Part shown: positions 1-64,000 of the stretch, one piece after another
Position numbering within the stretch: position 1 is the first letter of the stretch
Layout: each line of letters begins with the position of its first letter
Origin: a virus
Length of the DNA: 64,000 nt
IMG/VR virus record: IMGVR_UViG_3300008952_000004
Span: 124,001 to 188,000 of that record
Reading direction: 5' to 3' (one strand)
Made by a program: the position numbers and the translations under genes
The notes under the pieces: generated by a model
What the model was told of the DNA's origin: nothing
The model's input: only the letters and a program-made list of their open reading frames with translations
Databases searched by the model: none

Positions 1-6
1 ACGTGG

Positions 7-12
7 TATAAT
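7..12 (+). promoter_or_regulatory. Possible -10 box at window edge
   Basis: A perfect TATAAT lies about 20 bases before the first start codon. A matching -35 would lie outside the window, so this is only a suggestion of a promoter for the helicase operon. Confidence 0.3.
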
Positions 13-31
13 AGAAAAGAACTATAGATTA

Positions 32-229
32 ATGCAACTTTACTCACCGAGTATTTCACCTCAATCTAAAAAGATTATTAAACACACGGTTGAGGAGACG
101 ACTCTGGAGTTTAATAAGACAGAGGTACTGAAGATGATGAACACAGATGGGTTTGGAGTGTTTGACTGGACAAGTCTATTTCAGACGATGCGGCGAATTG
201 TGGCTGCGGAGGTAGCGAATGGCACTTAA
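32..229 (+). CDS. Small hypothetical protein upstream of helicase
   Basis: This 65-residue protein has no recognised motif. Its last 11 bases overlap the start of the helicase gene in another frame, and the helicase ribosome binding site (GGAGG, 208-212) lies inside it, so the two are probably translationally coupled. A role next to the helicase, such as loading, is possible from position only. Confidence 0.6.
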   Translation: MQLYSPSISPQSKKIIKHTVEETTLEFNKTEVLKMMNTDGFGVFDWTSLFQTMRRIVAAEVANGT

Positions 230-1586
230 CAGAAACGTAGATTTTTCAAAATTTGGAAAAGCCTTTCAAGAGGGGCTAGCCCAACTTATCATGGAGGACC
301 GCCCCTTCGCAGATCAAATTCAGGAGGTTCTGTCAATAGACTTTTTTGAATTAAAATATTTGCAAGCCTTTACCAAAAAGGTTTTTGATTTTAAGATCAA
401 GTACGATGTGCACCCATCAAAGGATGCCATGCTGTCAGTGCTCCGTGCAGAGCTTGATGACGAAAGCCCAGCTACCCAAAAACAAACCCGAGATTTCTTT
501 GCAAGAATTTATAAATCTGAGATAGAAGTTGGCGGCGAAGAATATATTAAAGAGACAGCCCTTGACTTCTGCCGAAAGCAGAAACTAAAAGAGGCTATGA
601 TCAAGTCTGTTGGGTTACTTGAGGCGTCATCGTTTGATGAGATCAGTTCGCTGATCAATGATGCTCTGAAGCTTGGCTCTAATACTGACTTTGGTTATGA
701 CTACATGGCGGACTTTGAAGAGCGATTTAAAATCAAAGCGCGTAACCCTATCAGTACAGGCTGGCAGATTATCGATAGTCACTGCAAGGGCGGTCTTGGT
801 GTTGGAGAACTGGGTGTTGTTATCGCTCCAACTGGCGCCGGAAAATCAATGGTGCTGGTACATCTGGGAGCAGAAGCGTTAAAGCAGGGTAAGACGGTTG
901 TGCATTATACTTTGGAATTAGCACCAACCGTAATTGCGGGTCGCTACGATAGTTGTATTACTGGTATACCTCTTCCACAACTTTTCGGTTGCAAGGAGGG
1001 CATTTATGAGACGGTAAAAGACTTAGAGGGTCAATTAATAATCAAAGAATACCCAACCAAGACAGCCTCTCCAAACGTTATTCGTAATCATATGGAAAGA
1101 CTTCGGCAGCGGGATATCAAGCCGGATTTAATCATTGTGGATTATGCAGATTTATTGCGACCAAATGTGGTTCGAAAAGAAAAAAGACACGAACTGGAGA
1201 CTATTTACGAAGATCTTCGCGGCATAGCGCAGGAGCATAAATGCCCGTGTTATACCGCATCGCAAACTAATAGGTCTGGATTGAACGCAGAAGTAATCAC
1301 AATGGAATCCATTTCCGAAGCCTTTAACAAGTGTTTTGTGGCAGATTTTATATTTTCCGTGTCTAGAACAGTTGAAGATAAAAATACAAATGGCGGACGA
1401 GTGTTTTTAGCAAAAAATAGGAATGGACCTGATGGAATCATTTATCCTATTTTTATGGACACTGCGCGGGTTAAAATAAAAGTTCTCCCACAAGATGGTA
1501 CTACCGTTGAACAGATCGTTGCACAATCGACAGCCCAACAAGGTAAACAGTTGCGTGAGAAATACAAAGAATACAGAAAAAAATAA
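219..1586 (+). CDS. DnaB-type replicative DNA helicase
   Basis: This 455-residue protein has a RecA-like ATPase core of the DnaB/T4 gp41 type. The Walker A APTGAGKS is near residues 203-210 and the Walker B LIIVDYADLL near 304-313, followed by an ASQTNRSG stretch typical of the sensor/H3-H4 region. The N-terminal 170 residues are helical and divergent. In this family the hexamer unwinds DNA at the fork. Its neighbours (ribonucleotide reductase, DnaE) fit a replication operon. A GGAGG sits 7 bases before the ATG. The helicase class is clear; exact family assignment needs a profile search. Confidence 0.9.
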   Translation: MALNRNVDFSKFGKAFQEGLAQLIMEDRPFADQIQEVLSIDFFELKYLQAFTKKVFDFKIKYDVHPSKDAMLSVLRAELDDESPATQKQTRDFFARIYKSEIEVGGEEYIKETALDFCRKQKLKEAMIKSVGLLEASSFDEISSLINDALKLGSNTDFGYDYMADFEERFKIKARNPISTGWQIIDSHCKGGLGVGELGVVIAPTGAGKSMVLVHLGAEALKQGKTVVHYTLELAPTVIAGRYDSCITGIPLPQLFGCKEGIYETVKDLEGQLIIKEYPTKTASPNVIRNHMERLRQRDIKPDLIIVDYADLLRPNVVRKEKRHELETIYEDLRGIAQEHKCPCYTASQTNRSGLNAEVITMESISEAFNKCFVADFIFSVSRTVEDKNTNGGRVFLAKNRNGPDGIIYPIFMDTARVKIKVLPQDGTTVEQIVAQSTAQQGKQLREKYKEYRKK

Positions 1587-1596
1587 GGGGATAAAC

Positions 1597-4038
1597 ATGA
1601 CACTCGACACAGCACGAGAAAAGAGCTTAAAATATTTTAATGGAGACGAGTTGGCGGCAAACGTGTTTCTGACCAAATATGCTCTTAAAGATAAAGCGGG
1701 AAAAATATTAGAAGACACGCCAAGCGCGATGCACGACCGCCTAGCAGAAGAATTTTCAAGAATTGAGGAGAAGTTCGGCGGCAAGCGACAGCTTTCTTAT
1801 GATGAGATTCGCGATTCATTTGAAAATTTTCAATATATTGTGCCGCAAGGTTCGGTTATGTTTGGTTGTGGGAACGCCCATGTACATGCCTCTCTTTCGA
1901 ATTGTGTTGTTGTATCACCTCCGGAAGACAATATGTCCTCTATTATAGAGTCGGGTAAAGATTTAGCTAACCTGTTCAAGCGACGTTGTGGAGTAGGAAT
2001 CGACATCTCAGGGCTTCGTCCGGAAAACACGCCGGTTAATAATTCTGCTGGCACGACTACCGGTGCGTGGTCTTTCGCAGATTTTTATTCTTATGTGTGT
2101 CGAATGGTTGGTCAGAATGGTCGACGCGGGGCTTTGATGATCTCGATGGATGTTAGACATCCTGATATTGAGCAATTTGTTACAATGAAACAAGATCTGT
2201 CAAAGGTGACCGGCGCGAATGTATCGATAAAATTGAGCGATGATTTTATGCATGCAGTTGATTCAGACGCTGATTTTCTTTTACGGTATCCGGTAGACTC
2301 AGAACCTGATGAGGCAGTGAGTTATACGAAGACAATTCGCGCACGAGATTTGTGGACAAAGATCGTTGAGAGTGCAGCAAAGACGGCAGAGCCAGGGCTG
2401 CTGATGTGGGATAATATTAGAAAAAATCTTCCAGCGGAGTGTTATGCTGATGTCGGATTTCAGACTGTTTCAACCAATCCTTGTGCAGAAATTCCCCTGT
2501 CTTCTCATGATAGTTGTCGTTTGATTTCTGTTAATTTAAAAAACTTTGTAAAGAAACCATTTACTAAAGACGCCTACTTTGATTATGAACATTTCGGTAA
2601 GACAATTACTATGGCTATGCGACTGTCTGATGACTTGGTTGAGCTTGAAGCAGAGCAACTCTCAAAAATAATTAAAATTGCTGATACTAAAGATGAAAAG
2701 AAGTTGTGGACAAAATTACGAAAGGCTTGTCTTCAAGGACGCCGAACGGGATTAGGAACTCACGGTCTGGCAGACGCTATAGCACGCATGTGCCTGCGAT
2801 ATGATTCAACCCAAAGTGTTTCTGAAATCGATAAAATTTATAGCACTCTGAGAGACAAGGCATATGAGGAAAGCGCTCGCTTGGCTCAAGAAAGAGGCTC
2901 CTTTCCGGTGTTTGATTGGGCGAAGGAAAAAGATAATTTATTTATTAAGCGACTCCCCTCTCGCATTCAAAAAATGATTGCAGATTCCGGTCGACGAAAT
3001 ATATCTATCCTAACTAACGCTCCAACTGGAAGTGTGTCCATCCTCTCTCAAACCAGTTCAGGGCTGGAGCCTGTCTTTCGAAATTCTTATGTTCGGCGCC
3101 GGAAGATAAATCACAATGAGCAGAACATTGAGCCGGATTTCGTCGACGACTTAGGTGATCGCTGGGTGGAATATACGGTGTTTCATCACAACGTCAATGA
3201 CTGGATTAAACTTAACGCGAAGAAACCGGATTGTGAGTTGCCTGGGTTTTTCGTAGAAAGCAACCAGATCGATTGGTTGCGTCGTGTTGAAATACAGGCA
3301 ACTATTCAAGAGAATATCGATCACGCTATTAGTTCCACCATTAATCTTCCGGAAAATACTTCACCTTCGGTTGTTGGTGAACTTTATATGAAGGGTTGGA
3401 AAGATGGTCTGAAAGGGATCACTGTTTATGTGGATGGCAGTCGAACTGGGGTGTTGATAACGAAACAGGACGAGGGAAAGGGAGAACCATTTCCTCAAAA
3501 CGGCGCCCCACTCAGACCGGAAGTGGTTGACTGTGATATCCACCACACAACCATTAAAGGTGAAAAGTGGACCATCCTTGTTGGTCTGTATGAGGGTCGA
3601 CCTTATGAGGTGCTTGGCGGGTTATCTAATTTAATTGAAATTCCCAAGCGGCACACTAAAGGGCGCCTTACCAAGCACCGCTTTAAAACAAAAGCTAATA
3701 GGTATGACTTAACGTTTGGCGTTGATGATGACACAACGGTTGTGAGAGATATTGTGCGAGTGTTCGACAATCCGAACGAATCGGCTTTCACTCGAATGAT
3801 CTCTCTAACCCTGCGCCATGGCGCTCCACCTCGCCTCTTGGTAGAACAGCTACAAAAAGATAAGGATAGCGATATGTTTAGTTTCGCTAGGTGTATCGCC
3901 AGAATCCTCAAAAATTATATTCAAGATGGCGAGCCAGCAGGGGATAAATCTTGTCCTGAATGTGGTGCCGAAGAAGGGCTAGTGTATCAGGATGGTTGCC
4001 AGTCTTGTAATCAGTGCGGTTACGCAAAATGTGGATAA
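1597..4038 (+). CDS. nrdJ: Adenosylcobalamin-dependent ribonucleotide reductase (class II)
   Basis: An 813-residue enzyme that makes deoxyribonucleotides from ribonucleotides using B12. It shows the active-site NPCAEIPLSSHDSC around residues 293-306, the phosphate-binding TGSVSILSQTSSGLEP, and a C-terminal cysteine pair block (CPECG...CNQCGYAKCG) like the tail that shuttles electrons in NrdJ proteins. The open frame extends upstream to 1495, but ATG 1597 after AAGGGG is preferred because it follows the helicase stop at 1586. The phage therefore depends on host cobalamin. No separate NrdB-like subunit is seen, consistent with class II. Confidence 0.93.
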   Translation: MTLDTAREKSLKYFNGDELAANVFLTKYALKDKAGKILEDTPSAMHDRLAEEFSRIEEKFGGKRQLSYDEIRDSFENFQYIVPQGSVMFGCGNAHVHASLSNCVVVSPPEDNMSSIIESGKDLANLFKRRCGVGIDISGLRPENTPVNNSAGTTTGAWSFADFYSYVCRMVGQNGRRGALMISMDVRHPDIEQFVTMKQDLSKVTGANVSIKLSDDFMHAVDSDADFLLRYPVDSEPDEAVSYTKTIRARDLWTKIVESAAKTAEPGLLMWDNIRKNLPAECYADVGFQTVSTNPCAEIPLSSHDSCRLISVNLKNFVKKPFTKDAYFDYEHFGKTITMAMRLSDDLVELEAEQLSKIIKIADTKDEKKLWTKLRKACLQGRRTGLGTHGLADAIARMCLRYDSTQSVSEIDKIYSTLRDKAYEESARLAQERGSFPVFDWAKEKDNLFIKRLPSRIQKMIADSGRRNISILTNAPTGSVSILSQTSSGLEPVFRNSYVRRRKINHNEQNIEPDFVDDLGDRWVEYTVFHHNVNDWIKLNAKKPDCELPGFFVESNQIDWLRRVEIQATIQENIDHAISSTINLPENTSPSVVGELYMKGWKDGLKGITVYVDGSRTGVLITKQDEGKGEPFPQNGAPLRPEVVDCDIHHTTIKGEKWTILVGLYEGRPYEVLGGLSNLIEIPKRHTKGRLTKHRFKTKANRYDLTFGVDDDTTVVRDIVRVFDNPNESAFTRMISLTLRHGAPPRLLVEQLQKDKDSDMFSFARCIARILKNYIQDGEPAGDKSCPECGAEEGLVYQDGCQSCNQCGYAKCG

Positions 4039-4046
4039 AAAAATAC

Positions 4047-4075
4047 TTGACAAAAGTATAAATAGAGTGTATATT
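4047..4075 (+). promoter_or_regulatory. Sigma70-type promoter
   Basis: TTGACA (4047-4052), a 17-base spacer and TATATT (4070-4075). It lies in the gap after nrdJ and should drive the block beginning at 4107. Confidence 0.8.
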
Positions 4076-4106
4076 ATATATAACTTTTCAATTAAAGGAG
4101 AACTTA

Positions 4107-4367
4107 ATGTCTGATTCAGCAACTAATGAATATCAAGAAAAAGAAAATAAAATTACTAATTACATCAAGTCTTTAAGAACGATTGAAGATGCGATGGAGC
4201 CCTATAAAGATCAGAAAAGGGCACTGAAAAGTAATTATGTTGAGAATGGCTGGCTTTCGAAAGAAGAGATCAGTGTAGCTGTTAAAGCCTATCGTATGGT
4301 AAAAGAAGATACTGATATTGATCAACTAATGGACTTTTACAACCACGTGAGGAAGACTTGCAAATGA
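4107..4367 (+). CDS. Hypothetical protein upstream of GroES-like gene
   Basis: An 86-residue, charged, mainly helical protein with no recognised domain. It is the first gene after the promoter at 4047, with AAAGGAG before its ATG. Its stop overlaps the next start (ATGATG), so it is coupled to the GroES-like gene. Confidence 0.75.
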   Translation: MSDSATNEYQEKENKITNYIKSLRTIEDAMEPYKDQKRALKSNYVENGWLSKEEISVAVKAYRMVKEDTDIDQLMDFYNHVRKTCK

Positions 4368-4651
4368 TGCTTGTTCCAAAAAATAGACACCTTCTGATCG
4401 AAATCGTTGAGGATAAGGAGGAATCCTCCTCAACGATTTTAGTACCAGAAGATTATAGGGCGGCTTCACTTAAACAATATCAAACGGTGAACATTCTAGC
4501 CACTTCCCCACACTCTCTTGACTATGATCCCGGTCAACAGGCAATTGTTGAGGGTCACATGATCAAGACAGTGAGTGTTGCGGGCACAACTTATCAGTTG
4601 GTATTGGAAAATGCTGTACTGGCTTTGTTAGGTGATGAAAAAGAACTGTGA
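4364..4651 (+). CDS. GroES-like co-chaperonin
   Basis: About 95 residues matching the GroES pattern: an N-terminal strand (VPKNRHLLIEIVED), a mobile-loop region ending in ILVPEDY, then a second half finishing LVLENAVLALL, equivalent to the GroES end (EDDILAVI). In the family it caps the chaperonin ring. The phage also has GroEL at 18293, so it may serve that protein or redirect host GroEL as T4 gp31 does. ATG 4364 overlaps the upstream stop; ATG 4367 is an alternative. Confidence 0.75.
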   Translation: MMLVPKNRHLLIEIVEDKEESSSTILVPEDYRAASLKQYQTVNILATSPHSLDYDPGQQAIVEGHMIKTVSVAGTTYQLVLENAVLALLGDEKEL

Positions 4652-5543
4652 TCATTTAGTTATAGGATCGGGGTTGGCGGCTATTGTTTATGCATATTTA
4701 AATGACGCTTTATATATTAACAATGATCCTGAATATTCCCCTTTCCTGTTTGACTATTTCGATCCAGAGTTTCCGCTCGAAGCCTTCGGTATTGAACCAG
4801 CATCTCGTGTCTTGAAAACAGATCTTAAAGATAGAACGGTCGGGCATCCAAAGGTCGATTTGTGGCAACGGATTTCATTTGTTTTGTCTTTAGGCGGCAA
4901 CGCTCCATTTGGAGACAAGGTAGCCAGCCTAAGAATAAACCCAGAAGAAAAAACTGCCCGGATTATCACAACAGGAAACGCCGCACTTGAGTATGAATAT
5001 AATAATGCGGTTATTTTTAATCCTGAGAACATTCATGGGATAGTTCCTGTACCGAATGACCGAGAAGAAATATTTAGAGTGGAAGATTGGTTTGATGTAC
5101 GTACTGGTGGCAAACATCAATATGATTATGTGTTGACCGAAGACGAATTTATTAACGAAATCTACTTTTATCCATCGCCGCGAATGTCGACGCAGAACTC
5201 CAAAATCAAGGACTTAGTGGCTGTTTCTTATGCGACAAGAGAACAATTAAATAATATAGACTACTCGGATGTGGCAGCTAGATTTAAAATTTTAAGTATA
5301 TTAAAGGGGATGGGTCTTCGTGGCGCTCGCAATGGTCGCGACCCTAAAAATCCCGACCTTTATAAATATTATGCAATAAAAATTGAGGCTAGGCGAAGAG
5401 AGGTCTTTCCAAAGACAAAACAAGTATATAAGGATATGAATGGTATCCGCTTCGATACAAGAAGCGCAGAAGAGATTATTTTATGCCACTCCTTAAAAGA
5501 AAATAAGCCATATAATGTACTCAAAGGGCTATTTACTTTATAA
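4635..5543 (+). CDS. Hypothetical protein with Rossmann-like N-terminus
   Basis: About 302 residues. The N-terminus (DHLVIGSGLAAIVYAY) resembles a dinucleotide-binding GxGxxA turn of FAD/NAD enzymes, but no second cofactor motif is obvious. The rest has no recognised signature. It overlaps the GroES-like gene by 17 bases. Flavoprotein function is a weak inference from one motif. Confidence 0.6.
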   Translation: MKKNCDHLVIGSGLAAIVYAYLNDALYINNDPEYSPFLFDYFDPEFPLEAFGIEPASRVLKTDLKDRTVGHPKVDLWQRISFVLSLGGNAPFGDKVASLRINPEEKTARIITTGNAALEYEYNNAVIFNPENIHGIVPVPNDREEIFRVEDWFDVRTGGKHQYDYVLTEDEFINEIYFYPSPRMSTQNSKIKDLVAVSYATREQLNNIDYSDVAARFKILSILKGMGLRGARNGRDPKNPDLYKYYAIKIEARRREVFPKTKQVYKDMNGIRFDTRSAEEIILCHSLKENKPYNVLKGLFTL

Positions 5544-5568
5544 TGCAGGAAGCATTAAGGAGGTGAGT

Positions 5569-6003
5569 ATGAGTGGTGCAGGAGGTGCCGGTGGAGCCGG
5601 AGCAGCAGGTGGCGGTGGCGCAGCAGCTACGGCAGGAGGAACAATGGCTGGAGGCGCCGCAGTTTCTAGCGGAGGCGAAGGTGGAGGCTCTGCTCTCGGA
5701 GCAGCAGAAGGAGCAAATGTGGGTTCGACAGATAGCGTGGGGAACACCGCCCAAGAATTAGCCACATCGGATCCAAAACAGAATCTTAATGACGATATTG
5801 CAGCGCAGGTTATGCAGCCACATCAGTGCAACAATCAGTCTTATATTAATATGTCAACACAGCAATTTATAAATGTGCAGAACACATCGATTGAACAATA
5901 TCAGTGTACACCAGAACGCATGTCAGAACAAGAGTTTGATTTAAAGAAGATGCTGGAAATGATGATTGCGTTAAAACTTTTAGAAGCGATGAACGAAAAA
6001 TAA
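5569..6003 (+). CDS. Gly/Ala-rich hypothetical protein
   Basis: A 144-residue protein. Its first 60 residues are almost pure Gly, Ala and Ser (GAGGAGGAGAAGGGG and similar). A Gln/Asn-rich middle and a helical tail (KKMLEMMIALKLLEAM) follow. The start at 5569 is set by a strong AAGGAGGTGA just upstream; the frame is open further upstream into the previous gene. Such low-complexity leaders occur in phage virion proteins, but function is unknown. Confidence 0.7.
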   Translation: MSGAGGAGGAGAAGGGGAAATAGGTMAGGAAVSSGGEGGGSALGAAEGANVGSTDSVGNTAQELATSDPKQNLNDDIAAQVMQPHQCNNQSYINMSTQQFINVQNTSIEQYQCTPERMSEQEFDLKKMLEMMIALKLLEAMNEK

Positions 6004-6254
6004 TGAAAGTAGAAAAAATAAGCGGAATACAATCCTTATATCCTATTCCAATAGAGCACCATCGGTGGGCTGGCTTCGACAAAGCCACGCCTGAGAAAGA
6101 GACTCTAGTAGTAGAAGTAGAAGCGAACCCTGTTGACGAGAAAGAGTCTGAGTTTAATTTATATGTTGAAGATCTTGCAGAAGATCCTGGCTTATATAAT
6201 CGTTGGGGTAAAATAAAGAAAAATAATTTGCCAAAATTAATAAAAATTATTTGA
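6003..6254 (+). CDS. Small acidic hypothetical protein
   Basis: An 83-residue protein, acidic in the middle and basic at the C-terminus (KIKKNNLPKLIKII). Its ATG shares a base with the preceding TAA (TAATG), implying coupled translation. No domain recognised. The promoter for the next gene begins over its last codons. Confidence 0.65.
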   Translation: MKVEKISGIQSLYPIPIEHHRWAGFDKATPEKETLVVEVEANPVDEKESEFNLYVEDLAEDPGLYNRWGKIKKNNLPKLIKII

Positions 6255-6279
6255 CTTATTGAAACAAGTTTGGTAATAT
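6251..6279 (+). promoter_or_regulatory. Sigma70-type promoter, possibly giving a leaderless mRNA
   Basis: TTGACT (6251-6256), 17-base spacer with TGG just before TAATAT (6274-6279). The predicted start site, about 7 bases after the -10, falls on the ATG at 6286, so the transcript would have little or no leader. Confidence 0.65.
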
Positions 6280-6285
6280 ATCTTT

Positions 6286-7188
6286 ATGTCTTTGCACAAG
6301 AGTTCAATTAGTGAAAAATCATTTCATCTGGCTGGGATTGTCCCGGTGGCTGGGCAGAAGTTAGACTTTAATTGTCCGTGGCATGATTCTTTAATGCCGA
6401 TTGCGCCAGACTATCTAGCCGTTGAAAGAGCGGTACTTGAGTGTGCTTGGGCAGGCTGTGAAACGATCTGGATCGTGTGTAACGACGACGTTCAACCTTT
6501 AATCAGGTATCGATTGGGCGATTATATATACGATCCTGTAAATCTACGCAGGCAATATAGAATTAAACCAGTGGATGAAAAGAAACCGATAACAATATAT
6601 TATGTTCCAGTACACCCTAATGATAGAGACAAACGAGACTGCTTGGGGTGGAGTGTTTTATATGGAGCAAAGACCTCTTTCGAGGTTTCAAAACAAATAA
6701 GCACTTGGGTTGCACCAGACCGCTATTATGTGGCGTTCCCGTATGGTGTATACAGTCCAGAAGTTCTACGTCCACATCGTTTGGAAATTTCCAGCCGCCG
6801 TGGTTTTTTCTTGAGTCACTTGGACGAGACTGTAAGAGAAGGCAAATATCTTGGCTTTACTTTCGATGCTAGTGATTTTTCTGAATTTGTAGGTGTGATC
6901 CGTACAGGTACGGGTGAAAAGATACCCGGTCAATCTATATCTGACGGAATCCCTAAAGAAAAATTGCCGTTACATAAAAGATGGTCAGCACGGTTTTTTT
7001 CACTTGACAAAATATTTCAATCTGCTAAAGTAGAGGGAGCATTAGTTCAAGAAGTTGACTGGTATTATAATATTGATAGTTGGGAAAATTATAGCAATTA
7101 TTTGTCGTGCGGCATTGATTTAAAAAAGCCAGCAAAGTGTATTTTGGCATATAGAGAGTGGAATTCGATGGGAGTTAATAATGAGTGA
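6286..7188 (+). CDS. Nucleotidyltransferase-like protein
   Basis: A 300-residue protein. The N-terminus (AGIVPVAGQ...LMPIAPDYLAVERAV...AGCETIWIVCNDD) resembles the start of sugar-1-phosphate nucleotidyltransferases: a loop, a helix that begins ERAVLECAWAGC, then a strand ending in IVCNDD. The diagnostic GGxGTRLxP loop is not present in standard form, so activity is uncertain. It overlaps dnaE by 8 bases. A sugar or cofactor nucleotide role is inferred from fold resemblance only. Confidence 0.5.
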   Translation: MSLHKSSISEKSFHLAGIVPVAGQKLDFNCPWHDSLMPIAPDYLAVERAVLECAWAGCETIWIVCNDDVQPLIRYRLGDYIYDPVNLRRQYRIKPVDEKKPITIYYVPVHPNDRDKRDCLGWSVLYGAKTSFEVSKQISTWVAPDRYYVAFPYGVYSPEVLRPHRLEISSRRGFFLSHLDETVREGKYLGFTFDASDFSEFVGVIRTGTGEKIPGQSISDGIPKEKLPLHKRWSARFFSLDKIFQSAKVEGALVQEVDWYYNIDSWENYSNYLSCGIDLKKPAKCILAYREWNSMGVNNE

Positions 7189-10100
7189 GCAAATACAATC
7201 TAGTATTCCTTTTGTGGGGCTACATGCCCACAGTGGATTATCGTTATTTGATGGTTTGGGGTATCCGCAGGATCATATGGATTTTGCATACAAGAACGGC
7301 TGTGACGCATTGGCTCTTACCGATCATGGGCACATGAATGGATTGTCATATCAAGTCCTTCATGCAAAAAAAATGAAAGCTGCCGGAAAAGATTTTAAGC
7401 CTATCTTTGGTGTCGAGGCATATTTTCTCCCGTCTGTCTCTAAGTGGAAAGCTGCATATGAAGAATCAAAAGAGGCAAAAAAGAAACAGAAGAAGGGCGG
7501 CTTGGTCATCGAGGACGAGAACGCAAGCAAGAGCGCTAAGAGTTTACTGAATAAAAGAAACCATCTTATTTTGTTGGCAATGAACCAAACAGGTTTGAAC
7601 AACATATTTAGGCTCATATCGGAGAGCTATGATGGGACAAATTTTTATAGGTATCCTCGCGTTGATTATGATATGCTTGCTGTTCATAGTGAGGGTGTTA
7701 TTGCCACGTCTGCTTGTCTTGGCGGTGTGTACGCTGGTAATTATTGGGATAATAAGAATGATGGTCCTGATGCTATTATGGATGCAATGAGGTTGACCAC
7801 CGAGAAGATGCAATCTATCTTTGGAGATCGGTGGTACGGAGAACTTCAGTGGAACAACATTCCAGAACAACACGAACTAAACAAATATATTATTCAAGTC
7901 GCAACCGAATACGGACTGGAACTAGTTTCTACAGCCGATAGCCATTATCCAACTCCTGATGCTTGGCGTGACCGAGAACTGTACAAGCGTCTAGGATGGC
8001 TGGGCAAGGGAGGCATGCCCGACTGGATGAGTTCAGAGCTTCCCGAAGGAATTGAGGAGATTGGCTACGAACTATATCCTAAGAACGGCGATGAAATGTG
8101 GGCAGCGTATAAAAAGTATTCATCCGGACTCAATCAACAATACGACGATGACTTGGTGATGGCTTCGATCACTCGCACACACAATATTGCACATAAGCGA
8201 ATTGAGTCTTTTATGCCGGATGATACTGTTCGGCTACCTGATTTCGTTGTACCAGAGGGTAAGACAGCAGAGCGTGCATTGAGAGAATCTTGTGTAGCTG
8301 GGCTCCGCGAGTACATCGATGCGAATGACCCTAAGTTGTCTGAATACATCGAGCGTATTAAGTATGAGTTGGATGTTATCGAGGATCGTGGCTTCACAAA
8401 ATATTTTTTGACAATGAAGACCATCGCGGATAAAGCCCTAGAGCGACAGCTTGTAGGTGTAGGCAGAGGCTCGGCTGCTGGCTCACTAGTGTCTTTTTTA
8501 ATTGGTATTACACAAGTTGATCCGCTTAAATATAATCTACTCTTTGAGCGCTTTATGCGTAAGGATCAGACTGATTATCCAGATATTGATTATGATGTCT
8601 CTGACCCGATGATACTTAAAGAGCGACTTATCGAGGAGTGGGGTGACGGAACAGTTGTACCAATTTCAAATTTTAATACTTTAAAGTTGCGGTCTTTGAT
8701 TAAAGATATTGCAAAGTTATATGAGGTACCATTTACAGAAGTTAACTATGTCACTTCGCGAATGATTAATGAAGCTACGCCCGAAGCCAAGAAAAAACAT
8801 GGCATCAAAGCCGGTGTTTATGTTCCAACGTTCGATGAGGTGGTGGAGTTTTCGCCCACACTTCAGAAATTCTTTGATAAGTACCCGGACATCAAGACAC
8901 ATATCGAGGCTTTGCACGGGCAGGTTCGCAGTGTCAGTCGCCACGCTGGTGGCGTTGTTGTCGGGGAAAATCTTGACAAATGGATGCCGTTGATTAACAG
9001 CGGAGGCATCCGACAAACCCCGTGGTCGGAGGGGCAGAACGTCCGACACTTGGAACCACTCGGGTTCATTAAGTTTGATATTCTTGGACTGGCTTCTCTG
9101 CGGATGATGGAAGGAGCTATTAAGCACATTCTCCGTCGCCACAAGGGCATCGCAGAACCAACTTTCGCACAGGTCAAAGAATATTATGACGAACATCTTC
9201 ACCCGGATAAGATTAATTTTGATGACCAAGTGATCTATGAAAATATTTTCCATAAGGGGAAATGGGCTGGAGTCTTTCAGTTTACAGAGAAAGGTGCACA
9301 GACATTTTGCCAGAAAGCCAAGCCGACAAGCATCATTGATATCTCAGCTATCACATCGATCTATCGTCCCGGTCCTCTGAGCGCCAACGTGCACGAGTTG
9401 TATGTGGAGGCAAAAACTAATCCAGACGAAGTTTCCTATGGGCACGACCTAATCAGGGAAGTAACTGAGGAGACTTATGGGTTCCTAATCTTCCAAGAGC
9501 AGATTGCACTACTAGCACACAAGCTGGGCAAGGATCTGACGCTGGACGAAGGGAACATGCTTCGTAAACTTCTAACTAAAAAGGGAACAGGTTCTACTGA
9601 TGCCAAGAAAATTAAAATCTACAACAAGTTCATCGAAGGTTGTACCGATAAAGGACTATCAAAAAGCTTCGCCGAAGGACTGTGGGAGAAATTCGAATAC
9701 TTCTCGGGGTATGGTTTTAATAAGTCCCACGCTGTTAGCTACAGTATTCTTAGTTATCAGTGTGCCTATCTTCTGCATCATTTCCCTTCAGAGTGGATGG
9801 CGGCGTTTCTGGACAAAGAGCCCGAAGCCAGAAAAGAAGCGGCAATCAATGTAGCCAAGTCACAAGGCTTTACAATTGCCCCGCTAGACATCAACACATC
9901 TGGAACTGTGTGGGAGATTTCAGATGATGGTAATACTCTAATTCAACCGCTGACATCCGTCAAGGGTCTGGGTGACGCAGCTATTGAACAGATTATTAAT
10001 CATCGTCCGTTTGGAGCTATCGAAGAACTATTATTTAATGAAGAAATTGTTTACTCTAAATTAAATAAAAAAGCTCTTGATGTGCTTGCAAGAGCGCAGG

Positions 10101-10606
10101 CATTAAACGATCTGGTTGACAAAAGATTTACCGGACTTAAACATTTTTGGTCCGCAGCGGTTGTTGATCGTCCTAAAACCCGGAAGAAGTTACACGAAAA
10201 CATTGAACTGTATGAACCCGAAGGTGACTTTACTGATGAAGAGAAGATTGAATACTTGGTCAACCTAACCGGTGTCTTTCCCTTTGCGTTGGTGATGGAC
10301 GATTACATTGAGGAACAGTTGGCTGACCACTGTGTCCCGCCGCTAGGAGACTGGGATCAGGACCTCGGCGTGGCGTGGTTCATTCCGCGTGAGGTGATTG
10401 AAAAGAAAACCCGGAAGGGTCGTACATATTGGCTAGTAAAGGTTGTCGACTCAACCAGTAAAAATACTACTATTAAATGCTGGGCGGTCGACCCAAAGAA
10501 GGATGTTGTCCACCTTAATCGACCATACATGGCACGATTGGACTATAGCGATGACTGGGGATTTAGTACACGTTCAGTAAGATATAATTTTAAACTTTTA
10601 GGATAG
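7181..10606 (+). CDS. dnaE: DNA polymerase III alpha subunit (DnaE type)
   Basis: An 1141-residue replicative polymerase. It begins with a PHP domain (LHAHSGLSLFDG, His15/His17; LTDHGH near 47-52). The polymerase core carries GRGSAAGS and the catalytic PDIDYD near 466-471. The fingers and C-terminal part include GVFQF, SIYRPGP and SYSILSYQCAYL, typical of DnaE. An OB-like segment follows near the end. It overlaps the preceding gene by 8 bases (ATGAGTGAG). With the helicase it forms the replication core. No clamp loader or clamp is visible in this window. Confidence 0.95.
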   Translation: MSEQIQSSIPFVGLHAHSGLSLFDGLGYPQDHMDFAYKNGCDALALTDHGHMNGLSYQVLHAKKMKAAGKDFKPIFGVEAYFLPSVSKWKAAYEESKEAKKKQKKGGLVIEDENASKSAKSLLNKRNHLILLAMNQTGLNNIFRLISESYDGTNFYRYPRVDYDMLAVHSEGVIATSACLGGVYAGNYWDNKNDGPDAIMDAMRLTTEKMQSIFGDRWYGELQWNNIPEQHELNKYIIQVATEYGLELVSTADSHYPTPDAWRDRELYKRLGWLGKGGMPDWMSSELPEGIEEIGYELYPKNGDEMWAAYKKYSSGLNQQYDDDLVMASITRTHNIAHKRIESFMPDDTVRLPDFVVPEGKTAERALRESCVAGLREYIDANDPKLSEYIERIKYELDVIEDRGFTKYFLTMKTIADKALERQLVGVGRGSAAGSLVSFLIGITQVDPLKYNLLFERFMRKDQTDYPDIDYDVSDPMILKERLIEEWGDGTVVPISNFNTLKLRSLIKDIAKLYEVPFTEVNYVTSRMINEATPEAKKKHGIKAGVYVPTFDEVVEFSPTLQKFFDKYPDIKTHIEALHGQVRSVSRHAGGVVVGENLDKWMPLINSGGIRQTPWSEGQNVRHLEPLGFIKFDILGLASLRMMEGAIKHILRRHKGIAEPTFAQVKEYYDEHLHPDKINFDDQVIYENIFHKGKWAGVFQFTEKGAQTFCQKAKPTSIIDISAITSIYRPGPLSANVHELYVEAKTNPDEVSYGHDLIREVTEETYGFLIFQEQIALLAHKLGKDLTLDEGNMLRKLLTKKGTGSTDAKKIKIYNKFIEGCTDKGLSKSFAEGLWEKFEYFSGYGFNKSHAVSYSILSYQCAYLLHHFPSEWMAAFLDKEPEARKEAAINVAKSQGFTIAPLDINTSGTVWEISDDGNTLIQPLTSVKGLGDAAIEQIINHRPFGAIEELLFNEEIVYSKLNKKALDVLARAQALNDLVDKRFTGLKHFWSAAVVDRPKTRKKLHENIELYEPEGDFTDEEKIEYLVNLTGVFPFALVMDDYIEEQLADHCVPPLGDWDQDLGVAWFIPREVIEKKTRKGRTYWLVKVVDSTSKNTTIKCWAVDPKKDVVHLNRPYMARLDYSDDWGFSTRSVRYNFKLLG

Positions 10607-10657
10607 TATAGTAAAATGAATAAAGAAAAAGAAATGTATATGATTGGGGAAGAGTAA

Positions 10658-11128
10658 ATGAATTTAAAGGTTAAATTGTTACGAGAAGGCGCTAAACCAC
10701 CTCTCAGAACTTATCCGACCGATGCGGGTGCTGATGTTTTTTATTGCAGAAATCCGCAAGAAAGAAACCACTGCATCGGAGAAGAAAATGAATATTGGAT
10801 TGGTCCAAAAGATTCTTGTGTTATTCCAACTGGGATCAAAGTAGAAATACCAGAAGGGTATATGCTTGAGGTAAAAAACAAATCCGGTATTGCTTCGAAG
10901 CGAAGGCTGGTCGTGGGTGCTTGTGTTATAGATTCAGGTTATGATGGAGAAGTATTTATTAACTTACACAACCTTGGTCCGACCACACAAAAGGTCTACC
11001 CAGGAGATAAATTGGCTCAGGTAGTCTTGGTACCAATTAACACATGTGGCTTTGAAATCGTCAATGGCGAGATAAACCAAAATAGCACTCGTGGTTCTGG
11101 AGGTTTTGGTTCAACGGGGGACAGATGA
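10658..11128 (+). CDS. dut: dUTPase (trimeric dUTP pyrophosphatase family)
   Basis: A 156-residue enzyme that hydrolyses dUTP to dUMP, limiting uracil in DNA. All five family motifs are readable: DAGAD, KSGIASK, VIDSGYDGEV, GDKLAQVVL and the C-terminal RGSGGFGSTG. Motif 3 has GYDGEV rather than the common DYRGEV, and an insertion of about 20 residues follows motif 1. It follows dnaE after 51 bases and overlaps the next gene by 4. Confidence 0.9.
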   Translation: MNLKVKLLREGAKPPLRTYPTDAGADVFYCRNPQERNHCIGEENEYWIGPKDSCVIPTGIKVEIPEGYMLEVKNKSGIASKRRLVVGACVIDSGYDGEVFINLHNLGPTTQKVYPGDKLAQVVLVPINTCGFEIVNGEINQNSTRGSGGFGSTGDR

Positions 11129-11388
11129 GTTTTAAGAGAAAAATAAAAAGAAAGCAGGAAAAGGAAGCCAACAAACAACTTAAAAAAGATATTGCACAGA
11201 AGGTGAATATGTTTGATAAATTACCAGATGAGTGCAGTGCCTGTCAAAAGGGATTTGATAAAAAGGATCGTGAAATGGTTATGAGTTGGAACGTGGTGGT
11301 TAGAGAACAAGAGAAAATTGTTAGATTATATTGCCCAGAGTGTTGGGGAAAAGCAAAAAGTATTATTAAGGAGTTACAAGATGCATGA
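11125..11388 (+). CDS. Small zinc-ribbon protein
   Basis: An 87-residue protein with a strongly basic N-terminus (KRKIKRKQEKE) and two cysteine pairs, CSAC near residue 38 and CPEC near 70, forming a likely zinc ribbon. The surrounding text (FDKLPDECSAC...YCPECW) recalls conserved small proteins of T4-like marine phages with no known role. Nucleic-acid binding is an inference from the basic leader and ribbon. Confidence 0.75.
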   Translation: MSFKRKIKRKQEKEANKQLKKDIAQKVNMFDKLPDECSACQKGFDKKDREMVMSWNVVVREQEKIVRLYCPECWGKAKSIIKELQDA

Positions 11389-12400
11389 GGCTTTGACATA
11401 TGATGATGTATTGTTGGTACCTCAATATTCCGATATTGAGAGCCGAAAGGAAGTTGACTTATCAAATTATTTAGAGGCAGACCTCAAACTGAATATGCCT
11501 ATTATTTCTAGTCCCATGGACACCGTTACAGAGGTGGATATGGCACGTGCAATGGGGATGTCAGGCGGTTTAGGGATCGTACATCGCTATAATAATATTG
11601 GAAAGCAGTCTGAAATGGTTTTTCATTCTGCCGACGAAGGCTGGACCGTAGGAGCCGCTATTGGCATGACGGGGGATTATCTAAAGCGAGCAGAGTCGCT
11701 TGTTGAGCACGGTGCACGAATTCTATGTGTTGACGTTGCTCACGGGCACCATGCCATGATGGAACGTTGCCTTAAAACTTTAAAAGACCGGTTTGGTGAA
11801 GACGTTCATATTATGGCGGGAAATGTCGCCACGAGGGTTGGCTACGAGGCATTAGCTTCTTGGGGCGCTGACTCGGTGCGTTGTAATATTGGCGGAGGTT
11901 CTATTTGCTCAACTAGAATCCAGACAGGGCACGGCATTCCTGGTTTGCAAACTATTTTTGAATGTGCTTCTGCCGGATTGGACGTGCCCATCATCGCTGA
12001 CGGAGGAATTAAAAACTCGGGAGATATAGCTAAGGCTCTTGGCGCGGGTGCTGACTTCGTTATGTTAGGCTCCCTTCTTGCGGGCACAGACGAGTCGCCT
12101 GGAATGCTGCTTGTCGATTCTTCTGGAAAGAAGCAAAAAATTTATAGAGGTATGGCTAGTCACGAAGCACAAAAGGACTGGCGAGGTAAAATGACGTCAG
12201 CACCAGAAGGTGTAACCACATCAATCCCATACAAGGGGTCTGTCTTATCCGTGCTGGGAGATCTCGCTATGGGTGTCCGCAGTGGCTTTTCCTATACCGG
12301 GGCGCGTACAGTTTTAGAATTTCAGACTAAGGCTAAATTCATTAGGCAGACTGGAGCATCTCAAGTGGAGAGCGCTGCTCATATTTATAAGAGAACATAA
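11381..12400 (+). CDS. IMP dehydrogenase / GMP reductase family protein
   Basis: A 339-residue TIM-barrel enzyme. It has YDDVLLVPQYS, SSPMDTVTE, and the catalytic loop GGGSICSTRIQTGHG with the active cysteine, then IADGGIKNSGDIAKALGAGADFVMLGS and YRGMAS. No CBS pair is inserted, so it is a minimal version. I cannot separate IMP dehydrogenase (to XMP) from GMP reductase by eye. ATG 11381 follows AAGGAG and overlaps the preceding gene by 8 bases. It would shift the host guanine nucleotide pool. Confidence 0.88.
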   Translation: MHEALTYDDVLLVPQYSDIESRKEVDLSNYLEADLKLNMPIISSPMDTVTEVDMARAMGMSGGLGIVHRYNNIGKQSEMVFHSADEGWTVGAAIGMTGDYLKRAESLVEHGARILCVDVAHGHHAMMERCLKTLKDRFGEDVHIMAGNVATRVGYEALASWGADSVRCNIGGGSICSTRIQTGHGIPGLQTIFECASAGLDVPIIADGGIKNSGDIAKALGAGADFVMLGSLLAGTDESPGMLLVDSSGKKQKIYRGMASHEAQKDWRGKMTSAPEGVTTSIPYKGSVLSVLGDLAMGVRSGFSYTGARTVLEFQTKAKFIRQTGASQVESAAHIYKRT

Positions 12401-12403
12401 AGT

Positions 12404-12733
12404 ATGGCAGAATATGGGCATAACAGAAAGAAGATCGTCTTTTATTCAACCGACAAGATCCACGCCGATATGAAAATACGGCTGAAATATGACGGCTTGA
12501 CTCAAAGTAAATTTTTCCGGAGTCTCGTGGAAGGATATATTAATAAAGATCCTGCGATAAATGATTTTATTGATCGTCTCAAGACAGAAGAGGAAACTCA
12601 AAGCGTTGCTAAGCGGAAAAAAACACGAAAGATGCTAGCAGACGGCGAGAAAACCGCTGCCCTATTTGGCTTAAACGAGCAAGACCTTGAAAACATATTT
12701 GATATTATCGAAAAGGAACACCCAGAACTATGA
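12404..12733 (+). CDS. Possible ribbon-helix-helix protein
   Basis: A 109-residue basic protein. The N-terminal 45 residues (KIVFYSTDKIHADMKIRLKY then LTQSKFFRSLVEGYI) look like a strand followed by two helices, as in ribbon-helix-helix DNA-binding proteins. It lies between IMPDH and a sigma-like gene and overlaps the latter by 4 bases, so a regulatory role is plausible but unproven. Confidence 0.55.
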   Translation: MAEYGHNRKKIVFYSTDKIHADMKIRLKYDGLTQSKFFRSLVEGYINKDPAINDFIDRLKTEEETQSVAKRKKTRKMLADGEKTAALFGLNEQDLENIFDIIEKEHPEL

Positions 12734-13056
12734 GTAACAGAAAAATATTTAAAGATAAAGGGATACCCGAATGCTCGCGCCGCTGCCTTGAGCTTGGCGT
12801 GTCTTGTCCCATTAAAGACTGCAAAGAGTGGATTGACTATGCCGAGGATGCAAATTGTACTTCAATAGCAATTGCTAAGAATGGTGGTATGACCTTGCGC
12901 GAGGTTGCTGACCGATTACATGTAAGTTTTGTTAGAATTAAGCAGATAGAGGACAAAACAATGGACAAAATCCACCGAGCTTTAGCAAGACGCTTCAACA
13001 TTAATCGGAAAGAGTTAGCCAAATTCGTTTTAGAATGTTTTAATGAACGAGAATAG
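12730..13056 (+). CDS. Sigma-factor region 4-like protein
   Basis: A 108-residue protein. Its C-terminal half (MTLREVADRLHVSFVRIKQ) closely follows the helix-turn-helix of sigma70 region 4, which contacts the -35 element. The N-terminal half has four cysteines (CSRRCLELGVSCPIKDC), a possible metal site instead of region 2. Without region 2 it cannot act as a complete sigma; it might be a late-gene coactivator such as T4 gp55/gp33-type factors, or a transcription regulator. Confidence 0.75.
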   Translation: MSNRKIFKDKGIPECSRRCLELGVSCPIKDCKEWIDYAEDANCTSIAIAKNGGMTLREVADRLHVSFVRIKQIEDKTMDKIHRALARRFNINRKELAKFVLECFNERE

Positions 13057-13143
13057 TGAAAAAAAATATTGTTGACGAGCGTTTAAACCCCGCAACAGAC
13101 TATTTATTTGAGAAACACTCTATTATTCTAAGGAGAAAAAGTA

Positions 13144-13725
13144 ATGAGTAAAAACAGACTTGATGAGAGTACGATTCGTCGTTTTATGGGTTTGGCGGGT
13201 ATCCAACCGCTGGGCGAGAATTTTCTTGATAGACTTCAAGAGGAAGAGCCAGAAGAGGTTCCAATGGATGATATGGCAGCAGAAGAGCCTCCAATGGACG
13301 CCGAACCAGCACCAGAGATGGACGCTGAGCCAGCCCCGGAAGCTGGCGAAGCAGCAGCAGAGATCGCACAAGACGTGGCATCAGCAGTAGCCGACGCGAT
13401 GACTCAGGCGCTCAGCAAGCACGGCGTAACAGTTGATGCTGGCGAGGGTGGCGAAGAAATGGCTCCGGTTGAGGAACCCGCGCCGGAGATGGAGCCTCCA
13501 ATGGACGCCGAACCAGCACCAGAGATGGACGCCGAGGAGCCTGCCCTAGAGGAAACCGCCAATACTACAGAGGCTGAAGAAGAAACTCTTGAGGAAAACA
13601 CACCCGAGGATGATGCTCTGACTCAGCTTGAGACAGTCACTAACGACTTGGAAGAAAAAGAAGAAGTGGTTCAAGAAGTTGCACGTCGTGTAGTTAAGCG
13701 TCTTTTAGACACCATTCAAAAATAA
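13144..13725 (+). CDS. Acidic Pro/Glu repeat protein, possible head-core component
   Basis: A 193-residue, very acidic protein. After an N-terminal LDESTIRRFMGLAGI and FLDRLQEEE it has repeats of PMDAEPAPEM type and a C-terminal helix (VARRVVKRLLDTIQ). Acidic composition, the helical leader and the LQE/E site resemble scaffold or internal head proteins of T4-like phages. The start has a good AAGGAG. A 41-base DNA repeat lies inside it. Confidence 0.65.
   Translation: MSKNRLDESTIRRFMGLAGIQPLGENFLDRLQEEEPEEVPMDDMAAEEPPMDAEPAPEMDAEPAPEAGEAAAEIAQDVASAVADAMTQALSKHGVTVDAGEGGEEMAPVEEPAPEMEPPMDAEPAPEMDAEEPALEETANTTEAEEETLEENTPEDDALTQLETVTNDLEEKEEVVQEVARRVVKRLLDTIQK
13285..13325 (+). repeat. 41-bp in-frame direct repeat, copy 1
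   Basis: An identical 41-base copy occurs at 13492-13532, 207 bases (69 codons) away, inside the acidic protein gene. It encodes the PPMDAEPAPEMDA unit. Confidence 0.9.
13492..13532 (+). repeat. 41-bp in-frame direct repeat, copy 2
   Basis: Second copy of the repeat at 13285-13325. Recombination between the copies would delete 69 codons without a frameshift. Confidence 0.9.
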
Positions 13726-13806
13726 TTAAGAGAGGTTGGTTTGAGCAGCGCAAGCACTGCCAGAACTAAACATATCTATGCCCACCATAGCATAAAGAGA
13801 ATCTAT

Positions 13807-13851
13807 ATAAGCGCAAGTTATATGCCGCATGGTTGTATAACTTGCGCTTAT
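13807..13851 (+). terminator. Strong hairpin, probable terminator
   Basis: A perfect 16-bp stem (13807-13822 with 13836-13851) around a 13-base loop, followed by TTGTGTTTA. It closes the operon ending with the acidic protein. The rest of 13726-13957 holds no convincing gene. Confidence 0.75.
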
Positions 13852-13957
13852 TTGTGTTTAAAGTGCTGAAACACAGCGAGACTTGAAAAGTGCAAATTAT
13901 AAAATTTTTGTCGCTTAGGATTTTTGAGATTTTGGTTTTTTAAAAAGGAGAACAAAA

Positions 13958-14323
13958 ATGGAAGCATTATGGTTTTTTGGAGGAGCACTCACTTTTCAAT
14001 TGTTAGCAAGGCTCTTCAGAGCAGGGCAGTTGGTACATTTGTCGGTTGAGGTCGGAGCGCGACTTCTCGTTCTGATCCAGCATACTGATTCTTTATTAGA
14101 TGACATTCAGGAGATGAGATATAAAAAAATGTTGGAAAGCGGATGGGATTCTGAAGATTTGAAACTAATTAAAGAGATGGATAAAAAGACTGTCGAAGCT
14201 TGGCGAGAGAGTTTAATCTTCAGTTTCAGGAACTCCCTGCCCGCCCCAATGAGAAATGTTTATAAATTTGATAATTGGGATGATGCAATGAGATTCTTAA
14301 ACAAGCACGTAAAAAGAGGGTAG
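13958..14323 (+). CDS. Membrane-anchored hypothetical protein
   Basis: A 121-residue protein with a hydrophobic N-terminal half (ALWFFGGALTFQLLARLF and VGARLLVLIQ) and a polar helical C-terminal half. No domain recognised. It is preceded by AAAAGGAG and lies after the terminator, so it starts a new unit. Confidence 0.65.
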   Translation: MEALWFFGGALTFQLLARLFRAGQLVHLSVEVGARLLVLIQHTDSLLDDIQEMRYKKMLESGWDSEDLKLIKEMDKKTVEAWRESLIFSFRNSLPAPMRNVYKFDNWDDAMRFLNKHVKRG

Positions 14324-14335
14324 GGGCTTATAACA

Positions 14336-15481
14336 ATGCAAATAACAAGGGAAAACTTAAAGAAAATGATTATGGAGTCGATGAAGGCAACAAAGCACTC
14401 ATCTTTATTGGAAGCTCCAGAAATGCTTGATGAAAAAAGCATTTTAAAGAACAAATATCCATTTAAGGCAATTTATATTTTTGGACCGGCAGGCTCCGGA
14501 AAATCATATATTAGTTCGAACCTTTTAGGAATTCCTAAAGATTTTGTTGTTTCCAACCCTGACGAGCGAATTGAAGAGGTATTCCCCGCATTCGGAATTA
14601 GCATGAAATTTGCAAATTCAGAAACAGGTGGGGATGCAGACTTGGAAGCATTACAACAAAAATCTCGTGTTATTTTGCAAAATGCCAGCAGAGCGCACAC
14701 AGCCAATCTAATTGGTATTGCAAACCCCATCATCTTTGATACCACCGGAGAGGAAGTTCCTAAAATGGTTAAACGCATCGAGGGGTTAACTAAGTTGGGG
14801 TATGACGTGGCTGTATTTATGGTCAACGTACCGACACAAGCATCTGTTGACCGCGATGCGCGACGACAGCGAACTGTGGGTACTAATCGGACCTCAGCCA
14901 TCTCTGTACAATACCAAAAAGAAGTGGTGCAAGGGCAGGGTTACCTTAAAGCACTAGCATCAAATAAAAATGTGACAGTATTGTCTGACGTGTATAATAA
15001 CATATTTGATTTGAATACAGGCGAGCTTTTAACGAAACCTACAAAAATCGCACCAGAGATGCTTCCAGATGAACTAAATCCTGAGAAAAACCCTGAAGCA
15101 TTTGCAAATGAAAAAGCCAAAATGGAACAGGCTATTAGCAGACTGCAACAATGGGTCAGCACTCCTGTCGAGAATCCGGCAGGACAGGTGGTTCTCAAGG
15201 GCATGCGTATGCTGGTTAAAAAATCCGGAGGCAAGCTGGGGCAGAATTTGAACGATTTGGTGGTGGCTACTGCCAACAAGGAATTTCAGGATTCCGAGAT
15301 CGTTGCAGCCGCCGAGCACCTTAGTTTACTCGGCGGAGGAGAAAAGGCAGTGTCTGGTACTATCCGAGGTCAGAAACCTTCCAGCGCTGATACAATTCGT
15401 GGAATGACACAGAACGAAAATTTAGACTATGATGGGCTTTTAACAAAAGTTCGTGATATCATTTATAATAGACATGAATAA
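14336..15481 (+). CDS. P-loop kinase-like protein with packaging-type leader
   Basis: A 381-residue protein. It begins MQITRENLKKMIMES, related to the MKITKSQLKKII leaders at the end of the window, then a Walker A GPAGSGKS near residues 50-57. Later FDTTGEEV and DRDARRQRT resemble the Walker B and lid of zeta-toxin or polynucleotide-kinase P-loop proteins. The C-terminal third has no recognised domain. A kinase carried in the head is an inference from the leader. Confidence 0.7.
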   Translation: MQITRENLKKMIMESMKATKHSSLLEAPEMLDEKSILKNKYPFKAIYIFGPAGSGKSYISSNLLGIPKDFVVSNPDERIEEVFPAFGISMKFANSETGGDADLEALQQKSRVILQNASRAHTANLIGIANPIIFDTTGEEVPKMVKRIEGLTKLGYDVAVFMVNVPTQASVDRDARRQRTVGTNRTSAISVQYQKEVVQGQGYLKALASNKNVTVLSDVYNNIFDLNTGELLTKPTKIAPEMLPDELNPEKNPEAFANEKAKMEQAISRLQQWVSTPVENPAGQVVLKGMRMLVKKSGGKLGQNLNDLVVATANKEFQDSEIVAAAEHLSLLGGGEKAVSGTIRGQKPSSADTIRGMTQNENLDYDGLLTKVRDIIYNRHE

Positions 15482-15755
15482 AAGTGGTGGATATAATAGA
15501 CTTTCTGCTCGAAAAGCGCTTTTAAGAGCCTTTCTCGACAAGGAAAAACTTTTCGAAAAAGAGGATAACATACTCTATGGCGGCAAAAAAGTTTTTGTCA
15601 TTAATTCGATATTGGCTCATTCTTTAGATTTGCGCGCAAAAAAAATAATTTCCTTGACAGAGGTACAATATTATGTTAATCTGATTCAGCAATACATAGA
15701 CGATCAAGTCGATCTGTGTTGGAAAGATAACAAATTGATGATTAAAATTAAATAG
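15474..15755 (+). CDS. Hypothetical protein
   Basis: A 93-residue basic protein with no known domain. ATG 15474 overlaps the end of the kinase-like gene by 8 bases. The middle (GGKKVFVINSILAHSLDL) suggests a small alpha/beta fold. Confidence 0.6.
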   Translation: MNKSGGYNRLSARKALLRAFLDKEKLFEKEDNILYGGKKVFVINSILAHSLDLRAKKIISLTEVQYYVNLIQQYIDDQVDLCWKDNKLMIKIK

Positions 15756-15778
15756 TCTATTTAAGAGAGAGGTGTTTT

Positions 15779-16099
15779 ATGGAAGCTACAGCTTGGAAAG
15801 AACAATATTGTGGACCAAACGAATACTTGTATAGATTGCAAATTAATAATGTGTGTGGAAGATCTGAAAAGAAAATTCAAAAAATTGTAGAAGATTGGAG
15901 CAATTCTGGTCGAGGCTACAACCCAGGAAACCAGACGAGAATGCTTTTGTTTTCAAAAGTATTTGAATCAGAACAAGAATGGTTAAAATGGGCTAAACAA
16001 TTTCCTTACAAGCTGATAGAATTAAACAGCAAGGGAAACCCAAAGAGGACAAAACTGGGCATCGATGCAATTAGCAAAAGTAAGAAGAAGGGCTCATAA
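15779..16099 (+). CDS. Hypothetical protein
   Basis: A 106-residue protein with a basic C-terminal tail (ISKSKKKGS). GAGAGAGG precedes its ATG. No family recognised. It directly precedes the divergent ClpP gene, whose start lies 1 base after its stop. Confidence 0.65.
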   Translation: MEATAWKEQYCGPNEYLYRLQINNVCGRSEKKIQKIVEDWSNSGRGYNPGNQTRMLLFSKVFESEQEWLKWAKQFPYKLIELNSKGNPKRTKLGIDAISKSKKKGS

Positions 16100-16100
16100 T

Positions 16101-16784
16101 TTGAAATTTGCAACAAAAAAAACAAAAGAAAAAAAAGAGAAGAAAGAAGAAGTTGTTGAAGAAAGCGACTCTTCTAACCTGCTTGAGTCTATCTTAATTG
16201 CGGCGCAGGATGAGAAGCCCAAACCTCAGTTGATTAACCTATATGGTGAAATAGATGAAGAGAAAATTGGTGATGTGACTTTTGCACTTCGTGTTATTAG
16301 TGGTCTTAATGTTCACGGTAGAGCAGTGCATGAGTCTTCTGGGAAAGATAGTGAATTTGAATCTACCCCGATTGAATTAATCGTTTCGAGCCACGGCGGC
16401 TCTGCCGCAGATATGTTTTCGCTATATGATACCATAAGGTTTTGCAAAGAACACGACCGGACAGAAATTGCGACTACGGGCTTAGGTAAGGTTATGTCTG
16501 CTGGAGTACTTCTGCTAGCTGCTGGTACTAAGGGCAGGCGCCGCATTGGAGAGAACTGTCGTGTTATGCTGCACGGTGTTGCATCCGGTCACGTTGGTCA
16601 AATCCACAATTTAGAAAATGAATTGGATGAAGCCAAATGGACGCAAGATCGTTATGTGAAAGCTCTTGTCCGAGAAACGAATATGACTGCTCGATATATT
16701 AAAAAGCTTTTTGACCGTCGGCAGAATGTTTATCTTACTGCCGAACAAGCCGTTGAGTTAGGCATTGCCGATGTGGTGTTTTAA
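16101..16784 (+). CDS. Divergent ClpP-like serine protease
   Basis: About 227 residues from a TTG start (an in-frame ATG at 16065 inside the upstream gene is an alternative). A Lys/Glu-rich leader precedes a ClpP/crotonase fold. The nucleophile region is GKVMSAGVLLLAAG and the histidine region RVMLHGVASG, matching GxASxG and RVMIHQP of ClpP. At the site of the catalytic Asp (ERDRFLSA in E. coli) it reads RQNVYLTA, with Asn at that position. It may be impaired, use another residue, or act as a processing protease. A canonical ClpP is encoded at 49866. Confidence 0.78.
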   Translation: MKFATKKTKEKKEKKEEVVEESDSSNLLESILIAAQDEKPKPQLINLYGEIDEEKIGDVTFALRVISGLNVHGRAVHESSGKDSEFESTPIELIVSSHGGSAADMFSLYDTIRFCKEHDRTEIATTGLGKVMSAGVLLLAAGTKGRRRIGENCRVMLHGVASGHVGQIHNLENELDEAKWTQDRYVKALVRETNMTARYIKKLFDRRQNVYLTAEQAVELGIADVVF

Positions 16785-16826
16785 TCGCAGAAATAACTAA
16801 TTACATTTGATCAAGAGGGTTAACTT

Positions 16827-18281
16827 ATGACGAAAAAGATTAGTGTGTTCCGCGAGCACGATGCGAAATATTTTAAAGATTATCTTGCTGGTATCATTCG
16901 AGAAGTGATTCGCGAACAGGAGCCGGACACTGCGTCCATTGAGCAGATTGCGTCCGACGCTACAGCAGCAGTTGGAAAAGCAGTTGAAGACTTGCAGATG
17001 GGCGAGTTCGACGAATCAGCCGTTGATATTAGCGGCAATAATGTTACAATTAGCGTGCCAACCAATAAAGGCAGGGCTGAACTGGCTGAGTATATTAAAG
17101 CAGCCCTTGAGAAACATGCGTCTGGGGCGCCCGTGACCCCTTTAAAAGGCTCCAGCGGCTTTCCGATTGGGTATCGGATTAAAGGCGGAGTGTCCGTACA
17201 AATGAAGCCCCAGAAAGGAGCAGGCGTGCGCAACAAAGGCGACGTCGCGGAGGGCATCTTGGGCGCCGCAGTCGCCGCTAGTTTTCTTAGCGGAGATCAG
17301 CAGGTTTCAGCAGCGGAGGCTGAGGCACTGCTGGAAGAACTGGCAACACAGCCGGATACCAACGACAGCGAACGACAGACCTCAAAGGCTCTAACTAAAA
17401 GAGTGGAGCGCGATGACGGTACCGTTGATGAGATTACTTTAGATATCCGATTGGGGAAAGTAAACTTTGACGATTTGATGGACCCGAGAAAGCGCGGTGA
17501 GTTAGTCTCACTTTTTAAATCTTCGGCAGCATATGCCAACTCTGGCGAGGTATTAGAAGCTTCGCAAGCAATCGCAGTTGATAATAACTCAAGCAAGATC
17601 ACTGTTCTATCGGATGGCGTCGGCGACCAAAAGGGCACGAAGGTCGATGTTCGTATTTTTATGGACGGTAAGGAAATTCCCATAGGTAAAATCTCTTTGA
17701 AAGCTGGTTCAACAAAACAGTTGGGGCAGATTGGAAAAACTTGGGAAGCCATGGCAGGCGACAAGGGTATGTTTAATGTGATGTTTGGTGTCCAACCCGA
17801 TCCGTCGCTGGAAGAAGAGTGGGTCAAGGTTTCTACCGACCCAGCATTAAGAAATACAGAAAACATCAAGACAGTGGCATACAAAATATATGAAGACGCC
17901 GCCAAAAAAATAAAATCATATCTGGCTGGGGACGACCCCGAGCAAGAGTTAGAGTTTTTTGAAACCCTAGCGCGAGGCGTTCGGTATCAGGCTGTTTTAG
18001 AAGAGCAGGGTGTTAGGCTCATTCAGCTATCAAAAGGTACATTTAAAGTTTTAGATTTTGATAAATTGGAAGAAGTGTTAACAAATATTGATTTAGATGT
18101 TAGACTACAGAAAGAAAGTTCTAAGGGGGCAATATCTCCGAAGATTATTATTTTTGATAAAACGTCGGGCGGAAGTCTCGTCTCGATGCGAGTTAAGGTT
18201 GAAGGCGGCGGCAAGACGATACGACATTATATTGAAAAGGAAGACGGCTTGGTTGAGTTAATCAACGTCGCAAAAAAATAA
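16827..18281 (+). CDS. Large hypothetical protein
   Basis: A 484-residue protein. It includes a conserved-looking KGDVAEGILGAAVAASFLSG stretch near 140-157 and KVDVRIF...IGKISLKAGSTKQLGQIGK near 275-305. The D-x(n)-SLK spacing recalls PD-(D/E)XK nuclease cores, but the match is not sufficient for a call. The N-terminus (FKDYLAGIIREVIREQE) is an amphipathic helix ending in a (V/I)xE-type site similar to other packaging-type leaders here. Confidence 0.6.
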   Translation: MTKKISVFREHDAKYFKDYLAGIIREVIREQEPDTASIEQIASDATAAVGKAVEDLQMGEFDESAVDISGNNVTISVPTNKGRAELAEYIKAALEKHASGAPVTPLKGSSGFPIGYRIKGGVSVQMKPQKGAGVRNKGDVAEGILGAAVAASFLSGDQQVSAAEAEALLEELATQPDTNDSERQTSKALTKRVERDDGTVDEITLDIRLGKVNFDDLMDPRKRGELVSLFKSSAAYANSGEVLEASQAIAVDNNSSKITVLSDGVGDQKGTKVDVRIFMDGKEIPIGKISLKAGSTKQLGQIGKTWEAMAGDKGMFNVMFGVQPDPSLEEEWVKVSTDPALRNTENIKTVAYKIYEDAAKKIKSYLAGDDPEQELEFFETLARGVRYQAVLEEQGVRLIQLSKGTFKVLDFDKLEEVLTNIDLDVRLQKESSKGAISPKIIIFDKTSGGSLVSMRVKVEGGGKTIRHYIEKEDGLVELINVAKK

Positions 18282-18292
18282 AAGAGGTTCAA

Positions 18293-19879
18293 TTGAGTAA
18301 GGTTTATAGTTCGAATAAAGTTCTTCAAGAGAAGATTTTAAAAGGTATTAATAAGTTGGCAGACAACGTTGCCAGCACCCTTGGTCCCAAGGGAAGAAAC
18401 GTTATCCTTCATCAGAAGGGCAAGCGACCAATCATCACAAAGGATGGTGTGACTGTAGCGGAGTTTGTGGATTTGAAGGATCCGGTTGAAAATGCTACTG
18501 CACAAATTTTAAAGCAAGCCTCGGCACAAACAAACTCGGTTGCGGGCGATGGCACCACAACAGCTACAGTTTTGGCACGTGCAATATATACTGAAGCTTA
18601 TAAATATTTGTCTTCTGATACCAGCCCAGTTGAATTAAAGAGGGGAATCGACAAAGCAGTTGAAGAGTTAGTTTTGAAACTAAAAGAAATTTCCATTCCA
18701 ATCTCTAGTGTCGAGGATATTGAAAATATTGCTCGAATTTCTGCCAATGGAGATACAGCTATTGGAAAAATGATTGCCACGGCAGTTGATCAAGTTGGTA
18801 AAAATGGCGCAATCACTGTAGAGGAGGCTCGCTCCCTAGATTCTAGCTTGGAGGTTGAAGAGGGTTTTCGATTCGACGGTGGCTTCTTTTCAACTCAGTT
18901 TATGACTGACGAGCGACGTGGTGTGGGTTCTTATAACGATGCACTAGTACTTGTCACTGATCAAAAACTGTCAACGGTTGATGAGCTAATGCCGGCACTA
19001 GAGCTAACTGCTCGCGAGTCGCGCCCTTTGATTATTGTTGCAGAAGAGGTTGAAGGGCAAGCATTGGCGGCATTAATCATGAATGCAGTGCGTGGCACTT
19101 TAAAAGTGATGGCTGTTAAAGCTCCAAGATACGGCGAAGAGCGAAGAAACATTTTAAAAGATTTGGCTCTGTCAATTGGTGCTTCGTTCGTGAGCAGAGA
19201 ATCTGGAAAAAAGCTTCGTGATGCACAATTAAATGATTTAGGTCAGGTGAAAACTGTGGAGGCTTCAAAATATAATACAACTTTTGTTGGCGGTAGCGGC
19301 GAAAGAGCCAAGATAGAAGAAAAAATTGAGTTGCTAAAAGAAGAAATTAAACAAACAGAAAATATTCATGAATGTGAACGTCTTCAAGAGCGTGTCACAA
19401 GGTTGGCAAGCGGAGTAGCCGTGATTAGAGTTGGCGCTGCAACAGAGGTGGAGATGATTGAGAAAAAGCACAGGGTCGAGGATGCTCTAGAGGCTGTACG
19501 AGCCGCCCGAATGGATGGTATTGTACCGGGTGGCGGCTGCGCGCTACTAGCAGCGCGAGAGTTGGCGCAGATCACAATTGAACACCCAGAACAAGCCCAC
19601 GGAGCCCAAGCAGTGCTTGAGGCGGTGTCTGCTCCTATATGTCAAATGGCAGAAAATGCAGGTTTGTCACCAGATTTGACATTGGCTAGGGTTATGGAAA
19701 TACAAAAAAAGAACTCCTCAGCCACGATTGGCTTCAACTTTCGTACTGGAAAGATGGAAAGCCTTCAGGAATCTGGAATCATTGATCCTGTGCTCGTGAC
19801 CATATCTGCGCTTCAAAACGCTGCTTCGGTTGCTTCAACTCTTTTAACCACAAATTATGCAATCATAGAAGAGGAATGA
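18293..19879 (+). CDS. groEL: GroEL chaperonin (Hsp60)
   Basis: A 528-residue group I chaperonin close to full length (E. coli GroEL has 548). It shows ASTLGPKGRNV, the ATP-binding GDGTTTATVLARAI, GAITVEEA, DALEAVRAA and GIVPGGG. The Gly-Gly-Met tail of bacterial GroEL is missing. It starts with TTG after AAAGAGG. With the GroES-like protein at 4364 it may fold phage proteins. Phage GroEL homologues are known but uncommon. Confidence 0.95.
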   Translation: MSKVYSSNKVLQEKILKGINKLADNVASTLGPKGRNVILHQKGKRPIITKDGVTVAEFVDLKDPVENATAQILKQASAQTNSVAGDGTTTATVLARAIYTEAYKYLSSDTSPVELKRGIDKAVEELVLKLKEISIPISSVEDIENIARISANGDTAIGKMIATAVDQVGKNGAITVEEARSLDSSLEVEEGFRFDGGFFSTQFMTDERRGVGSYNDALVLVTDQKLSTVDELMPALELTARESRPLIIVAEEVEGQALAALIMNAVRGTLKVMAVKAPRYGEERRNILKDLALSIGASFVSRESGKKLRDAQLNDLGQVKTVEASKYNTTFVGGSGERAKIEEKIELLKEEIKQTENIHECERLQERVTRLASGVAVIRVGAATEVEMIEKKHRVEDALEAVRAARMDGIVPGGGCALLAARELAQITIEHPEQAHGAQAVLEAVSAPICQMAENAGLSPDLTLARVMEIQKKNSSATIGFNFRTGKMESLQESGIIDPVLVTISALQNAASVASTLLTTNYAIIEEE

Positions 19880-19932
19880 TATCACCTCTCACTATTTAGT
19901 ATGTCTTACATAACGCAAGGGGTGTACGCTAT

Positions 19933-20268
19933 ATGTCTGATGAAAAAACGCCAAATATAAAAAAGAAACTTGATCCGACGATCACCGCTCATATACTGGA
20001 TCTTACTAATAAAATTGATCTACTCATAGAGTCACACAAAACTCTAGTCATGTCGGTTGAAAAAATAAATGATGCAATTTACCATCCAGATAAGGGAATT
20101 TATTCTAGAATTCGAGAGCTTGAACGAGAAGTGATCAAAGAAGGCGATGTACGTATTTCAAAACTGGAAGAAACGGTCGAAGGTATCAAAAAGCTTCAAT
20201 GGATGGTGATCGGCTCCGGCGTGGCTGCTGTTGTCAGTGTGCTTATCCGAACATTCGTGATACCTTAA
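19933..20268 (+). CDS. Coiled-coil protein with C-terminal membrane anchor
   Basis: A 111-residue protein: a heptad-rich helix (LDLTNKIDLLIESHKTL, then IRELEREV and ISKLEETVEGIKKL) followed by one membrane segment (MVIGSGVAAVVSVLIRTFVI). This layout resembles XhlA-type lysis or tail-attached membrane proteins. No RBS stronger than AAGGGG is seen. Confidence 0.65.
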   Translation: MSDEKTPNIKKKLDPTITAHILDLTNKIDLLIESHKTLVMSVEKINDAIYHPDKGIYSRIRELEREVIKEGDVRISKLEETVEGIKKLQWMVIGSGVAAVVSVLIRTFVIP

Positions 20269-20296
20269 CTTTTTTTAATTATTTTTCATTTTTTCC

Positions 20297-20325
20297 TTGA
20301 CAAAGTGAACAAATGCTGTTATTCT
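20297..20325 (+). promoter_or_regulatory. Sigma70-type promoter with extended -10
   Basis: TTGACA (20297-20302), 17-base spacer and TATTCT (20320-20325) preceded by TGT. It lies in an AT-rich gap after 20268. Confidence 0.75.
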
Positions 20326-20358
20326 ACATGTGTTCTTGAGAGATAAGGAAGAAAATTA

Positions 20359-21009
20359 ATGGGTTATTATTACAATCGTCGCTATTCCGCCCCTGAGAAA
20401 GTTGAGAATGAAACTATCACACCTCGCCTCAAGGCACTCCTTGAGAATACCACTGTCCCTGCGAATACCATTTCTTTTTTGCAGTCCTTGTTAGAGGCTA
20501 ATGAGAAATATAAGGGTTTAACCGTCAATCAATACGGCGCCTTGGAAAAGGTTGAGGCTAGATTCTCTGCTGAAGCTGTGGCTAAACGATTGGCTTGGTC
20601 TGATCAATACGGTCCTGAGCAGAAGAAGATAGCTAAAATTTGCGCGGCGTATTACTTGGCTAACCCTCCATACTTCAGGGACATAGCCCAAAAGATTATA
20701 GCCGATCCTCAATTCGTTCCCACCGAACGACAGTATCGTTCATTGTGTGAAAATAAATATGCCAAAAAAGTTTTAAGCGCTTCGTTGTCGGAGCCTAAGT
20801 TTGTTGTGGGTTCCATGGTTTCAGGTCGTGCGACTGCTCACCCCAGTCTCCAGAATAAACTGCTAGTAGTGATTGAAGCTGACGCTAAGCCGGTTGAACG
20901 CGCAGCGAAAGGTTCCAAGATCTATCGTGTTCTTCCTGTCGGTAGTGCCCAGGTACTCTTTTGTGAAGAGCGAAATCTTAAAAAGGCTAAGGGAATTAAA
21001 CAGGTATAA
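20359..21009 (+). CDS. Hypothetical protein
   Basis: A 216-residue protein beginning MGYYYNRRYSAPEKV. The first two thirds are helical; the last third (FVVGSMVSGRATA...NKLLVVIEAD...KIYRVLPVGSAQVLFCEERNLKKA) resembles a small beta barrel like the SH3/KOW proteins elsewhere in the window. No family named. Confidence 0.65.
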   Translation: MGYYYNRRYSAPEKVENETITPRLKALLENTTVPANTISFLQSLLEANEKYKGLTVNQYGALEKVEARFSAEAVAKRLAWSDQYGPEQKKIAKICAAYYLANPPYFRDIAQKIIADPQFVPTERQYRSLCENKYAKKVLSASLSEPKFVVGSMVSGRATAHPSLQNKLLVVIEADAKPVERAAKGSKIYRVLPVGSAQVLFCEERNLKKAKGIKQV

Positions 21010-21011
21010 AG

Positions 21012-21323
21012 TTGTCTGATAAAAGAGTAAATATTACTTATGCGGTAGATTTAGATGAAGTGCCATCTAGGGTGGCTCATCTTTTAAGAGAGGCTCTAGA
21101 ACAATTTGAAAATGTGTGCAATGATATACACAATGCTACCAATCGTTTAGATTCGGGTCAATCTACTGTGAAGACCTGTCGTTCTATAGACGAAGTTCGC
21201 CAGCGCCTAATGAAACTGGACGTTCGACTAGAGGATTGCCAAGCACTATTAGCAGGTTACCAAAAGACCGTATCAGAATTGAGTCAGCCATTGGTGGTTG
21301 AAAAATTAGAAGAAGAGGAGTAA
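21012..21323 (+). CDS. Helical hypothetical protein
   Basis: A 103-residue, probably coiled-coil protein starting with TTG two bases after the previous stop. Spaced leucines and charged residues (LREALEQFENV, LMKLDVRLEDCQALLAGY) support a helical bundle. Confidence 0.6.
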   Translation: MSDKRVNITYAVDLDEVPSRVAHLLREALEQFENVCNDIHNATNRLDSGQSTVKTCRSIDEVRQRLMKLDVRLEDCQALLAGYQKTVSELSQPLVVEKLEEEE

Positions 21324-21351
21324 CAGTTAATCAACACTGTAGATAAAGAAA

Positions 21352-21591
21352 ATGATTAATAACCATTCTAAAGGAGATCTCGTTTGCTTACCAGCGGGTG
21401 TCAGACTATTGCAGTTTCACCCATTGAAAACGAGTCCACACTCCAGTGTAAAAAAATATAAAGATGTGAAAAAGCCAACTAACGTTTTACTTATTAATAG
21501 AGGCTCATTATATAATGAGGTCATTTATCAGGGCGAGCGCTGGCACGTAGAACGTCATGACGTTTACCCGAAGAGGTTAAAAAATGAATAG
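21352..21591 (+). CDS. Small SH3-like hypothetical protein
   Basis: A 79-residue protein with KGDLVCLPAG near the start, weakly like the KVGDLV family, and a strand-rich remainder ending ERWHVERHDVYPKRL. It overlaps the next gene by 8 bases. Confidence 0.55.
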   Translation: MINNHSKGDLVCLPAGVRLLQFHPLKTSPHSSVKKYKDVKKPTNVLLINRGSLYNEVIYQGERWHVERHDVYPKRLKNE

Positions 21592-21916
21592 TATTAAATT
21601 GGTGGAAGTAGTTCCACAGAGAAATTTAACTAACGAGGGGACGTCTGAGAGACGTCAGGCATATACCTTGAGAGAAGTGTTTGTAAACCCAGAGCATGTG
21701 GTCTGTATGCGCCCAGACGAATCGATGAGACAAAAACTTGCCGATAGTATGCTACCAGATGATATGGATTCTAGGCAGGAATTCACAAAGATTTACATTA
21801 ATCGAGGTCAGACCGGCTTAGATATAACAGTCGTTGGCTCGCCCGCGATGGTTGAAAAGAAGATCCGTGAAAAACAAAATAAAATAAGAAAACAACTGTT
21901 AAGGGGGAACACATAG
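21584..21916 (+). CDS. Hypothetical protein
   Basis: A 110-residue protein. The centre (YTLREVFVNPEHVVCMRPD) and later IYINRGQTGLDITVVGSPAMVEKKI form a strand pattern distantly like FlbD-type small proteins. Function unknown. The basic tail ends next to the glutaredoxin gene. Confidence 0.6.
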   Translation: MNSIKLVEVVPQRNLTNEGTSERRQAYTLREVFVNPEHVVCMRPDESMRQKLADSMLPDDMDSRQEFTKIYINRGQTGLDITVVGSPAMVEKKIREKQNKIRKQLLRGNT

Positions 21917-21920
21917 TAAA

Positions 21921-22238
21921 ATGTATTATCAAGTTTTTGGAAAACGTCGTTGCAAATTTTGTACAAAGGCAGCGAAATTGCTAGAGTCAAAAAAGATTGA
22001 ATATGTTATAACCTATTTTGACAAGGCACCCAATGTTCTTAAAGATTTAAAAGATAATTTGGAATGGGAAACAGTACCGATGGTCCTTGAGGTTAGTGGA
22101 CCACGATCAACTTTTTTGGGTGGATATACAGAATTGGAGGAGTATCTAAATGGCACGAAAACAGAAGAAAAAACAGGTCGCGGCGAAGGTGTCGACGTCG
22201 ATGCAGCCCATACCGTGCAAGCTGAGGGAACTAACTGA
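21921..22238 (+). CDS. Glutaredoxin
   Basis: A 105-residue thioredoxin-fold protein with the active site CKFC at residues 12-15, the cis-proline TVPMV, and GGYTELEEYL. It could supply electrons, for example to ribonucleotide reductase or thiol repair. Its last 30 residues are low-complexity and overlap the next gene by 89 bases in another frame. Confidence 0.85.
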   Translation: MYYQVFGKRRCKFCTKAAKLLESKKIEYVITYFDKAPNVLKDLKDNLEWETVPMVLEVSGPRSTFLGGYTELEEYLNGTKTEEKTGRGEGVDVDAAHTVQAEGTN

Positions 22239-22608
22239 GTATGGCAAAGTATTGCCAACGTGGAATCCCGACAAGAAGCGCAAAGGCAGATACACTTCCA
22301 GTTGCTATGGAAAAATTGGCAAAAAGAACTATTGTATTATAGTGGTTGTTGACGGAGACTTCGAGCGCTGGGTCAACGAAGGTCACAGTGATGAAGAAAT
22401 TCTTTTGGGGTGTATTAACTTTTTAAACACTCCACCTCCTAGAAAAAAATATGCTAAAAAAACACCCCAGCCGTTGTACGGCGACCTAGCCCTTATAAAG
22501 CACCAGCGGAAAGAAGATTCAGAACATGGGCTTTATTATGTGGCTGTGCTCAAGACGAATCAGAAGAAAAATAAAAACTTTTGGGGAGTTGGGTACGAAA
22601 CAAAGTGA
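22150..22608 (+). CDS. Basic hypothetical protein overlapping glutaredoxin
   Basis: A 152-residue lysine-rich protein. The start is supported by GGAGGAG 9 bases upstream even though it lies 89 bases inside the glutaredoxin gene. The core (KNYCIIVVVDGDFERWVNEGHSDEEILLGCINFL) has no recognised family. Confidence 0.6.
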   Translation: MARKQKKKQVAAKVSTSMQPIPCKLRELTEYGKVLPTWNPDKKRKGRYTSSCYGKIGKKNYCIIVVVDGDFERWVNEGHSDEEILLGCINFLNTPPPRKKYAKKTPQPLYGDLALIKHQRKEDSEHGLYYVAVLKTNQKKNKNFWGVGYETK

Positions 22609-22958
22609 ATCAGGTAAACAAAGGACTTTTATTTGAAAAAGAGAGGGTTTTAAATCTTCTTAGGGATAACTCACGCCGAAAGACGCTAGTCAAGTGCCAC
22701 ATAGGTGAACAAGCATCAATATGGAACGACATCGATGCCGTTTTGCAAACTTTGTGTGAATTATATATTTCGATCTGTGCACTAGATAAAATTCTTAAAA
22801 AGGTAATCGAAAATAATCAGACGGAAGAGTATAATGGTAAGGAGAACTATGTAGTATCAGAGCAAGAGGGCATGATAATGCAGAGTCTCTTGATTCCAGC
22901 GATATTAGATCTTAAACTTCAGACAGAGGCTTATGGTTTAAGCCTTGCAATCAACTAA
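22605..22958 (+). CDS. Helical hypothetical protein
   Basis: About 117 residues from GTG 22605, which overlaps the preceding TGA (GTGA). The content is helical (LFEKERVLNLLRD, LQTLCELYISICALDKILKKV). No domain recognised. Confidence 0.6.
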   Translation: MNQVNKGLLFEKERVLNLLRDNSRRKTLVKCHIGEQASIWNDIDAVLQTLCELYISICALDKILKKVIENNQTEEYNGKENYVVSEQEGMIMQSLLIPAILDLKLQTEAYGLSLAIN

Positions 22959-22972
22959 CGGGGTTAAATATA

Positions 22973-23191
22973 ATGAAAGATGATTATCAACCAAAATACT
23001 CTGTTGGGTATAGCTATAGAATCGGTAATGTATTATACATAATTGAGAAAATTAAAGATGGGATGTATTATGAAAGAAGCTCGAATTTTATTGGCTATAG
23101 TTGTGTTCGTTGTGATGTGTTTGATTCCAATCACGGTTCTAGCGTAGCAGTATCTAGGGGCATCGGGCTACCATCCCATCCGGAGGCTTAA
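22973..23191 (+). CDS. Small hypothetical protein
   Basis: A 72-residue protein beginning MKDDYQPKYSVGYSYRIG. Strand-rich; may be a distant relative of the KVGDLV family. It ends in TAATG with the next gene. Confidence 0.55.
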   Translation: MKDDYQPKYSVGYSYRIGNVLYIIEKIKDGMYYERSSNFIGYSCVRCDVFDSNHGSSVAVSRGIGLPSHPEA

Positions 23192-24108
23192 TGGTGGATC
23201 CACACCAGAGGTTTAAGTCTTACAGAGGTACGAAATGCTGGCAGGCTCATATCTCAGAGATTAATCGCGAAGATGATCTAAGGATCGCAAATCTTACGGA
23301 AGAAAACGTGGCAAAATTACGAATTAGCGATTTTGAATTTTCCTATGTTCCAAGTAATCAGAAGAACCTGTGCAGAGAAATTAAAGAGTTCATTGAGCGG
23401 CACGAGTGGCTTGCAAAACTTCCGAATCGACCAACACATAGATTCACAGTGAGGTTAAAAAAGAGTGGGGTTCTGGCAGGTACTATTATTATGGCTACAC
23501 CCAATGCATTTTCAAACTTATTGGGAAAAGAAAATCGGGACAAAGAAAAATTAATTTCCCGAGGTGCCTGTATTTCTTGGGGTCCAAAAAACCTTGGTTC
23601 TTGGCTGATCATGCAGTCCATTAGATGGATGGTTCAAAACACCAACTTTCGCTACTTTACAGCATATTCCGATCCGGAGGCTAAAGAGCTTGGTACCATA
23701 TACCAAGCATGTAATTTTCATTATCTAGGGCAGACAAGCGGAACAACTTTTCAATACTTAGACCCAGATCACCCTGAGAAGGGTTGGTTTAGTGATAGGG
23801 AATTTCGCAAGAAATCAAAATATTATCGTTATGCCGCAGCTATTGGAATCGATAAAGAAACTTGGAAAAGTTGTATGAAAAAATATTCTCCAAACTGGGA
23901 TGTTATTCCTCCGAATGTAAAAGTTAAAATTAAAGCAGAGGAGGCAAAATATAGAGACAGTTGTATAAAACGCTCTGTACCCGCTAAACACAAATATTGC
24001 TATATTCTGGGTAAGGGAAAGAAAGAAACCAAAACCTTGCTTGAGAATTTCGCTAAAAATAGTCCAGGTAAACAAAACTTATCTTACCCGAAAAACAGGG
24101 GGAGTTAG
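23191..24108 (+). CDS. GNAT-fold protein, Mom-like DNA modification candidate
   Basis: A 305-residue protein. The middle contains SRGACISWGPKNLGSWLI and then RYFTAYSDPEAKELGTIYQA, followed by FHYLGQT. This Y-(S/A)-D...GTIYQA...Y-G order is characteristic of Mom-like GNAT proteins, which in phage Mu modify adenine to resist restriction. The C-terminal 100 residues are basic. A DNA-modification role is an inference from that resemblance; another acetyltransferase function is possible. Confidence 0.65.
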   Translation: MVDPHQRFKSYRGTKCWQAHISEINREDDLRIANLTEENVAKLRISDFEFSYVPSNQKNLCREIKEFIERHEWLAKLPNRPTHRFTVRLKKSGVLAGTIIMATPNAFSNLLGKENRDKEKLISRGACISWGPKNLGSWLIMQSIRWMVQNTNFRYFTAYSDPEAKELGTIYQACNFHYLGQTSGTTFQYLDPDHPEKGWFSDREFRKKSKYYRYAAAIGIDKETWKSCMKKYSPNWDVIPPNVKVKIKAEEAKYRDSCIKRSVPAKHKYCYILGKGKKETKTLLENFAKNSPGKQNLSYPKNRGS

Positions 24109-24142
24109 TAAGTTACTATTGGTACTTTTTATAAAAAAAAAC

Positions 24143-24170
24143 TTGACATTCCGCGCCAGATGCTTATAAT
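24143..24170 (+). promoter_or_regulatory. Strong sigma70-type promoter for hsp20
   Basis: TTGACA (24143-24148), 16-base spacer and a perfect TATAAT (24165-24170). Confidence 0.85.
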
Positions 24171-24177
24171 ATAGATA

Positions 24178-24210
24178 AGCCATCAACACCGCTATTAGGG
24201 TGTAATGGCT
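24178..24210 (+). promoter_or_regulatory. Stem-loop in hsp20 leader
   Basis: AGCCAT pairs with ATGGCT and ACACC with GGTGT, separated by small bulges, with an 8-base loop. TTTTG follows. It begins at about the predicted transcript start and lies before the RBS (AAAAGGAG). It could be an attenuator or a stability element; it does not pair with the RBS, so a simple RNA thermometer is less likely. Confidence 0.55.
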
Positions 24211-24241
24211 TTTGTAACTTGCTTTAAAAGGAGAAAACAAA

Positions 24242-24694
24242 ATGACAAATGCAGCACTTACAACCTATTTCAATAGACGACCGAGCCTTGTTGGCGAGAA
24301 TGTCTTTAATGAGTTTTTTAACGGAATGTTTCAAGACATTCCAACTTTGGTCAAGCAGACCACACAGGGATACCCCGTCACTGATATCTATGAGGACGAG
24401 ACTGGTAACACAGTCTTAGAATTCGCCTTAGCTGGCTTTCAAAAGGAGAATGTGCATGTCACAGTAAATCCAGAGAAAAATAGAATTGACGTCAGTTCTG
24501 ATAGTCATGGTGATGAGGACAGTTCAGCGCTGAAAACTCGTAGGATTGCTCGGAGAGCTTTTCATAAGACGTTTGTAAATTATAATAATAATTTGGATTT
24601 AGCAAAGGTATCTGCGTCGTTCGAGAATGGGTTGTTGCGCGTTACAGTGCCGGTACGCCCGGAAGCTGAACCGTTAGTTGTTAAAATTAAATAA
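24242..24694 (+). CDS. Small heat-shock protein (Hsp20/alpha-crystallin)
   Basis: A 150-residue holdase-type chaperone. The alpha-crystallin domain is seen as YPVTDIYEDETGNTVLEFALAGFQKENVHV...ASFENGLLRVTVP, with the conserved A-x-x-x-N-G-(L)-L motif. It has its own promoter and terminator, so it is a single-gene unit. Phage Hsp20 proteins are common in marine T4-like phages. Confidence 0.92.
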   Translation: MTNAALTTYFNRRPSLVGENVFNEFFNGMFQDIPTLVKQTTQGYPVTDIYEDETGNTVLEFALAGFQKENVHVTVNPEKNRIDVSSDSHGDEDSSALKTRRIARRAFHKTFVNYNNNLDLAKVSASFENGLLRVTVPVRPEAEPLVVKIK

Positions 24695-24720
24695 AATTAT
24701 TACAACTTTTATATTATAAT

Positions 24721-24746
24721 AAAGGGGGACGGAATCCGTCCCCCTT
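24721..24746 (+). terminator. Rho-independent terminator after hsp20
   Basis: AAAGGGGGACGGA folds back on TCCGTCCCCCTTT with almost no loop, followed by TTGTGTTTTT. Confidence 0.9.
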
Positions 24747-24804
24747 TTGTGTTTTTACCTTTCGAAAGAACTAATTATTAAAGTTAGTAACAGGAGCCCA
24801 CGTG

Positions 24805-25065
24805 ATGATAATAACAAAACAAGTCTTAAAAGAGATGATAGTCGAAGAGATACAAAAAAGTCTTCTAAGCGAAGAGATAGCCGAAGAGGCAGATCCCGCT
24901 CAGGCATATGTTGATTGGATCGTTGCGATTCAAGAAGCTGCTACTGAAGCTTTAAAAGAAGTTGAGAGCGGCACCGAACCTTATGAAGCTGCATTTAGCT
25001 CTCGACTAAACCAATTGGCGTTCGGCTTAACTGGTGAAGATTTTTACCACCACTACTTTAGCTAG
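24805..25065 (+). CDS. Small protein with packaging-type leader (MIITK)
   Basis: An 86-residue acidic protein. The leader MIITKQVLKEMIVEE matches the MKITKSQLKKIILEE pattern seen at 62-64 kb. The rest is helical with no known domain. ATG 24805 is preferred over GTG 24802 because it matches the leader family. Confidence 0.7.
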   Translation: MIITKQVLKEMIVEEIQKSLLSEEIAEEADPAQAYVDWIVAIQEAATEALKEVESGTEPYEAAFSSRLNQLAFGLTGEDFYHHYFS

Positions 25066-25076
25066 GAGAATAAATA

Positions 25077-26009
25077 ATGGGAAAGAAAAGACTTACAGAA
25101 ATTGCAGTTAGGGAGTGGGCTCAGTATTTGCGCGAGGCAGAATCTGCCACTGCTGCTGCCAGTGAGGCAGAAGTCACTGCGACTACTGATTTATCTGATT
25201 TGCATAAAAAAGCAAAAGATGCTCACAAAAATCGGGGTAAGGCTCTACAGGACCTAGCCTCTGCTGCTGAAGTTGAGAAAAAGGTTGCAACTGACGCCCA
25301 GGCAATTGAGGGCGATCGCGCTAATGCCTATAAAGCTGCCATTACGGCAAGGGACACCTCCAGTGATTTGCGTGATCAAAACAGCAAAGCAAACAAGAAA
25401 AAAGAAGATATTTTAAAAAGGTCAGCCGATGCACAAGAAAAGAAGGCGAAGGCTGATGAACTTAGCGCCAAAGCCGCAGAAGCAATTGCAAAATCGGCTG
25501 AAGAAGTGGCTGATCTTGAAAACACAATGGCGAAAATTAACTCTCAATTTGAAAAAGCAAATCAAGAATTAAATAAAGCATCTGAAATGTTTGCAGATCT
25601 GGATAATCAAGCCGCAGACATATCAAAGCAGAAAGCCGCTGCTGCTGAGCAGCGCAAATCTGCTCAAGAGCAAGCAGCGACCGCTGCTGAGGAAGCAAGC
25701 AAGTTGAGCGATGAGTTCCAAAAGGCACATCAAGCATCTGCTGACGCTGCCGAAGATACAGCAACAGCTATAGAGGATGATGAAGAAGCCGAAGAAGCGG
25801 AAGAAGAAGCCGAAGAAGAGGAAGAAGAAGAGGAAGAAGAAGAGAAAGAAGATGAGGAGCAAGAGAGGGAAGAAAAAGAAGCAGATCGGCAAGCGGCAGA
25901 CGAAGAAGCTGCGGAAGAAGCCGAGGAAGAAGCTGCGGAAGAAGCCGAGGAAGAAGCTGAGGAGCCTGATCTAAAGGATATTAAGGAGATATTTAAGAGA
26001 TATCTATAG
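25077..26009 (+). CDS. Ala/Glu-rich coiled-coil protein with packaging-type leader
   Basis: A 310-residue protein. The leader (RLTEIAVREWAQYLREAES) is an amphipathic helix ending in LRE/A. A long coiled coil, rich in Ala, Lys and Glu, runs to about residue 235, then about 60 almost purely acidic residues (runs of EEEE), ending in LKDIKEIFKRYL. Charge and coil content fit an internal head or core protein. Short DNA repeats of GAAGAAGCC type underlie the acidic tract. Confidence 0.65.
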   Translation: MGKKRLTEIAVREWAQYLREAESATAAASEAEVTATTDLSDLHKKAKDAHKNRGKALQDLASAAEVEKKVATDAQAIEGDRANAYKAAITARDTSSDLRDQNSKANKKKEDILKRSADAQEKKAKADELSAKAAEAIAKSAEEVADLENTMAKINSQFEKANQELNKASEMFADLDNQAADISKQKAAAAEQRKSAQEQAATAAEEASKLSDEFQKAHQASADAAEDTATAIEDDEEAEEAEEEAEEEEEEEEEEEKEDEEQEREEKEADRQAADEEAAEEAEEEAAEEAEEEAEEPDLKDIKEIFKRYL

Positions 26010-26018
26010 AGGTGATTG

Positions 26019-26324
26019 ATGCGACGTCGTGCAACAAACCAATATAAAAATTTAAAATATTTAGTATATTTTTTACTCATGGTTGCATTTTGGACAATGC
26101 TATTGTGTGGTCCAATGGTCGCTAATGGAAAAACCGCACCGCCAAATTCTGCCAGATCTAAATTTTATGACTTTAGTGAGCAGTTGATCGACGGTGAAAT
26201 AAAAAAGCCAACTGCTCTATATACAGACGCCCGCGCCCGCGCAAAATTCGAACGACTTTTAAGACTCAAGAGATCATTTATGAGAGAATTATTCAATACA
26301 GCAAAAGAAAAAGTTTTTAAGTAA
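26019..26324 (+). CDS. Secreted or membrane-anchored small protein
   Basis: A 101-residue protein with a basic N-terminus (MRRRATNQYKNLK) and a hydrophobic segment (YLVYFLLMVAFWTMLLCG) like a signal peptide or anchor. The remainder is charged and helical. No domain recognised. Confidence 0.65.
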   Translation: MRRRATNQYKNLKYLVYFLLMVAFWTMLLCGPMVANGKTAPPNSARSKFYDFSEQLIDGEIKKPTALYTDARARAKFERLLRLKRSFMRELFNTAKEKVFK

Positions 26325-26340
26325 CGCAAGGAGATAATAA

Positions 26341-26460
26341 ATGTCTAAATATGACGATTTGATGCATAGTTATACTGTTGCCAAAGCGGCTGAAAATATT
26401 GATTGGTCCTCTGAATCTGGCACCACCAAGTTAATCGCTTGCACTTATCACGCGGGGTAG
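26341..26460 (+). CDS. 39-residue hypothetical protein
   Basis: A short frame from ATG 26341 with a good CAAGGAG upstream, reading MSKYDDLMHSYTVAKAAENI and ending at TAG. It is supported by its RBS and its fit between neighbouring genes. Confidence 0.55.
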   Translation: MSKYDDLMHSYTVAKAAENIDWSSESGTTKLIACTYHAG

Positions 26461-26464
26461 AAAA

Positions 26465-26641
26465 ATGAAATTGCCTGACATGAAACAAGTTTTAATCGCC
26501 TGCGTGGGTATCAATGTTGCCCTCCTTGCCGGAGGTTTAGCCTTGGAGGACTACCAACTCGTAACACTGGCAGTGCTTTCAGGAGCTTCTTGCTTGCTGG
26601 GCATCCGTGTTAGAAGGCAGATCGACGAGGAGCAGGAATGA
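26465..26641 (+). CDS. Small two-segment membrane protein
   Basis: A 58-residue protein with two hydrophobic stretches (VLIACVGINVALLAGGLAL and LVTLAVLSGASCLLGI) and a charged tail. Its stop overlaps the next ATG (ATGA), so it is coupled to the leader-bearing gene cluster. Confidence 0.65.
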   Translation: MKLPDMKQVLIACVGINVALLAGGLALEDYQLVTLAVLSGASCLLGIRVRRQIDEEQE

Positions 26642-27243
26642 AACTTATAATGGAAAGCTTCAGGAAGTTTATTAACGAGGCTCCAATGGAGTTGTCTAAA
26701 ACGACAGGTCTTTATGTGGAAGATTCTTTTATCGCTGTTTATGATTATTATGCGATGAGGGCATCAATTAAAAGATCTTTGGGCAGCGAAGAGCACATGG
26801 AGAAAGTAGGTAAAGCGATTCTCGGTGCTATGCGCTTGGGCTTTCGCTCTGGAAATATGGTTGTTGAAGAAGTATGGGCACAGAAAGGCTACGGACCACT
26901 CCTGTACAGGCTTGCTCTTGAACAGTCTTCGCAGCACGGGTTAGCCCCATCCAGAGTCAAAGGCGAGGTTTCCGATGCTGCGTCAAGCGTGTGGAAGGAA
27001 TTCTATGACGGCAAGGGTGCCGAGTACGCAAAACACAAACCGGCAGAAGAACAAATCCACGGGATAGAGTGGCTGGATGCTGTTTATTATCCCACCAGTA
27101 CAGTTCAAGGTAAGGACACATCCGTTGCTTTGAATAAAAAAGTTTTTAACAGAACCTCTGATCCTTACGAGGAGTTGGAAACGAATTTTCTTGAGATTGC
27201 CCACTCAAAGTTGCGAGACGAAATGTCAAAGGTGGGGTACTGA
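26638..27243 (+). CDS. GNAT-like protein with MKLIME leader
   Basis: A 201-residue protein and the first of seven consecutive genes with the shared N-terminal motif; here MKLIMESFRKFINE/A. The body contains MVVEEVWAQKGYGPLLYRLALE, which matches the acetyl-CoA loop region (Q/RxxGxG/A) of GNAT acetyltransferases. Substrate unknown. The leader resembles T4 capsid-targeting sequences, so packaging in the head is inferred. Confidence 0.7.
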   Translation: MKLIMESFRKFINEAPMELSKTTGLYVEDSFIAVYDYYAMRASIKRSLGSEEHMEKVGKAILGAMRLGFRSGNMVVEEVWAQKGYGPLLYRLALEQSSQHGLAPSRVKGEVSDAASSVWKEFYDGKGAEYAKHKPAEEQIHGIEWLDAVYYPTSTVQGKDTSVALNKKVFNRTSDPYEELETNFLEIAHSKLRDEMSKVGY

Positions 27244-28307
27244 TGAAGCTAATAATGGAAAACTGGCGCAGGCACTTGAATGAGATTACCTCTGTTCCGC
27301 AGGAGCATATGCAAGCTTTTAAGGATGCTATAGCCGATTCCAAATTTTGGACGCTCCCACACACTGAAGATGAAATAGACATAGGACCAGCAGAAGAGCT
27401 TACCACCCCCGCTGTTGAGGCTTTGGCTAATTCTTTAAACGATGTTGCCGAAGCCTTGGGAACAGAAATATATTTTCTTTTTACCACGATAAGCGAAGAG
27501 GAATATGCGTTGGGACCGGATAGTCCATATCCCGGCTACCCAAACAACTGGCTGATGCAGGGTGCATATCAGGGACCACAAAAGGGAAAGCATGTGGTTT
27601 GGTTTCAATTTCGACCGCTAGCTGAAGACTTCGAGATGGCTAAGCTTAATTCCGAGGCTCTGGTTAAGGTGTTATCTCAAACTTTAAATCATGAGCTTGT
27701 GCACTATTATCAGCTTAAAAAGCAAGCTGCAAACAAAGGGATCAGCGACGAAGAAGCATGGGCTGAGCTTGAAAAGGATCCAAAGCAATTGCCACAAGAC
27801 GGCGAGGAGCAGACTTACCTTGGCTTGCACAACGAGATAGATGCATATGCCCATGAAGCAGCAGAGCAACTGTTGGACAAACACTCGCCAGAAGAGGCGC
27901 TGGATATAATCCGAAAGCTGTCGGCAGATAACTTAGAAAAATATCCAGAAATATCTTCGGTTGTTAAAAGATATGTGGAAGTCTTCAAGAGTGATCCAAA
28001 AACACTGGACAAATTCCGAAAGAAGCTGGTTAAACAGATTGAAAGCCAGTCGGGTATGCAGGAAATATTTAATAATTGGCGAGGGTATTTAAAAGAAATG
28101 ATTGATTTGGACATTGAAGTAGGGGATGTGATCCTCGGTGGGAAATATAAAAATAAAAGAATGATCGTCAAGGACATCGGCGAAGATGAGTTGGGGCAGC
28201 CAACCGTAAATGGGAAACCAATTTTAAAATTCAGGATTGAGAAATTTTTGCCCGACGAAAAAAAGAGCAAGAAGACACTTGATGCGGAGAAGGAGAAAGA
28301 CGAATGA
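27243..28307 (+). CDS. Zinc metallopeptidase fused to a second leader and SH3-like domain
   Basis: A 354-residue protein. After MKLIMENWRRHLNE/I the first part contains HELVHYYQ (HExxH zinc site, near residue 150) and a downstream EIDAYAHEAA glutamate likely completing a gluzincin-type site. Near residue 275 a second leader-like stretch appears (MQEIFNNWRGYLKE), followed by an SH3-like domain almost identical in plan to the C-terminus of the gene at 28612 (IEVGDVILGGKYKNKR). This looks like a fusion of two neighbouring family members. Confidence 0.75.
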   Translation: MKLIMENWRRHLNEITSVPQEHMQAFKDAIADSKFWTLPHTEDEIDIGPAEELTTPAVEALANSLNDVAEALGTEIYFLFTTISEEEYALGPDSPYPGYPNNWLMQGAYQGPQKGKHVVWFQFRPLAEDFEMAKLNSEALVKVLSQTLNHELVHYYQLKKQAANKGISDEEAWAELEKDPKQLPQDGEEQTYLGLHNEIDAYAHEAAEQLLDKHSPEEALDIIRKLSADNLEKYPEISSVVKRYVEVFKSDPKTLDKFRKKLVKQIESQSGMQEIFNNWRGYLKEMIDLDIEVGDVILGGKYKNKRMIVKDIGEDELGQPTVNGKPILKFRIEKFLPDEKKSKKTLDAEKEKDE

Positions 28308-28594
28308 AATTTCTAATGGAAAGATGGAAAAGGTTTGTGAACGAGAACGAAGTCTACGACCAGAAGAGCTACGACTTGGGCTTGTCCAACGAAGACGGCA
28401 CCAGAACTCAATCCGGCAAGCTTCTAGGGAATATCGCAAAGAGAGGACGAGAAGGTTATACCCCATCTGCGGGGCAAAAAACGATTCTTTCCATTCTCAG
28501 TGATGAAGGCTTGATCAGTTATGGACTTCACCCTATGGGCGGCTCAAGAGCAGTCATCACTGATAAAGGACTAGACGCATTGTCTGGTATATAG
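28304..28594 (+). CDS. Small protein with MKFLME leader
   Basis: A 96-residue protein starting MKFLMERWKRFVNE/N. The rest (TPSAGQKTILSILSDEGLISYGLHPMG...VITDKGLDAL) looks like a winged-helix-type unit. It overlaps the preceding gene by ATGA. Confidence 0.65.
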   Translation: MKFLMERWKRFVNENEVYDQKSYDLGLSNEDGTRTQSGKLLGNIAKRGREGYTPSAGQKTILSILSDEGLISYGLHPMGGSRAVITDKGLDALSGI

Positions 28595-28611
28595 AAGAAG
28601 GAAAAAGAAGA

Positions 28612-29064
28612 ATGAAACTTATAATGGAAAACTTTAGGAAATTTATTAAAGAGGCACAATGGGGAGGCTTTACTGGAGGCGCCGCGCCATTAGATGAACC
28701 AGCACCAGACAGCGGAGTTGTCCCTCCCGAACAGCTAAGAAAGATGTGGGAGATCTATATTGAAATGGGTATGAGCCCCGAAGAGATTTTACAAACCCCA
28801 GAGTTTGTTGAAGCTGGGATTACCGATCCCGAGCAATTGCAAGAAGCAATCACTCTTGATATTGAAGTCGGAGATATTGTTCTCGGCGGCAAGTATAAAA
28901 ATAAAAGAATCGAGGTCAAAGAGATTGGCACAGATGATATTGGTCAGCCGACCATCAATGGCAAATCGCTTTTAAAATTTAGAATTGAGAAACAACTACC
29001 AGACAGCAAAAAGAGCAAAAAAACGCTTGATGCGGAAAAAAAGGAAGAGGGGTCAAAAGAATGA
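28612..29064 (+). CDS. SH3-like domain protein with MKLIME leader
   Basis: A 150-residue protein. Leader MKLIMENFRKFIKE/A, a Pro-rich linker, a short helix, then an SH3-like domain (IEVGDIVLGGKYKNKRIEVK...LLKFRIEKQLPDSKKSKKTL). The same domain ends the metallopeptidase at 27243, showing duplication within the cluster. Confidence 0.7.
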   Translation: MKLIMENFRKFIKEAQWGGFTGGAAPLDEPAPDSGVVPPEQLRKMWEIYIEMGMSPEEILQTPEFVEAGITDPEQLQEAITLDIEVGDIVLGGKYKNKRIEVKEIGTDDIGQPTINGKSLLKFRIEKQLPDSKKSKKTLDAEKKEEGSKE

Positions 29065-29642
29065 AGAAAATACTAACAGAGTGGCGTAAATATGCCATGA
29101 AAGAAGCTTACTATGGGGGCGTACCGGGCGAACCAGAAACGCCAGCAGGGTATGGAGGTGCGCTTGACGCAGCGAAGGCTCAGCAACACTTGAGCGATGA
29201 GATCGATGACCTAGTTCGTTTGGGCAAGATAGATATTAATGACTTGTCCGTTGAAACCCTCAGAGCAAATCAAGAAATCCCGTGGGATAAATTTCAAGCC
29301 ATTGACGATGAAGTTTTAGGAGATATCATTCGAGACTATCAGAGGAAAAAGAAATTTTATAGAGAGAGTTTGCAAGAAGAACCGCGTGGAGTCTCAGACT
29401 TACTTAAGTCGGCAGAGATGATCCGGTGGCACCTTGGAGCGCTTACAAATGATGCGGGGGACTTGGCTATGCTCACGCAACAACATCAAGAAACCATTGA
29501 TGAGCTTTTAGCAGGGCAGAATTTTGAAGAAGCTGTCAAAGCCCTTGAACCCTATATTGAAAAGCTGGGACCATTGGCTCAGGACATCGCGACTGCCCAT
29601 AAAGATCTTCAGCTTTTGAAAGACTCACTCAAGGACGGCTAG
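29061..29642 (+). CDS. Hypothetical protein with MKKILT leader
   Basis: A 193-residue helical protein. The leader is MKKILTEWRKYAMKE/A, a variant of the cluster motif. No domain recognised in the body. It overlaps the previous gene by ATGA. Confidence 0.65.
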   Translation: MKKILTEWRKYAMKEAYYGGVPGEPETPAGYGGALDAAKAQQHLSDEIDDLVRLGKIDINDLSVETLRANQEIPWDKFQAIDDEVLGDIIRDYQRKKKFYRESLQEEPRGVSDLLKSAEMIRWHLGALTNDAGDLAMLTQQHQETIDELLAGQNFEEAVKALEPYIEKLGPLAQDIATAHKDLQLLKDSLKDG

Positions 29643-29645
29643 CCC

Positions 29646-30305
29646 ATGAAAGATATAATGGAACAATGGAGAGAGTACTCCAGCGGAGACGCGACACAAA
29701 CCCAATTAGATGAAGGGTTGATCGACGACGCCATGTCATGGGTCAAAGAGAAGGGCGCCGCAGCTAAAGAGGCGACCATAGATTTCTTTCAGAAGCTCAA
29801 GGTTGAGCTTGGTGAAACTAAGGAAGGCGCGCTTTTATTGGCTAAAATGGTGCGAGGCGAACAGCTAACGCCAGAAGAAGAACAAGCACTCACAACACAG
29901 GCTCAGGACATCGGCAAGGGTCTTCCACTGTTGGCAATATTTGTCTTGCCGGGAGGTGGCATAGCTGCTGCAGCGTTGGTGAAGTTAGCAAAGAAGTTTG
30001 GCGTCGACTTGATGCCCACAGCATTTGCTGATGAGACGAATGAAAGCCCTATAAAAGAACGAGCAGTCAACGTGGGACCTATCTGGCGAAAATTTAAACC
30101 AGAGTTGCAAGCTGCCATGGCTGAGTTCATGACGTCATACCTCGCAAACCAGAATGAGGTGGAAGGCTTAGAAGATCTCAATCAAGAGCGTCTGGTCACG
30201 GCTATGACAACGGCTGCTACGTCTGAAGTGTCCAAGGTGTGTCTGGTCGTGAAAGCAACGCCAACCAAACACGGGATTCTGAACGCTGGGAAACAAAATA
30301 AGTGA
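29646..30305 (+). CDS. LETM1-like protein with MKDIME leader
   Basis: A 219-residue protein. The leader is MKDIMEQWREYSS. Residues about 70-125 (QLTPEEEQALTTQAQDIGKG, then LLAIFVLPGGGIAAAALVKLAKKF and LMPTAF) follow the LETM1 ribosome-binding domain pattern: LPGG in a hydrophobic segment, then LLPSxF. LETM1 itself is a mitochondrial inner-membrane protein; what the domain does in phages is not known. Confidence 0.65.
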   Translation: MKDIMEQWREYSSGDATQTQLDEGLIDDAMSWVKEKGAAAKEATIDFFQKLKVELGETKEGALLLAKMVRGEQLTPEEEQALTTQAQDIGKGLPLLAIFVLPGGGIAAAALVKLAKKFGVDLMPTAFADETNESPIKERAVNVGPIWRKFKPELQAAMAEFMTSYLANQNEVEGLEDLNQERLVTAMTTAATSEVSKVCLVVKATPTKHGILNAGKQNK

Positions 30306-30868
30306 AATTAATAATGGAAAGTTGGCGAGGCTTCTTGAACGAGGGATCCAAAGAAACCATTGTAGCATTTTTCGGTTCCTCTGGCTCTGGTAAGAGTCAC
30401 GCTAAGAAATACTTTGTAGATCAAGGCTGGCGCGAGATTAGAACCAACTCCACCCGCCCGCCAAGAGGGGCGGAGGATAAAGAATATAATTTCTGGTCCG
30501 AAGAAGAGTTCAAAGAACTCATGGACGCTGGCAAGCTCGTTAATACGAATGAATATCAAGGAAACTGGTATGGTACTCACGTTGATGATCTTAACGAGCC
30601 GGGTTCAGCCGTGATGCTTACAGACACAACCAGCTTGGACAAGCTCAAGCAGGTAGCCGGGGATCGCCTTACCCTTGTGTACACCGCCCCACCTTCAGAC
30701 GCAGAGATGGAAAAGAGACACAAGGATCGTGGCACACCAGAACGACTGGCAGTTGCAGCCGCTGAGAAGGAACGGGATACTGCCGAACTCGCGGATCGCG
30801 GCGACGTACTGACCGTCAACAACCAACAAGAAATTGAAGATTTAGAGCAGCAATTGCGGGCTTTTTAG
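30302..30868 (+). CDS. Guanylate kinase-like protein with MKLIME leader
   Basis: A 188-residue protein. The leader MKLIMESWRGFLNE/G is followed by a P-loop GSSGSGKS near 26-33 and the guanylate kinase GMP-binding region TNSTRPPRGAEDKEYNFWS...FKELMDAGKLVNTNEYQGNWYG. It would convert GMP to GDP, or act on another substrate. It uses GTG overlapping the upstream stop. Placing a kinase behind a packaging-type leader is unusual. Confidence 0.82.
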   Translation: MKLIMESWRGFLNEGSKETIVAFFGSSGSGKSHAKKYFVDQGWREIRTNSTRPPRGAEDKEYNFWSEEEFKELMDAGKLVNTNEYQGNWYGTHVDDLNEPGSAVMLTDTTSLDKLKQVAGDRLTLVYTAPPSDAEMEKRHKDRGTPERLAVAAAEKERDTAELADRGDVLTVNNQQEIEDLEQQLRAF

Positions 30869-30925
30869 GCACTGACGCTCTACTTAGACCAACGCCAGAA
30901 GTGGCTGCAAAATAGGAGGTAGAAC

Positions 30926-31060
30926 GTGGAATACTTTATTGTTTCCCCCAATCATCAGGAGCTATACGAACAGATCAAAAAGATCGTGGTTGACTGGAAT
31001 ATGGATCACCGAATCAAAGTCGTTAAAAGTGCTCAAGGCTCTCTTTGCGAAAAAAAATAA
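30926..31060 (+). CDS. 44-residue hypothetical protein
   Basis: A short frame from GTG 30926 with a strong AGGAGGT 5 bases upstream; it reads MEYFIVSPNHQELYEQIKKI and ends at TAA 31060. No domain. The RBS supports it. Confidence 0.6.
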   Translation: MEYFIVSPNHQELYEQIKKIVVDWNMDHRIKVVKSAQGSLCEKK

Positions 31061-31182
31061 TTATTTTTACCTTAAAACCTCTTTTAGAAGTTTCAGCACT
31101 TAATTAATAACAGGTGTGTAAGACTATTCGCACCGCCTAATCCAATGAATTAGACTTTAAATTAATAGGAGAGCGACTATAA

Positions 31183-31806
31183 GTGGCACTAAAGGTCAAG
31201 GCTAAATACATATTATCTTGGTTGTTAGCTACCAGCTTTATGTATTTCCTTGTACAGTTTGTCGTTACTGATGATTACTCTTTCATGATTCCTGCTGATC
31301 ACGTGGTACCTTTCATTCCGGAATTTATATGGATATATCATACGCTTATGCCGGTTATTGTGATTAGTACTATCTTTTCAATGGAGCGCCGGGATGTGTT
31401 TTTTAATACTTTGCTGGCGTTAACGTTTTCTGTAATAATTTTAACTGCTTTTCATATTCTCTTTCCATCGTTTTATCCACGACAAGAAATAGAAGCTGAC
31501 TCATTATCTCTGATGCTGGTGGAGTTTACGAGATTGGTGGATGCTTCCTGTAACACTTTTCCGTCCGGTCATGTAACGTTTGCTTGGATCCTGTACTTTT
31601 GTATTAGAGACGCAAATTGTTTAAAAAGAACAAAGGTTCTCCATCTAGCCTACTTACTATGGGCTATATTAATAGCCGTGTCTACAATTGTACTAAAGCA
31701 GCATTATTTATTCGATGTTGCCGCCGGGGTTTTATTGGCTTGGTGCAGCGTGGTTGTGGCAAAGAGAACAAGAGGCGGCTTTATAGGTGGAAAACGACAC
31801 TCCTGA
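31183..31806 (+). CDS. PAP2-family membrane phosphatase
   Basis: A 207-residue protein with about six membrane segments. It has the PAP2 motifs NTFPSGHVTFAW and STIVLKQHYLFD (S-x6-H-x3-D). The first motif (KxxxxxxRP) is not clear, as in inositol-phosphotransferase-like members. The family removes phosphate from lipids; here it may alter host envelope lipids. It starts with GTG after AATAGGAGAG. Confidence 0.8.
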   Translation: MALKVKAKYILSWLLATSFMYFLVQFVVTDDYSFMIPADHVVPFIPEFIWIYHTLMPVIVISTIFSMERRDVFFNTLLALTFSVIILTAFHILFPSFYPRQEIEADSLSLMLVEFTRLVDASCNTFPSGHVTFAWILYFCIRDANCLKRTKVLHLAYLLWAILIAVSTIVLKQHYLFDVAAGVLLAWCSVVVAKRTRGGFIGGKRHS

Positions 31807-32413
31807 AGATTATCAGCGTCAAAAAAATCTGACAATAATTTGTGAGATTTTGCAGACTGATTATGTTTCTCTCTCGTTTAAAGAGTCAACCATAATGGAG
31901 AGCGAGGGCAAATCAACACATATTGAGTGCGTCATTAAAGAATCGTCAGGCGCTGAAAGACTTATCAGCGGCACCGGTCTTGGCGCGGTAGATGCTTTGT
32001 TTAATGCATTAATTAAAACATATATGTCGACCTGCATCACATTGGAAGACATAGTTGTGCAAGAATTTCATATTTTTGTCGACCGGACAGATTTAAGGAG
32101 ACGTCATAGAACAGGGCATCTTGGCGCCGATGCGCTAGTTAATACTTGCTTGGTGATCAATAACGGTCTTGGTCCTATCGTCCCGTTTCGCAGTCAAAAT
32201 ACGTCAGCAGTACGTGCAATGCTAGATGTAGTTTTGTCAGCGATTGAATTTTATATAAATTCCGAACAAGCTGTACGGCGATTAAGGGAATATATAGAGG
32301 ACGCAAGAAGCCGACGACGCCAAGACTTAGTGGAATTTTATACTTCAAGGATGGTCGACTTGGTTAAAAATGTGTCATACGAAAGAGTGTTACGAGGTGT
32401 TGATGAAAATTAG
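31787..32413 (+). CDS. Protein resembling the LeuA regulatory domain
   Basis: A 208-residue protein. Residues about 60-160 (SGTGLGAVDALFNALIKTYM, LEDIVVQEFHIF, DALVNTCLVINNG, NTSAVRAMLDVVLSAIEFYI) follow the order of the 2-isopropylmalate synthase allosteric (LeuA dimer) domain: G-x-GxVDA, then a G-x-DA strand, then an A-x-x-x-A-hydrophobic helix. No catalytic TIM barrel is present. A regulatory or ligand-binding role is inferred. It starts with GTG, overlapping PAP2 by 20 bases. Confidence 0.5.
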   Translation: MENDTPEDYQRQKNLTIICEILQTDYVSLSFKESTIMESEGKSTHIECVIKESSGAERLISGTGLGAVDALFNALIKTYMSTCITLEDIVVQEFHIFVDRTDLRRRHRTGHLGADALVNTCLVINNGLGPIVPFRSQNTSAVRAMLDVVLSAIEFYINSEQAVRRLREYIEDARSRRRQDLVEFYTSRMVDLVKNVSYERVLRGVDEN

Positions 32414-32747
32414 TTCTAAAATAAAGAAGGCAACTGACGATGCTTGTCGACAGCTAACGCAAGGAGCTTTAATAAGATACCTCGATATTTATAGTGTCGC
32501 CATCGAGGATACGCTTAAAACTCAATATGACCTTTCAGCATTACCGAAAGATTGTGTTGGAATGGTGGTTGATGTGTTCGCGGCTTCTTCTTGGGATCCA
32601 ACAACTAATCAAGAAGAGGTTTTTTGGAATTATGAAATATACAGGACCGAAGGCTTTAGAGAAGTGATAACGAGTGAAGATATTTCTTGGCTCTTGAAAG
32701 AGGGGCACTTCGAAATACTTTGGTCACCGGAGAAAAACAATGAGTGA
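32403..32747 (+). CDS. Hypothetical protein, possibly SH3-like
   Basis: A 114-residue protein from ATG 32403. The second half (GMVVDVFAASSW...VFWNYEIYRTEG...LLKEGHFEILWSPE) is strand-rich and ends like the small KVGDLV proteins. It overlaps both neighbours by about 8-11 bases. Confidence 0.55.
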   Translation: MKISSKIKKATDDACRQLTQGALIRYLDIYSVAIEDTLKTQYDLSALPKDCVGMVVDVFAASSWDPTTNQEEVFWNYEIYRTEGFREVITSEDISWLLKEGHFEILWSPEKNNE

Positions 32748-33183
32748 AATAGTTATGGACCGGACCAAACTTAAAATACCTTGCGAGCCGGTTACTAGTT
32801 TAGAAGAGGGCATGGAAATCGCAAACCGCCTTATTCAGATTCTTGATAGACAATCTAATGCTGTTGGGTTGGCAGCGAATCAGGCGGGTATAAACAAACA
32901 GGTGTGTGTTATCAGGGTCGATCGCACGCTAATTTTAATAAATCCTGAAATAGTTGATGTGTCTGGAGAGATTTCTTATACTGAGGGGTGCTTATCGTTT
33001 CCGAATGAACAAGTCGCGACAAAAAGATTTTTTTCAATTTCTGTTAAAGCCGATAATTATAAAGAAATTCAGAGTTTTATACCAAACGGTCCAAACAGTC
33101 TGTTGGAATGTGTTTGTATACAACATGAAGTTGATCACCTGATGGGGTTGACGATGCACGATCGCGCAAGGGAGGATGTGTAG
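32740..33183 (+). CDS. def: Peptide deformylase
   Basis: A 147-residue enzyme that removes the formyl group from new proteins. All three motifs are present: GLAANQ (43-48), EGCLS (82-86) and QHEVDH (128-133); Cys84, His129 and His133 bind the metal. It is shorter than bacterial enzymes at the C-terminus, as in marine phage deformylases. It may maintain processing of phage or photosystem-type proteins in infected cells. Confidence 0.95.
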   Translation: MSEIVMDRTKLKIPCEPVTSLEEGMEIANRLIQILDRQSNAVGLAANQAGINKQVCVIRVDRTLILINPEIVDVSGEISYTEGCLSFPNEQVATKRFFSISVKADNYKEIQSFIPNGPNSLLECVCIQHEVDHLMGLTMHDRAREDV

Positions 33184-33186
33184 CTT

Positions 33187-33381
33187 ATGTCTAGGATGCT
33201 TATAAAAAAAATAATTACTCTATTAGAAGAGAGAATAGATGAACATGAGCCCTTTCTTGCTGATGACGAGGGTTATCACGAGGGATATATTGACGCCTGC
33301 CGCTGGCTCGAAAACAAAGTAGAAGACATGGTTTTAGACTATAACGAGTTAGACGAGGATGAAAACGATCAACAATGGTAA
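33187..33381 (+). CDS. Small acidic hypothetical protein
   Basis: A 64-residue acidic, helical protein (EERIDEHEPFLADDEGYHEG). It starts 3 bases after the deformylase stop and overlaps the next gene by 7. No domain. Confidence 0.6.
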   Translation: MSRMLIKKIITLLEERIDEHEPFLADDEGYHEGYIDACRWLENKVEDMVLDYNELDEDENDQQW

Positions 33382-33602
33382 AAAAAGAAAATTATAATGA
33401 ATTTAAAGTTGGTGACATGATAAGAATAACAAAAGCGCAAGATTGTGTTGGGTTTATTTTAGAATTATCGGATACGTGGACACCCAGCCAAAAACACCAC
33501 GCTAAGGTTTTCTGGATTGCGGGGGACTATGCTGAAACTTCATCTGCGCCAACTTGGATGCCTGTAAACTTATTAGAATGTATATCAAAAAATAAAAATT
33601 GA
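33375..33602 (+). CDS. Small SH3/KOW-like protein (KVGD family)
   Basis: A 75-residue member of the repeated family: FKVGDMIRITKAQDCVGFIL then a strand-rich body and LLECISK at the end. This is the first clear member in the window. Confidence 0.65.
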   Translation: MVKKENYNEFKVGDMIRITKAQDCVGFILELSDTWTPSQKHHAKVFWIAGDYAETSSAPTWMPVNLLECISKNKN

Positions 33603-33624
33603 AAAGCCAAAAAGAGAGTGCGTC

Positions 33625-33900
33625 TTGACAGATATAAAAATTATTAAATATCAGTATCAGGTGGGTGATTTAATCACGTTCAGACGCTACAACGCAACAG
33701 CAATTCGCCGGGAAGAAGTGGTTGCTCTTGTCGTAAAGAGAAATGTGCTGAGTTCATTTTGGTATGAAGAAGCAGAAAGAAAAGTTTTTCAAACGGGGCA
33801 AGATTTTCTGATCTACGATGTTGTGGTTTGTGACAGCGGTCAGCGATTTTCTATTAAAGAAGGAGATATTATAAGAGTTATTTCAACAAAGGATGATTAA
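33625..33900 (+). CDS. Small SH3/KOW-like protein (KVGD family)
   Basis: A 91-residue member with YQVGDLITFRRYN and the end IKEGDIIRVIST. The start is TTG 33625 after AAAGAGAG; GTG 33661 is possible. The TTGACA at its start also looks like a -35 box but has no matching -10. Confidence 0.55.
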   Translation: MTDIKIIKYQYQVGDLITFRRYNATAIRREEVVALVVKRNVLSSFWYEEAERKVFQTGQDFLIYDVVVCDSGQRFSIKEGDIIRVISTKDD

Positions 33901-33932
33901 CATTTATCTTTATTTGTATTATTATTGTTACT

Positions 33933-34886
33933 ATGGAAAACATAAATACTATCTTTAGAGATCGTGGTGGATACGTTGGATTGGTGGATCGCGTTGGCAG
34001 CGACTTAACCATACTTAACAATCCCCATTCGTCTCCCGACAAAAAACTTGAAATAACCGATGCAGACCATTATAAAATTGAGCGTTTGATCGATCGAGAG
34101 CGTGATGACGTGCTAGCTGGTTGCAGTGCGATGTTTAAGATTCGCGCCCCGCTCTTTGTTGCTCGCGAACATACGTCTTTAGCTGATTGGAATTGCACCG
34201 AACTAGACAAATATCTTGCAACTCCAAACACAAAGTTTTACGAACCCGGTGCTTATAGAGCGCAGGTTCGACATGGGTTCGATGAAGAAGTAATTAATCC
34301 CGTCTTGCAAGATAAAGTTAGACTAGCTAGATTTCGAGTCTATCGCACCACTCGTGCATTAAGTATGCATCACGAAATGTCGTTGCAGCTATACAAAAAT
34401 ATGGTACAAGCGGGCATATGCCAAGAACAGGCTATGGCAACGTTGCCGCAAAACGTCTATGTCGAATATTACGCTGCTGCTAGTTTAGACAATATTTTAA
34501 AGTTTACAAACTTAATCACTGATGAAAAATCTTTACCAGAATTGAGAGAGATCGCGAAAGCCGTACTAAATATAATTAGAGAAGAGTTTCCTGTGACTAC
34601 ACACAAATGGGAAAGCTCTGTTCGTAGAAAAAAAGCTGAAGTCGCTCAAAGATTTAATAAACTAAGTCAATTGATTGATGCTAGTGAGAAACTGCACCAA
34701 GCACAAGTTGAACAAATTATAAAAATTAAAGAGCGCTTCCTTCATGGCGAGGAGAAAAATAAAGATGAAAATGCCGAAAATAACATATCAAAAGGGCAGC
34801 AAGGGTCAGGAAGTTCGGAGGCTCCAAAAAGCACTGGGCGTAAAGCCCGATGGAGTTTTTGGAAAAAGAACAGGAGAAGCGGTTAA
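33933..34886 (+). CDS. ThyX-like protein lacking the RHR signature
   Basis: A 317-residue protein. Residues 55-225 track flavin-dependent thymidylate synthase: FKIRAPLFVARE...WNCTELDKYL...FYEPGAYR, later LPQNVYVEYY...LPELREIAKAVLNIIREEFP. But the hallmark RHRxxSxNExSxRY is replaced by REHTSLADWNCTELDKY, so the catalytic arginines and Ser are missing. It may be inactive, or have changed function. The C-terminal 45 residues are low-complexity and overlap the lysozyme gene. Confidence 0.65.
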   Translation: MENINTIFRDRGGYVGLVDRVGSDLTILNNPHSSPDKKLEITDADHYKIERLIDRERDDVLAGCSAMFKIRAPLFVAREHTSLADWNCTELDKYLATPNTKFYEPGAYRAQVRHGFDEEVINPVLQDKVRLARFRVYRTTRALSMHHEMSLQLYKNMVQAGICQEQAMATLPQNVYVEYYAAASLDNILKFTNLITDEKSLPELREIAKAVLNIIREEFPVTTHKWESSVRRKKAEVAQRFNKLSQLIDASEKLHQAQVEQIIKIKERFLHGEEKNKDENAENNISKGQQGSGSSEAPKSTGRKARWSFWKKNRRSG

Positions 34887-35604
34887 GCTTTATCAGTTCG
34901 ATAATCAACTGAGCACGGATGGCATTGTTGGACCTTTGACCTTAGCTTCCTTGGGACTTGAACATTCCCATGGCATTGATGTTAGTCGTTGGAATGGCAA
35001 TATCCGCTGGGGCAATATTGATTTAGACAATTGTCAATACGCTTGGGTTAAATGTTCACAAGGTGTTGATTGGTATGATAAGAAGAGGGAGCATAATTTC
35101 CAAGGCGCCCGATCAATGAACATCCCAGTTGGTGGATATCATTTTCCGTCGCCCCACATCGGCAACTCTCAAGATCCAAAGAAAGAGGTGCAGCAATTCC
35201 TTCGGGCGCTGGGAACCATTCAGTCTGGTGATATGTTACCAGTGCTGGACCTAGAAGCGGGGGTTAAAGGTGACCCCGAGCACAATAGACAGTGGGCTTT
35301 GGAATTCTTAAAAGAATTTGAAGCCGAAACTGGAATCCGTTGTGCAGTTTATACTGCTAGATGGTATGTGGGTTCGTACCTTAAAGGGAAGATTGGCGAT
35401 CTTAAAAATTATCCGCTATGGGTTGCGGACTATACCAACAGCAGAACAGAACCAGATTCTCTATGCGGCTGGGATGAATGGTCTATTTGGCAATGGACAG
35501 GTAGTGGCTATGTCGCAGGGCTGGACGAAACAGGCATACGCAGGGTGGACCGAAATATTATCCCCGGTGGAAAAGCTGGCTTTGATAAGCTAAGGGTAAA
35601 ATAA
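34765..35604 (+). CDS. Endolysin: peptidoglycan-binding domain plus GH25 lysozyme
   Basis: About 279 residues. A PG_binding_1 domain (GSKGQEVRRLQKALG...DGVFGKRTGEAVKLYQ...DGIVGPLTLASLG) precedes a glycoside hydrolase 25 domain (HGIDVSRWNG, YAWVKCSQG, GGYHFPSP, MLPVLDLE). GH25 cuts the sugar backbone of peptidoglycan. ATG 34765 follows GGCGAGGAG; ATG 34744 is possible. It overlaps the ThyX-like gene by 122 bases in another frame. No signal peptide, so a holin would be needed. Confidence 0.9.
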   Translation: MKMPKITYQKGSKGQEVRRLQKALGVKPDGVFGKRTGEAVKLYQFDNQLSTDGIVGPLTLASLGLEHSHGIDVSRWNGNIRWGNIDLDNCQYAWVKCSQGVDWYDKKREHNFQGARSMNIPVGGYHFPSPHIGNSQDPKKEVQQFLRALGTIQSGDMLPVLDLEAGVKGDPEHNRQWALEFLKEFEAETGIRCAVYTARWYVGSYLKGKIGDLKNYPLWVADYTNSRTEPDSLCGWDEWSIWQWTGSGYVAGLDETGIRRVDRNIIPGGKAGFDKLRVK

Positions 35605-35605
35605 T

Positions 35606-35731
35606 ATGTATAGAATTAAAATGGTCTGGGCTGCTATTAAGCACAAGTTGGGTCTTGGAAAACATATGACTCGACTTGACGCAGCTAAATTAATCCTTGC
35701 TTGGGCAATTATTAATAAATTTTTATTTTAA
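35606..35731 (+). CDS. 41-residue hypothetical protein
   Basis: A short frame from ATG 35606, one base after the lysozyme stop: MYRIKMVWAAIKHKLGLG then a hydrophobic end (AAKLILAWAIINKFLF). It may be a small membrane-active protein; placement after the endolysin would suit a lysis accessory. RBS is weak (AAGGG further upstream). Confidence 0.45.
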   Translation: MYRIKMVWAAIKHKLGLGKHMTRLDAAKLILAWAIINKFLF

Positions 35732-35787
35732 ATTGCGATTCAACTGTTTAATCCCCTAATTAAAATAAGGACATAAGGAGGCAGTCG

Positions 35788-36246
35788 AATTTACAGCATG
35801 GGATAACTTGGCAAATAGGACTAGCGCTCTTCGTCGCCAACTTCTATGAGTGGGTAGTTCACAAATATGTTTTACACAATTTAGGTAAAAAATATAAGTT
35901 CTTACGCTTTCACTGGTCCCATCATCAATCAACTCGAAAAACAGATGGTTATGACTTTGACTACAAAACTTTATTTCCATTATCAAAAGAAGCAATCTCG
36001 CTTCTTTTTTCGTTTGTGCTCCATATTCCCTTGTTTTGGTTCTTTCCGTATTTCGCCGCTACAATGGGAGTCTATGCTCTTGCTTACTTCGTTGTGCATC
36101 GCAAAGCACACTTAGACCCAATCTGGGGGAGAAGGTGGATTCCTTGGCACTTTGACCACCACATGGGAAAGAACCAAGACCTGAACTGGTGTGTGCTGTT
36201 TCCATTATGGGATTATATCTTAGGTACAAGAAAAAAATATAATTAA
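35788..36246 (+). CDS. Fatty acid hydroxylase-like protein with unclear start
   Basis: About 150 residues are readable from 35788 to 36246 in one frame. Three histidine clusters fit the diiron fatty acid hydroxylase/sterol desaturase family: HWSHHQ, HRKAH and WHFDHH, with membrane segments (SLLFSFVLHIPLFWFFPYFA) between. A strong AAGGAGG lies at 35775-35781, but no ATG, GTG or TTG occurs in this frame until GTG 36016, which would remove the first cluster. A rare start codon (such as ATA or ATT) or a frameshift is implied. Confidence 0.65.
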   Translation, partial: NLQHGITWQIGLALFVANFYEWVVHKYVLHNLGKKYKFLRFHWSHHQSTRKTDGYDFDYKTLFPLSKEAISLLFSFVLHIPLFWFFPYFAATMGVYALAYFVVHRKAHLDPIWGRRWIPWHFDHHMGKNQDLNWCVLFPLWDYILGTRKKYN

Positions 36247-36264
36247 GTGTGAGGAGAAAATAAA

Positions 36265-36381
36265 ATGACATATAGCATGAATGAATGCTGGAGCGATGCA
36301 ATATTGCTCGTACTGGCAACCGCAGGTGTTTTCCTGCTTGTATTATTGCCCAGTGTTTTTAAAAAAAATAAAAAAAAGTGA
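36265..36381 (+). CDS. 38-residue single-pass membrane protein
   Basis: A short frame with GAGGAG upstream. A hydrophobic segment (AILLVLATAGVFLLVLLPSV) is followed by a Lys-rich tail. Confidence 0.6.
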   Translation: MTYSMNECWSDAILLVLATAGVFLLVLLPSVFKKNKKK

Positions 36382-36391
36382 CAATTAATAC

Positions 36392-36420
36392 TTGACTTTC
36401 TTATCAAACCATGGTCTAAT
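36392..36420 (+). promoter_or_regulatory. Sigma70-type promoter with extended -10
   Basis: TTGACT (36392-36397), 17-base spacer and TCTAAT (36415-36420) preceded by TGG. GTATATGTAAG follows, as in several other promoters here. Confidence 0.85.
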
Positions 36421-36426
36421 GTATAT

Positions 36427-36740
36427 GTAAGTTGGTTGAGAGGGGTGCCCCCGTCATAGGGTAAGTTAACAACTCGACTCTTAACCGCTTCGCTCTTTTC
36501 AAAACTGGAAGGCGGGCACCCTCAGAGGTGCTGCAATCTGTGGGGGACACAGGCGATCTGTCAGCATTCAAGATCACCGGGCACTTTAAAGTGGCATGCC
36601 GGTTGCGGTGTTGGAGTCGTTGCGGAAGCGTGATTCTGGAGAACGTCAATAAAAGGCGGGAGGAATTGTTAGGCTGTGTCTGGCGTGGGGAAGTTGGGAA
36701 CTCCATGCACTTTTTGGATTGCCAATATGGGAGAATTATT
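36427..36740 (+). ncRNA. Long structured leader or noncoding RNA candidate
   Basis: About 310 bases between a promoter and the next gene, visibly richer in G and C than the flanks. Stems: GAGGGGTGCCC at about 36438 pairs with GGGCACCCTC near 36515; CTGTG-GGGGA-CACAG near 36537; ACCGG...CACTTTAAAGTG...CCGGT near 36575-36604; and GGAGTC with GATTCT near 36611-36635. The frame is open from GTG 36528, but the paralogue at 45621 begins at the equivalent of 36741, so this part is probably not protein. No known RNA class recognised. Confidence 0.55.
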
Positions 36741-37061
36741 TTGGCTTTAGATTTTTCAGATTTTACTTTTGTTCCGTGTGCATCAGGTGGTGCTAAGGGA
36801 GATGGGGCTGTTTTAGTTCCTCTGTCCTCAGTGGTATCTAGTGATGGTCCTCCTTCTACTATTGCGGTTGTTGATTGTGGTGGTAGATCTGTTGCTTATG
36901 ATGGTGGAGGTAGAGTTTCTTACGTTGATTCTCTTGCTGGTACTGAAGCTTTTATAGGTTGGTCTTATTGGGAAGCAGAAGCCACTGAGGCTTTGGACGG
37001 TCCATGTGTTAATCTTGTTGTTCTTGCTGATGGTTTTGATCCGGCTGATTATCGCGGTTAA
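36741..37061 (+). CDS. GWSYW-family small protein
   Basis: About 106 residues from TTG 36741 after GGGAGAA. It reads MALDFSDFTFVP and later FIGWSYWE and CVNLVVLAD. The protein at 45621 has the same plan (LLQFSDYEFVP, LVPIS, FLGWSYWD, CVNLILK), which sets the start here. Function unknown. Codon use is unusually T-rich at third positions. Confidence 0.7.
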   Translation: MALDFSDFTFVPCASGGAKGDGAVLVPLSSVVSSDGPPSTIAVVDCGGRSVAYDGGGRVSYVDSLAGTEAFIGWSYWEAEATEALDGPCVNLVVLADGFDPADYRG

Positions 37062-37078
37062 AATAAATTAAAAAGTAC

Positions 37079-37106
37079 TTGACTTTCTCTGAGAATATGC
37101 TATTAT
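37079..37106 (+). promoter_or_regulatory. Sigma70-type promoter with extended -10
   Basis: TTGACT (37079-37084), 16-base spacer and TATTAT (37101-37106) preceded by TGC, then GTATATGTAAG identical to the promoter at 36392. Confidence 0.85.
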
Positions 37107-37140
37107 GTATATGTAAGATAAAGAAATAAAGGAAATAAAA

Positions 37141-37503
37141 ATGCCAGCACTTCCCATTTATGATAGAAACTTTACTCAAGAGGAAATTGACTTTGGGTTC
37201 GAGAAGTTTCTCGAAGGTCTTCAACAACTCGTTGCCGATCATTATGCCGATAACTTTCCTACGCTGACACCACAAGAAATTCGCGTCGACGCAGGTCGAG
37301 TTTATTGGAAGCTAGTCAAGCATACTCCAGGCAGCGACATGCATACCTCTGTTCACTGCTTTGTCCGAAAAGCTGACGGAGCGATTCTCAAGTCTGCGAC
37401 TTGGAGAGCACCTGCCTTAAATCACGCACGTGGGTTTGTCACCGAATCGGACTTCGGTCTTCACTGTGTTGGTCCTTATGGCGCTGTCTATTTACGAGGG
37501 TAG
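37141..37503 (+). CDS. Hypothetical protein
   Basis: A 120-residue protein with its own promoter. It contains RVYWKLVKHTPGSDMHTSVHCFVRKADGAILKSATWRAP, an alpha/beta pattern of unknown family. It is the first gene of a unit running into KVGD proteins and the aminomutase. Confidence 0.75.
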   Translation: MPALPIYDRNFTQEEIDFGFEKFLEGLQQLVADHYADNFPTLTPQEIRVDAGRVYWKLVKHTPGSDMHTSVHCFVRKADGAILKSATWRAPALNHARGFVTESDFGLHCVGPYGAVYLRG

Positions 37504-37512
37504 AGGTTGTCA

Positions 37513-37722
37513 GTGAAAGTCGGCGACCTTGTTAAGATAAAGAACATTCCTGAAGTTGTGCGCGTGCACGTGCCCGATAACGTTAATGTCGAGTCTGTCG
37601 GGATTGTGATGGAATGGAAGTCCCACTATGAATATCCCCACGGGCTTATTCTTTGGAATGCTCATCATGATTGGTGTATAGAATATGAAGAAGATTTGAA
37701 GTTAATAAGTGAAGCAGCATAA
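37513..37722 (+). CDS. Small SH3/KOW-like protein (KVGD family)
   Basis: A 69-residue member: MKVGDLVKIKN, GIVMEWKSHYE, ending LKLISEAA. GTG 37513 fits the family start; TTG 37507 is possible. The bases before it (37502-37526) still encode a family-like EVVSESR tail without a stop. Confidence 0.75.
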   Translation: MKVGDLVKIKNIPEVVRVHVPDNVNVESVGIVMEWKSHYEYPHGLILWNAHHDWCIEYEEDLKLISEAA

Positions 37723-37725
37723 GGA

Positions 37726-37947
37726 GTGAATGTGCGGAAAACAATCATAGCCGGTAAGCTGGTAGAAGTGAGGAACACTTACACAGGCGACAGTCCTTGG
37801 GTCGTGGAGCTTTACGCCAAGCGTATACCTGTTCTTGTCGTTCAGACCAGCATTGGCGTTGATAACACCACAGAACACTGCGCGGTTTTGTATCAAGGAC
37901 GTCCGCGTTTTATCAAGAAGGATAGGCTGAAAGTGGTGTCTGATTGA
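37726..37947 (+). CDS. Small SH3-like protein
   Basis: A 73-residue protein starting with GTG. The order KLVEVRNTYTGDSPWVVELY...IKKDRLKVVSD resembles KVGD members, though the KVGDLV start is altered to GKLVEV. It overlaps the next gene by TTGA. Confidence 0.6.
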   Translation: MNVRKTIIAGKLVEVRNTYTGDSPWVVELYAKRIPVLVVQTSIGVDNTTEHCAVLYQGRPRFIKKDRLKVVSD

Positions 37948-38150
37948 AAATTGGCGACCTAATTAGAATAAAAGAATATGGCAGCAGGTTTGCGCCGAAT
38001 GGTACAGTGGGGATAATCATTAAGAAGTTACCCAAGTGGAACCCTCATCATCTTTATCACCAGTGTTATGAGGTACGCTTTAACAATGGGCATATCGGTC
38101 GGCATGCTCATTTCTGCCTGGAGATAGTCAGTGAAGGTTTTCAGAAATGA
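37944..38150 (+). CDS. Small SH3/KOW-like protein (KVGD family)
   Basis: A 68-residue member from TTG: MKIGDLIRIKEYG, VGIIIKKLPKW, LEIVSEGFQK. Its AGTGAA near the end supplies the GTG start of the aminomutase, giving a 20-base overlap. Confidence 0.75.
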   Translation: MKIGDLIRIKEYGSRFAPNGTVGIIIKKLPKWNPHHLYHQCYEVRFNNGHIGRHAHFCLEIVSEGFQK

Positions 38151-39432
38151 TGAATTTTGGAGAAAGATCCCATTGTGGGCTGATGTGGATTATAAAACTT
38201 TTATCGACCATCGCTGGCAAGAAAAGAATGCAATAACGAATCATAAAAAACTTTTAAACACAATTCAGGACTTGGTTAGTACAGACTTTTTAGAGGATGC
38301 CAAAGAAGGATTACTCAGGGCGCCAATGGCAACACGTATCACTCCCTATCTTCTTTCTTTAATGAATTGGGATAGTCCAGCGGAGTGTCCCATAAGAAAA
38401 CAATTTCTAACCCTTGCATCACATCTTCAACCTGACCATCCAATGTTAAGATTTGATAGTCTAAATGAACAGAAGGATTCACCAGTAAAAGGATTGACCC
38501 ATCGCTACGAAGACAAAGTTTTATTTCTTGCTCTCGATACATGTCCTGTGTATTGTCGTTACTGCACTCGTGCTTACGCAGTTGGTAACAGCACGGCAGC
38601 AGCAGAAAAAGTGTCTATCAAAGCCTCTAGAGACAGATGGGGAGACATATTCGAATACTTGCGTATCCACAAAGAAGTAAGGGATGTCGTGATATCTGGT
38701 GGAGATTCGTTTCGCTTGAAGGCTTCACAAATAAAAGAGTTGGGTGAAAACTTACTCAAGATAGAGCACATCAGGCGCTTCCGTTTCGCGACTAAAGGCT
38801 TGGCAATTATGCCTATGAAAATTTTAACTGACAACGACTGGACAGATGCAGTCTGCGACATTGTTGATAAAGCTAGGCAACAATATAAAGAGGTTTGTAT
38901 ACATACACACTTCAACCACTCAACCGAAATAACTGAGATCACTCAAGACGCTATGAATCTTTTGTTTTCTAGAGGGGTAAAAGTTCGTAACCAGTCAGTT
39001 TTTCAAAATGGGGTTAACGATACAGTGGAGAGTATGGTATCCTTGGTTAAGGACTTGAGTCATATTAATGTACAACCGTACTATGTGTATGTGCATGACT
39101 TGACAGGAGGCACTGAGGATATGAGAACGTCAGTTCAAACGGCAATCAAGGTGGAGAAGTCGGTGCGAGGTGTTACCGCAGGGTTTAATACACCGCTGTT
39201 TGTTGTCGACGCCCCTGGTGGTGGTGGGAAAAGAGACGCCCATTCGTATGAGTGGTACGATAAGTATAGTGGGATTAGTGTTTGGGAGGCTCCAATGGTT
39301 AAGCCCGATCAGAAATTTTTATACTTTGATCCCTTGCATTCTTTGCAAGAAAATGCTAAGATGGCTTGGATGAATAAAACAACACGTGAGGATATGATTC
39401 AACACGCCTTACAGAGTCGGAGTTACGCATAA
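38131..39432 (+). CDS. Lysine 2,3-aminomutase family radical SAM enzyme
   Basis: A 433-residue protein. It has the radical SAM cluster CPVYCRYC (CxxxCxxC) near 145-152 and ISGGDSF after it, plus the PLP-lysine region VVDAPGGGGK typical of KamA/EpmB. The family moves the amino group of lysine from C2 to C3, making beta-lysine. It is longer than EpmB (about 340) and closer to KamA. Start GTG 38131. In hosts, EpmB products modify elongation factor P; the phage role is unknown. Confidence 0.9.
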   Translation: MKVFRNDEFWRKIPLWADVDYKTFIDHRWQEKNAITNHKKLLNTIQDLVSTDFLEDAKEGLLRAPMATRITPYLLSLMNWDSPAECPIRKQFLTLASHLQPDHPMLRFDSLNEQKDSPVKGLTHRYEDKVLFLALDTCPVYCRYCTRAYAVGNSTAAAEKVSIKASRDRWGDIFEYLRIHKEVRDVVISGGDSFRLKASQIKELGENLLKIEHIRRFRFATKGLAIMPMKILTDNDWTDAVCDIVDKARQQYKEVCIHTHFNHSTEITEITQDAMNLLFSRGVKVRNQSVFQNGVNDTVESMVSLVKDLSHINVQPYYVYVHDLTGGTEDMRTSVQTAIKVEKSVRGVTAGFNTPLFVVDAPGGGGKRDAHSYEWYDKYSGISVWEAPMVKPDQKFLYFDPLHSLQENAKMAWMNKTTREDMIQHALQSRSYA

Positions 39433-39695
39433 TGAAAGTTGGAGATCTAGTTGTCGATGCAGATAAATCGCCATGGCGTCCAACCTCACCGGGGATCGTC
39501 CTCTCTGTCAAGAGGGAGAAGTTCGGCAAATCTTGGGTCTTGGTCGCTTGGTCATCATCTGACTCTCGTAATAGAAAAATTTTAAAATGTAAGAAGAACC
39601 AACTAGAAGTGGTTTCTAGTGGGAAAGAGGAGATAGAGGATGTTCAAAATTGGAGACTTGATTCGAACAGCCGATGGCGACAGACCCGAGGATGA
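39432..39695 (+). CDS. Small SH3/KOW-like protein with extended tail (KVGD family)
   Basis: An 87-residue member: MKVGDLVVDADKSPW, SPGIVLSVKRE, LEVVSSG. The usual family end is followed by about 25 extra residues running 56 bases into the next gene, suggesting loss of an earlier stop. Confidence 0.7.
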   Translation: MKVGDLVVDADKSPWRPTSPGIVLSVKREKFGKSWVLVAWSSSDSRNRKILKCKKNQLEVVSSGKEEIEDVQNWRLDSNSRWRQTRG

Positions 39696-39828
39696 AGCAA
39701 TTGCCCTAGTACTAAAAGTATATGGTGAAAACGATATAGAGGTGTGCTATTGCAGCGGTCCCTGTGACGGTGATATATCTAGAGAAGCTTCAGAGCATTT
39801 TGATTTGGTTAGCAGGACAAATTCATAA
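39640..39828 (+). CDS. Small SH3/KOW-like protein (KVGD family)
   Basis: A 62-residue member: MFKIGDLIRTADGDRP, LVLKVYGENDIEV, FDLVSRTNS. It has GGAGATAGAGG upstream, supporting the start despite the overlap. Confidence 0.7.
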   Translation: MFKIGDLIRTADGDRPEDEAIALVLKVYGENDIEVCYCSGPCDGDISREASEHFDLVSRTNS

Positions 39829-39829
39829 A

Positions 39830-40081
39830 ATGAAAACAGTTATTGTATTTGACACTGAAGATAAGAAGGGGATGGAGAATGCTTACCGAATGGTGCTTTC
39901 TTTGGCAAAAGAATATATGGATCTCAGCCCTTCCAAAAAGATAGAGATTAGCCGTGCTCAACTTTTAAAAATCTTAAAAGATTTTGATGATTTGAACACA
40001 GACTTTAAACTAAAGCCTGCTTTAAAATTTGTTAATGACATCATGGAGAAGTATGGAATTTCAATGGTGGAGAAGAGTTGA
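39830..40081 (+). CDS. Hypothetical protein
   Basis: An 83-residue helical protein beginning MKTVIVFDTEDKKGMENAY, two bases after the previous stop. No domain. Its stop overlaps the next TTG (TTGA). Confidence 0.6.
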   Translation: MKTVIVFDTEDKKGMENAYRMVLSLAKEYMDLSPSKKIEISRAQLLKILKDFDDLNTDFKLKPALKFVNDIMEKYGISMVEKS

Positions 40082-40260
40082 AAAGCCAACAAATAAAAAA
40101 CCGTTGTATTAACGCCGCTATCAAGGGCGCAAGCGCAAGCCTAGTTATAGTTGCAATGCCGATGTTGTTTACTGTTGGCTTGGTTGGATATGCCGCAGTG
40201 AAAGTATTTGAAACAGGAGAAAAAACATGCCAGCTTGCGAGAAGAATTGTTGATAAATAA
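40078..40260 (+). CDS. Small membrane protein
   Basis: A 60-residue protein with one long hydrophobic segment (SLVIVAMPMLFTVGLVGYAAV) and basic ends. Start TTG overlapping the upstream TGA. It may associate with the membrane; no function assigned. Confidence 0.6.
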   Translation: MKSQQIKNRCINAAIKGASASLVIVAMPMLFTVGLVGYAAVKVFETGEKTCQLARRIVDK

Positions 40261-40338
40261 AAAAGTTTCGAATTGATGAAAAGGGGGAAAAACGTTGCTT
40301 AGCAACATATTTATTATAAGGATAAAAGGTGAATACTC

Positions 40339-41730
40339 ATGAGTGATGATACTCCAAAGTCTACTTTGTGCTGTTCTTTTTGCGGAAAGAGCAGGAAACA
40401 GGTTATGACGCTTATTGCAGGTACCCGCGTTTATATTTGTGATGAATGTATTGACCTCTGTGCTGAGGTTGTGGAAGACGAGCGCGAGCGAAAAGATACG
40501 ACTCATCAAAAGGAAGATTGGATACTTCCGACCCCTAAAGAAATATTTGACCAACTTGAAGAGTATGTTATTGGTCAAACTGAGGCTAAAAGATTATTAT
40601 CTGTAGCCGTCTATAATCATTATAAGCGCGCTGCAATCAACCACAAAGTGAAAGCTGCCGAACGAAAGAACAAAAAACGTCATAGAAAAAAGAAGGTTGA
40701 CCCAAACCATATTGATCTAGAGAAGTCCAATATCCTTCTGCTGGGACCAACAGGTTCTGGTAAGACATTACTAGCAAAAACGCTAGCGAAGATCTTGAAT
40801 GTTCCGTTTGCAATTGCTGATGCGACGTCCTTGACCGAAGCGGGATATGTGGGCGAAGATGTTGAGAGTATTTTACATTATTTGGTTCAAAACGCAAACG
40901 ATGATGTGTCTCGTGCAGAGCGCGGCATTGTCTACATCGATGAAATTGACAAGATAACTAGAAAGGGCGAAAATACCTCAACAACGCGAGATGTTTCAGG
41001 CGAAGGTGTACAGCAGGCTCTTCTTAAAATTATAGAGGGTACTGTTGCTAGCGTATCTCCGAAGGGCGGACGAAAGCATCCAAATGCAGAATCTATCAAA
41101 GTTGATACGAATAATATTTTATTTATTTGCGGCGGTGCCTTTGGCGGAATTGAGGATCACGTTGCTGAGCGTTTTAAAGCAAAAGGTGGGCAGGCACTTG
41201 GCTTCCTCAAGGGAGAAGCTGAAGATGGACAGGAACAGATCAACATCAAAGATATTGATAAGGACAGAGTGTATGAATTGGTCGAGCCATCTGATTTGGT
41301 TTCCTATGGTCTAATATCAGAGTTCATTGGGAGAATCCCTGTTTTAGCTCCGCTTGAAACACTCAGCGAAGAAGCGTTCTTAAAAATCTTAACCGAACCA
41401 CGTGGCGCCATCACGAAACAGTATCAAAAACTCTTCGAAATCGATGGTATAGAGTTGTCTTTTACAAAGGATGCACTTGCCGCCGTTGCAAAAGAGGCTA
41501 TAAAGAGGGAAACTGGTGCGCGTGGACTGCGGGCAATATTTGAATCAGCCATGGCAGATGTTATGTTTGATGCCCCAACAGATAAAGAAAATATTGAGAA
41601 AATAACCATTACAAAGGAGGTGATCACAGATAAGGCAGAGCCCGATATAATTTGTGTATCACCAGACCAGAACGATATGGGCGATATTGAATCAGACCCA
41701 GACGTCATCGTAGAAATTAAAAAAAGTTAA
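40339..41730 (+). CDS. clpX: ClpX unfoldase (AAA+ ATPase)
   Basis: A 463-residue protein very like bacterial ClpX. An N-terminal zinc domain (Cys12, Cys15, Cys34, Cys37), Walker A GPTGSGKT (about 135-142), YIDEIDKI, and the GAFGGIEDH...sensor and [10 protein letters not shown] follow. A basic insert ([14 protein letters not shown]) sits before the ATPase core. It should feed proteins to ClpP; two ClpP-like genes are in the window. It lies 78 bases after 40260, with no clear promoter. Confidence 0.96.
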
Positions 41731-41788
41731 AAATCTACCCTATGGAGTATTTATAAGAGCTACTAGATAATAAAAGGAGTGGTTTAAA

Positions 41789-41974
41789 ATGAGCGTTACA
41801 GAGAAACTTCAAGCGATCATCGATAGTTTGACTGAGGCTATGACCGACGCAGCAAAGCACGAGAGGGGCAACAGTGCAGCAGCCACACGCCTACGCAAAG
41901 AGCTTCAAGCGACCGTGCATGCCTGTCGTGATCTTCGCCAAGACATTCAAGACGAGCGTCACGCAAGAAAATAA
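41789..41974 (+). CDS. Small histone H1-like (Hc1-type) protein
   Basis: A 61-residue protein. The core HERGNSAAATRLRKELQA and HACRDLRQDIQDE follows the pattern GNxAAxxRxRKxLQ...R.I seen in small Hc1/histone-H1-like bacterial proteins. It may bind DNA, but it lacks the long Lys-rich tail. AAAAGGAG precedes the start. Confidence 0.6.
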   Translation: MSVTEKLQAIIDSLTEAMTDAAKHERGNSAAATRLRKELQATVHACRDLRQDIQDERHARK

Positions 41975-41988
41975 AATATATTTTTTTA

Positions 41989-42017
41989 TTGACAATTCAT
42001 CCAAATTATGATGTAAT
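41989..42017 (+). promoter_or_regulatory. Sigma70-type promoter, possibly leaderless
   Basis: TTGACA (41989-41994), 17-base spacer, TGTAAT (42012-42017) preceded by TGA. The predicted start is about 42024, the A of the next ATG; no RBS is seen before that gene. Confidence 0.65.
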
Positions 42018-42023
42018 ATAGAC

Positions 42024-42215
42024 ATGATTGATGAAAGACTTTGTATTGGTGATTTGGTAGCCTGCAAGGGTTTCGGACCCAACGGTTCAGTCGGAGAGGT
42101 TGGTCTTATTGTTCGCCCCTTCGCCCGTATTGTGAAGTGCTGGGAAGTTTTGATTGCGGGTTGTATCCATGTGATTGCCCAAGATGGTTTGGAGTTGGTT
42201 GATGAAAGTCGGTGA
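42024..42215 (+). CDS. Small SH3/KOW-like protein (KVGD family)
   Basis: A 63-residue member: CIGDLVACKGFG, VGLIVRPFAR, LELVDESR. First gene of a four-member tandem array; it overlaps the next member by 14 bases. Confidence 0.75.
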   Translation: MIDERLCIGDLVACKGFGPNGSVGEVGLIVRPFARIVKCWEVLIAGCIHVIAQDGLELVDESR

Positions 42216-42375
42216 TTTAGTCAGACATAAAAGTACGAATGCCGTGGGCATTCTTATAGAGATTCTTGATTCATATTGGGATAATGTTTATAATATTCAA
42301 TGGTTTGGAGCGAGATCGGGACATTATAATTCTCACTTCATTAGAGAGTTGGAGGTAATCAGTGAAAGTCGGTGA
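42202..42375 (+). CDS. Small SH3/KOW-like protein (KVGD family)
   Basis: A 57-residue member from ATG 42202: MKVGDLVRHKSTNAVGILIE and LEVISESR. Both junctions are 14-base overlaps built on the same ATGAAAGTCGGTGA / GTGAAAGTCGGTGA seam. Confidence 0.75.
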   Translation: MKVGDLVRHKSTNAVGILIEILDSYWDNVYNIQWFGARSGHYNSHFIRELEVISESR

Positions 42376-42529
42376 TTTGGTTAAATGTGTTTGGTCTGGC
42401 TCTCTTGGTGTGGTGGTGGTCTTAAAGCCTCGCTCACCAGTACCCGGTTATTGGGTTGATTTTCTTAGCCAGCGCACTGGTACAGTTATGTTGATGGATT
42501 CCCGTGAATTAGAAGTGGTGAAGAAGTGA
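42362..42529 (+). CDS. Small SH3/KOW-like protein (KVGD family)
   Basis: A 55-residue member from GTG 42362: MKVGDLVKCVWSGSLGVVVV and LEVVKK. It is too short for most ORF callers but is framed by two family overlaps, including GTGA to the next gene. Confidence 0.75.
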   Translation: MKVGDLVKCVWSGSLGVVVVLKPRSPVPGYWVDFLSQRTGTVMLMDSRELEVVKK

Positions 42530-42774
42530 CAAGTAGAGGTCGATGGGTCGATGTCGGCGATTTGGTGATTGTTAAAGTTGACCGCGCCAACAAGAAGGCT
42601 CCGTGGGTTGGACTAGTAATAAAGATTGAAGAGATTCATGGTTCTAAGACGGTTTTTCTGAATTGGACTCCCGAAGATCCTCCCGGCTATCAACGCCAGT
42701 ATGGACTTTTACGCACGAACATTCATAATATGTTTGGCAATTATGATATTGTGAAAAAAACAAAAATAATTTAA
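42526..42774 (+). CDS. Small SH3/KOW-like protein (KVGD family)
   Basis: An 82-residue member: WVDVGDLVIVKVD, WVGLVIKIEEI, NYDIVKKTKII. Starts with GTG overlapping TGA; last of this array. Confidence 0.7.
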   Translation: MTSRGRWVDVGDLVIVKVDRANKKAPWVGLVIKIEEIHGSKTVFLNWTPEDPPGYQRQYGLLRTNIHNMFGNYDIVKKTKII

Positions 42775-42832
42775 AAAGATGATCAGGATATTGTAAAATG
42801 AGTATCATAACCAGGGGAGTATTACTAAAGAA

Positions 42833-43402
42833 ATGGCGATAAACAAGGGAAGATTAGAGGTAGTATGCGGTCCTATGTTTTCTGGCAAGTCGGAAGAACT
42901 GCTTAGGAGACTTAAAAGAGCACAAATAGCCAAGCAACCTTTCCAGCTATTTAAGCCATCGATCGATGATCGTTATTCGGAGACACATGTCGTTTCACAC
43001 TCTGGTATCGAAATGAAATGCAGAGTTATTGAAGATGCGGAAGAACTTTTGTCGGTACCTAGAGACGTCCAGATTGTGGGGATCGACGAATGTCAGTTTC
43101 TAGGAGACAATACATCCAAGATAATTGAGGCTCTTGTGACGGACGGCAAGCGTGTCATCGTTGCAGGGCTTGACATGGATTCGAACGGTATACCGTTTGA
43201 TCCAATGCCTGCTCTGTTAGCACGTGCTGAATCTGTCCTAAAAGTGGCTGCGGTGTGTGAGGTGTGTGGAGAGGACGCCACCCACACATACCGCCATAGT
43301 ACAGTAGATGTGGGAGACAATGTTAACATTGGTCCCTCTGTGTTAGTCGGGGCATCCGACCACTATGAAGCGAGATGTAGAAAACACTGGCAGAGATGGT
43401 GA
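42833..43402 (+). CDS. tdk: Thymidine kinase (type II TK1)
   Basis: A 189-residue enzyme phosphorylating thymidine to dTMP. Walker A GPMFSGKS (13-20), GIDECQF (Walker B/TK1 motif), a zinc-binding CEVCG...C loop, and the lasso region VGASDHYEARCR are clear. It complements the dUTPase, ribonucleotide reductase and ThyX-like gene in supplying thymidylate. Its end overlaps the next gene by 7 bases. Confidence 0.95.
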   Translation: MAINKGRLEVVCGPMFSGKSEELLRRLKRAQIAKQPFQLFKPSIDDRYSETHVVSHSGIEMKCRVIEDAEELLSVPRDVQIVGIDECQFLGDNTSKIIEALVTDGKRVIVAGLDMDSNGIPFDPMPALLARAESVLKVAAVCEVCGEDATHTYRHSTVDVGDNVNIGPSVLVGASDHYEARCRKHWQRW

Positions 43403-43614
43403 AAAGGGGTGACTTAATATTATTTAATGGCGGTAAGTCGGGAAACATACTTTCCGGATTGGTACTTAAAGTTGAAACGTTTCCTTCTGATTGGCAAGGT
43501 AGAGATAGTTCGACACAAGAATATGCCACGGTTCATTGGCAACAGACAGGAAAAACCACAATTATGCCAACTAATTATGAAGGTCTTCGAGTGCTGAGTG
43601 AAGCTCCGGTATGA
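43396..43614 (+). CDS. Small SH3/KOW-like protein (KVGD family)
   Basis: A 72-residue member: MVKRGDLILFNGG, SGLVLKVETF, LRVLSEAPV. Starts inside the tdk stop region. Confidence 0.7.
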   Translation: MVKRGDLILFNGGKSGNILSGLVLKVETFPSDWQGRDSSTQEYATVHWQQTGKTTIMPTNYEGLRVLSEAPV

Positions 43615-43650
43615 CCCCCAAAGGAAGCTTAAATGCTGGTGTAATTGATA

Positions 43651-43866
43651 ATGAGCAAGTTTAAGGTTGGTGATCTAGTGATGATCAAAAAAATGTATAG
43701 GGATTGCGGTCTGGATTGGAAGCCGAAACTTATAACCGCTGTATATGAAGACGATGACGGTTACCACTGGTATCGACTTCATACTGGTGTAGCCCATCCA
43801 GTTGCACACCATTGGGCGCAAGAATTTGAGTTAGGCTTGGTGACATCAAGCAAGGAGAAAAAATGA
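43651..43866 (+). CDS. Small SH3/KOW-like protein (KVGD family)
   Basis: A 71-residue member: MSKFKVGDLVMIKKMYRD and FELGLVTSSKEKK. Two upstream in-frame starts exist at 43645 and nearby. It overlaps the M15 peptidase by ATGA. Confidence 0.7.
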   Translation: MSKFKVGDLVMIKKMYRDCGLDWKPKLITAVYEDDDGYHWYRLHTGVAHPVAHHWAQEFELGLVTSSKEKK

Positions 43867-44264
43867 AATTAACAGAGAACTTTTCCCTTTGGGAATTTAA
43901 ATGTAGAGACGGCACATCGGTGCCAGATGAGTGTATGGATAACGTACAAAAACTAGCGGATAACCTGCAAATTTTAAGAGATCTAATTGGCAAACCAATT
44001 CGTGTAATATCGGGCTATCGTTCACCAAAATACAATCGCCGCATCGGCGGAGCACGAAAAAGCCAGCACATGAAAGCCAAAGCGGCTGATATTAAGATTA
44101 AAGGAATGAGTCCGAAAGAGGTGAAAGACTTGATTGAAAGTCTTATCAAGCAGGGTAAGATGCACAAGGGCGGCATTGGGCTGTATAAAACCTTTACGCA
44201 CTATGATATTCGCGGACGAAATACGCGCTGGTATGGTAAGGGGGTTAAGGATGACCGTCCATAA
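43863..44264 (+). CDS. Peptidase M15-type peptidoglycan endopeptidase
   Basis: A 133-residue enzyme with the M15/D-alanyl-D-alanine carboxypeptidase pattern: SGYRSPKYN, SQHMKAKAADI (His...Asp zinc ligands) and THYDIRG (third His). It cleaves peptide links of peptidoglycan, complementing the GH25 glycosidase. It could act in lysis or in the tail. Confidence 0.88.
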   Translation: MKLTENFSLWEFKCRDGTSVPDECMDNVQKLADNLQILRDLIGKPIRVISGYRSPKYNRRIGGARKSQHMKAKAADIKIKGMSPKEVKDLIESLIKQGKMHKGGIGLYKTFTHYDIRGRNTRWYGKGVKDDRP

Positions 44265-45144
44265 GCTTATATTTATATTTTTTCTGTGTATTGGCGCGAC
44301 AGCAAGCCACGCAGCGGGTGTCACAACAGACCCCGGTACCTATAGTACAACAATTAAGAGAGTTAAAGCCTTTGTTTCAAGTGAGTCTAATCTTGAAGCA
44401 TGGGTTTTCCAGTCCAAACATAATGGCTGGCGAGATATGCAACATAAAAATAAAAGAAGGGATAATGTTTTATTTTTACCAAAAGAGATCAACGCTCTCA
44501 ATGATAACGATATTACTTTGGTTGTTTGGTATCACGGACTCGGCGGTTTCAAGGAAAGCACCTTCAGGCGCAGTTGGTCACAGGCTAGAGAGGTGATGGC
44601 AGAGACGGAACATATCGTCGCACTGGTAGTGCCAGAAATGCCTTGGTCGGTCAATACAAAGACGCCTAGGGGCAGACAGGGAAGAATCTGGAGAGGTGTT
44701 GGAGAGGCTGGAGGCTTTATTAAAAACACTTTAAAAATATTAAGTAATGTTTCTGGGTTTGGCGGGAGAGTGAATATAATTGTGGTTGGGCATTCTGCCG
44801 GAGGATCTGCAATTGCCTCGGCATCAACAGAAGGTAGCATATGTGAGCTTGTACCAAACATTATAACTACTGTTGTTTGGTCAGACGCCTCATACGGTAA
44901 TTGGTTATTAAGAGCACATAATGGCTGCTTGGGAAAGCAGGCAAAGCTGGAGAACGTTGATATTAAGGTCGTGGTGAGAGAGTGGGATACACCACATAAA
45001 AAAGCAACTCGCTTTTTTAAACGGAAAGCACGCAGAGAGATATACGATTATCTGGTCCTTCCGCGAAGGAAATACACACATACTGGAATAGGAAACAATG
45101 TGTTGCTAATATTACTTAGCGAACTTTTCCCACCTGGGTGTTAA
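44251..45144 (+). CDS. Secreted alpha/beta hydrolase
   Basis: A 297-residue protein with an N-terminal signal peptide (MTVHKLIFIFFLCIGATASHA/A). The body has an oxyanion-type WYHGLGG and the nucleophile elbow GHSAGG near 190. It belongs to the alpha/beta hydrolase fold; esterase or lipase activity is plausible. The open frame extends upstream to 44134, but ATG 44251 gives a clean signal peptide and a 14-base overlap with the M15 gene. Confidence 0.8.
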   Translation: MTVHKLIFIFFLCIGATASHAAGVTTDPGTYSTTIKRVKAFVSSESNLEAWVFQSKHNGWRDMQHKNKRRDNVLFLPKEINALNDNDITLVVWYHGLGGFKESTFRRSWSQAREVMAETEHIVALVVPEMPWSVNTKTPRGRQGRIWRGVGEAGGFIKNTLKILSNVSGFGGRVNIIVVGHSAGGSAIASASTEGSICELVPNIITTVVWSDASYGNWLLRAHNGCLGKQAKLENVDIKVVVREWDTPHKKATRFFKRKARREIYDYLVLPRRKYTHTGIGNNVLLILLSELFPPGC

Positions 45145-45145
45145 T

Positions 45146-45556
45146 ATGAAAGAATTATTATTTATTGCAATACTAATAATATCATTCGCTCCAGCGTTAT
45201 TTGAGGCGCCCCACGACGCTCGCGCAGAGACAAGCAAGAGCGATCCGTACAATATTACTAGATACCTACATTACCCTGAAGGCGTTAAAAAAAGAGTAAT
45301 TGCGATTATTAAATTTGAGCCACGTGGTGAGTGGAAGTGGAACAAGAACTATCCATTTAAGTTTAAATTAAGTGAAGACACTCAGCATAAATTACTTGAA
45401 AAATATGTTGAATATAGTCAGAGAGGTGAGAAGAAGATTATAGTATCGCTGCACATTGAGTTGAACGGAGAGCTTCAACCGCTGACAGTTCTTGCATCTT
45501 GGGGGCTATGCACCCCATCGACATGTCGGGTTTATAAAAAAGAAATTAAATTTTAA
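45146..45556 (+). CDS. Secreted hypothetical protein
   Basis: A 136-residue protein with a signal peptide (MKELLFIAILIISFAPALFEA). The rest is strand-rich with two cysteines (LCTPSTC) near the end. It follows the hydrolase by 1 base and may be its partner. Confidence 0.7.
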   Translation: MKELLFIAILIISFAPALFEAPHDARAETSKSDPYNITRYLHYPEGVKKRVIAIIKFEPRGEWKWNKNYPFKFKLSEDTQHKLLEKYVEYSQRGEKKIIVSLHIELNGELQPLTVLASWGLCTPSTCRVYKKEIKF

Positions 45557-45564
45557 GAATTCCC

Positions 45565-45593
45565 TTGACAGTTAGCCGAATATATGTTTTAAT
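45565..45593 (+). promoter_or_regulatory. Sigma70-type promoter with extended -10
   Basis: TTGACA (45565-45570), 17-base spacer, TTTAAT (45588-45593) preceded by TGT, then GGATATGTAAC. Drives the GWSYW and nuclease/methyltransferase unit. Confidence 0.85.
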
Positions 45594-45620
45594 GGATATG
45601 TAACAAAAAAGGTTAGTGTA

Positions 45621-45902
45621 ATGCTTCTTCAATTTTCAGATTATGAATTTGTACCAGATGATTCTGGTCGTGATTTACACGGAGATTTACTTGTGCCTAT
45701 CTCTGCGCTATCGTCAGAACATGTACCGTGGCTTCTTGAGGTTCAGTACCCAGAAGGTTTAGTTGGTCGCTTTAAGTTGGCAGGGCGTACTTTTATTGAC
45801 CGTCAATTTTTAGGTTGGTCTTATTGGGATGAGGATGACGACGGTGATGCCTGTGTTAATTTAATTCTTAAACCGTCGTTTCCATCTTTTTCAGGAGATT
45901 AG
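45621..45902 (+). CDS. GWSYW-family small protein
   Basis: A 93-residue acidic protein, paralogous to 36741: LLQFSDYEFVPDDSG, DLLVPISALSS, FLGWSYWDEDD, CVNLILK. Function unknown. It heads the operon with the nuclease cassette. Confidence 0.75.
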   Translation: MLLQFSDYEFVPDDSGRDLHGDLLVPISALSSEHVPWLLEVQYPEGLVGRFKLAGRTFIDRQFLGWSYWDEDDDGDACVNLILKPSFPSFSGD

Positions 45903-45913
45903 AGGAGAAAATT

Positions 45914-46405
45914 ATGTCACCAGAACAAGAATATCTTTCACTTTATAAAGCCATGGCTCAACTTTGTGAGAAGCAGGGCTGGGGCGATCCCTTTAGTTAC
46001 GCGAGATCGAAGGAAATCCTTGCCGCAATCGCACTCGGACACAGCGTTGCTGATACTTTCAGTGGCGCGGATGCGTTTGACGAGAACGGAAAGCCTTGTG
46101 AGTATAAATCAACAACCGGCAAATCTTGCAAGGGCGCATACACAGGCGTTTCAGTACAAGAGAATTGGGAAGCGCAAGAGAAATATCTGGTTGAAAAGAA
46201 GATTAAGCCTTATCAACATTTTTACAATCGTTTCGAAAATGGTCAACTCGTCGAGGCGTGGACCATCCCCGGCAACGTGGTGCACGATCTTCTGCTTCCA
46301 AAGTTCAAGAAGAAGTTCAGCACAGTGCTCACTAAGAAAGATCCGCGCTTAAGCGCAAATATTACAAATACAGAAATCAAGAAATATGGAAAACAGGTGA
46401 TTTAA
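45914..46405 (+). CDS. PD-(D/E)XK restriction-endonuclease-like protein
   Basis: A 163-residue protein. GADAFDENGKPCEYKST gives Asp53 and Glu63-Tyr-Lys65, the catalytic pattern D-x(9)-E-x-K of PD-(D/E)XK nucleases. The N-terminal helices (KAMAQLCEKQ...KEILAAIALGH) fit small type II restriction enzymes. It shares an operon with a DUF262-HNH protein and a methyltransferase. A DNA-cutting role is inferred from the motif. Confidence 0.7.
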   Translation: MSPEQEYLSLYKAMAQLCEKQGWGDPFSYARSKEILAAIALGHSVADTFSGADAFDENGKPCEYKSTTGKSCKGAYTGVSVQENWEAQEKYLVEKKIKPYQHFYNRFENGQLVEAWTIPGNVVHDLLLPKFKKKFSTVLTKKDPRLSANITNTEIKKYGKQVI

Positions 46406-47806
46406 ATGCAATTAACTGATAAATATGATGCCATAGAAGATAAGAAAAATCTTTTTATGCTCCAAAAGATGTACGAGAAGACCAAACTAGATGGAGCATT
46501 CCAGCGCTGGGGAGGAAAGGATAGAGGATCGGGCTGGACCAACTCTCAAGGCATTGCCTACATTCAAAACTTTCTTCAGGGCGGAACGTTTAATTATATT
46601 ATCAACGTCTCTGTGCCGGATGCACTGCGATATGCTCATGAGATAAGAGAACAACAGTCAATAAAATACTTCACCCAACTCACCACCGAAGGTGTGGAAT
46701 ATGTTAGCGTTGACGGCAACAACAGCGCGAGTTATCTTTGTGGGTTTATTGACGACGACCAAAGCATTAAAATCCGCTCTGACAAGCGCTCAAACCCTGT
46801 TTCCTTTTCAGGTTTGAGTGAGGAACTTCAGCAGGATATCAAGTATACAGAAAAAATGCGAGTGGTGGTCCTTCGAAGGATTACTGTACAGGAAATGTGT
46901 GTGTTGTTTAGAGCGCTCAACACATCGACACAACTCAACCACCAAGAATACCGCCAAGCCCGCTGGTCACCGTTGTCGAAATACATTCGCGACAAGGGCG
47001 ACGAAATGAGAGAGTTTTTCCTTAACTTTAATACAAATCGCGAAATGGATCTTGATACGAGGGGTCATGAAGAAAAGTTGGCGGCATATGCCCTTAAGGT
47101 CGAAAAGAGCGGGGAGCCGAACAAAAAGGGTCTAGATGCTTTTTACGAGAACACTAGCGAGCTTTCACAACGTGCGCGGAAGACCATAGAAACCGTCTTG
47201 GACAATGCCAAAGCTATTAGCAAAGACCAAGGGGCACTTCAGAAAAAGCTGCCCGTTGGCGTTATCCATACTCTTTTTGATGTAATCCAAATCGCATGCG
47301 TCGATGAGCCCTTTAAAATTGTAGACCCCGTAGGGTTTCTAAGATGGTTTCTCGATAAGGATGGGGCTTTTAAAGCAGCAGCAGCCCAACTCCCTGATGA
47401 CGAAGAGGTAAAACAGAAAAGGTCCTACACCTATTGGCAAAAGTTTTATAGCAAATCGGCTTACTATGAGAACATTCGAAAGCTTTTCAAAACTAGTTTT
47501 CTAGAGGAGGTGGAGGATCTTTGCAATGACGGCACACTTAAGTATGTGAGGGGTCCGAAGGATAGCTTCTCTTGGGCTGATAAACTTGAGCTTTTCGAAA
47601 AGCAAAATGCAGAAACTCGCGAGGGCGACAAGATCAGCATGCTAGATTTGTATTTGGGCAAGTATGAAGCAGATCACGTCAAGTCTGTGGCTGACGGTGG
47701 CGCCACTGTAATAGAAAATGGAGAGTTGATGGAAAGGTCAAAAAATCGAAGCAAGGGTGCTAAAAGCAATGAGCCACACTTTGAATTCCAAAAAGAGACA
47801 GGTTGA
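46406..47806 (+). CDS. DUF262-HNH (GmrSD-like) protein
   Basis: A 466-residue protein. The N-terminal half shows DUF262 (ParB/GmrS-like) landmarks: DGAFQRW, VSVDGNNSASYLCGFI (in place of DGQQRLTTL) and RITVQEMCVLFRALNTSTQLNHQE. The C-terminus has an HNH nuclease motif (YEADHVKSVADGG...ENGELMERSKNRSKG). GmrSD proteins are modification-dependent restriction enzymes. It lies directly after the PD-(D/E)XK gene with no gap. Confidence 0.8.
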   Translation: MQLTDKYDAIEDKKNLFMLQKMYEKTKLDGAFQRWGGKDRGSGWTNSQGIAYIQNFLQGGTFNYIINVSVPDALRYAHEIREQQSIKYFTQLTTEGVEYVSVDGNNSASYLCGFIDDDQSIKIRSDKRSNPVSFSGLSEELQQDIKYTEKMRVVVLRRITVQEMCVLFRALNTSTQLNHQEYRQARWSPLSKYIRDKGDEMREFFLNFNTNREMDLDTRGHEEKLAAYALKVEKSGEPNKKGLDAFYENTSELSQRARKTIETVLDNAKAISKDQGALQKKLPVGVIHTLFDVIQIACVDEPFKIVDPVGFLRWFLDKDGAFKAAAAQLPDDEEVKQKRSYTYWQKFYSKSAYYENIRKLFKTSFLEEVEDLCNDGTLKYVRGPKDSFSWADKLELFEKQNAETREGDKISMLDLYLGKYEADHVKSVADGGATVIENGELMERSKNRSKGAKSNEPHFEFQKETG

Positions 47807-48749
47807 TATAGTGGACAATATTAGAATCTTTCATAAAGAAGGGCTTGAGTTCTTATCCGAAATACGCGATGAGTCAATTGACTTAATATTGACAGATCCA
47901 CCTTACATCACATCCAGAGAAACTGGTATGGACAAGTGGGTCGATCATGTTGCAAAGCAAGACGCCGGTTCTGCTGATATCAAAACAGAGGAAGACTGGA
48001 ATAGATATAAAACTCCGGAGCAGTGGGGCGCTTGGTTCGAAACCGGCAATGTGCCGGAGAACAAAAGAGAGAAAAAGCTAGAGGAGCTTAAACAAAATTA
48101 TATAAAATATGGCAGCATTTACGGAAAGAAATATGCTGTCAAGACAGATTACGGAAAATGGGACTCTGAGTTCACAATGGAACAATTGCAACTCTTTGTT
48201 AATCACTTTTACCGTATACTTCGCAACGGTGGGACATGTATTATATTCTTTGACCTTTGGAAGATTTCGCACCTTAAAGAACAATTGGAGTCTGTCAAGT
48301 TCAAGCAGTTGAGATTTATCGAATGGATTAAAACAAACCCTCAACCGGTTAACAGCGGCATCAACTATCTTACAAATTGTCGTGAGATTGCACTACTAGC
48401 TATTAAAAAGAGCAAGCCCACATTCAACAGTAAGTATGATAAAGGTATCTATGAGTATCCTATCTATGGGGGTAAAGATCGATTTCACCCAACGCAAAAG
48501 AGCTTGCCGTTGTTTGAGGAACTAATTCTTAAGCACTCTAACGAGGGTGATGTTGTTCTGGACTGCTTCTTAGGTTCTGGCACTACGGCTGTCGCAGCGT
48601 TGGCTACAGGAAGAAAGTTTATCGGATGCGAATTAGACGAAGGTTACTTCCAAAAGGCGCACGCGAGGATAGCAGAGGCAGAACATCATGAAAGAATTAA
48701 TAATTCCAAAGAAAAAACTGGTTCGATTATAAAAGAGGAGATAATATAA
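47769..48749 (+). CDS. DNA N6-adenine / N4-cytosine methyltransferase
   Basis: About 326 residues. Motif IV DPPY lies near the start (SIDLILTDPPYITSRE), an unusual insert of about 80 residues follows, then GTCIIFFDLWKI, and the SAM motif FLGSGTTAVAALATGRKFIGCE near the end. This order marks the beta class. The start is uncertain: ATG 47769 overlaps the previous gene, and GTG 47811 is a good alternative. It may protect phage DNA from the linked nucleases. Confidence 0.9.
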   Translation: MSHTLNSKKRQVDIVDNIRIFHKEGLEFLSEIRDESIDLILTDPPYITSRETGMDKWVDHVAKQDAGSADIKTEEDWNRYKTPEQWGAWFETGNVPENKREKKLEELKQNYIKYGSIYGKKYAVKTDYGKWDSEFTMEQLQLFVNHFYRILRNGGTCIIFFDLWKISHLKEQLESVKFKQLRFIEWIKTNPQPVNSGINYLTNCREIALLAIKKSKPTFNSKYDKGIYEYPIYGGKDRFHPTQKSLPLFEELILKHSNEGDVVLDCFLGSGTTAVAALATGRKFIGCELDEGYFQKAHARIAEAEHHERINNSKEKTGSIIKEEII

Positions 48750-48866
48750 ATGTTAGTACATTATGTAACAGTGGCTTTAGTTTCTTTTACCGTTACGCTA
48801 GTGGGTTGCTATCTGGCTGAGCGTTGGATCTTGAGTCGCACAAACAAAAAAAATGAAAAGCGGTGA
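48750..48866 (+). CDS. 38-residue membrane protein
   Basis: A short frame with AAGAGGAG upstream: MLVHYVTVALVSFTVTLVGC and a basic tail. It overlaps the next gene by GTGA and ends the methyltransferase unit. Confidence 0.6.
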   Translation: MLVHYVTVALVSFTVTLVGCYLAERWILSRTNKKNEKR

Positions 48867-49090
48867 TAAAATATGTCTTTGAGCGAGCATCGGCAGTTGT
48901 GGAGGCGCTAGATAATCTTGCACCGAAGACGGGACCATTTATAAAAAAGAATTTTGCTCAGGTAGATGAATTAAAAACATTTCGCGAAAAATTTTGTCAA
49001 TCATCATTGATAATCGCTTCTTTTCTGAGAGCGTGGCATCAAGAATATTACAAAATAGTTTATATGCGAGAAGAAAATAATCAATATTAA
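48863..49090 (+). CDS. Hypothetical protein
   Basis: A 75-residue helical protein from GTG overlapping the TGA of the previous gene (MIKYVFERASAVVEALDNLA). No domain recognised. Confidence 0.6.
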   Translation: MIKYVFERASAVVEALDNLAPKTGPFIKKNFAQVDELKTFREKFCQSSLIIASFLRAWHQEYYKIVYMREENNQY

Positions 49091-49109
49091 CTAAATAAAG
49101 GTGAAGAGT

Positions 49110-49394
49110 ATGCTTAACAGCACTATGAAAGAAGATAAATATAACCCAAATAAGAAGAGAAAGCGCCGTCGTCGCATCCCGATTGCGATTGAAGAAAAGC
49201 TCGTCGAGCTAGACATTCGAGGGAAGATCAGGGAGCTTTCGTATAATCCAGAATTGCTTAGTGAAAATGATAAACACGCACTTACAATAATTCGTCAAAA
49301 CTTGGGAATCCATGGGCGGATTGATTTAACAGCTATCAAAGACATTCAGGTGATATTCAAGCGTTACGAGAAGACCAAGAAGAAAGAGTGTTAA
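49110..49394 (+). CDS. Basic hypothetical protein
   Basis: A 94-residue protein with a very basic N-terminus (NKKRKRRRRIPIAIEEKL), likely binding nucleic acid. ATG 49110 follows AAGGTGAAGAG; GTG 49101 is possible. Confidence 0.6.
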   Translation: MLNSTMKEDKYNPNKKRKRRRRIPIAIEEKLVELDIRGKIRELSYNPELLSENDKHALTIIRQNLGIHGRIDLTAIKDIQVIFKRYEKTKKKEC

Positions 49395-49510
49395 TCTACG
49401 ATAGAGAGACATACGAAGAGCACAAGGGAGCCGCGCTGTGGCTCGCGGGAATAATTATAAGCATACCTAAGCGATTACTTAATCTTTTACGACGGGTATT
49501 TCTTGGGTGA
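49388..49510 (+). CDS. Possible 40-residue membrane peptide
   Basis: A frame from GTG overlapping the previous stop: MLIYDRETYEEHKGAALWLA then GIIISIPKRLLNLLRR, an amphipathic or membrane segment. It overlaps the 3' end of the minus-strand gene, so only one may be real. Confidence 0.4.
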   Translation: MLIYDRETYEEHKGAALWLAGIIISIPKRLLNLLRRVFLG

Positions 49511-49772
49511 TTTCGAGATCGCAGTCGGAGTTAACGTATACTTGGTGCATGCGTGGTATCAACATCGTCTCGATCTTCTTGCTTTGTAATTCAATTTCGC
49601 TTGTGATGGCTGCTTGTACTTCAGGCAGCACCTCTTCGATGTCTTTAACTTTGCGTAAGGCATAGTTTGCACGTTGTTTCGTTCCTTCGATGAGAATTGT
49701 TATGATTACACCAAGAGAGAAGCCAAAAGCAAAGAGCCCAATCGCAATCACTGCCGTTAAGAAGGTATCCAT
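49479..49772 (-). CDS. Membrane-anchored coiled-coil protein (only minus-strand gene)
   Basis: A 97-residue protein on the minus strand: MDTFLTAVIAIGLFAFGFSL and GVIITILIEGTKQRANYALR, then a helix ending in a strand-like tail. It fills a stretch with no plus-strand gene beyond 49510. No strong RBS is seen before its start, so confidence is moderate. Confidence 0.5.
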   Translation of the reverse strand: MDTFLTAVIAIGLFAFGFSLGVIITILIEGTKQRANYALRKVKDIEEVLPEVQAAITSEIELQSKKIETMLIPRMHQVYVNSDCDLEITQEIPVVKD

Positions 49773-49803
49773 AATATAACTATGGTAAAGGAACAGAAAA
49801 ATG

Positions 49804-49833
49804 TTGAACAAAAGCGTTAAAACGTGTTTTAAT
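49804..49833 (+). promoter_or_regulatory. Possible promoter with inverted repeat for clpP
   Basis: TTGAAC (49804-49809), 18-base spacer, TTTAAT (49828-49833). Overlapping it, TTAAAA (49817-49822) and TTTTAA (49827-49832) form a perfect inverted repeat that could be an operator. Confidence 0.45.
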
Positions 49834-49865
49834 AATCATTATAGAATGAAAGGAGCATAATACAT

Positions 49866-50486
49866 ATGTCATACTACCCACCCACGGTGATTGAGAAGAC
49901 AAAAGACGGCGAAAGAAGTTACGATATCTATTCAAGACTTTTAAAAGACCGGATTGTTTTCTTGGGTACGCCGGTTGATAACAACGTTGCGAACTCAATC
50001 ATCGCACAGATGCTTTTCTTGGAGGAAAGTGATCCGGAAAAGGATATTTTATTTTATATTAATTCGCCCGGTGGCTCTGTGACGGCTGGGCTGGCTATTT
50101 TGGATACGATGAATTTCGTGCGCCCGGATGTTGCAACGGTGTGCATCGGGCAGGCAGCATCGATGGGCGCGCTCTTGTTGTGCTCGGGTGCTAAAGGCAA
50201 AAGGGTAATATTACCAAATGCCCGCGTGCTGATTCACCAACCTTTGGGTGGTGCTCAAGGGCAAGCTAGTGACATTGAAATTCAAGCCAATGAGATATTG
50301 CGAATGAAAAAGCGCTTGAATGAAATTATGTCCAAGGCGACTGGGCAACCAATTAAGAAAATTAAACTGGACACTGACCGTGACTATATTATGGAAGCGG
50401 AACAGGCGGTTGAATATGGCTTGGTTGATAAGGTTGTAGAGAACAATCATCGACCTGTGAACAATGAAGAAGATGAAGATCGGTGA
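49866..50486 (+). CDS. clpP: ClpP protease (canonical)
   Basis: A 206-residue serine protease with the full triad pattern: [11 protein letters not shown] (Ser), [12 protein letters not shown] (His) and [20 protein letters not shown] (Asp). It would pair with ClpX at 40339. A strong AAAGGAG precedes its ATG. Its C-terminal codons (EDEDR then TGA) form the 14-base seam with the next KVGD gene. Confidence 0.95.
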
Positions 50487-50661
50487 TTTAGTAAGAATAA
50501 AGATTTATGACAGCAAGCCGATCGGTGTGATTATCGATGTAAGGTTGTCCACTAGGTGGAAAGCTTTATATAACGTGAGCATACCAGCGGCTAGCTGGCA
50601 TCAATCTTACGCAATTCTGACCAAAGATCAATTAGAACTGCTTAGCGAGGCAAAAAAATGA
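50473..50661 (+). CDS. Small SH3/KOW-like protein (KVGD family)
   Basis: A 62-residue member: [20 protein letters not shown] and [12 protein letters not shown] 50473 sits 14 bases before the clpP stop, the same overlap as within the arrays; ATG 50464 is possible. Confidence 0.75.
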
Positions 50662-50726
50662 TAGGCTTAATTTGTATGGCAGCAATTGTTGCTTGTCTTA
50701 TCATATGGTGGGGTGACAAGAAGTGA
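50658..50726 (+). CDS. 22-residue membrane microprotein
   Basis: An ATG overlapping the preceding TGA begins [20 protein letters not shown] then KK, a near-complete membrane segment. Its TGA overlaps the GTG of the next gene. Double coupling supports translation. Confidence 0.5.
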   Translation: MIGLICMAAIVACLIIWWGDKK

Positions 50727-50932
50727 AGGTGGGTGATCTAATAGCACCACATTATCCCGACGAGCACGACGTCGCTTATTCAACACTTGCAATGGTTGTT
50801 GAGATGGTGCCAGAGTGTCACAGTGCAAAAGGGCATCCAAATGAGGCAATAAAGATTATATGGTGCAATGACCCTTACAGAAAGAAATCCTCTCTTAAGA
50901 GTCTTTGGATGGTGGTAAGTGAAGCAAGGTGA
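50723..50932 (+). CDS. Small SH3/KOW-like protein (KVGD family)
   Basis: A 69-residue member: MKVGDLIAPHYPDE, AMVVEMVPE, LWMVVSEAR. GTG start. It overlaps the next member by 14 bases. Confidence 0.75.
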   Translation: MKVGDLIAPHYPDEHDVAYSTLAMVVEMVPECHSAKGHPNEAIKIIWCNDPYRKKSSLKSLWMVVSEAR

Positions 50933-51086
50933 TAAAATTAAAGCCACGTGGTCAGACGGTCTGGTATTGATTGGGCATTATGTCGGGATTGATCGAGGAT
51001 ATATCATTCTTATGGATAAAGGTGGGAAAAAGATTGCTTGCAACCAAGACTCTGTAACCTTTGAGGTAATAAGTGAAGGTCGGTGA
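50919..51086 (+). CDS. Small SH3/KOW-like protein (KVGD family)
   Basis: A 55-residue member from GTG 50919: MKQGDKIKATWSDGLVLIGH and FEVISEGR. Short, but both ends join neighbours through 14-base seams. Confidence 0.7.
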   Translation: MKQGDKIKATWSDGLVLIGHYVGIDRGYIILMDKGGKKIACNQDSVTFEVISEGR

Positions 51087-51291
51087 CTTAGTACGGCTTG
51101 ATTATGGGTATATGGGATATCCACTAAGTCACAGTGGGCTTAATGAAGAGTCATTAGGAATAATAGTGGGAATATACATACAAACAGATATAGAGGAAGA
51201 AGTGGCAGATGTTTGGTGGGGCGCGTCAATTGGTACGATACCGTCATATACAAAATATCTCATTTTAGCAACAAATTCGGAGGAAGAATGA
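51073..51291 (+). CDS. Small SH3/KOW-like protein (KVGD family)
   Basis: A 72-residue member: MKVGDLVRLDYGYMG, LGIIVGIYIQ, LILATNSEEE. Its end carries the GGAGGAAGA RBS of the HNH gene. Confidence 0.75.
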   Translation: MKVGDLVRLDYGYMGYPLSHSGLNEESLGIIVGIYIQTDIEEEVADVWWGASIGTIPSYTKYLILATNSEEE

Positions 51292-51719
51292 AAAATAAAA
51301 AAGATGCAACAGAGAAGTTTTGGAAGAGGTTATGGAGGAACGTGAATATGTCATCCATCTCAGGAGCAGCAGGGATGAGGACAGAGAATAATCCTAAGCT
51401 CAGTGGTAGACTACGCAAGGGGAACCAGAGCACAAAGCGCCACGAGGTAACAATCACAATCGAGGACTTAAAAGAAATTTTCCACCAACAGGACGGAAAC
51501 TGTTTCTGGTTGAATATCCCAATGAGCTTGGAGGACTTGTTTGTCTCTCATTCCCCGTTCGCCCCTAGCGTGGACAGGATAGATAATGAGCGAGGATACC
51601 ATAAAGATAATATTGTTCTCACCACACGCTTTGCCAACAAGGGGAGAGGCGCATACATGGGAGAGGACTTTGGACCGAGGATTAAAAAACTTTTAAAGGA
51701 GAGTATCAGTGACAGTTGA
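51288..51719 (+). CDS. HNH-type nuclease
   Basis: A 143-residue protein. It has GNCFWLNIPM, SVDRIDNERGYHKDNIVLTT and NKGRGAYMG, the layout of small phage HNH nucleases (the metal-binding His replaced by Asp in SVDRID, as in many phage relatives). A long basic, variable N-terminus precedes it. Possibly a free-standing homing endonuclease. Confidence 0.75.
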   Translation: MKNKKDATEKFWKRLWRNVNMSSISGAAGMRTENNPKLSGRLRKGNQSTKRHEVTITIEDLKEIFHQQDGNCFWLNIPMSLEDLFVSHSPFAPSVDRIDNERGYHKDNIVLTTRFANKGRGAYMGEDFGPRIKKLLKESISDS

Positions 51720-51770
51720 TAAGAAGTTGTTGCGAGGACTATAAAAAAAGAAAAACGAAGGAGGACAAGA

Positions 51771-51956
51771 ATGAAAAAATTAATTATATTATTTATAGGA
51801 ATGCTTTTCTGCGGTGGATGTTATACACGCATGCCAACCGTTGGTGTAAAAACATTGCAGCCGGTTAAATCACAAGAAAAAGTTTGTGTGACAAAGCGCA
51901 ATCCCGCAAATCCTGCGACATTGGTCACCAGATGTAGTTTGGTTACAAGGAGGTGA
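51771..51956 (+). CDS. Small outer-membrane lipoprotein
   Basis: A 61-residue protein with signal MKKLIILFIGMLFCGG and lipobox Cys (FCGGC). The mature part is about 45 residues and basic. Size and form fit an Rz1-like spanin subunit, but no partner is seen next to it. Confidence 0.65.
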   Translation: MKKLIILFIGMLFCGGCYTRMPTVGVKTLQPVKSQEKVCVTKRNPANPATLVTRCSLVTRR

Positions 51957-52010
51957 TCATCGCGGTGGCTGTGGGTGCTAATATTAATTTTAAAAAAGTT
52001 ATAAAAAGAC

Positions 52011-52039
52011 TTGACTTTCGTTTCAAGTTATGTTGAAAT
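52011..52039 (+). promoter_or_regulatory. Sigma70-type promoter with extended -10
   Basis: TTGACT (52011-52016), 17-base spacer, TGAAAT (52034-52039) preceded by TGT. Weak -10 but the same architecture as the others. Confidence 0.65.
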
Positions 52040-52078
52040 AGAATATAGAACTTATAGGAGAAAATAAAAAGAATTCAT

Positions 52079-52822
52079 ATGAGAAAATATATTAGCTTAA
52101 TTGTTTATGGAATCGTTATGTGGGGCTGTGGAAATGACACCCCATTGCGCGCTGAATCGTCAACAACCACAAGTGACGCCCACACAGTGACACAACAGGT
52201 GCCTAATGACGTCGCAACCGAATTGATTGGAATGGTTAAAGATGCATATGCGGAGGTTACAGATGAAGATGGTACCAGTGTAGATACTATTTTTCAAGAC
52301 TTCTGCGAGCAAACAAAAGAATGTCCATTCTATCCAAGTGTCGATGTCTGTGTTTATGAAACTTATGGGACTTACATGAGCCTTAAGAGTAAATGCAGAG
52401 ACAGTATGCTTAAAATGATGACTGACTGCAATCCTGACCCCGCCAATCCTTGTTTGGAACCAACTGGACCAGGGTGTAAAGAGATGATAACCACTTTTCA
52501 AGGAGCGTGTATGGGCTTCAAGACACCCGGCAATATAGCTATTCGCTGGCAACAAGTGTGCGAGGCTTATAAAATGAAAGAACCAGAGGACTGTGATTCA
52601 TCGGTGTCAATGGATGATGTAATAGAATTGTGTGAATTTGTTGGAGCAATACTTAAGGATACTCCGGAGTGCATAGAGAAGGTAGACTTATATCTAGAGT
52701 GTTTACCTCAAACAAAATATTATTGCCCACCGGGGCAATTGGTGCCACGACCTGATCCTGATACTGGTTGCTACAAAGAGGCTGAACCGTTTACATTCCC
52801 AACAGGCGAGTGCGTCAATTAA
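52079..52822 (+). CDS. Cysteine-rich lipoprotein
   Basis: A 247-residue exported protein. A signal with lipobox (VMWGC) is followed by about 17 cysteines in pairs (FCEQTKECPFYP, DCNPDPANPC, LYLECLPQTKYYC), suggesting a disulfide-rich surface protein. No family recognised. Such Cys-rich lipoproteins are frequent in Myxococcota and related bacteria, which may hint at the host. Confidence 0.7.
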   Translation: MRKYISLIVYGIVMWGCGNDTPLRAESSTTTSDAHTVTQQVPNDVATELIGMVKDAYAEVTDEDGTSVDTIFQDFCEQTKECPFYPSVDVCVYETYGTYMSLKSKCRDSMLKMMTDCNPDPANPCLEPTGPGCKEMITTFQGACMGFKTPGNIAIRWQQVCEAYKMKEPEDCDSSVSMDDVIELCEFVGAILKDTPECIEKVDLYLECLPQTKYYCPPGQLVPRPDPDTGCYKEAEPFTFPTGECVN

Positions 52823-52824
52823 AC

Positions 52825-52848
52825 ATGAGCGAGAACAATAAAAATAAA
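52825..52848 (+). repeat. 24-bp direct repeat flanking the HNH gene, copy 1
   Basis: The first 24 bases of the HNH gene recur unchanged at 53522-53545. The two copies bracket 697 bases. Confidence 0.9.
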
Positions 52849-53538
52849 TATCAACACAACGATGATGGAACAACATACATCTTTGTGGAGAGTAAGAGTA
52901 AACGCTTCCCCGGTAAGCACACAATCATTATAGACACAGAAGACTGGGATAAGGTCAAGGAGCATAGGTGGTGTATTATGACGAACAATTGCTGCCCTTA
53001 TGCGACTGCCAATATCCCTCACCCAGACGGGGGATGGTATTATTCTACTTGGCAAGGAAAAGAAAGAAGACAAAGGCGAAATACCGTTCTTCTATTCCAC
53101 CACGCTATAATGGGGAAACCTCAAAAGGGAAAGGTTGTTGACCACATAAACCATAATGGGCTGGATAACAGAAAAGATAATTTAAGGCTCGTGACTGTGG
53201 CACAGAACTCTCAAAACAAAAGGGTTCGGAAGGACAGCAAGTCTGGCTATAAGGGTGTGTATGAGGTTCGTCCGTATATACATAAGTACAAGCAAGCGTA
53301 TACCAGCAAGAAGACCGGCAAGACGAAGATATACGAGTACGAGTATCTGAAGAAGCTCAAGAAACCTTGGGTGGCATATATTAGCGATCCCGACACAACC
53401 TATCCCAATAAGAGGAATATCAAGCTGGGCTACTTTGCAACAGCAGAAGAAGCAGCCCTAGCATATAATAAAAAAGCCAAGGAACTGTTTGGAGAATACG
53501 CTCTATTGAACGAGGTGAATAATGAGCGAGAACAATAA
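52825..53538 (+). CDS. HNH-AP2 homing endonuclease
   Basis: A 237-residue protein. The HNH core is VDHINHNGLDNRKDNLRLVT with NSQNK after it, and the C-terminal AP2 DNA-binding domain is SGYKGVYEVRP...WVAYI...LGYFATAEEAALAYNKKA. This HNH-AP2 order is typical of mobile homing nucleases. The first 24 bases of the gene are repeated exactly where the gene ends, as expected for an insertion or duplication. Confidence 0.88.
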   Translation: MSENNKNKYQHNDDGTTYIFVESKSKRFPGKHTIIIDTEDWDKVKEHRWCIMTNNCCPYATANIPHPDGGWYYSTWQGKERRQRRNTVLLFHHAIMGKPQKGKVVDHINHNGLDNRKDNLRLVTVAQNSQNKRVRKDSKSGYKGVYEVRPYIHKYKQAYTSKKTGKTKIYEYEYLKKLKKPWVAYISDPDTTYPNKRNIKLGYFATAEEAALAYNKKAKELFGEYALLNEVNNEREQ

Positions 53539-53545
53539 AAATAAA
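53522..53545 (+). repeat. 24-bp direct repeat flanking the HNH gene, copy 2
   Basis: Overlaps the end of the HNH gene and starts a 39-residue frame. Confidence 0.9.
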
Positions 53546-53641
53546 ACTTTAATAAAGAAACTATCAACCCCTGGTGAATCAACTATAGTAGGAATGGATA
53601 CAGTTTCCCCAGTAGTAACAGTACTAATGAAAGCTAAATAA
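53522..53641 (+). CDS. 39-residue hypothetical protein sharing the HNH start
   Basis: A short frame: MSENNKNK identical to the HNH protein, then TLIKKLSTPGESTIVGMD. It may be the resident gene whose start was copied when the HNH gene inserted. Confidence 0.45.
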   Translation: MSENNKNKTLIKKLSTPGESTIVGMDTVSPVVTVLMKAK

Positions 53642-53646
53642 ACCCT

Positions 53647-53692
53647 AGTGGGAACGAGTGGTGTATAAGTGGTAATAAGTGGGGTAGAGTGG
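53647..53692 (+). repeat. Helically phased AGTGG repeats
   Basis: AGTGG begins at 53647, 53657, 53668, 53678 and 53688, spacings of 10, 11, 10 and 10 bases. This lies in a gap of about 300 bases (53642-53937) without a gene. A 10-bp palindrome ATACTAGTAT follows near 53777. The layout suggests a protein-binding array. Confidence 0.7.
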
Positions 53693-53847
53693 GAACACCG
53701 TAAGTGTGTTAAAATAGTTATATAGAAAGTGTAATTGGGCAGCTTAAATAAGGTGGGTTGAGAACAGTGCGAAAATATACTAGTATTTAGGGGGTTCGCG
53801 TTGTCCTTGTCAAGCGCAATCTTTTTTATTTTATTTGCGTTATTTGC

Positions 53848-53876
53848 TTGACAGCAGGGTCGATTTATGTTCTAAT
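53848..53876 (+). promoter_or_regulatory. Sigma70-type promoter with extended -10
   Basis: TTGACA (53848-53853), 17-base spacer, TCTAAT (53871-53876) preceded by TGT, then GGCCATGTAGTG. Confidence 0.85.
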
Positions 53877-53937
53877 GGCCATGTAGTGATGGTGATCAGC
53901 CATCCTAAACCCTTTGCTTTTATAAGAGGTGTCTAAT

Positions 53938-54618
53938 ATGTCTTGGTCTGGTACTGTCACTTGTAAACACTGTTGGAAGACCGGTCACAACCGTCGGGGC
54001 TGTCCGGAGCTTAAAGAGCTAATGGCTCAGCGGCTCGCGAACGACCCGGATGACTGGAGAGCGAAGCGTTACTTTGAGAAGAAGCAGGGAGCTAAGGTTC
54101 GCCGATGCACCTTCTGTAACCTCAAGGGTCACAACCGCGCCACGTGCGAGGAGCTTAAAACAAAGGTTGCCAATTGGAAGGTAAAGAACTCCTCTTTCCG
54201 TCGCAAGTTAGCTGCTAAATTGCTTGAGGTTGGGGTCGGTGTTGGCGCTCTCATTGAGCATCACGGCGCTGGCTGGCGCATCGACACCGTAGGCAACATG
54301 GTAATGGTGAAGGGTCTTAACCACGAGACACACGTCGGGACACCCCATGCCTGCTTGATCGTTTGCGGGATTCAGAATCCGCAGCAAACTAACCACGTTG
54401 GATTGTCGACCGAGTTGATCAACGAGATAGCAGCAGATGAATCTGGATATTACTACGGTACTCCAATGAAGGTGTTGTCTCCTACCAAGCACTGCCTTCT
54501 CCGGACTATCCCCAATCACGAAGAGTGGTTAAAAGGTGGGGACGCCAAGTGGATCAAGAAGGAAATCTTTGGTAATTCCCAGTCGGATAATTGGTACGAG
54601 AACAAATATAATGAATAA
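53938..54618 (+). CDS. Double zinc-knuckle protein
   Basis: A 226-residue protein with two CCHC knuckles: CKHCWKTGHNRRGC (residues about 9-22) and CTFCNLKGHNRATC. These bind single-stranded nucleic acid in retroviral nucleocapsids and eukaryotic proteins. The rest (VGALIEHHGAGWRIDTVGNM and later) is alpha/beta and unrecognised. It has its own promoter after the repeat-rich gap. Confidence 0.75.
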   Translation: MSWSGTVTCKHCWKTGHNRRGCPELKELMAQRLANDPDDWRAKRYFEKKQGAKVRRCTFCNLKGHNRATCEELKTKVANWKVKNSSFRRKLAAKLLEVGVGVGALIEHHGAGWRIDTVGNMVMVKGLNHETHVGTPHACLIVCGIQNPQQTNHVGLSTELINEIAADESGYYYGTPMKVLSPTKHCLLRTIPNHEEWLKGGDAKWIKKEIFGNSQSDNWYENKYNE

Positions 54619-54643
54619 AAGTAAAAATAAATGCATTTTATAC

Positions 54644-54672
54644 TTGACTTTTGTTTAAACCTCTGATACTAT
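54644..54672 (+). promoter_or_regulatory. Sigma70-type promoter with extended -10
   Basis: TTGACT (54644-54649), 17-base spacer, TACTAT (54667-54672) preceded by TGA, then GTGTATGTAAGG. Confidence 0.85.
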
Positions 54673-54725
54673 GTGTATGTAAGGTGATCGAGAGAGATAC
54701 TTATTAAAGGGAGAGAAAAGAGATA

Positions 54726-55802
54726 ATGGCTGTTGATTTTAAAACTTTTAATCAGGTTGCCCCGCTTGTCGCGGCTGTAAAGAAACCTATTCTTCTTCGC
54801 GGACGTCACGGTGTTGGTAAATCTTGTGTTGTTTATCAAACTGCTGAGGCACTCGGTCTGCCTATTGTGGAGCGCCGAGCTTCTCAAATGACCGAGGGCG
54901 ACCTTGTTGGTCTGCCCAGTACTGATGGTAATTGTACTACCTTTAATCCTCCTGACTGGTTTAAAGAGGCGTGTGAGCATGCCGTTGTCCTCTTCTTGGA
55001 TGAGGTCGACCGTGCTACTATGGAAGTACGTCAAGGAATCTTCGAGTTGACCGACTCGCGAAAGCTAAACGGTCATGTACTTCATCCTGAGACTCTCGTC
55101 TTCGCTGCCGTCAACGGTGGTGAGCATGGCGCGCAGTATCAGGTTGGTGAGATGGACCCAGCGGAACTCGACCGTTGGACTGTCTTTGATGTTGAGCCTA
55201 CTGTTGAAGACTGGCTTAACTGGGCAAACGGGAAGGTTGATGGTGTCGTTTGGGACTTCATTAATCAGAACCGTGGTCATCTTGAGCACGTTGGGGAGTT
55301 TGAGCCTAATAAGGTTTACCCCAGTCGTCGTTCTTGGGACCGTTTGAACGAGTGCCTCATGGGAGGTACTCTTTTGGGTGAAACTATTAAGGAGAACACT
55401 GAAACCATTTATCACCTCGCGACTGCTTTCGTTGGTTTCGAAGCTGCCGTTGCTTTCACTGATTTCGTCAAGACCTACGAGAAGCAGGTAACTGTCGAAA
55501 TGATTCTGAAGCAAGGCAAAATCGAAGCGACCAACGATTTCGGCATCAACGAGCATACAGCCCTCGTTGAGAAGTTGGAAGCAGAAAAGGTCTTTGAGAC
55601 TGAGCTTCCCGCTGAGCAGATTGCGAACGTCGCAGCCTACTTCGTAACTCTCCCGAGTGAAGTAGCAATGAAGCTGTGGACCGTGATGGGTGAGGGCGAT
55701 ATCCAGAATACACTATCGCTCCACCAGAGTGAAGTAAATGGAGTCGCAGTTTCGACTTTCTTGGTTGAACTGCTGACCGGTGACACTGCCGACAATAGTT
55801 AA
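54726..55802 (+). CDS. MoxR-type AAA+ ATPase
   Basis: A 358-residue ATPase. Walker A GRHGVGKS near 26-33, then GDLVGLPSTDG, Walker B VVLFLDEVDRA, and AAVNGG, as in MoxR/CbxX-like ATPases. MoxR proteins work with VWA-domain partners, and a VWA protein follows at 55919. The pair may remodel a protein complex. Codon use has many T-ending codons, like other single-promoter genes here. Confidence 0.85.
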   Translation: MAVDFKTFNQVAPLVAAVKKPILLRGRHGVGKSCVVYQTAEALGLPIVERRASQMTEGDLVGLPSTDGNCTTFNPPDWFKEACEHAVVLFLDEVDRATMEVRQGIFELTDSRKLNGHVLHPETLVFAAVNGGEHGAQYQVGEMDPAELDRWTVFDVEPTVEDWLNWANGKVDGVVWDFINQNRGHLEHVGEFEPNKVYPSRRSWDRLNECLMGGTLLGETIKENTETIYHLATAFVGFEAAVAFTDFVKTYEKQVTVEMILKQGKIEATNDFGINEHTALVEKLEAEKVFETELPAEQIANVAAYFVTLPSEVAMKLWTVMGEGDIQNTLSLHQSEVNGVAVSTFLVELLTGDTADNS

Positions 55803-55814
55803 TTCACCTAAGTG

Positions 55815-55874
55815 GGGGGGAGTCAGGAAGATAAAAAAACACTGAAATGACGTGTTTTCTTCTTGACTTCCCCC
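55815..55874 (+). terminator. Long hairpin (terminator) overlapping the next promoter
   Basis: Bases 55815-55831 pair with 55858-55874 over 17 bp (two G-T wobbles); an inner 6-bp stem AAACAC/GTGTTT lies within. The 3' arm contains the -35 (TTGACT, 55863-55868) of the next promoter. Confidence 0.75.
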
Positions 55875-55891
55875 GCGATATATGTCATAAT
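55863..55891 (+). promoter_or_regulatory. Sigma70-type promoter with extended -10
   Basis: TTGACT (55863-55868), 17-base spacer, CATAAT (55886-55891) preceded by TGT, then CATCATGTAGTC. Confidence 0.85.
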
Positions 55892-55918
55892 CATCATGTA
55901 GTCAGTTGAGAGGTACTA

Positions 55919-57178
55919 ATGACATTTGATCTGAATAAGCATGTTGCTCGTCTTTTAATGAACGAGCCTTTCTTTGCAGCGCTCTCTAGAACAGTAGATA
56001 AGAAGGTTGGTCCTATTCCAACTGCTTGTGTTCGTGTCAACCCTGACACCGCTCGTTTTGAAATGATGTATAACCCTGAGTTCCTAGCACCTCTTACTGA
56101 TACGGAGTTGACTGGGATTCTCAAGCATGAGTTCTATCACTTGCTCTTCGAGCACGTTACAGGTCGTATGCCAGAAGAGGTTCGCGCTGACTTCGCGAAG
56201 TACGGCAAGTGTTGGAACTTCGCAACTGACCTCGCTATTAACTCCCACCTGATTAATGAATTGCCCGAAGGCGCGTTGATCCCTGGCGTTGCGCCATTCG
56301 AAGATCTTCCTGCTGGTCGGTCTGCTGAGTGGTACTACGAAGAATTAAAAAAGCAAGCTGAAGAGGGTGGTGATCCGGATGACGGTGAAGGTCAGGAGGG
56401 TGACGAGGGAGAAGAAGGAGAAGGTCCTGCTAACGGAGAACAGGGCGAGGGTGAAGAAAATAAAAAAGGTTCCGGTAAAGGTAAGCCTCAGACCCTTGAT
56501 GACCACTCGATGTGGGGAGACACTCCTGAGACTGCACGAGAGATTGCTAAAGAGCGTCTTAAAGAAACAGTAAAGAAGGCAGCAGCGGAAGCTGCCAAAG
56601 CTGGTAGCTGGGGAAGCGTTGGCAGTGACTGTCGCCGAGACATCACTGACCGTCTGTTGACCACTAAGGTTGACTGGCGTAACGTTCTCCGTTACTTCAT
56701 CAAGACAAGCCAGAAGGCTAACCGTCGCTCCACTATCAAGCGGATCAACAAGCGTTACCCTTACATTCATCCCGGTCGCAAGCAGACCCGTCAGGCTAAG
56801 ATTGCTATCAGCATTGACCAATCGGGTAGTGTTAATGACCAGATGCTTCAAGCGTTCTTCGCTGAGTTGAACAAGCTGGCTGCTCTTGCTGAGTTTACAG
56901 TGATTCCTTTTGATACTGAAGTTGCTGAGACTAAGATCTTCACATGGAAGAAGGGCGAGAAGCGAAAGTGGGAACGTGTTGCTTGTGGTGGTACTTGCTT
57001 CGAGGCTCCAACAGACTACGTTAATAAGAATAACTTTGATGGTCATATCGTCCTAACTGATATGTGCGCTCCAAAGCCTAAGGCTAGCAAGTGTCAACGA
57101 ATGTGGATGACTACTGAGTATTACGCTAAGAACCCATACTTTAAAACTAGCGAGCGTGTTATCGGAATCGAAACTTAG
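55919..57178 (+). CDS. VWA-like protein with metallopeptidase-type N-domain (DUF2201 type)
   Basis: A 419-residue protein. The N-terminal part has HEFYHLLFEH, a zinc-type HExxH. A very acidic Gly/Glu linker (residues about 150-190) follows, then a VWA-like domain with the MIDAS ISIDQSGSVND near 300 and later LTDMCAP. DUF2201 proteins combine these parts and sit next to MoxR ATPases, as here. The metal-binding residues look intact. Confidence 0.82.
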   Translation: MTFDLNKHVARLLMNEPFFAALSRTVDKKVGPIPTACVRVNPDTARFEMMYNPEFLAPLTDTELTGILKHEFYHLLFEHVTGRMPEEVRADFAKYGKCWNFATDLAINSHLINELPEGALIPGVAPFEDLPAGRSAEWYYEELKKQAEEGGDPDDGEGQEGDEGEEGEGPANGEQGEGEENKKGSGKGKPQTLDDHSMWGDTPETAREIAKERLKETVKKAAAEAAKAGSWGSVGSDCRRDITDRLLTTKVDWRNVLRYFIKTSQKANRRSTIKRINKRYPYIHPGRKQTRQAKIAISIDQSGSVNDQMLQAFFAELNKLAALAEFTVIPFDTEVAETKIFTWKKGEKRKWERVACGGTCFEAPTDYVNKNNFDGHIVLTDMCAPKPKASKCQRMWMTTEYYAKNPYFKTSERVIGIET

Positions 57179-57219
57179 GTCGAGGGTTATAAAAATAATA
57201 AACTTAAAGACAATAAGTG

Positions 57220-57543
57220 ATGCAGAAAGATATTTATAGAGGTATGCCAGAAGAAGGACATAACGCTAGGGTAATAGACCTAACTGCATTCAGGCTAGAG
57301 AAGATGCTAGACGATAACTCTGCGGATGAGTGGCTGCATCAGATCTTACTTGATATCCTAGGGGACTATTACTTAGGACTAATAGCTATAGGATGGGAAG
57401 AAGGGTTACCAATCATTATGCCCACCGCTGACTCTTGGCATTGGAGTAAAGGTATACCACCAGGCTTCTCTATTATTAGCCACGAGGCAGAGAGGATAAT
57501 AGATAAGGAGTACTCCGACGATGATGACTATGATGGAGACTAG
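57220..57543 (+). CDS. Hypothetical protein
   Basis: A 107-residue protein from ATG 57220. It has RVIDLTAFRLEKMLDDNSAD and a hydrophobic LGDYYLGLIAIGWEEG, ending in acidic residues. No domain recognised. Confidence 0.6.
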   Translation: MQKDIYRGMPEEGHNARVIDLTAFRLEKMLDDNSADEWLHQILLDILGDYYLGLIAIGWEEGLPIIMPTADSWHWSKGIPPGFSIISHEAERIIDKEYSDDDDYDGD

Positions 57544-57555
57544 CTTGACAGCTAG
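57540..57555 (+). promoter_or_regulatory. Inverted repeat at end of gene 57220
   Basis: CTAGCT and AGCTAG flank TGAC, a 16-base palindrome that includes TTGACA. No -10 lies at the right distance, so it may be an operator rather than a promoter. A KpnI-like GGTACCGGTACC follows. Confidence 0.4.
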
Positions 57556-57622
57556 GGGTATATATGATAGGGGGGTACCGGTACCACCTACCCTACCCCT
57601 CTCCTACCGGAATCTATGTCCC

Positions 57623-57640
57623 ACCCCCCTAGGAGGGGGT
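57623..57640 (+). terminator. C/G-rich hairpin, possible terminator
   Basis: ACCCCC pairs with GGGGGT around CTAGGA, followed by ATTTTGGGGG. It lies in a C-rich, gene-free gap (57544-57705), unlike the AT-rich surroundings. Confidence 0.5.
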
Positions 57641-57705
57641 ATTTTGGGGGCTAGGGTCATTTTCGATATCGCCGAGAAAAATTGAGATTTGAAGAACTAA
57701 AAATT

Positions 57706-57969
57706 ATGCCCAAAAAAAAAGAAGTAAAAGTAGGCGCGCTAGTAAAATGCTATCGGAGGAAAGTACCGGGGCTAGGACTGGTGCTTAAAACGTATACGAG
57801 ACAAGAAGCGATCGAGGAGCACATCCAGACATGGCAATATAAAAAAGTGCCAGACGCAACCATCGCAAAGATTAAGTGGTTTCGCATACCATCGTGTTGG
57901 GATTATGGTGAACCGGCAGAGAGTTATATGCCAGAGTCATGGTTAAGGGTTGTGAGTGAGGCAAAATGA
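57706..57969 (+). CDS. SH3/KOW-like protein (KVGD family)
   Basis: An 87-residue member: EVKVGALVKCYRRKVPGLGL, then an insert, and LRVVSEAK at the end. ATG 57706 fits the family; TTG 57682 is possible. It overlaps the next gene by ATGA. Confidence 0.65.
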   Translation: MPKKKEVKVGALVKCYRRKVPGLGLVLKTYTRQEAIEEHIQTWQYKKVPDATIAKIKWFRIPSCWDYGEPAESYMPESWLRVVSEAK

Positions 57970-58199
57970 CAGAAAATAAAAAAGAGTTTATTGAAAACAT
58001 TATTAAATACGAAAATGGCGAGATGACAGAGGGCGAAGAGATTATTTTTTTTCAAGAGCTAGTCATTTCAGGGAAGCTATATTCACTACAGGGGCATTAT
58101 CGTAGGCATGCCGAACGTCTTTTGCTAGAGGGAAAGATAGAAAGAGCAAAGATGTTTTGCGAAAGATTAAGAAATAACTTGACAACAGACGACAATTAG
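57966..58199 (+). CDS. Conserved small phage protein
   Basis: A 77-residue protein: NIIKYENGEMTEGEEIIFFQ...GKLYSLQGHYRRHAERLL. This ENGE...FFQEL...LQGHYxRxAxxL pattern is familiar from many tailed phages, but the function is unknown. Confidence 0.75.
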   Translation: MTENKKEFIENIIKYENGEMTEGEEIIFFQELVISGKLYSLQGHYRRHAERLLLEGKIERAKMFCERLRNNLTTDDN

Positions 58200-58207
58200 T
58201 GTATATT
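58179..58207 (+). promoter_or_regulatory. Sigma70-type promoter
   Basis: TTGACA (58179-58184), 17-base spacer and TATATT (58202-58207). It overlaps the last codons of the preceding gene. Confidence 0.8.
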
Positions 58208-58231
58208 GCAAGTGTAGCAGGATAAGGCGAG

Positions 58232-58561
58232 ATGAAATATTTAAAAAATCATAGAGAGCTTTATAAGGAATATATTATTATTCAGAGAAGAGCGGACGAT
58301 AATCTATATGGTGAAGAGTACAATGCGCGGAAGTATCGCGAGCACTTGGTATGGCGCTTTCCCAATGATTGGGGTGCCAGTTTGTCTTGTTCTTCTATGA
58401 CGTCATATACGCCCGAGCTAGCAGTGCTTAGATATAAGAATGAAGAACCTGTATTGTCTTACAGTACTAGTATTACATCTGATGTAATCCCCGGAGTAAC
58501 AGTACCAGATCTGGCTTTGCTTCTTGCCCGCATACAGGGGCTAGCCAATGAACGAACTTGA
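58232..58561 (+). CDS. Hypothetical protein
   Basis: A 109-residue protein: basic and Tyr-rich N-terminus (KYLKNHRELYKEYI), then VTVPDLALLLARIQGLA. It is the first gene after the promoter and overlaps the next by 14 bases. Confidence 0.65.
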   Translation: MKYLKNHRELYKEYIIIQRRADDNLYGEEYNARKYREHLVWRFPNDWGASLSCSSMTSYTPELAVLRYKNEEPVLSYSTSITSDVIPGVTVPDLALLLARIQGLANERT

Positions 58562-58916
58562 TGACGACGTATTAATCCCAGACCCCTCTTGGGGCAATTA
58601 CGAATTATTTAAAGTATACGAAGAAATAACAATGGAGAGCAAGATGCGACGATCAAAAAGAAAGCAGCAACTAACAGCGGAACAGCGTTTGCAGTTCAAA
58701 CGTGAGCGTGAAGCTCTAGTCGGTAAATTAATTACGCAGAAAGGTCCGCTTTGCGGCGCTTTGGTAAAAGAGCACGTCAGAGGCTCTCAGTACGTCGTTT
58801 GCCTTGCAAATGGTACCGAGGCATATGTTAGTCATAAAAAGGCTCACAGGGGGCATTCTAAGCCCTCTACAAGCCTCTCTGGCGAAGGCTGGCGTTTGTG
58901 GGAGGATCGCAACTAG
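58548..58916 (+). CDS. Hypothetical protein, possibly SH3-like
   Basis: A 122-residue protein. After a basic helix (MRRSKRKQQLTAEQRLQFKR) a strand region (GPLCGALVKEHVRGSQYVVC) resembles the KVGD fold. No firm assignment. It overlaps the preceding gene by 14 bases. Confidence 0.6.
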   Translation: MNELDDDVLIPDPSWGNYELFKVYEEITMESKMRRSKRKQQLTAEQRLQFKREREALVGKLITQKGPLCGALVKEHVRGSQYVVCLANGTEAYVSHKKAHRGHSKPSTSLSGEGWRLWEDRN

Positions 58917-58918
58917 AC

Positions 58919-59347
58919 ATGTCGGATTACGAGAAACTTGAAGCTGTCGCTGCCTTGGCTCATCGACAATGGTGTAACTGGGCAAGATACATGCTAGATA
59001 ATTTAACTGAAGAGAATAAGGTAAGATGGTATAAGCAAATTGATACTAGCTATCTAGAGTTGCCCGAAACACAAAAAGATAGTGATCGGGCTTGGGCTGC
59101 GCTTTATTTATTCTTACTAAGTTCTGACCACCTAGATACCACTGAAGAAGACGTGAATATGGAACAAGCCGTTTATAAACAAATTAATAATATTCTTTCT
59201 GCCCTCGCGGAAGCTTATGGAAAAGACACTCAAAGTGCTGCTGGTTATCATGCCGCGTTAACCCACGTGAAAGCCGAAGTTGACAAATTACAAAAAGAAC
59301 ACAAAGTTGGCATGGATGAGTTTGGTGCTGGTCTTGTGGATATTTAA
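58919..59347 (+). CDS. Conserved phage/bacterial small protein (AHRQW family)
   Basis: A 142-residue protein. LAHRQWCNWARYMLDNL...RWYKQIDTSYLELPETQKD matches a common short domain (AHexW...RY...RWxxQ...YxELxExxKxSDR) found in phages and bacteria, related to RyR-type repeats; function unknown. ATG 58919 follows GGGAGG. Confidence 0.7.
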   Translation: MSDYEKLEAVAALAHRQWCNWARYMLDNLTEENKVRWYKQIDTSYLELPETQKDSDRAWAALYLFLLSSDHLDTTEEDVNMEQAVYKQINNILSALAEAYGKDTQSAAGYHAALTHVKAEVDKLQKEHKVGMDEFGAGLVDI

Positions 59348-59351
59348 ATTT

Positions 59352-59597
59352 ATGAGTCTCGACTCAAACATAGATCCACCCGAGAAGTTTACCGCTTCCT
59401 ACCGCTATTTGCTTGGCATATTGTTTTTTAGCATTGTCTTATTATTGTCTATTGCCATATCGATAGGCAGTCCTACTAATTTCAATGAGTGTATCGAGAG
59501 ATGTGATGATGCACATAAACACAAAGTAATCACCGGTAGCTCTTGGCTAGACTGCGAAAAGAAGTGTTTAAAGAGATTCAAACCTAATCGAAGATAA
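59352..59597 (+). CDS. Membrane protein with twin CX3C motif
   Basis: An 81-residue protein. One membrane segment (YLLGILFFSIVLLLSIAISI) is followed by CIERCDDAHKHKV...CEKKC, a twin CX3C pattern that forms a disulfide hairpin in CHCH and Tim-type proteins. Function unknown. In bacteria the segment would place the cysteines in the periplasm. Confidence 0.65.
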   Translation: MSLDSNIDPPEKFTASYRYLLGILFFSIVLLLSIAISIGSPTNFNECIERCDDAHKHKVITGSSWLDCEKKCLKRFKPNRR

Positions 59598-59624
59598 AAA
59601 ATTTTTCGGAAAGCTTTCTTTTAC

Positions 59625-59653
59625 TTGACAAAAATATTTTTTTGTGCGACAAT
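59625..59653 (+). promoter_or_regulatory. Upstream promoter of a tandem pair
   Basis: TTGACA (59625-59630), 17-base spacer and GACAAT (59648-59653). Confidence 0.5.
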
Positions 59654-59683
59654 TGTTGCGTAATGATGAAAGACAAAAAAAAC

Positions 59684-59712
59684 TTGACTTCATCTGTATC
59701 GTATGATATATT
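59684..59712 (+). promoter_or_regulatory. Sigma70-type promoter with extended -10
   Basis: TTGACT (59684-59689), 17-base spacer, TATATT (59707-59712) preceded by TGA, then CTGGATGTAGTA. Confidence 0.85.
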
Positions 59713-59745
59713 CTGGATGTAGTATTGAGAAACGGAGTTTGTAGA

Positions 59746-59991
59746 ATGATTCAAATTGGCAATAAGGTTCGTAGTTTCGACTTTCAACAGCAACGCGATT
59801 GTTATATTGAAGGTGTTGTTGAAGGATTTAAAAAAGTCGAAGGTTGTATTCGATATGAAATTCGAGTAGAACGTAAAGTATGGGCTGGCGCAGAAGTTGA
59901 TGAACCGCTGGCTTGTCACGTATATCCTCCTCTAAATGGTACGCCTCGCACGTTTGGTGGTGAGTGCAACGGTGTGGAGTTAATTGCATAA
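59746..59991 (+). CDS. SH3/KOW-like protein (related to KVGD family)
   Basis: An 81-residue protein: MIQIGNKVRSFDFQQQ, EGVVEGFKKVEG, YEIRVERKVW. The IGNKVRS start parallels KVGDLV but the end differs. ATG 59746 follows GGAG. Next gene begins right after. Confidence 0.65.
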   Translation: MIQIGNKVRSFDFQQQRDCYIEGVVEGFKKVEGCIRYEIRVERKVWAGAEVDEPLACHVYPPLNGTPRTFGGECNGVELIA

Positions 59992-60126
59992 ATGTGGGTG
60001 TTTTATAATATCGCAACATCATCACAAGTGTCGACTGGCGCTGTGATGTTTATCGAGTTTGTCGCGACAGTTTTAATTGCAGGGTTGATTATTATGGCTC
60101 CTTCATTTTTTGAGAAGAAGAAATGA
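59992..60126 (+). CDS. 44-residue membrane protein
   Basis: A short frame: MWVFYNIATSS, then FIEFVATVLIAGLIIMAPSF and a Lys tail. It overlaps the next gene by ATGA. Confidence 0.6.
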   Translation: MWVFYNIATSSQVSTGAVMFIEFVATVLIAGLIIMAPSFFEKKK

Positions 60127-60290
60127 TACAAGTCGGAGATTTAGTACGCGCCCAATTGGGCGACGATGGTGATTTAGGAATTGGTATTGTGGTTCGTGGC
60201 GGCAAACATGGCGTGGCAGTACAATTTATTGATAACAGTTACTGTTGGCTTAGTCCAAAATATTTAGAGGTGTTAAGTGAACGTCGGTGA
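60123..60290 (+). CDS. Small SH3/KOW-like protein (KVGD family)
   Basis: A 55-residue member from ATG 60123: MIQVGDLVRAQLGDDGDLGI, GIVVRGG and LEVLSERR. It is shorter than most ORF cut-offs. It ends in the 14-base seam with the next member. Confidence 0.72.
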   Translation: MIQVGDLVRAQLGDDGDLGIGIVVRGGKHGVAVQFIDNSYCWLSPKYLEVLSERR

Positions 60291-60501
60291 TATGGTGCAA
60301 GCAATTTCTTGGGGGGGTAGTTCCCCCGGTTGGGCGCCAGAAGGCGCGATCGGCATTGTTACCGAAAAAAGCGGTCGACTTTGCACAGTGGTGTGGCTTC
60401 AGAACAACACTATGCCAAATGGTCAAAAGATTCGCCAGTCGGTTAGTTCAGATATGCAATTGCGAATAAAAGTACTTAGTCCTTCAGAACAGGGGAAATA
60501 A
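60277..60501 (+). CDS. Small SH3/KOW-like protein (KVGD family)
   Basis: A 74-residue member: MNVGDMVQAISWGG, GIVTEKSGRLCTVVW, IKVLSPSEQGK. GTG start. Confidence 0.75.
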   Translation: MNVGDMVQAISWGGSSPGWAPEGAIGIVTEKSGRLCTVVWLQNNTMPNGQKIRQSVSSDMQLRIKVLSPSEQGK

Positions 60502-60502
60502 T

Positions 60503-60604
60503 TTGTTTAATAAGATAGATAAAGATTTATTAATAGAAATTTTTAATGCTGGCATACTCTTTGTAATGATATATGTGTTGACAGTATTAATGTGTTGTTT
60601 GTAA
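60503..60604 (+). CDS. 33-residue membrane microprotein
   Basis: A TTG frame with AGGGGAAA upstream: MFNKIDKDLLIEIFNAGILF then VMIYVLTVLMCCL. Membrane-spanning; supported by its RBS. Confidence 0.45.
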   Translation: MFNKIDKDLLIEIFNAGILFVMIYVLTVLMCCL

Positions 60605-60621
60605 TCATAAAAGGAGAAAAA

Positions 60622-60774
60622 ATGATTTCAAGAGAAGAAGAACTACAAATGATGAAAGACTTTATTGAAAAAAAGGGAGTCACAAAATTACCACCCGACG
60701 ATCGACTGCGGGTACAGAGCGCAGAATATTGGAAAGATAAAAAGAAAGAAAAAAGAAAGCGAAAGGAGAAATAA
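60622..60774 (+). CDS. 50-residue basic hypothetical protein
   Basis: A short frame after AAAGGAG: MISREEELQMMKDFIEKKGV and a Lys-rich end (DKKKEKRKRKEK). No domain recognised. It comes before the ferredoxin-like gene. Confidence 0.6.
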   Translation: MISREEELQMMKDFIEKKGVTKLPPDDRLRVQSAEYWKDKKKEKRKRKEK

Positions 60775-60775
60775 C

Positions 60776-60958
60776 ATGTATTTGTGCATATGCAACGCAA
60801 TATCAGAACGCGACTTGCAGAATGCAGCAAATCAATATGTGAGTGTGGAGGACTTTCTTTTGTCAAGAGAAAAAAATTACAAATGCGCGCTATGCAAAAA
60901 AATAATGGAGTCGCATTTCGAAATCCACAAGAAGGAAAATAAAAATGAAAAAAACTAG
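60776..60958 (+). CDS. Bfd-like [2Fe-2S] ferredoxin
   Basis: A 60-residue protein: MYLCICNAISERDLQNAA and KYCALCKK-type pair (KCALC). This matches bacterioferritin-associated ferredoxin, in which four Cys in a CxC and CxxC order bind an iron-sulfur cluster. In bacteria it releases iron from ferritin. A phage role in iron or redox is speculative. AAAGGAG precedes it. Confidence 0.75.
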   Translation: MYLCICNAISERDLQNAANQYVSVEDFLLSREKNYKCALCKKIMESHFEIHKKENKNEKN

Positions 60959-61283
60959 TTTAATACTATTCTTTATGATGTTCTCTTTATTGTTCGGTTG
61001 TGAGATCGGATTAGTTGATCACCATAAACATCGCCCGCATCACAATCATCATAATGCTGCTTCTGTAACCGTCACTCCGCTGGCTTGTAATTACGATGCT
61101 TATTATTACACTTTACCATATTATGATGAACCCCTCGTGTGTTATAACGACATCGATGGCTATGAATATTGCGAATGGGTCTTCTCAGGATATTTTCCAT
61201 ATAGTGAATGTTTAGAAGTATGGACCTATGATGATTTGGCTTGTTCTTGGGGACTGTTGGAAGAATATTGTTATCCGATATAG
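60945..61283 (+). CDS. His/Tyr/Cys-rich lipoprotein
   Basis: A 112-residue exported protein. Signal and lipobox (SLILFFMMFSLLFGC), a His-rich stretch (DHHKHRPHHNHHN), then many Tyr and Cys. It could bind metal. It overlaps the ferredoxin gene by 14 bases. Confidence 0.7.
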   Translation: MKKTSLILFFMMFSLLFGCEIGLVDHHKHRPHHNHHNAASVTVTPLACNYDAYYYTLPYYDEPLVCYNDIDGYEYCEWVFSGYFPYSECLEVWTYDDLACSWGLLEEYCYPI

Positions 61284-61291
61284 TTACGTCT

Positions 61292-61519
61292 GTGGACATC
61301 TTCAATCTAAACCCATGGCAATCCTTTACGATTGGTGATATGGTACAGCAACCAGCTACCGGACATATTGGTGTGTTAATAGAAAGAGAGCAGGGAAGGA
61401 CTGGGTATTGGATTGTCGAATGGATATTAGGTCCAAGAGGTGGCATCCTTAAAAAACGTGTACAGACTTATGAGTACGATAAAACTTTAAAACTATATGC
61501 GAAAGCAGCCGAGGCATAA
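61292..61519 (+). CDS. SH3/KOW-like protein (KVGD family), start uncertain
   Basis: About 75 residues: FTIGDMVQQPATGHIGVLIE, YWIVEWILG, LKLYAKAAEA. GTG 61292 is chosen, though no RBS is obvious; the family start would be near FTIGDMV. Confidence 0.6.
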   Translation: MDIFNLNPWQSFTIGDMVQQPATGHIGVLIEREQGRTGYWIVEWILGPRGGILKKRVQTYEYDKTLKLYAKAAEA

Positions 61520-61566
61520 TATCACATCAATAAAATAAAATCTTAAATTATCTAGCCTTGTCTTTT

Positions 61567-61594
61567 ATGGCACTGTGCGCCTGCACAGTGCCAT
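61567..61594 (+). terminator. Rho-independent terminator
   Basis: ATGGCACTGTGC (61567-61578) pairs with GCACAGTGCCAT (61583-61594) around GCCT, followed by TTTGCGTTTTT. Confidence 0.9.
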
Positions 61595-61657
61595 TTTGCG
61601 TTTTTGCTCTTTTATCCACACTCCAATATAATTACCACAAGAATAAAGGCTATATTT

Positions 61658-61945
61658 ATGGGTATAAAAATTGGAGATATCGTAATATTTAAATACCAAA
61701 GAGGCAACCCAGGTTGTAAAATCGGGTTGGTTATTAAAAAAGAGATGAGAGATATACAACCATATGGTACTTGGAACCGGGTTTTACCTCACCACGATAT
61801 ACCATTAACTAACAATCGGGAAGAGATGTGTTGTTATTGTTTATGGACCCACAGAGAAAGGGTCGATGGCAGGGGACCGGGAAAGTGGTGGGCTCCTGAA
61901 AGAAATTTAATCTTATATGATGAGAGAGGAAAAGACGATGCTTGA
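61658..61945 (+). CDS. SH3/KOW-like protein (KVGD family), enlarged
   Basis: A 95-residue member: MGIKIGDIVIFKYQRG, KIGLVIKKEM, then an insert with two Cys and PERNLILYDE. ATG 61658 chosen by family fit; it follows the terminator. Confidence 0.65.
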   Translation: MGIKIGDIVIFKYQRGNPGCKIGLVIKKEMRDIQPYGTWNRVLPHHDIPLTNNREEMCCYCLWTHRERVDGRGPGKWWAPERNLILYDERGKDDA

Positions 61946-62048
61946 ATTTATTTCCACTGTGTGTTTAGTTTATATTTGTTACAAATTAAGCGCTCCCGAT
62001 AATTGTGATGTCCCTTCGAAACATAAAAAATCTTGCCGAAGATATTAA
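61938..62048 (+). CDS. 36-residue membrane-anchored peptide
   Basis: A short frame overlapping the previous stop: MLEFISTVCLVYICYKLSAP, then a basic tail with two Cys. It is coupled by overlap and has AGAGAGG upstream. Confidence 0.5.
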   Translation: MLEFISTVCLVYICYKLSAPDNCDVPSKHKKSCRRY

Positions 62049-62060
62049 TATTTAATTTTA

Positions 62061-62282
62061 ATGGTCGATGAACATAAATCTAATTTAAATATAAAGGTAG
62101 GCGATTTAGTTAAATGGCGATATTGGCAATCAGATGTGTTCGAAGGACGTCAACCAATTGGGCTTGTGGTAAAAATACATACGTTTTACACTCCAGCTTT
62201 TGTAGAAGTGTTATATGTTAATGGTAAAATACAATATGAATCGATCGATGCGCTTGAATTGGTGAGTCTAAATAAAGAATAG
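62061..62282 (+). CDS. Small SH3/KOW-like protein (KVGD family)
   Basis: A 73-residue member: NIKVGDLVKWRYW, IGLVVKIHTF, LELVSLNKE. Last clear member in the window. Confidence 0.72.
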   Translation: MVDEHKSNLNIKVGDLVKWRYWQSDVFEGRQPIGLVVKIHTFYTPAFVEVLYVNGKIQYESIDALELVSLNKE

Positions 62283-62325
62283 CATACTATTTATTCAAGC
62301 GATTGCCAGTGTAAAGGAACTCAAT

Positions 62326-62637
62326 ATGTCAACAATCACAAAGACTCAACTTAAACAAATTATTAAAGAAGAATACGAAGCAGTAACACGCGATAAATCC
62401 GTGACCGAAGGTAACAATACAAGCCGAATGATTACGAAGCTTGAACTCATTCTAAACACAGTAGAAGGGGCTATGGGTTATATTGAAAACCCTGCCGCCG
62501 AACAACGCTTCCAAAGGGCTTTGGATCTCGGACAAGAACTTTGGGAAGAGATGCATAATCTACTCGAAACGAAATCAACCGCGACAGAGCCTGACGTCAA
62601 TCACAAAGAAACAAATCATGGAGGAAACTTAAAATGA
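62326..62637 (+). CDS. Protein with MKITK-type leader
   Basis: A 103-residue protein: MSTITKTQLKQIIKEEYEAV then a helical body. First of four consecutive genes with this leader. It overlaps the next by ATGA. Packaging in the head is inferred from the leader. Confidence 0.72.
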   Translation: MSTITKTQLKQIIKEEYEAVTRDKSVTEGNNTSRMITKLELILNTVEGAMGYIENPAAEQRFQRALDLGQELWEEMHNLLETKSTATEPDVNHKETNHGGNLK

Positions 62638-62939
62638 AAATCACAAGAGAACAACTTTTAAAAATTATTCAAGAAGAACTAGCCCACTCTGACATCGGCG
62701 CTGCGCGATCACCCGAAGAAGTATTTGCGTCTGCTGACGAAAGCCTCAATCAAGCACACAAGGATTTGCAGATGTTATCTATGCACCTTAAAAATGGAGG
62801 GTTTGATACGCAGCCAGTAGAAAAGATACTTAAGGACGTGGAGAACGATATCATCAATTTAAATGGTCTTGTGAAGGAAGATGTAGAAAAGCTTGGTTCT
62901 CTTAAGGGACCACTTGAGAGAGGGACAAGAGACAAATGA
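62634..62939 (+). CDS. Protein with MKITK-type leader
   Basis: A 101-residue helical protein: MKITREQLLKIIQEELAHSD. Body rich in helices (LNQAHKDLQMLSMHLKNG). Overlaps the next gene by ATGA. Confidence 0.72.
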   Translation: MKITREQLLKIIQEELAHSDIGAARSPEEVFASADESLNQAHKDLQMLSMHLKNGGFDTQPVEKILKDVENDIINLNGLVKEDVEKLGSLKGPLERGTRDK

Positions 62940-63433
62940 AAATCACAAAGTCACAATTGAAAAAAATTATTTTAGAAGAATATGCCGCTGTCCACGAACT
63001 TGGACCGGCAACAGGACACGAACCGCGCACCGCTCCACTTAAAGCACTACAAGAGATTATCGCAGCGCTCGCAGAGGTGGCTGGCATTATGAAAGATTCC
63101 CCTTCACATCGCCCTGCTGACGAATTCGCTGGTTATTTGAAAAGCATCAGTGAGGAGCTTCAAGCAATCTTTGACGAGTTTTATGGTATTGCCAAACGCA
63201 CCGGGCATTTGGATTTGCCTGAGGGACAAGGACCGAACACCACTAAGACAGATTTTCCAGCAGGTGCTTCTTCAGAATATCCAAAAATGCTGGACAGTTT
63301 ATATGATGAGATGCAGAGCTACGAAGCTCGTTATGGAAAGGCACTTCCTAATCCTAAACTGTTGGAAGCTGTTTTGGATACTATTATAAGCCTAGAAGCA
63401 CATTTAAAAAGATTAGAGGAGTCACTTTATTAA
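62936..63433 (+). CDS. Protein with MKITK-type leader
   Basis: A 165-residue protein: MKITKSQLKKIILEEYAAV then helices (LKALQEIIAALAEVAGIM). Ends in TAATG with the next gene. Confidence 0.74.
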   Translation: MKITKSQLKKIILEEYAAVHELGPATGHEPRTAPLKALQEIIAALAEVAGIMKDSPSHRPADEFAGYLKSISEELQAIFDEFYGIAKRTGHLDLPEGQGPNTTKTDFPAGASSEYPKMLDSLYDEMQSYEARYGKALPNPKLLEAVLDTIISLEAHLKRLEESLY

Positions 63434-63942
63434 TGAAAATCACCAAGTCACAATTGGAAAAAATTATTTTAGAAGAAATCGCTGCTGTTGAAAAAGAAGC
63501 CCTCACCGACCGCGATCTTGCCGGGGGAGACGAGTATGAAGGATTAGATAAAGCAAAATACATGCTTGGGCTATTGCTAGCAAAGATGTCCTCTGACCCA
63601 AATACAACAAGATACGCTGATCAGTTGGATAAAATTTTAGTGATGATGCAAGGCGCGGGCGTGAGTGAGGGACGCCTCCCGTTCGGTGATATACACCACG
63701 AATATAAACTTATTAGAGAATTTGTTTTAAAGCTTCTCACAAAATACGGAGAAACTTATGTGATAGAATCTCTTCGAACGGTATTAGAAGAACTAGAAGA
63801 TGGGATTCTTGCAAATGATTTAAATGAAAGGCAGACCGTTGAAGAATCTGACGAGAATTGGCCAACCAAGAGACATCCAGACTTTGAACAATCTAAGATG
63901 AAGAAGCTATGGATCTTCAAAAGACTTGGGAAAGTGAAATAA
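63433..63942 (+). CDS. Protein with MKITK-type leader
   Basis: A 169-residue protein: MKITKSQLEKIILEEIAAV, nearly identical at the start to the preceding gene, then a distinct helical body and a basic C-terminus (KMKKLWIFKRLGKVK). Confidence 0.74.
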   Translation: MKITKSQLEKIILEEIAAVEKEALTDRDLAGGDEYEGLDKAKYMLGLLLAKMSSDPNTTRYADQLDKILVMMQGAGVSEGRLPFGDIHHEYKLIREFVLKLLTKYGETYVIESLRTVLEELEDGILANDLNERQTVEESDENWPTKRHPDFEQSKMKKLWIFKRLGKVK

Positions 63943-64000
63943 TGAATCATCTACAAAACCAGTTTAACGCAGGATATCCTCTAGAAAAATCTTCTGAATT
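63942..64000 (+). CDS. Gene running off the window
   Basis: Starts with ATG overlapping the preceding TAA (TAATG): MNHLQNQFNAGYPLEKSSE, then continues beyond the window. It does not carry the MKITK leader. Confidence 0.6.
   Translation, partial: MNHLQNQFNAGYPLEKSSE

Follow-up and report, generated by a model that had tools for sequence, protein, structure and literature searches.

What does a short peptide do that opens seven consecutive genes in the genome of one large, uncultured phage and is followed by a different body in each? This question is raised by the window analyzed here, the whole stretch of 64,000 nucleotides taken from a genome of 189,713 bp. An earlier note, made without database searches, had described the seven genes and suggested that their products are head-packaged, carry a leader cut by the head protease and are perhaps injected with the DNA. 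We consider it very likely that the leader of about 14 residues is a capsid targeting sequence (CTS) of the T4 type, and that the cargo would be cut by gp21, stay in the head and probably be injected; this is inferred from sequence alone, with no data on packaging, cleavage or injection.

The leader cluster and the bodies behind the leader

The seven adjacent genes lie on the plus strand, open with variants of MKLIMExWRxFLNE and have starts that overlap or nearly abut their neighbors (Table 1). Near the cluster, T4-type late-promoter motifs were represented by a single CTAAATA at 26345, and no pattern worth claiming was seen.

To score the leader, we made a position-specific profile from 104 leaders found in other phages only, this genome being left out, and applied it genome-wide to the 4,661 start codons that open a frame of 45 codons or more. 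The top eight starts were the seven cluster genes and a copy inside 27243, and none else: 27243 (44.8 bits), 30302 (41.9), 28612 (33.9), 26638 (31.0), 28304 (21.7), 29646 (20.6), the internal copy (11.0) and 29061 (3.6). The ninth-ranked start had -5.9 bits, and among 93,220 starts of a shuffled control the single best reached 8.6 bits and the second 2.5 bits. This ranking and this control show that the leader set is complete in the genome and adjacent, and that at least seven of its eight members are not due to chance, while the leader of 29061 taken alone is marginal. Hence the seven adjacent genes with a common leader, as the earlier note had them, held in coordinates, strand and profile rank; the eighth, internal copy had been missed.

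Table 1. Features of the window; genes are named by their starts, and arrows mark predicted cut sites
Feature	Coordinates	Strand	Remarks
Small protein with second leader type MIITKQVLKEMIVEE	24802..25065	+	14.1 bits
Long acidic coiled coil starting ...AVREWAQYLRE↓AE	25077..26009	+	possible further substrate
Leader MKLIMESFRKFINE↓A, 187-aa GNAT-like body	26638..27243	+	same leader and family recur in other phages
Leader MKLIMENWRRHLNE↓I, HELVH body (putative zinc peptidase), internal leader, SH3-like C-terminal module	27243..28307	+	
Internal leader copy MQEIFNNWRGYLKE↓	28056..28097	+	product of 27243, residues 272-285; a second cut site is predicted here
SH3-like module MIDLDIEVGDVILGGKYKNKR...	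28098..28304	+	C-terminal part of 28612 73% identical; different module in the relative L228
Leader MKFLMERWKRFVNE↓N, 82-aa unknown body	28304..28594	+	
Leader MKLIMENFRKFIKE↓A, linker, QLQE↓A, SH3-like module	28612..29064	+	
Divergent leader MKKILTEWRKYAMKE↓A, unknown body	29061..29642	+	
Leader MKDIMEQWREY, no site at the usual place, unknown body	29646..30305	+	displaced candidate: QLDE↓G, residue 23
Leader MKLIMESWRGFLNE↓G, guanylate-kinase domain, P-loop intact	30302..30868	+	GTG start
Four consecutive genes with second leader type MKITKxQLxxIIxEE (62326, 62634, 62936, 63433)	62326..63942	+	

Most of the seven body labels proposed from the letters remain unconfirmed. The guanylate kinase, which held, is the only one with profile support: the body of 30302 matches Guanylate_kin (PF00625, E 1.7e-13) and phrog_1815 (3e-24) and has the P-loop GSSGSGKS. 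The GNAT label of 26638 is weakly supported, with no Pfam match and with best Foldseek matches to GNATs at E 0.03 or worse from a medium-confidence model. In 27243 the HExxH motif is present (HELVH at residue 150), yet the profile search gave no family match for the peptidase body, and the structure model is unusable (mean pLDDT 44.6). The winged-helix and LETM1 labels lack support, their best E-values being 0.083 and 0.01, neither of which passes the cut-off; for the body of 29646, LETM1_RBD scored 15.9 bits against a cut-off of 25.3.

Comparison with other phages shows, as read from the sequences, that modules have been swapped at the predicted cut sites. The peptidase of the relative L228 (79% in the best segment) retains the internal leader, but has a different C-terminal module; the SH3 module stands behind FLQE↓, YLKE↓ or QLQE↓ in three arrangements; and guanylate-kinase bodies that are identical from residue 51 on nevertheless have different leader regions. 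Among named phages, TBLASTN with 27243 found the SH3 module only, in two huge metagenomic phages and in Pelagibacter phage HTVC008M, where its neighbors have short N-termini with (I/L)-x-E and without the MKLIMExWRxFLNE-type leader. Body types behind the leader in other phages include GNAT, zeta/AAA kinases, HD, M23 and HAD-type domains.

Predicted cut sites and conservation of the peptide

Strict (I/L)-x-E stands at the leader end of 26638, 27243, 28612 and 30302 and of the internal copy, while P3 departs from the strict T4 form in 28304 (V) and 29061 (M). The leader end of 29646 lacks (I/L/V)-x-E and reads SSGD, the displaced site in Table 1 being the first candidate. The earlier note, which gave the endings as LNE, INE, VNE, IKE or MKE, is to be corrected for 29646 in this respect.

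The pattern used to find leaders in other phages fixed residues 1-9 only. Residue 14 is nevertheless E in 71 of 104 non-redundant leader proteins, residue 12 is mostly L, I or V, and hydrophobic-x-E is found at residues 13-15 in 79 of the 104. Twenty two of the 25 proteins without the canonical hydrophobic-x-E carry (I/L)-x-E within residues 11-45 (12.3 expected from shuffling); for comparison, 18 of the 79 canonical proteins carry it in residues 16-45. P1' in other phages is frequently E, Q or D and not mainly a small residue. The consensus is MKLIMENWRxxLxE, and there is none beyond it.

A shared start could also reflect a recent duplication, or a DNA element that enhances recombination or translation, the peptide itself having no role. 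In favor of this explanation, tandem duplication can give adjacent genes similar starts, and DNA identity with L228 is 92.8% across one gene start. However, synonymous sites in the leader are near saturation (pS 0.84), whereas pN is 0.51 in the freely varying codons 10-14 and 0.72, about equal to pS, in downstream codons; this shows that the leader is kept as a peptide and not as DNA. A duplication artefact was rejected because of the same saturation. Moreover, the copy inside 27243 is not at any gene start. We regard this explanation as all but excluded.

The earlier note had named membership of the motif in a folded domain as a possible refutation. In the only usable model, that of the GNAT-like 26638 product, the leader is predicted to form a separate helix of low confidence outside the fold.

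The leader in other phages and its linkage to head genes

Both a gp21-like protease elsewhere in the genome and a profile search in related phages had been proposed as checks; the protease was found, and the search yielded more than 100 genes. Uncultured phages carry the leader on 129 genes or more (at least 120 matches to the leader pattern versus 19 to the reversed one). The 112 leader proteins that were clustered have 68 unrelated body clusters, the largest having 20 members, among them many encoded between gp20 and gp21. In named phages the consensus double-leader peptide gave only chance matches (Rheinheimera phages, E 3-4), and the leader was found in none. Two matches to the pattern were obtained in 84,980 bacterial genomes; one is due to chance, and the other is a genuine leader gene of the GNAT type from a WOR-3 bin, which may be phage DNA. 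We found no report of this leader in the open-access literature searched, and no virion proteomics or N-terminal data for phages carrying it.

The genome encodes a gp21 protease (Peptidase_S77, PF03420, E 4.1e-36; phrog_207, 1.6e-55), gp23 (6.1e-71) and gp20 (4.1e-80), and these head genes, with profiles PF03420, PF07068 and PF07230, are of the T4 type, as judged from their sequences. Motifs suggest where this protease may cut other head proteins: in 19 phages a site of the KELLRE↓A/S type is conserved around residue 60 of the major capsid protein, with close variants in a few, and gp21 itself has an N-terminal D(L/F)LTE↓A-type site, for example DFLTE↓A. Peptidase S77 was present in 17 of 23 leader contigs of at least 84 kb versus two of 11 controls of similar size (Fisher p 0.003), although these controls are few and two of them are apparently copies of one phage. 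Thirty seven of the 129 leader genes lie within the gp20-gp21 interval of about 3.3 kb or directly after gp21, which is the position of prohead-core genes in T4, and all 41 testable leader genes are on the head-gene strand. In the genome studied here, the seven leader genes are about 58 kb from gp21, outside the head module.

The association with head genes might be explained by shared ancestry of one clade, the leader docking to another target such as the host polymerase, a membrane or the replication compartment. Indeed, the well-sampled carriers are without exception related phages whose heads are of the T4 type, and leader and head could be inherited together. We consider this very unlikely, as it leaves unexplained the placement between gp20 and gp21, the conserved or relocated (I/L)-x-E, the swap points at this site and a second, unrelated leader type that also occurs in S77-bearing phages (17 of 22 contigs carrying it).

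According to another explanation, the leader proteins do enter the prohead core, but serve there as scaffold, core or assembly factors that are degraded or kept in the head, and are not injected effectors. It is supported by the many leader genes between gp20 and gp21, where T4 keeps its core-protein genes, by the presence of many of these genes in the largest body cluster, and by some leader proteins of only 67-69 aa (L067, L101, L112); core proteins of the T4 gp67/gp68 type are of about this size. On the other hand, the cluster in the window is remote from the head genes, and an enzyme domain and a HELVH body are among its products; GNAT, zeta/AAA kinase, HD, M23 and HAD-type bodies are not scaffold-like; and the diversity of bodies exceeds what a core function would suggest. 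This explanation appears unlikely.

Packaging model, known systems and a second leader type

The preferred reading, packaging of cargo by a cleavable leader, builds on what the sequences show, that is, the leader, the site, the protease, the linkage to head genes and the module exchange. The MKLIMExWRxF segment would dock freshly synthesized proteins onto the scaffolding core of the prohead. Once the shell had formed around the core with its cargo, the gp21-type protease encoded by the phage itself would cut after (I/L)-x-E, freeing mature bodies that would remain in the head with the packaged DNA. Different bodies would have been placed behind one leader repeatedly, and the internal leader of 27243 would let one gene yield two mature proteins, the peptidase and the SH3-like module. 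Core binding, cleavage and packaging are inferred: the head packaging and gp21 cleavage suggested in the earlier note have strong support from sequence, but no experimental proof, neither having been observed. The least certain step, unobserved and inferred from T4 alone, is the last one: the bodies would probably be carried into the host along with the DNA and act there as early effectors or counter-defence proteins. Points against this reading as a whole are the distance of the cluster from gp21, the V and M at P3, the missing site of 29646, the frequent E, Q or D at P1' and the guanylate kinase, for which no role in a virion is obvious.

In T4, the N-terminal 10 residues of IPIII are enough for packaging, gp21 cuts after (I/L)-x-E, and D in place of the E prevents the IPIII CTS from being processed (PMC9026906). 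The leader is all that IpI-III have in common (PMC12373910). The genes studied here resemble those of IpI, IpII, IpIII and Alt in a short leader opening with MK, an (I/L)-x-E end, unrelated bodies, neighboring positions and a gp21 of the S77 family. IpI (MKTFKEF...) even has a displaced site, ITE↓A, compared with MKTYQEFIAE↓A in IpII and IpIII, similar to the non-canonical leaders described above. However, the T4 leader has 10 residues, whereas ours has 14 and a W-R core; the similarity is limited to MK, one aromatic residue and the final (I/L)-x-E, and homology to MKTYQEFIAE is not supported. Compared with the three small Ip proteins and Alt of T4, the bodies here are far more numerous and include enzyme domains, and the leader is also found on genes of the gp20-gp21 block and inside a protein, next to a second leader type in the same genome. 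We therefore regard the leader as a new CTS variant, putatively T4-like in action but unrelated in sequence, with a much broader cargo; common descent is not shown. In the giant phages phiKZ and SPN3US, the prohead protease likewise processes ejection proteins of the head that are delivered to the cell (PMC5694885, PMC10052503), but our genome has head genes of the T4 type. A further comparison is with the polyvalent proteins of phages and conjugative elements, which are also injected, act in conflicts and have peptidase, ART and ParB-like domains (PMC5512222); they combine many domains in one long chain, whereas here separate genes, or an internal cut site, stand under a common leader.

If the packaging reading is true, a tag of 14 residues, readable from raw sequence, marks unknown phage proteins bound for the virion and probably for the host at time zero. 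It would lead directly to new counter-defence and takeover proteins, because 68 unrelated bodies, ranging from enzymes to unknown folds, are already present among the 112 proteins sampled. Phage engineering outside T4 might also gain a loading tag from it, and, to judge from the internal copy, two cargo proteins could be delivered by one gene.

The second leader type occurs in the window on four consecutive genes, which are followed by a fifth at genome position 188075, and on the small protein upstream of the cluster. A bolder reading, towards which we lean only slightly, is that uncultured phages with T4-type heads put general packaging tags of two or more unrelated types (MKLIMENWRxFLxE and MKITKSQLKQIIKEE...LxE) on hundreds of different proteins; the tagged proteins would make up a catalogue, open to searches, of effectors delivered by the virion, among them polyprotein cargo with modules exchanged at the protease site. 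Judged by its sequence only, the coiled coil encoded at 25077..26009 could be one more packaging substrate, and L228 has a similar protein upstream of its homologous cluster.

Leader genes in the window and in other phages

The seven genes for which the earlier note had claimed a common leader form a consecutive run on the + strand of the virus record (189,713 bp, of which the window covers positions 124001-188000), with overlaps or gaps of a few bases. The common start was tested without circularity by a profile built from 104 leaders of other phages and scored on each start codon that has 45 open codons, 4,661 across the entire genome. The eight best-scoring starts were those of the seven genes and of a copy inside 27243; the ninth was 9.5 bits below the eighth. 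The lowest score among the seven was 3.6 bits (29061), while 93,220 shuffled starts gave a single value of 8.6 bits and a second-highest of 2.5. The claim therefore held, all seven genes being in the top eight; the winged-helix and LETM1 labels given to two of the bodies were not supported. In the structure model of the GNAT-like protein 26638 the leader is a separate helix (residues 2-12, low confidence) and matches to GNAT structures are weak; the model of 27243 was unusable (mean pLDDT 44.6).

The DNA search pattern fixes residues 1-9 only (MKx[IL]MExW[RS]). It was found in at least 120 IMG/VR stretches and at least 136 genes, the reversed pattern, used as a chance control, giving 19 matches. 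At positions left free by the pattern, residue 14 is E in 71 of 104 non-redundant leader proteins, residue 12 is L, I or V in the majority, and hydrophobic-x-E occurs at residues 13-15 in 79. Of the 25 leaders without this canonical site, 22 carry (I/L)-x-E within residues 11-45 (12.3 expected from shuffling); among the canonical ones only 18/79 have it in residues 16-45. The targeting segment and the cut site are thus separable, and we infer from sequence alone that the site is retained even where shifted. The same displacement is seen in T4, where IpII and IpIII start with MKTYQEFIAE↓A (arrows mark known or predicted cuts) and IpI with MKTFKEF, ITE↓A lying farther downstream.

The alignment consensus is MKLIMENWRxxLxE, with nothing beyond it. 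In all, 112 bodies, window proteins included, fell into 68 clusters (blastp E 1e-3). In other phages, bodies could be assigned to GNAT, zeta/AAA kinases, M23 peptidase and HD domains, with a weak assignment to HAD/NT5C. At leader codons 10-14 pN is 0.51 and pS 0.83, and at codons 17-50 they are 0.72 and ~0.73, which indicates that the leader peptide is under selection and that its copies are not recent DNA duplicates; at codons 2-9 low pN is in part a product of the search pattern. One bacterial chromosome bin (L473; CP070664, WOR-3) also contains a gene of GNAT type whose leader reads MKLIMENWRGYLAE↓A; this may be phage DNA that ended up in the bin through assembly or binning.

Exchange of modules at predicted cut sites

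The relative L228 has a syntenic cluster. Its peptidase is 79% identical to 27243 in the best segment (E 1e-154) and retains the internal leader, but ends differently (FLTE↓GGGRTLYYIGKG...), its C-terminal module being unlike that of 27243. The SH3-like module that follows YLKE↓ in 27243 (MIDLDIEVGD) is a stand-alone gene in another record, L229 (MKLIMENWRRFLQE↓AITLDIEVGD), and in 28612 such a module is placed after QLQE↓. From residue 51 onward the guanylate kinase of the window does not differ from that of L228, but the leader region of the L228 protein contains an insertion of 46 residues, with sites TLNE↓D and GFLAE↓A. In L230, a further record, a 40% identical GNAT-like body has another N-terminal start, ending SCISE↓AA. 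These swaps match what would be expected of bodies freed by cutting after (I/L)-x-E, an inference from sequence.

About 15 short ORFs (55-113 aa) in window 33375-62282 carry (K/N)(V/I)GD(L/M)(V/I) near their start and are likely a large family of small SH3/KOW-like paralogues.

Linkage to head genes and comparison with T4

The genome encodes a terminase, gp20 (PF07230, 4.1e-80), gp23 (PF07068, 6.1e-71) and gp21 (PF03420, 4.1e-36; phrog_207, 1.6e-55). An N-terminal D(L/F)LTE site is present in gp21; gp23 of the relatives examined shows KELLRE↓A, or a near variant of it, around residue 60. The S77 protease is encoded by 17, and gp23 by 18, of the 23 leader records that are 84 kb or longer. All six lacking S77 are 125 kb or shorter, and two of them appear to be fragments of sampled phages: G005, because it has leader genes in common with G001, and G004, because its leader matches have the same coordinates as those of G016. 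S77 was present in 2/11 size-matched controls versus 17/23 leader records (Fisher p 0.003); the controls are few, and both positive ones are apparently one phage.

Because the carriers are relatives, common descent accounts for part of the linkage; the evidence from gene position and from the exchange of modules is independent of it. Head genes share a stretch with 41 of 129 leader genes (at least 50 aa). All 41 testable genes are on the head-gene strand, and 37 lie between gp20 and gp21 (including cases in which the stretch does not extend to gp21), shortly ahead of gp21 or immediately behind it; the gp20-gp21 gap is ~3.3 kb. T4 genes 67 and 68 are located between 20 and 21. The T4 prohead core comprises gp21, gp22, gp67, gp68 and internal proteins (PMC9026906). 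The window cluster is ~58 kb from gp21, which suggests two sets of leader proteins, core-block and dispersed cargo.

Leader, site, protease, linkage and exchange can be seen in the sequences themselves. For packaging in T4, residues 1-10 of IPIII are enough, residues 4 and 7 being important for targeting and 8 and 10 for processing, and gp21 cuts after L/I-x-E (PMC9026906); the leader is the only common part of Ip1-3, each of which, once injected, inhibits a different GmrSD restriction enzyme (PMC12373910). By analogy, the leader would bind the scaffold core, gp21 would cut it, and the bodies would remain with the DNA and then be injected. Docking, cutting and packaging, although inferred, are very likely; injection and host action are inferred with moderate confidence. 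One guess is that the guanylate kinase helps to supply nucleotides early in infection or has some other function directed at nucleotides. Proteomics for leader-carrying phages was looked for and none was found.

Probable and possible further leader types

At least six genome starts resemble MKITKSQLKKIIxEE, four of them consecutive. The pattern occurs in at least 119 IMG/VR stretches; 151 non-redundant proteins gave 134 body clusters, with E the most frequent residue at position 22 (73/151), and 17 of 22 records of at least 73 kb have S77. These starts probably represent another leader of this kind, with less testing behind it than the first. This leader is very common among uncultured phages with S77 proteases.

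Consecutive genes of Pelagibacter phage HTVC008M (L226) have N-termini that are short, lack homology and end with (I/L)-x-E or V-x-E (FILKE↓G, LVQE↓Q, NLSE↓A), possibly a third leader style.

Coordinates of leader genes and neighbouring or related features (window unless stated)
Feature	Position	Remark
Leader gene	26638	GNAT-like
Leader gene	27243	HELVH putative peptidase
Internal leader copy	28056	inside 27243
Leader gene	28304	
Leader gene	28612	
Leader gene	29061	
Leader gene	29646	
Leader gene	30302	guanylate kinase
Coiled-coil proteins rich in alanine/glutamate	25077-26009; L228:27-833; L229:3520-5277	adjoin leader clusters; L229 protein starts with leader MKLLFENWRKYLTE
Short ORFs (examples)	33375, 37507, 37944, 39432, 39640, 42175, 42362, 43645, 50464, 50723, 51073, 60277, 62061	(K/N)(V/I)GD(L/M)(V/I)
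Second-leader genes	62326-63942 (four), 24802-25065; genome 188075, 86610	MKITKxQLxxIIxEE; unrelated small proteins
Tandem leader-like segments	L230:660-1253	one N-terminus, MKLLIEQWRQYLIE↓G...SEEWRKHLNE↓M; body weakly ParB-like
GNAT-like body	L230:2941-4074	fused C-terminal part resembles ADP-ribosyltransferase by eye; no Pfam match
SH3-module, P-loop kinase, HAD-type genes	L226, 104-112 kb	consecutive
DNA polymerase III alpha-like	7181-10606	by eye from sequence
GroEL-like	18293-19879	by eye from sequence
Small heat-shock protein	24242-24694	by eye from sequence
ClpX-like	40339-41730	by eye from sequence
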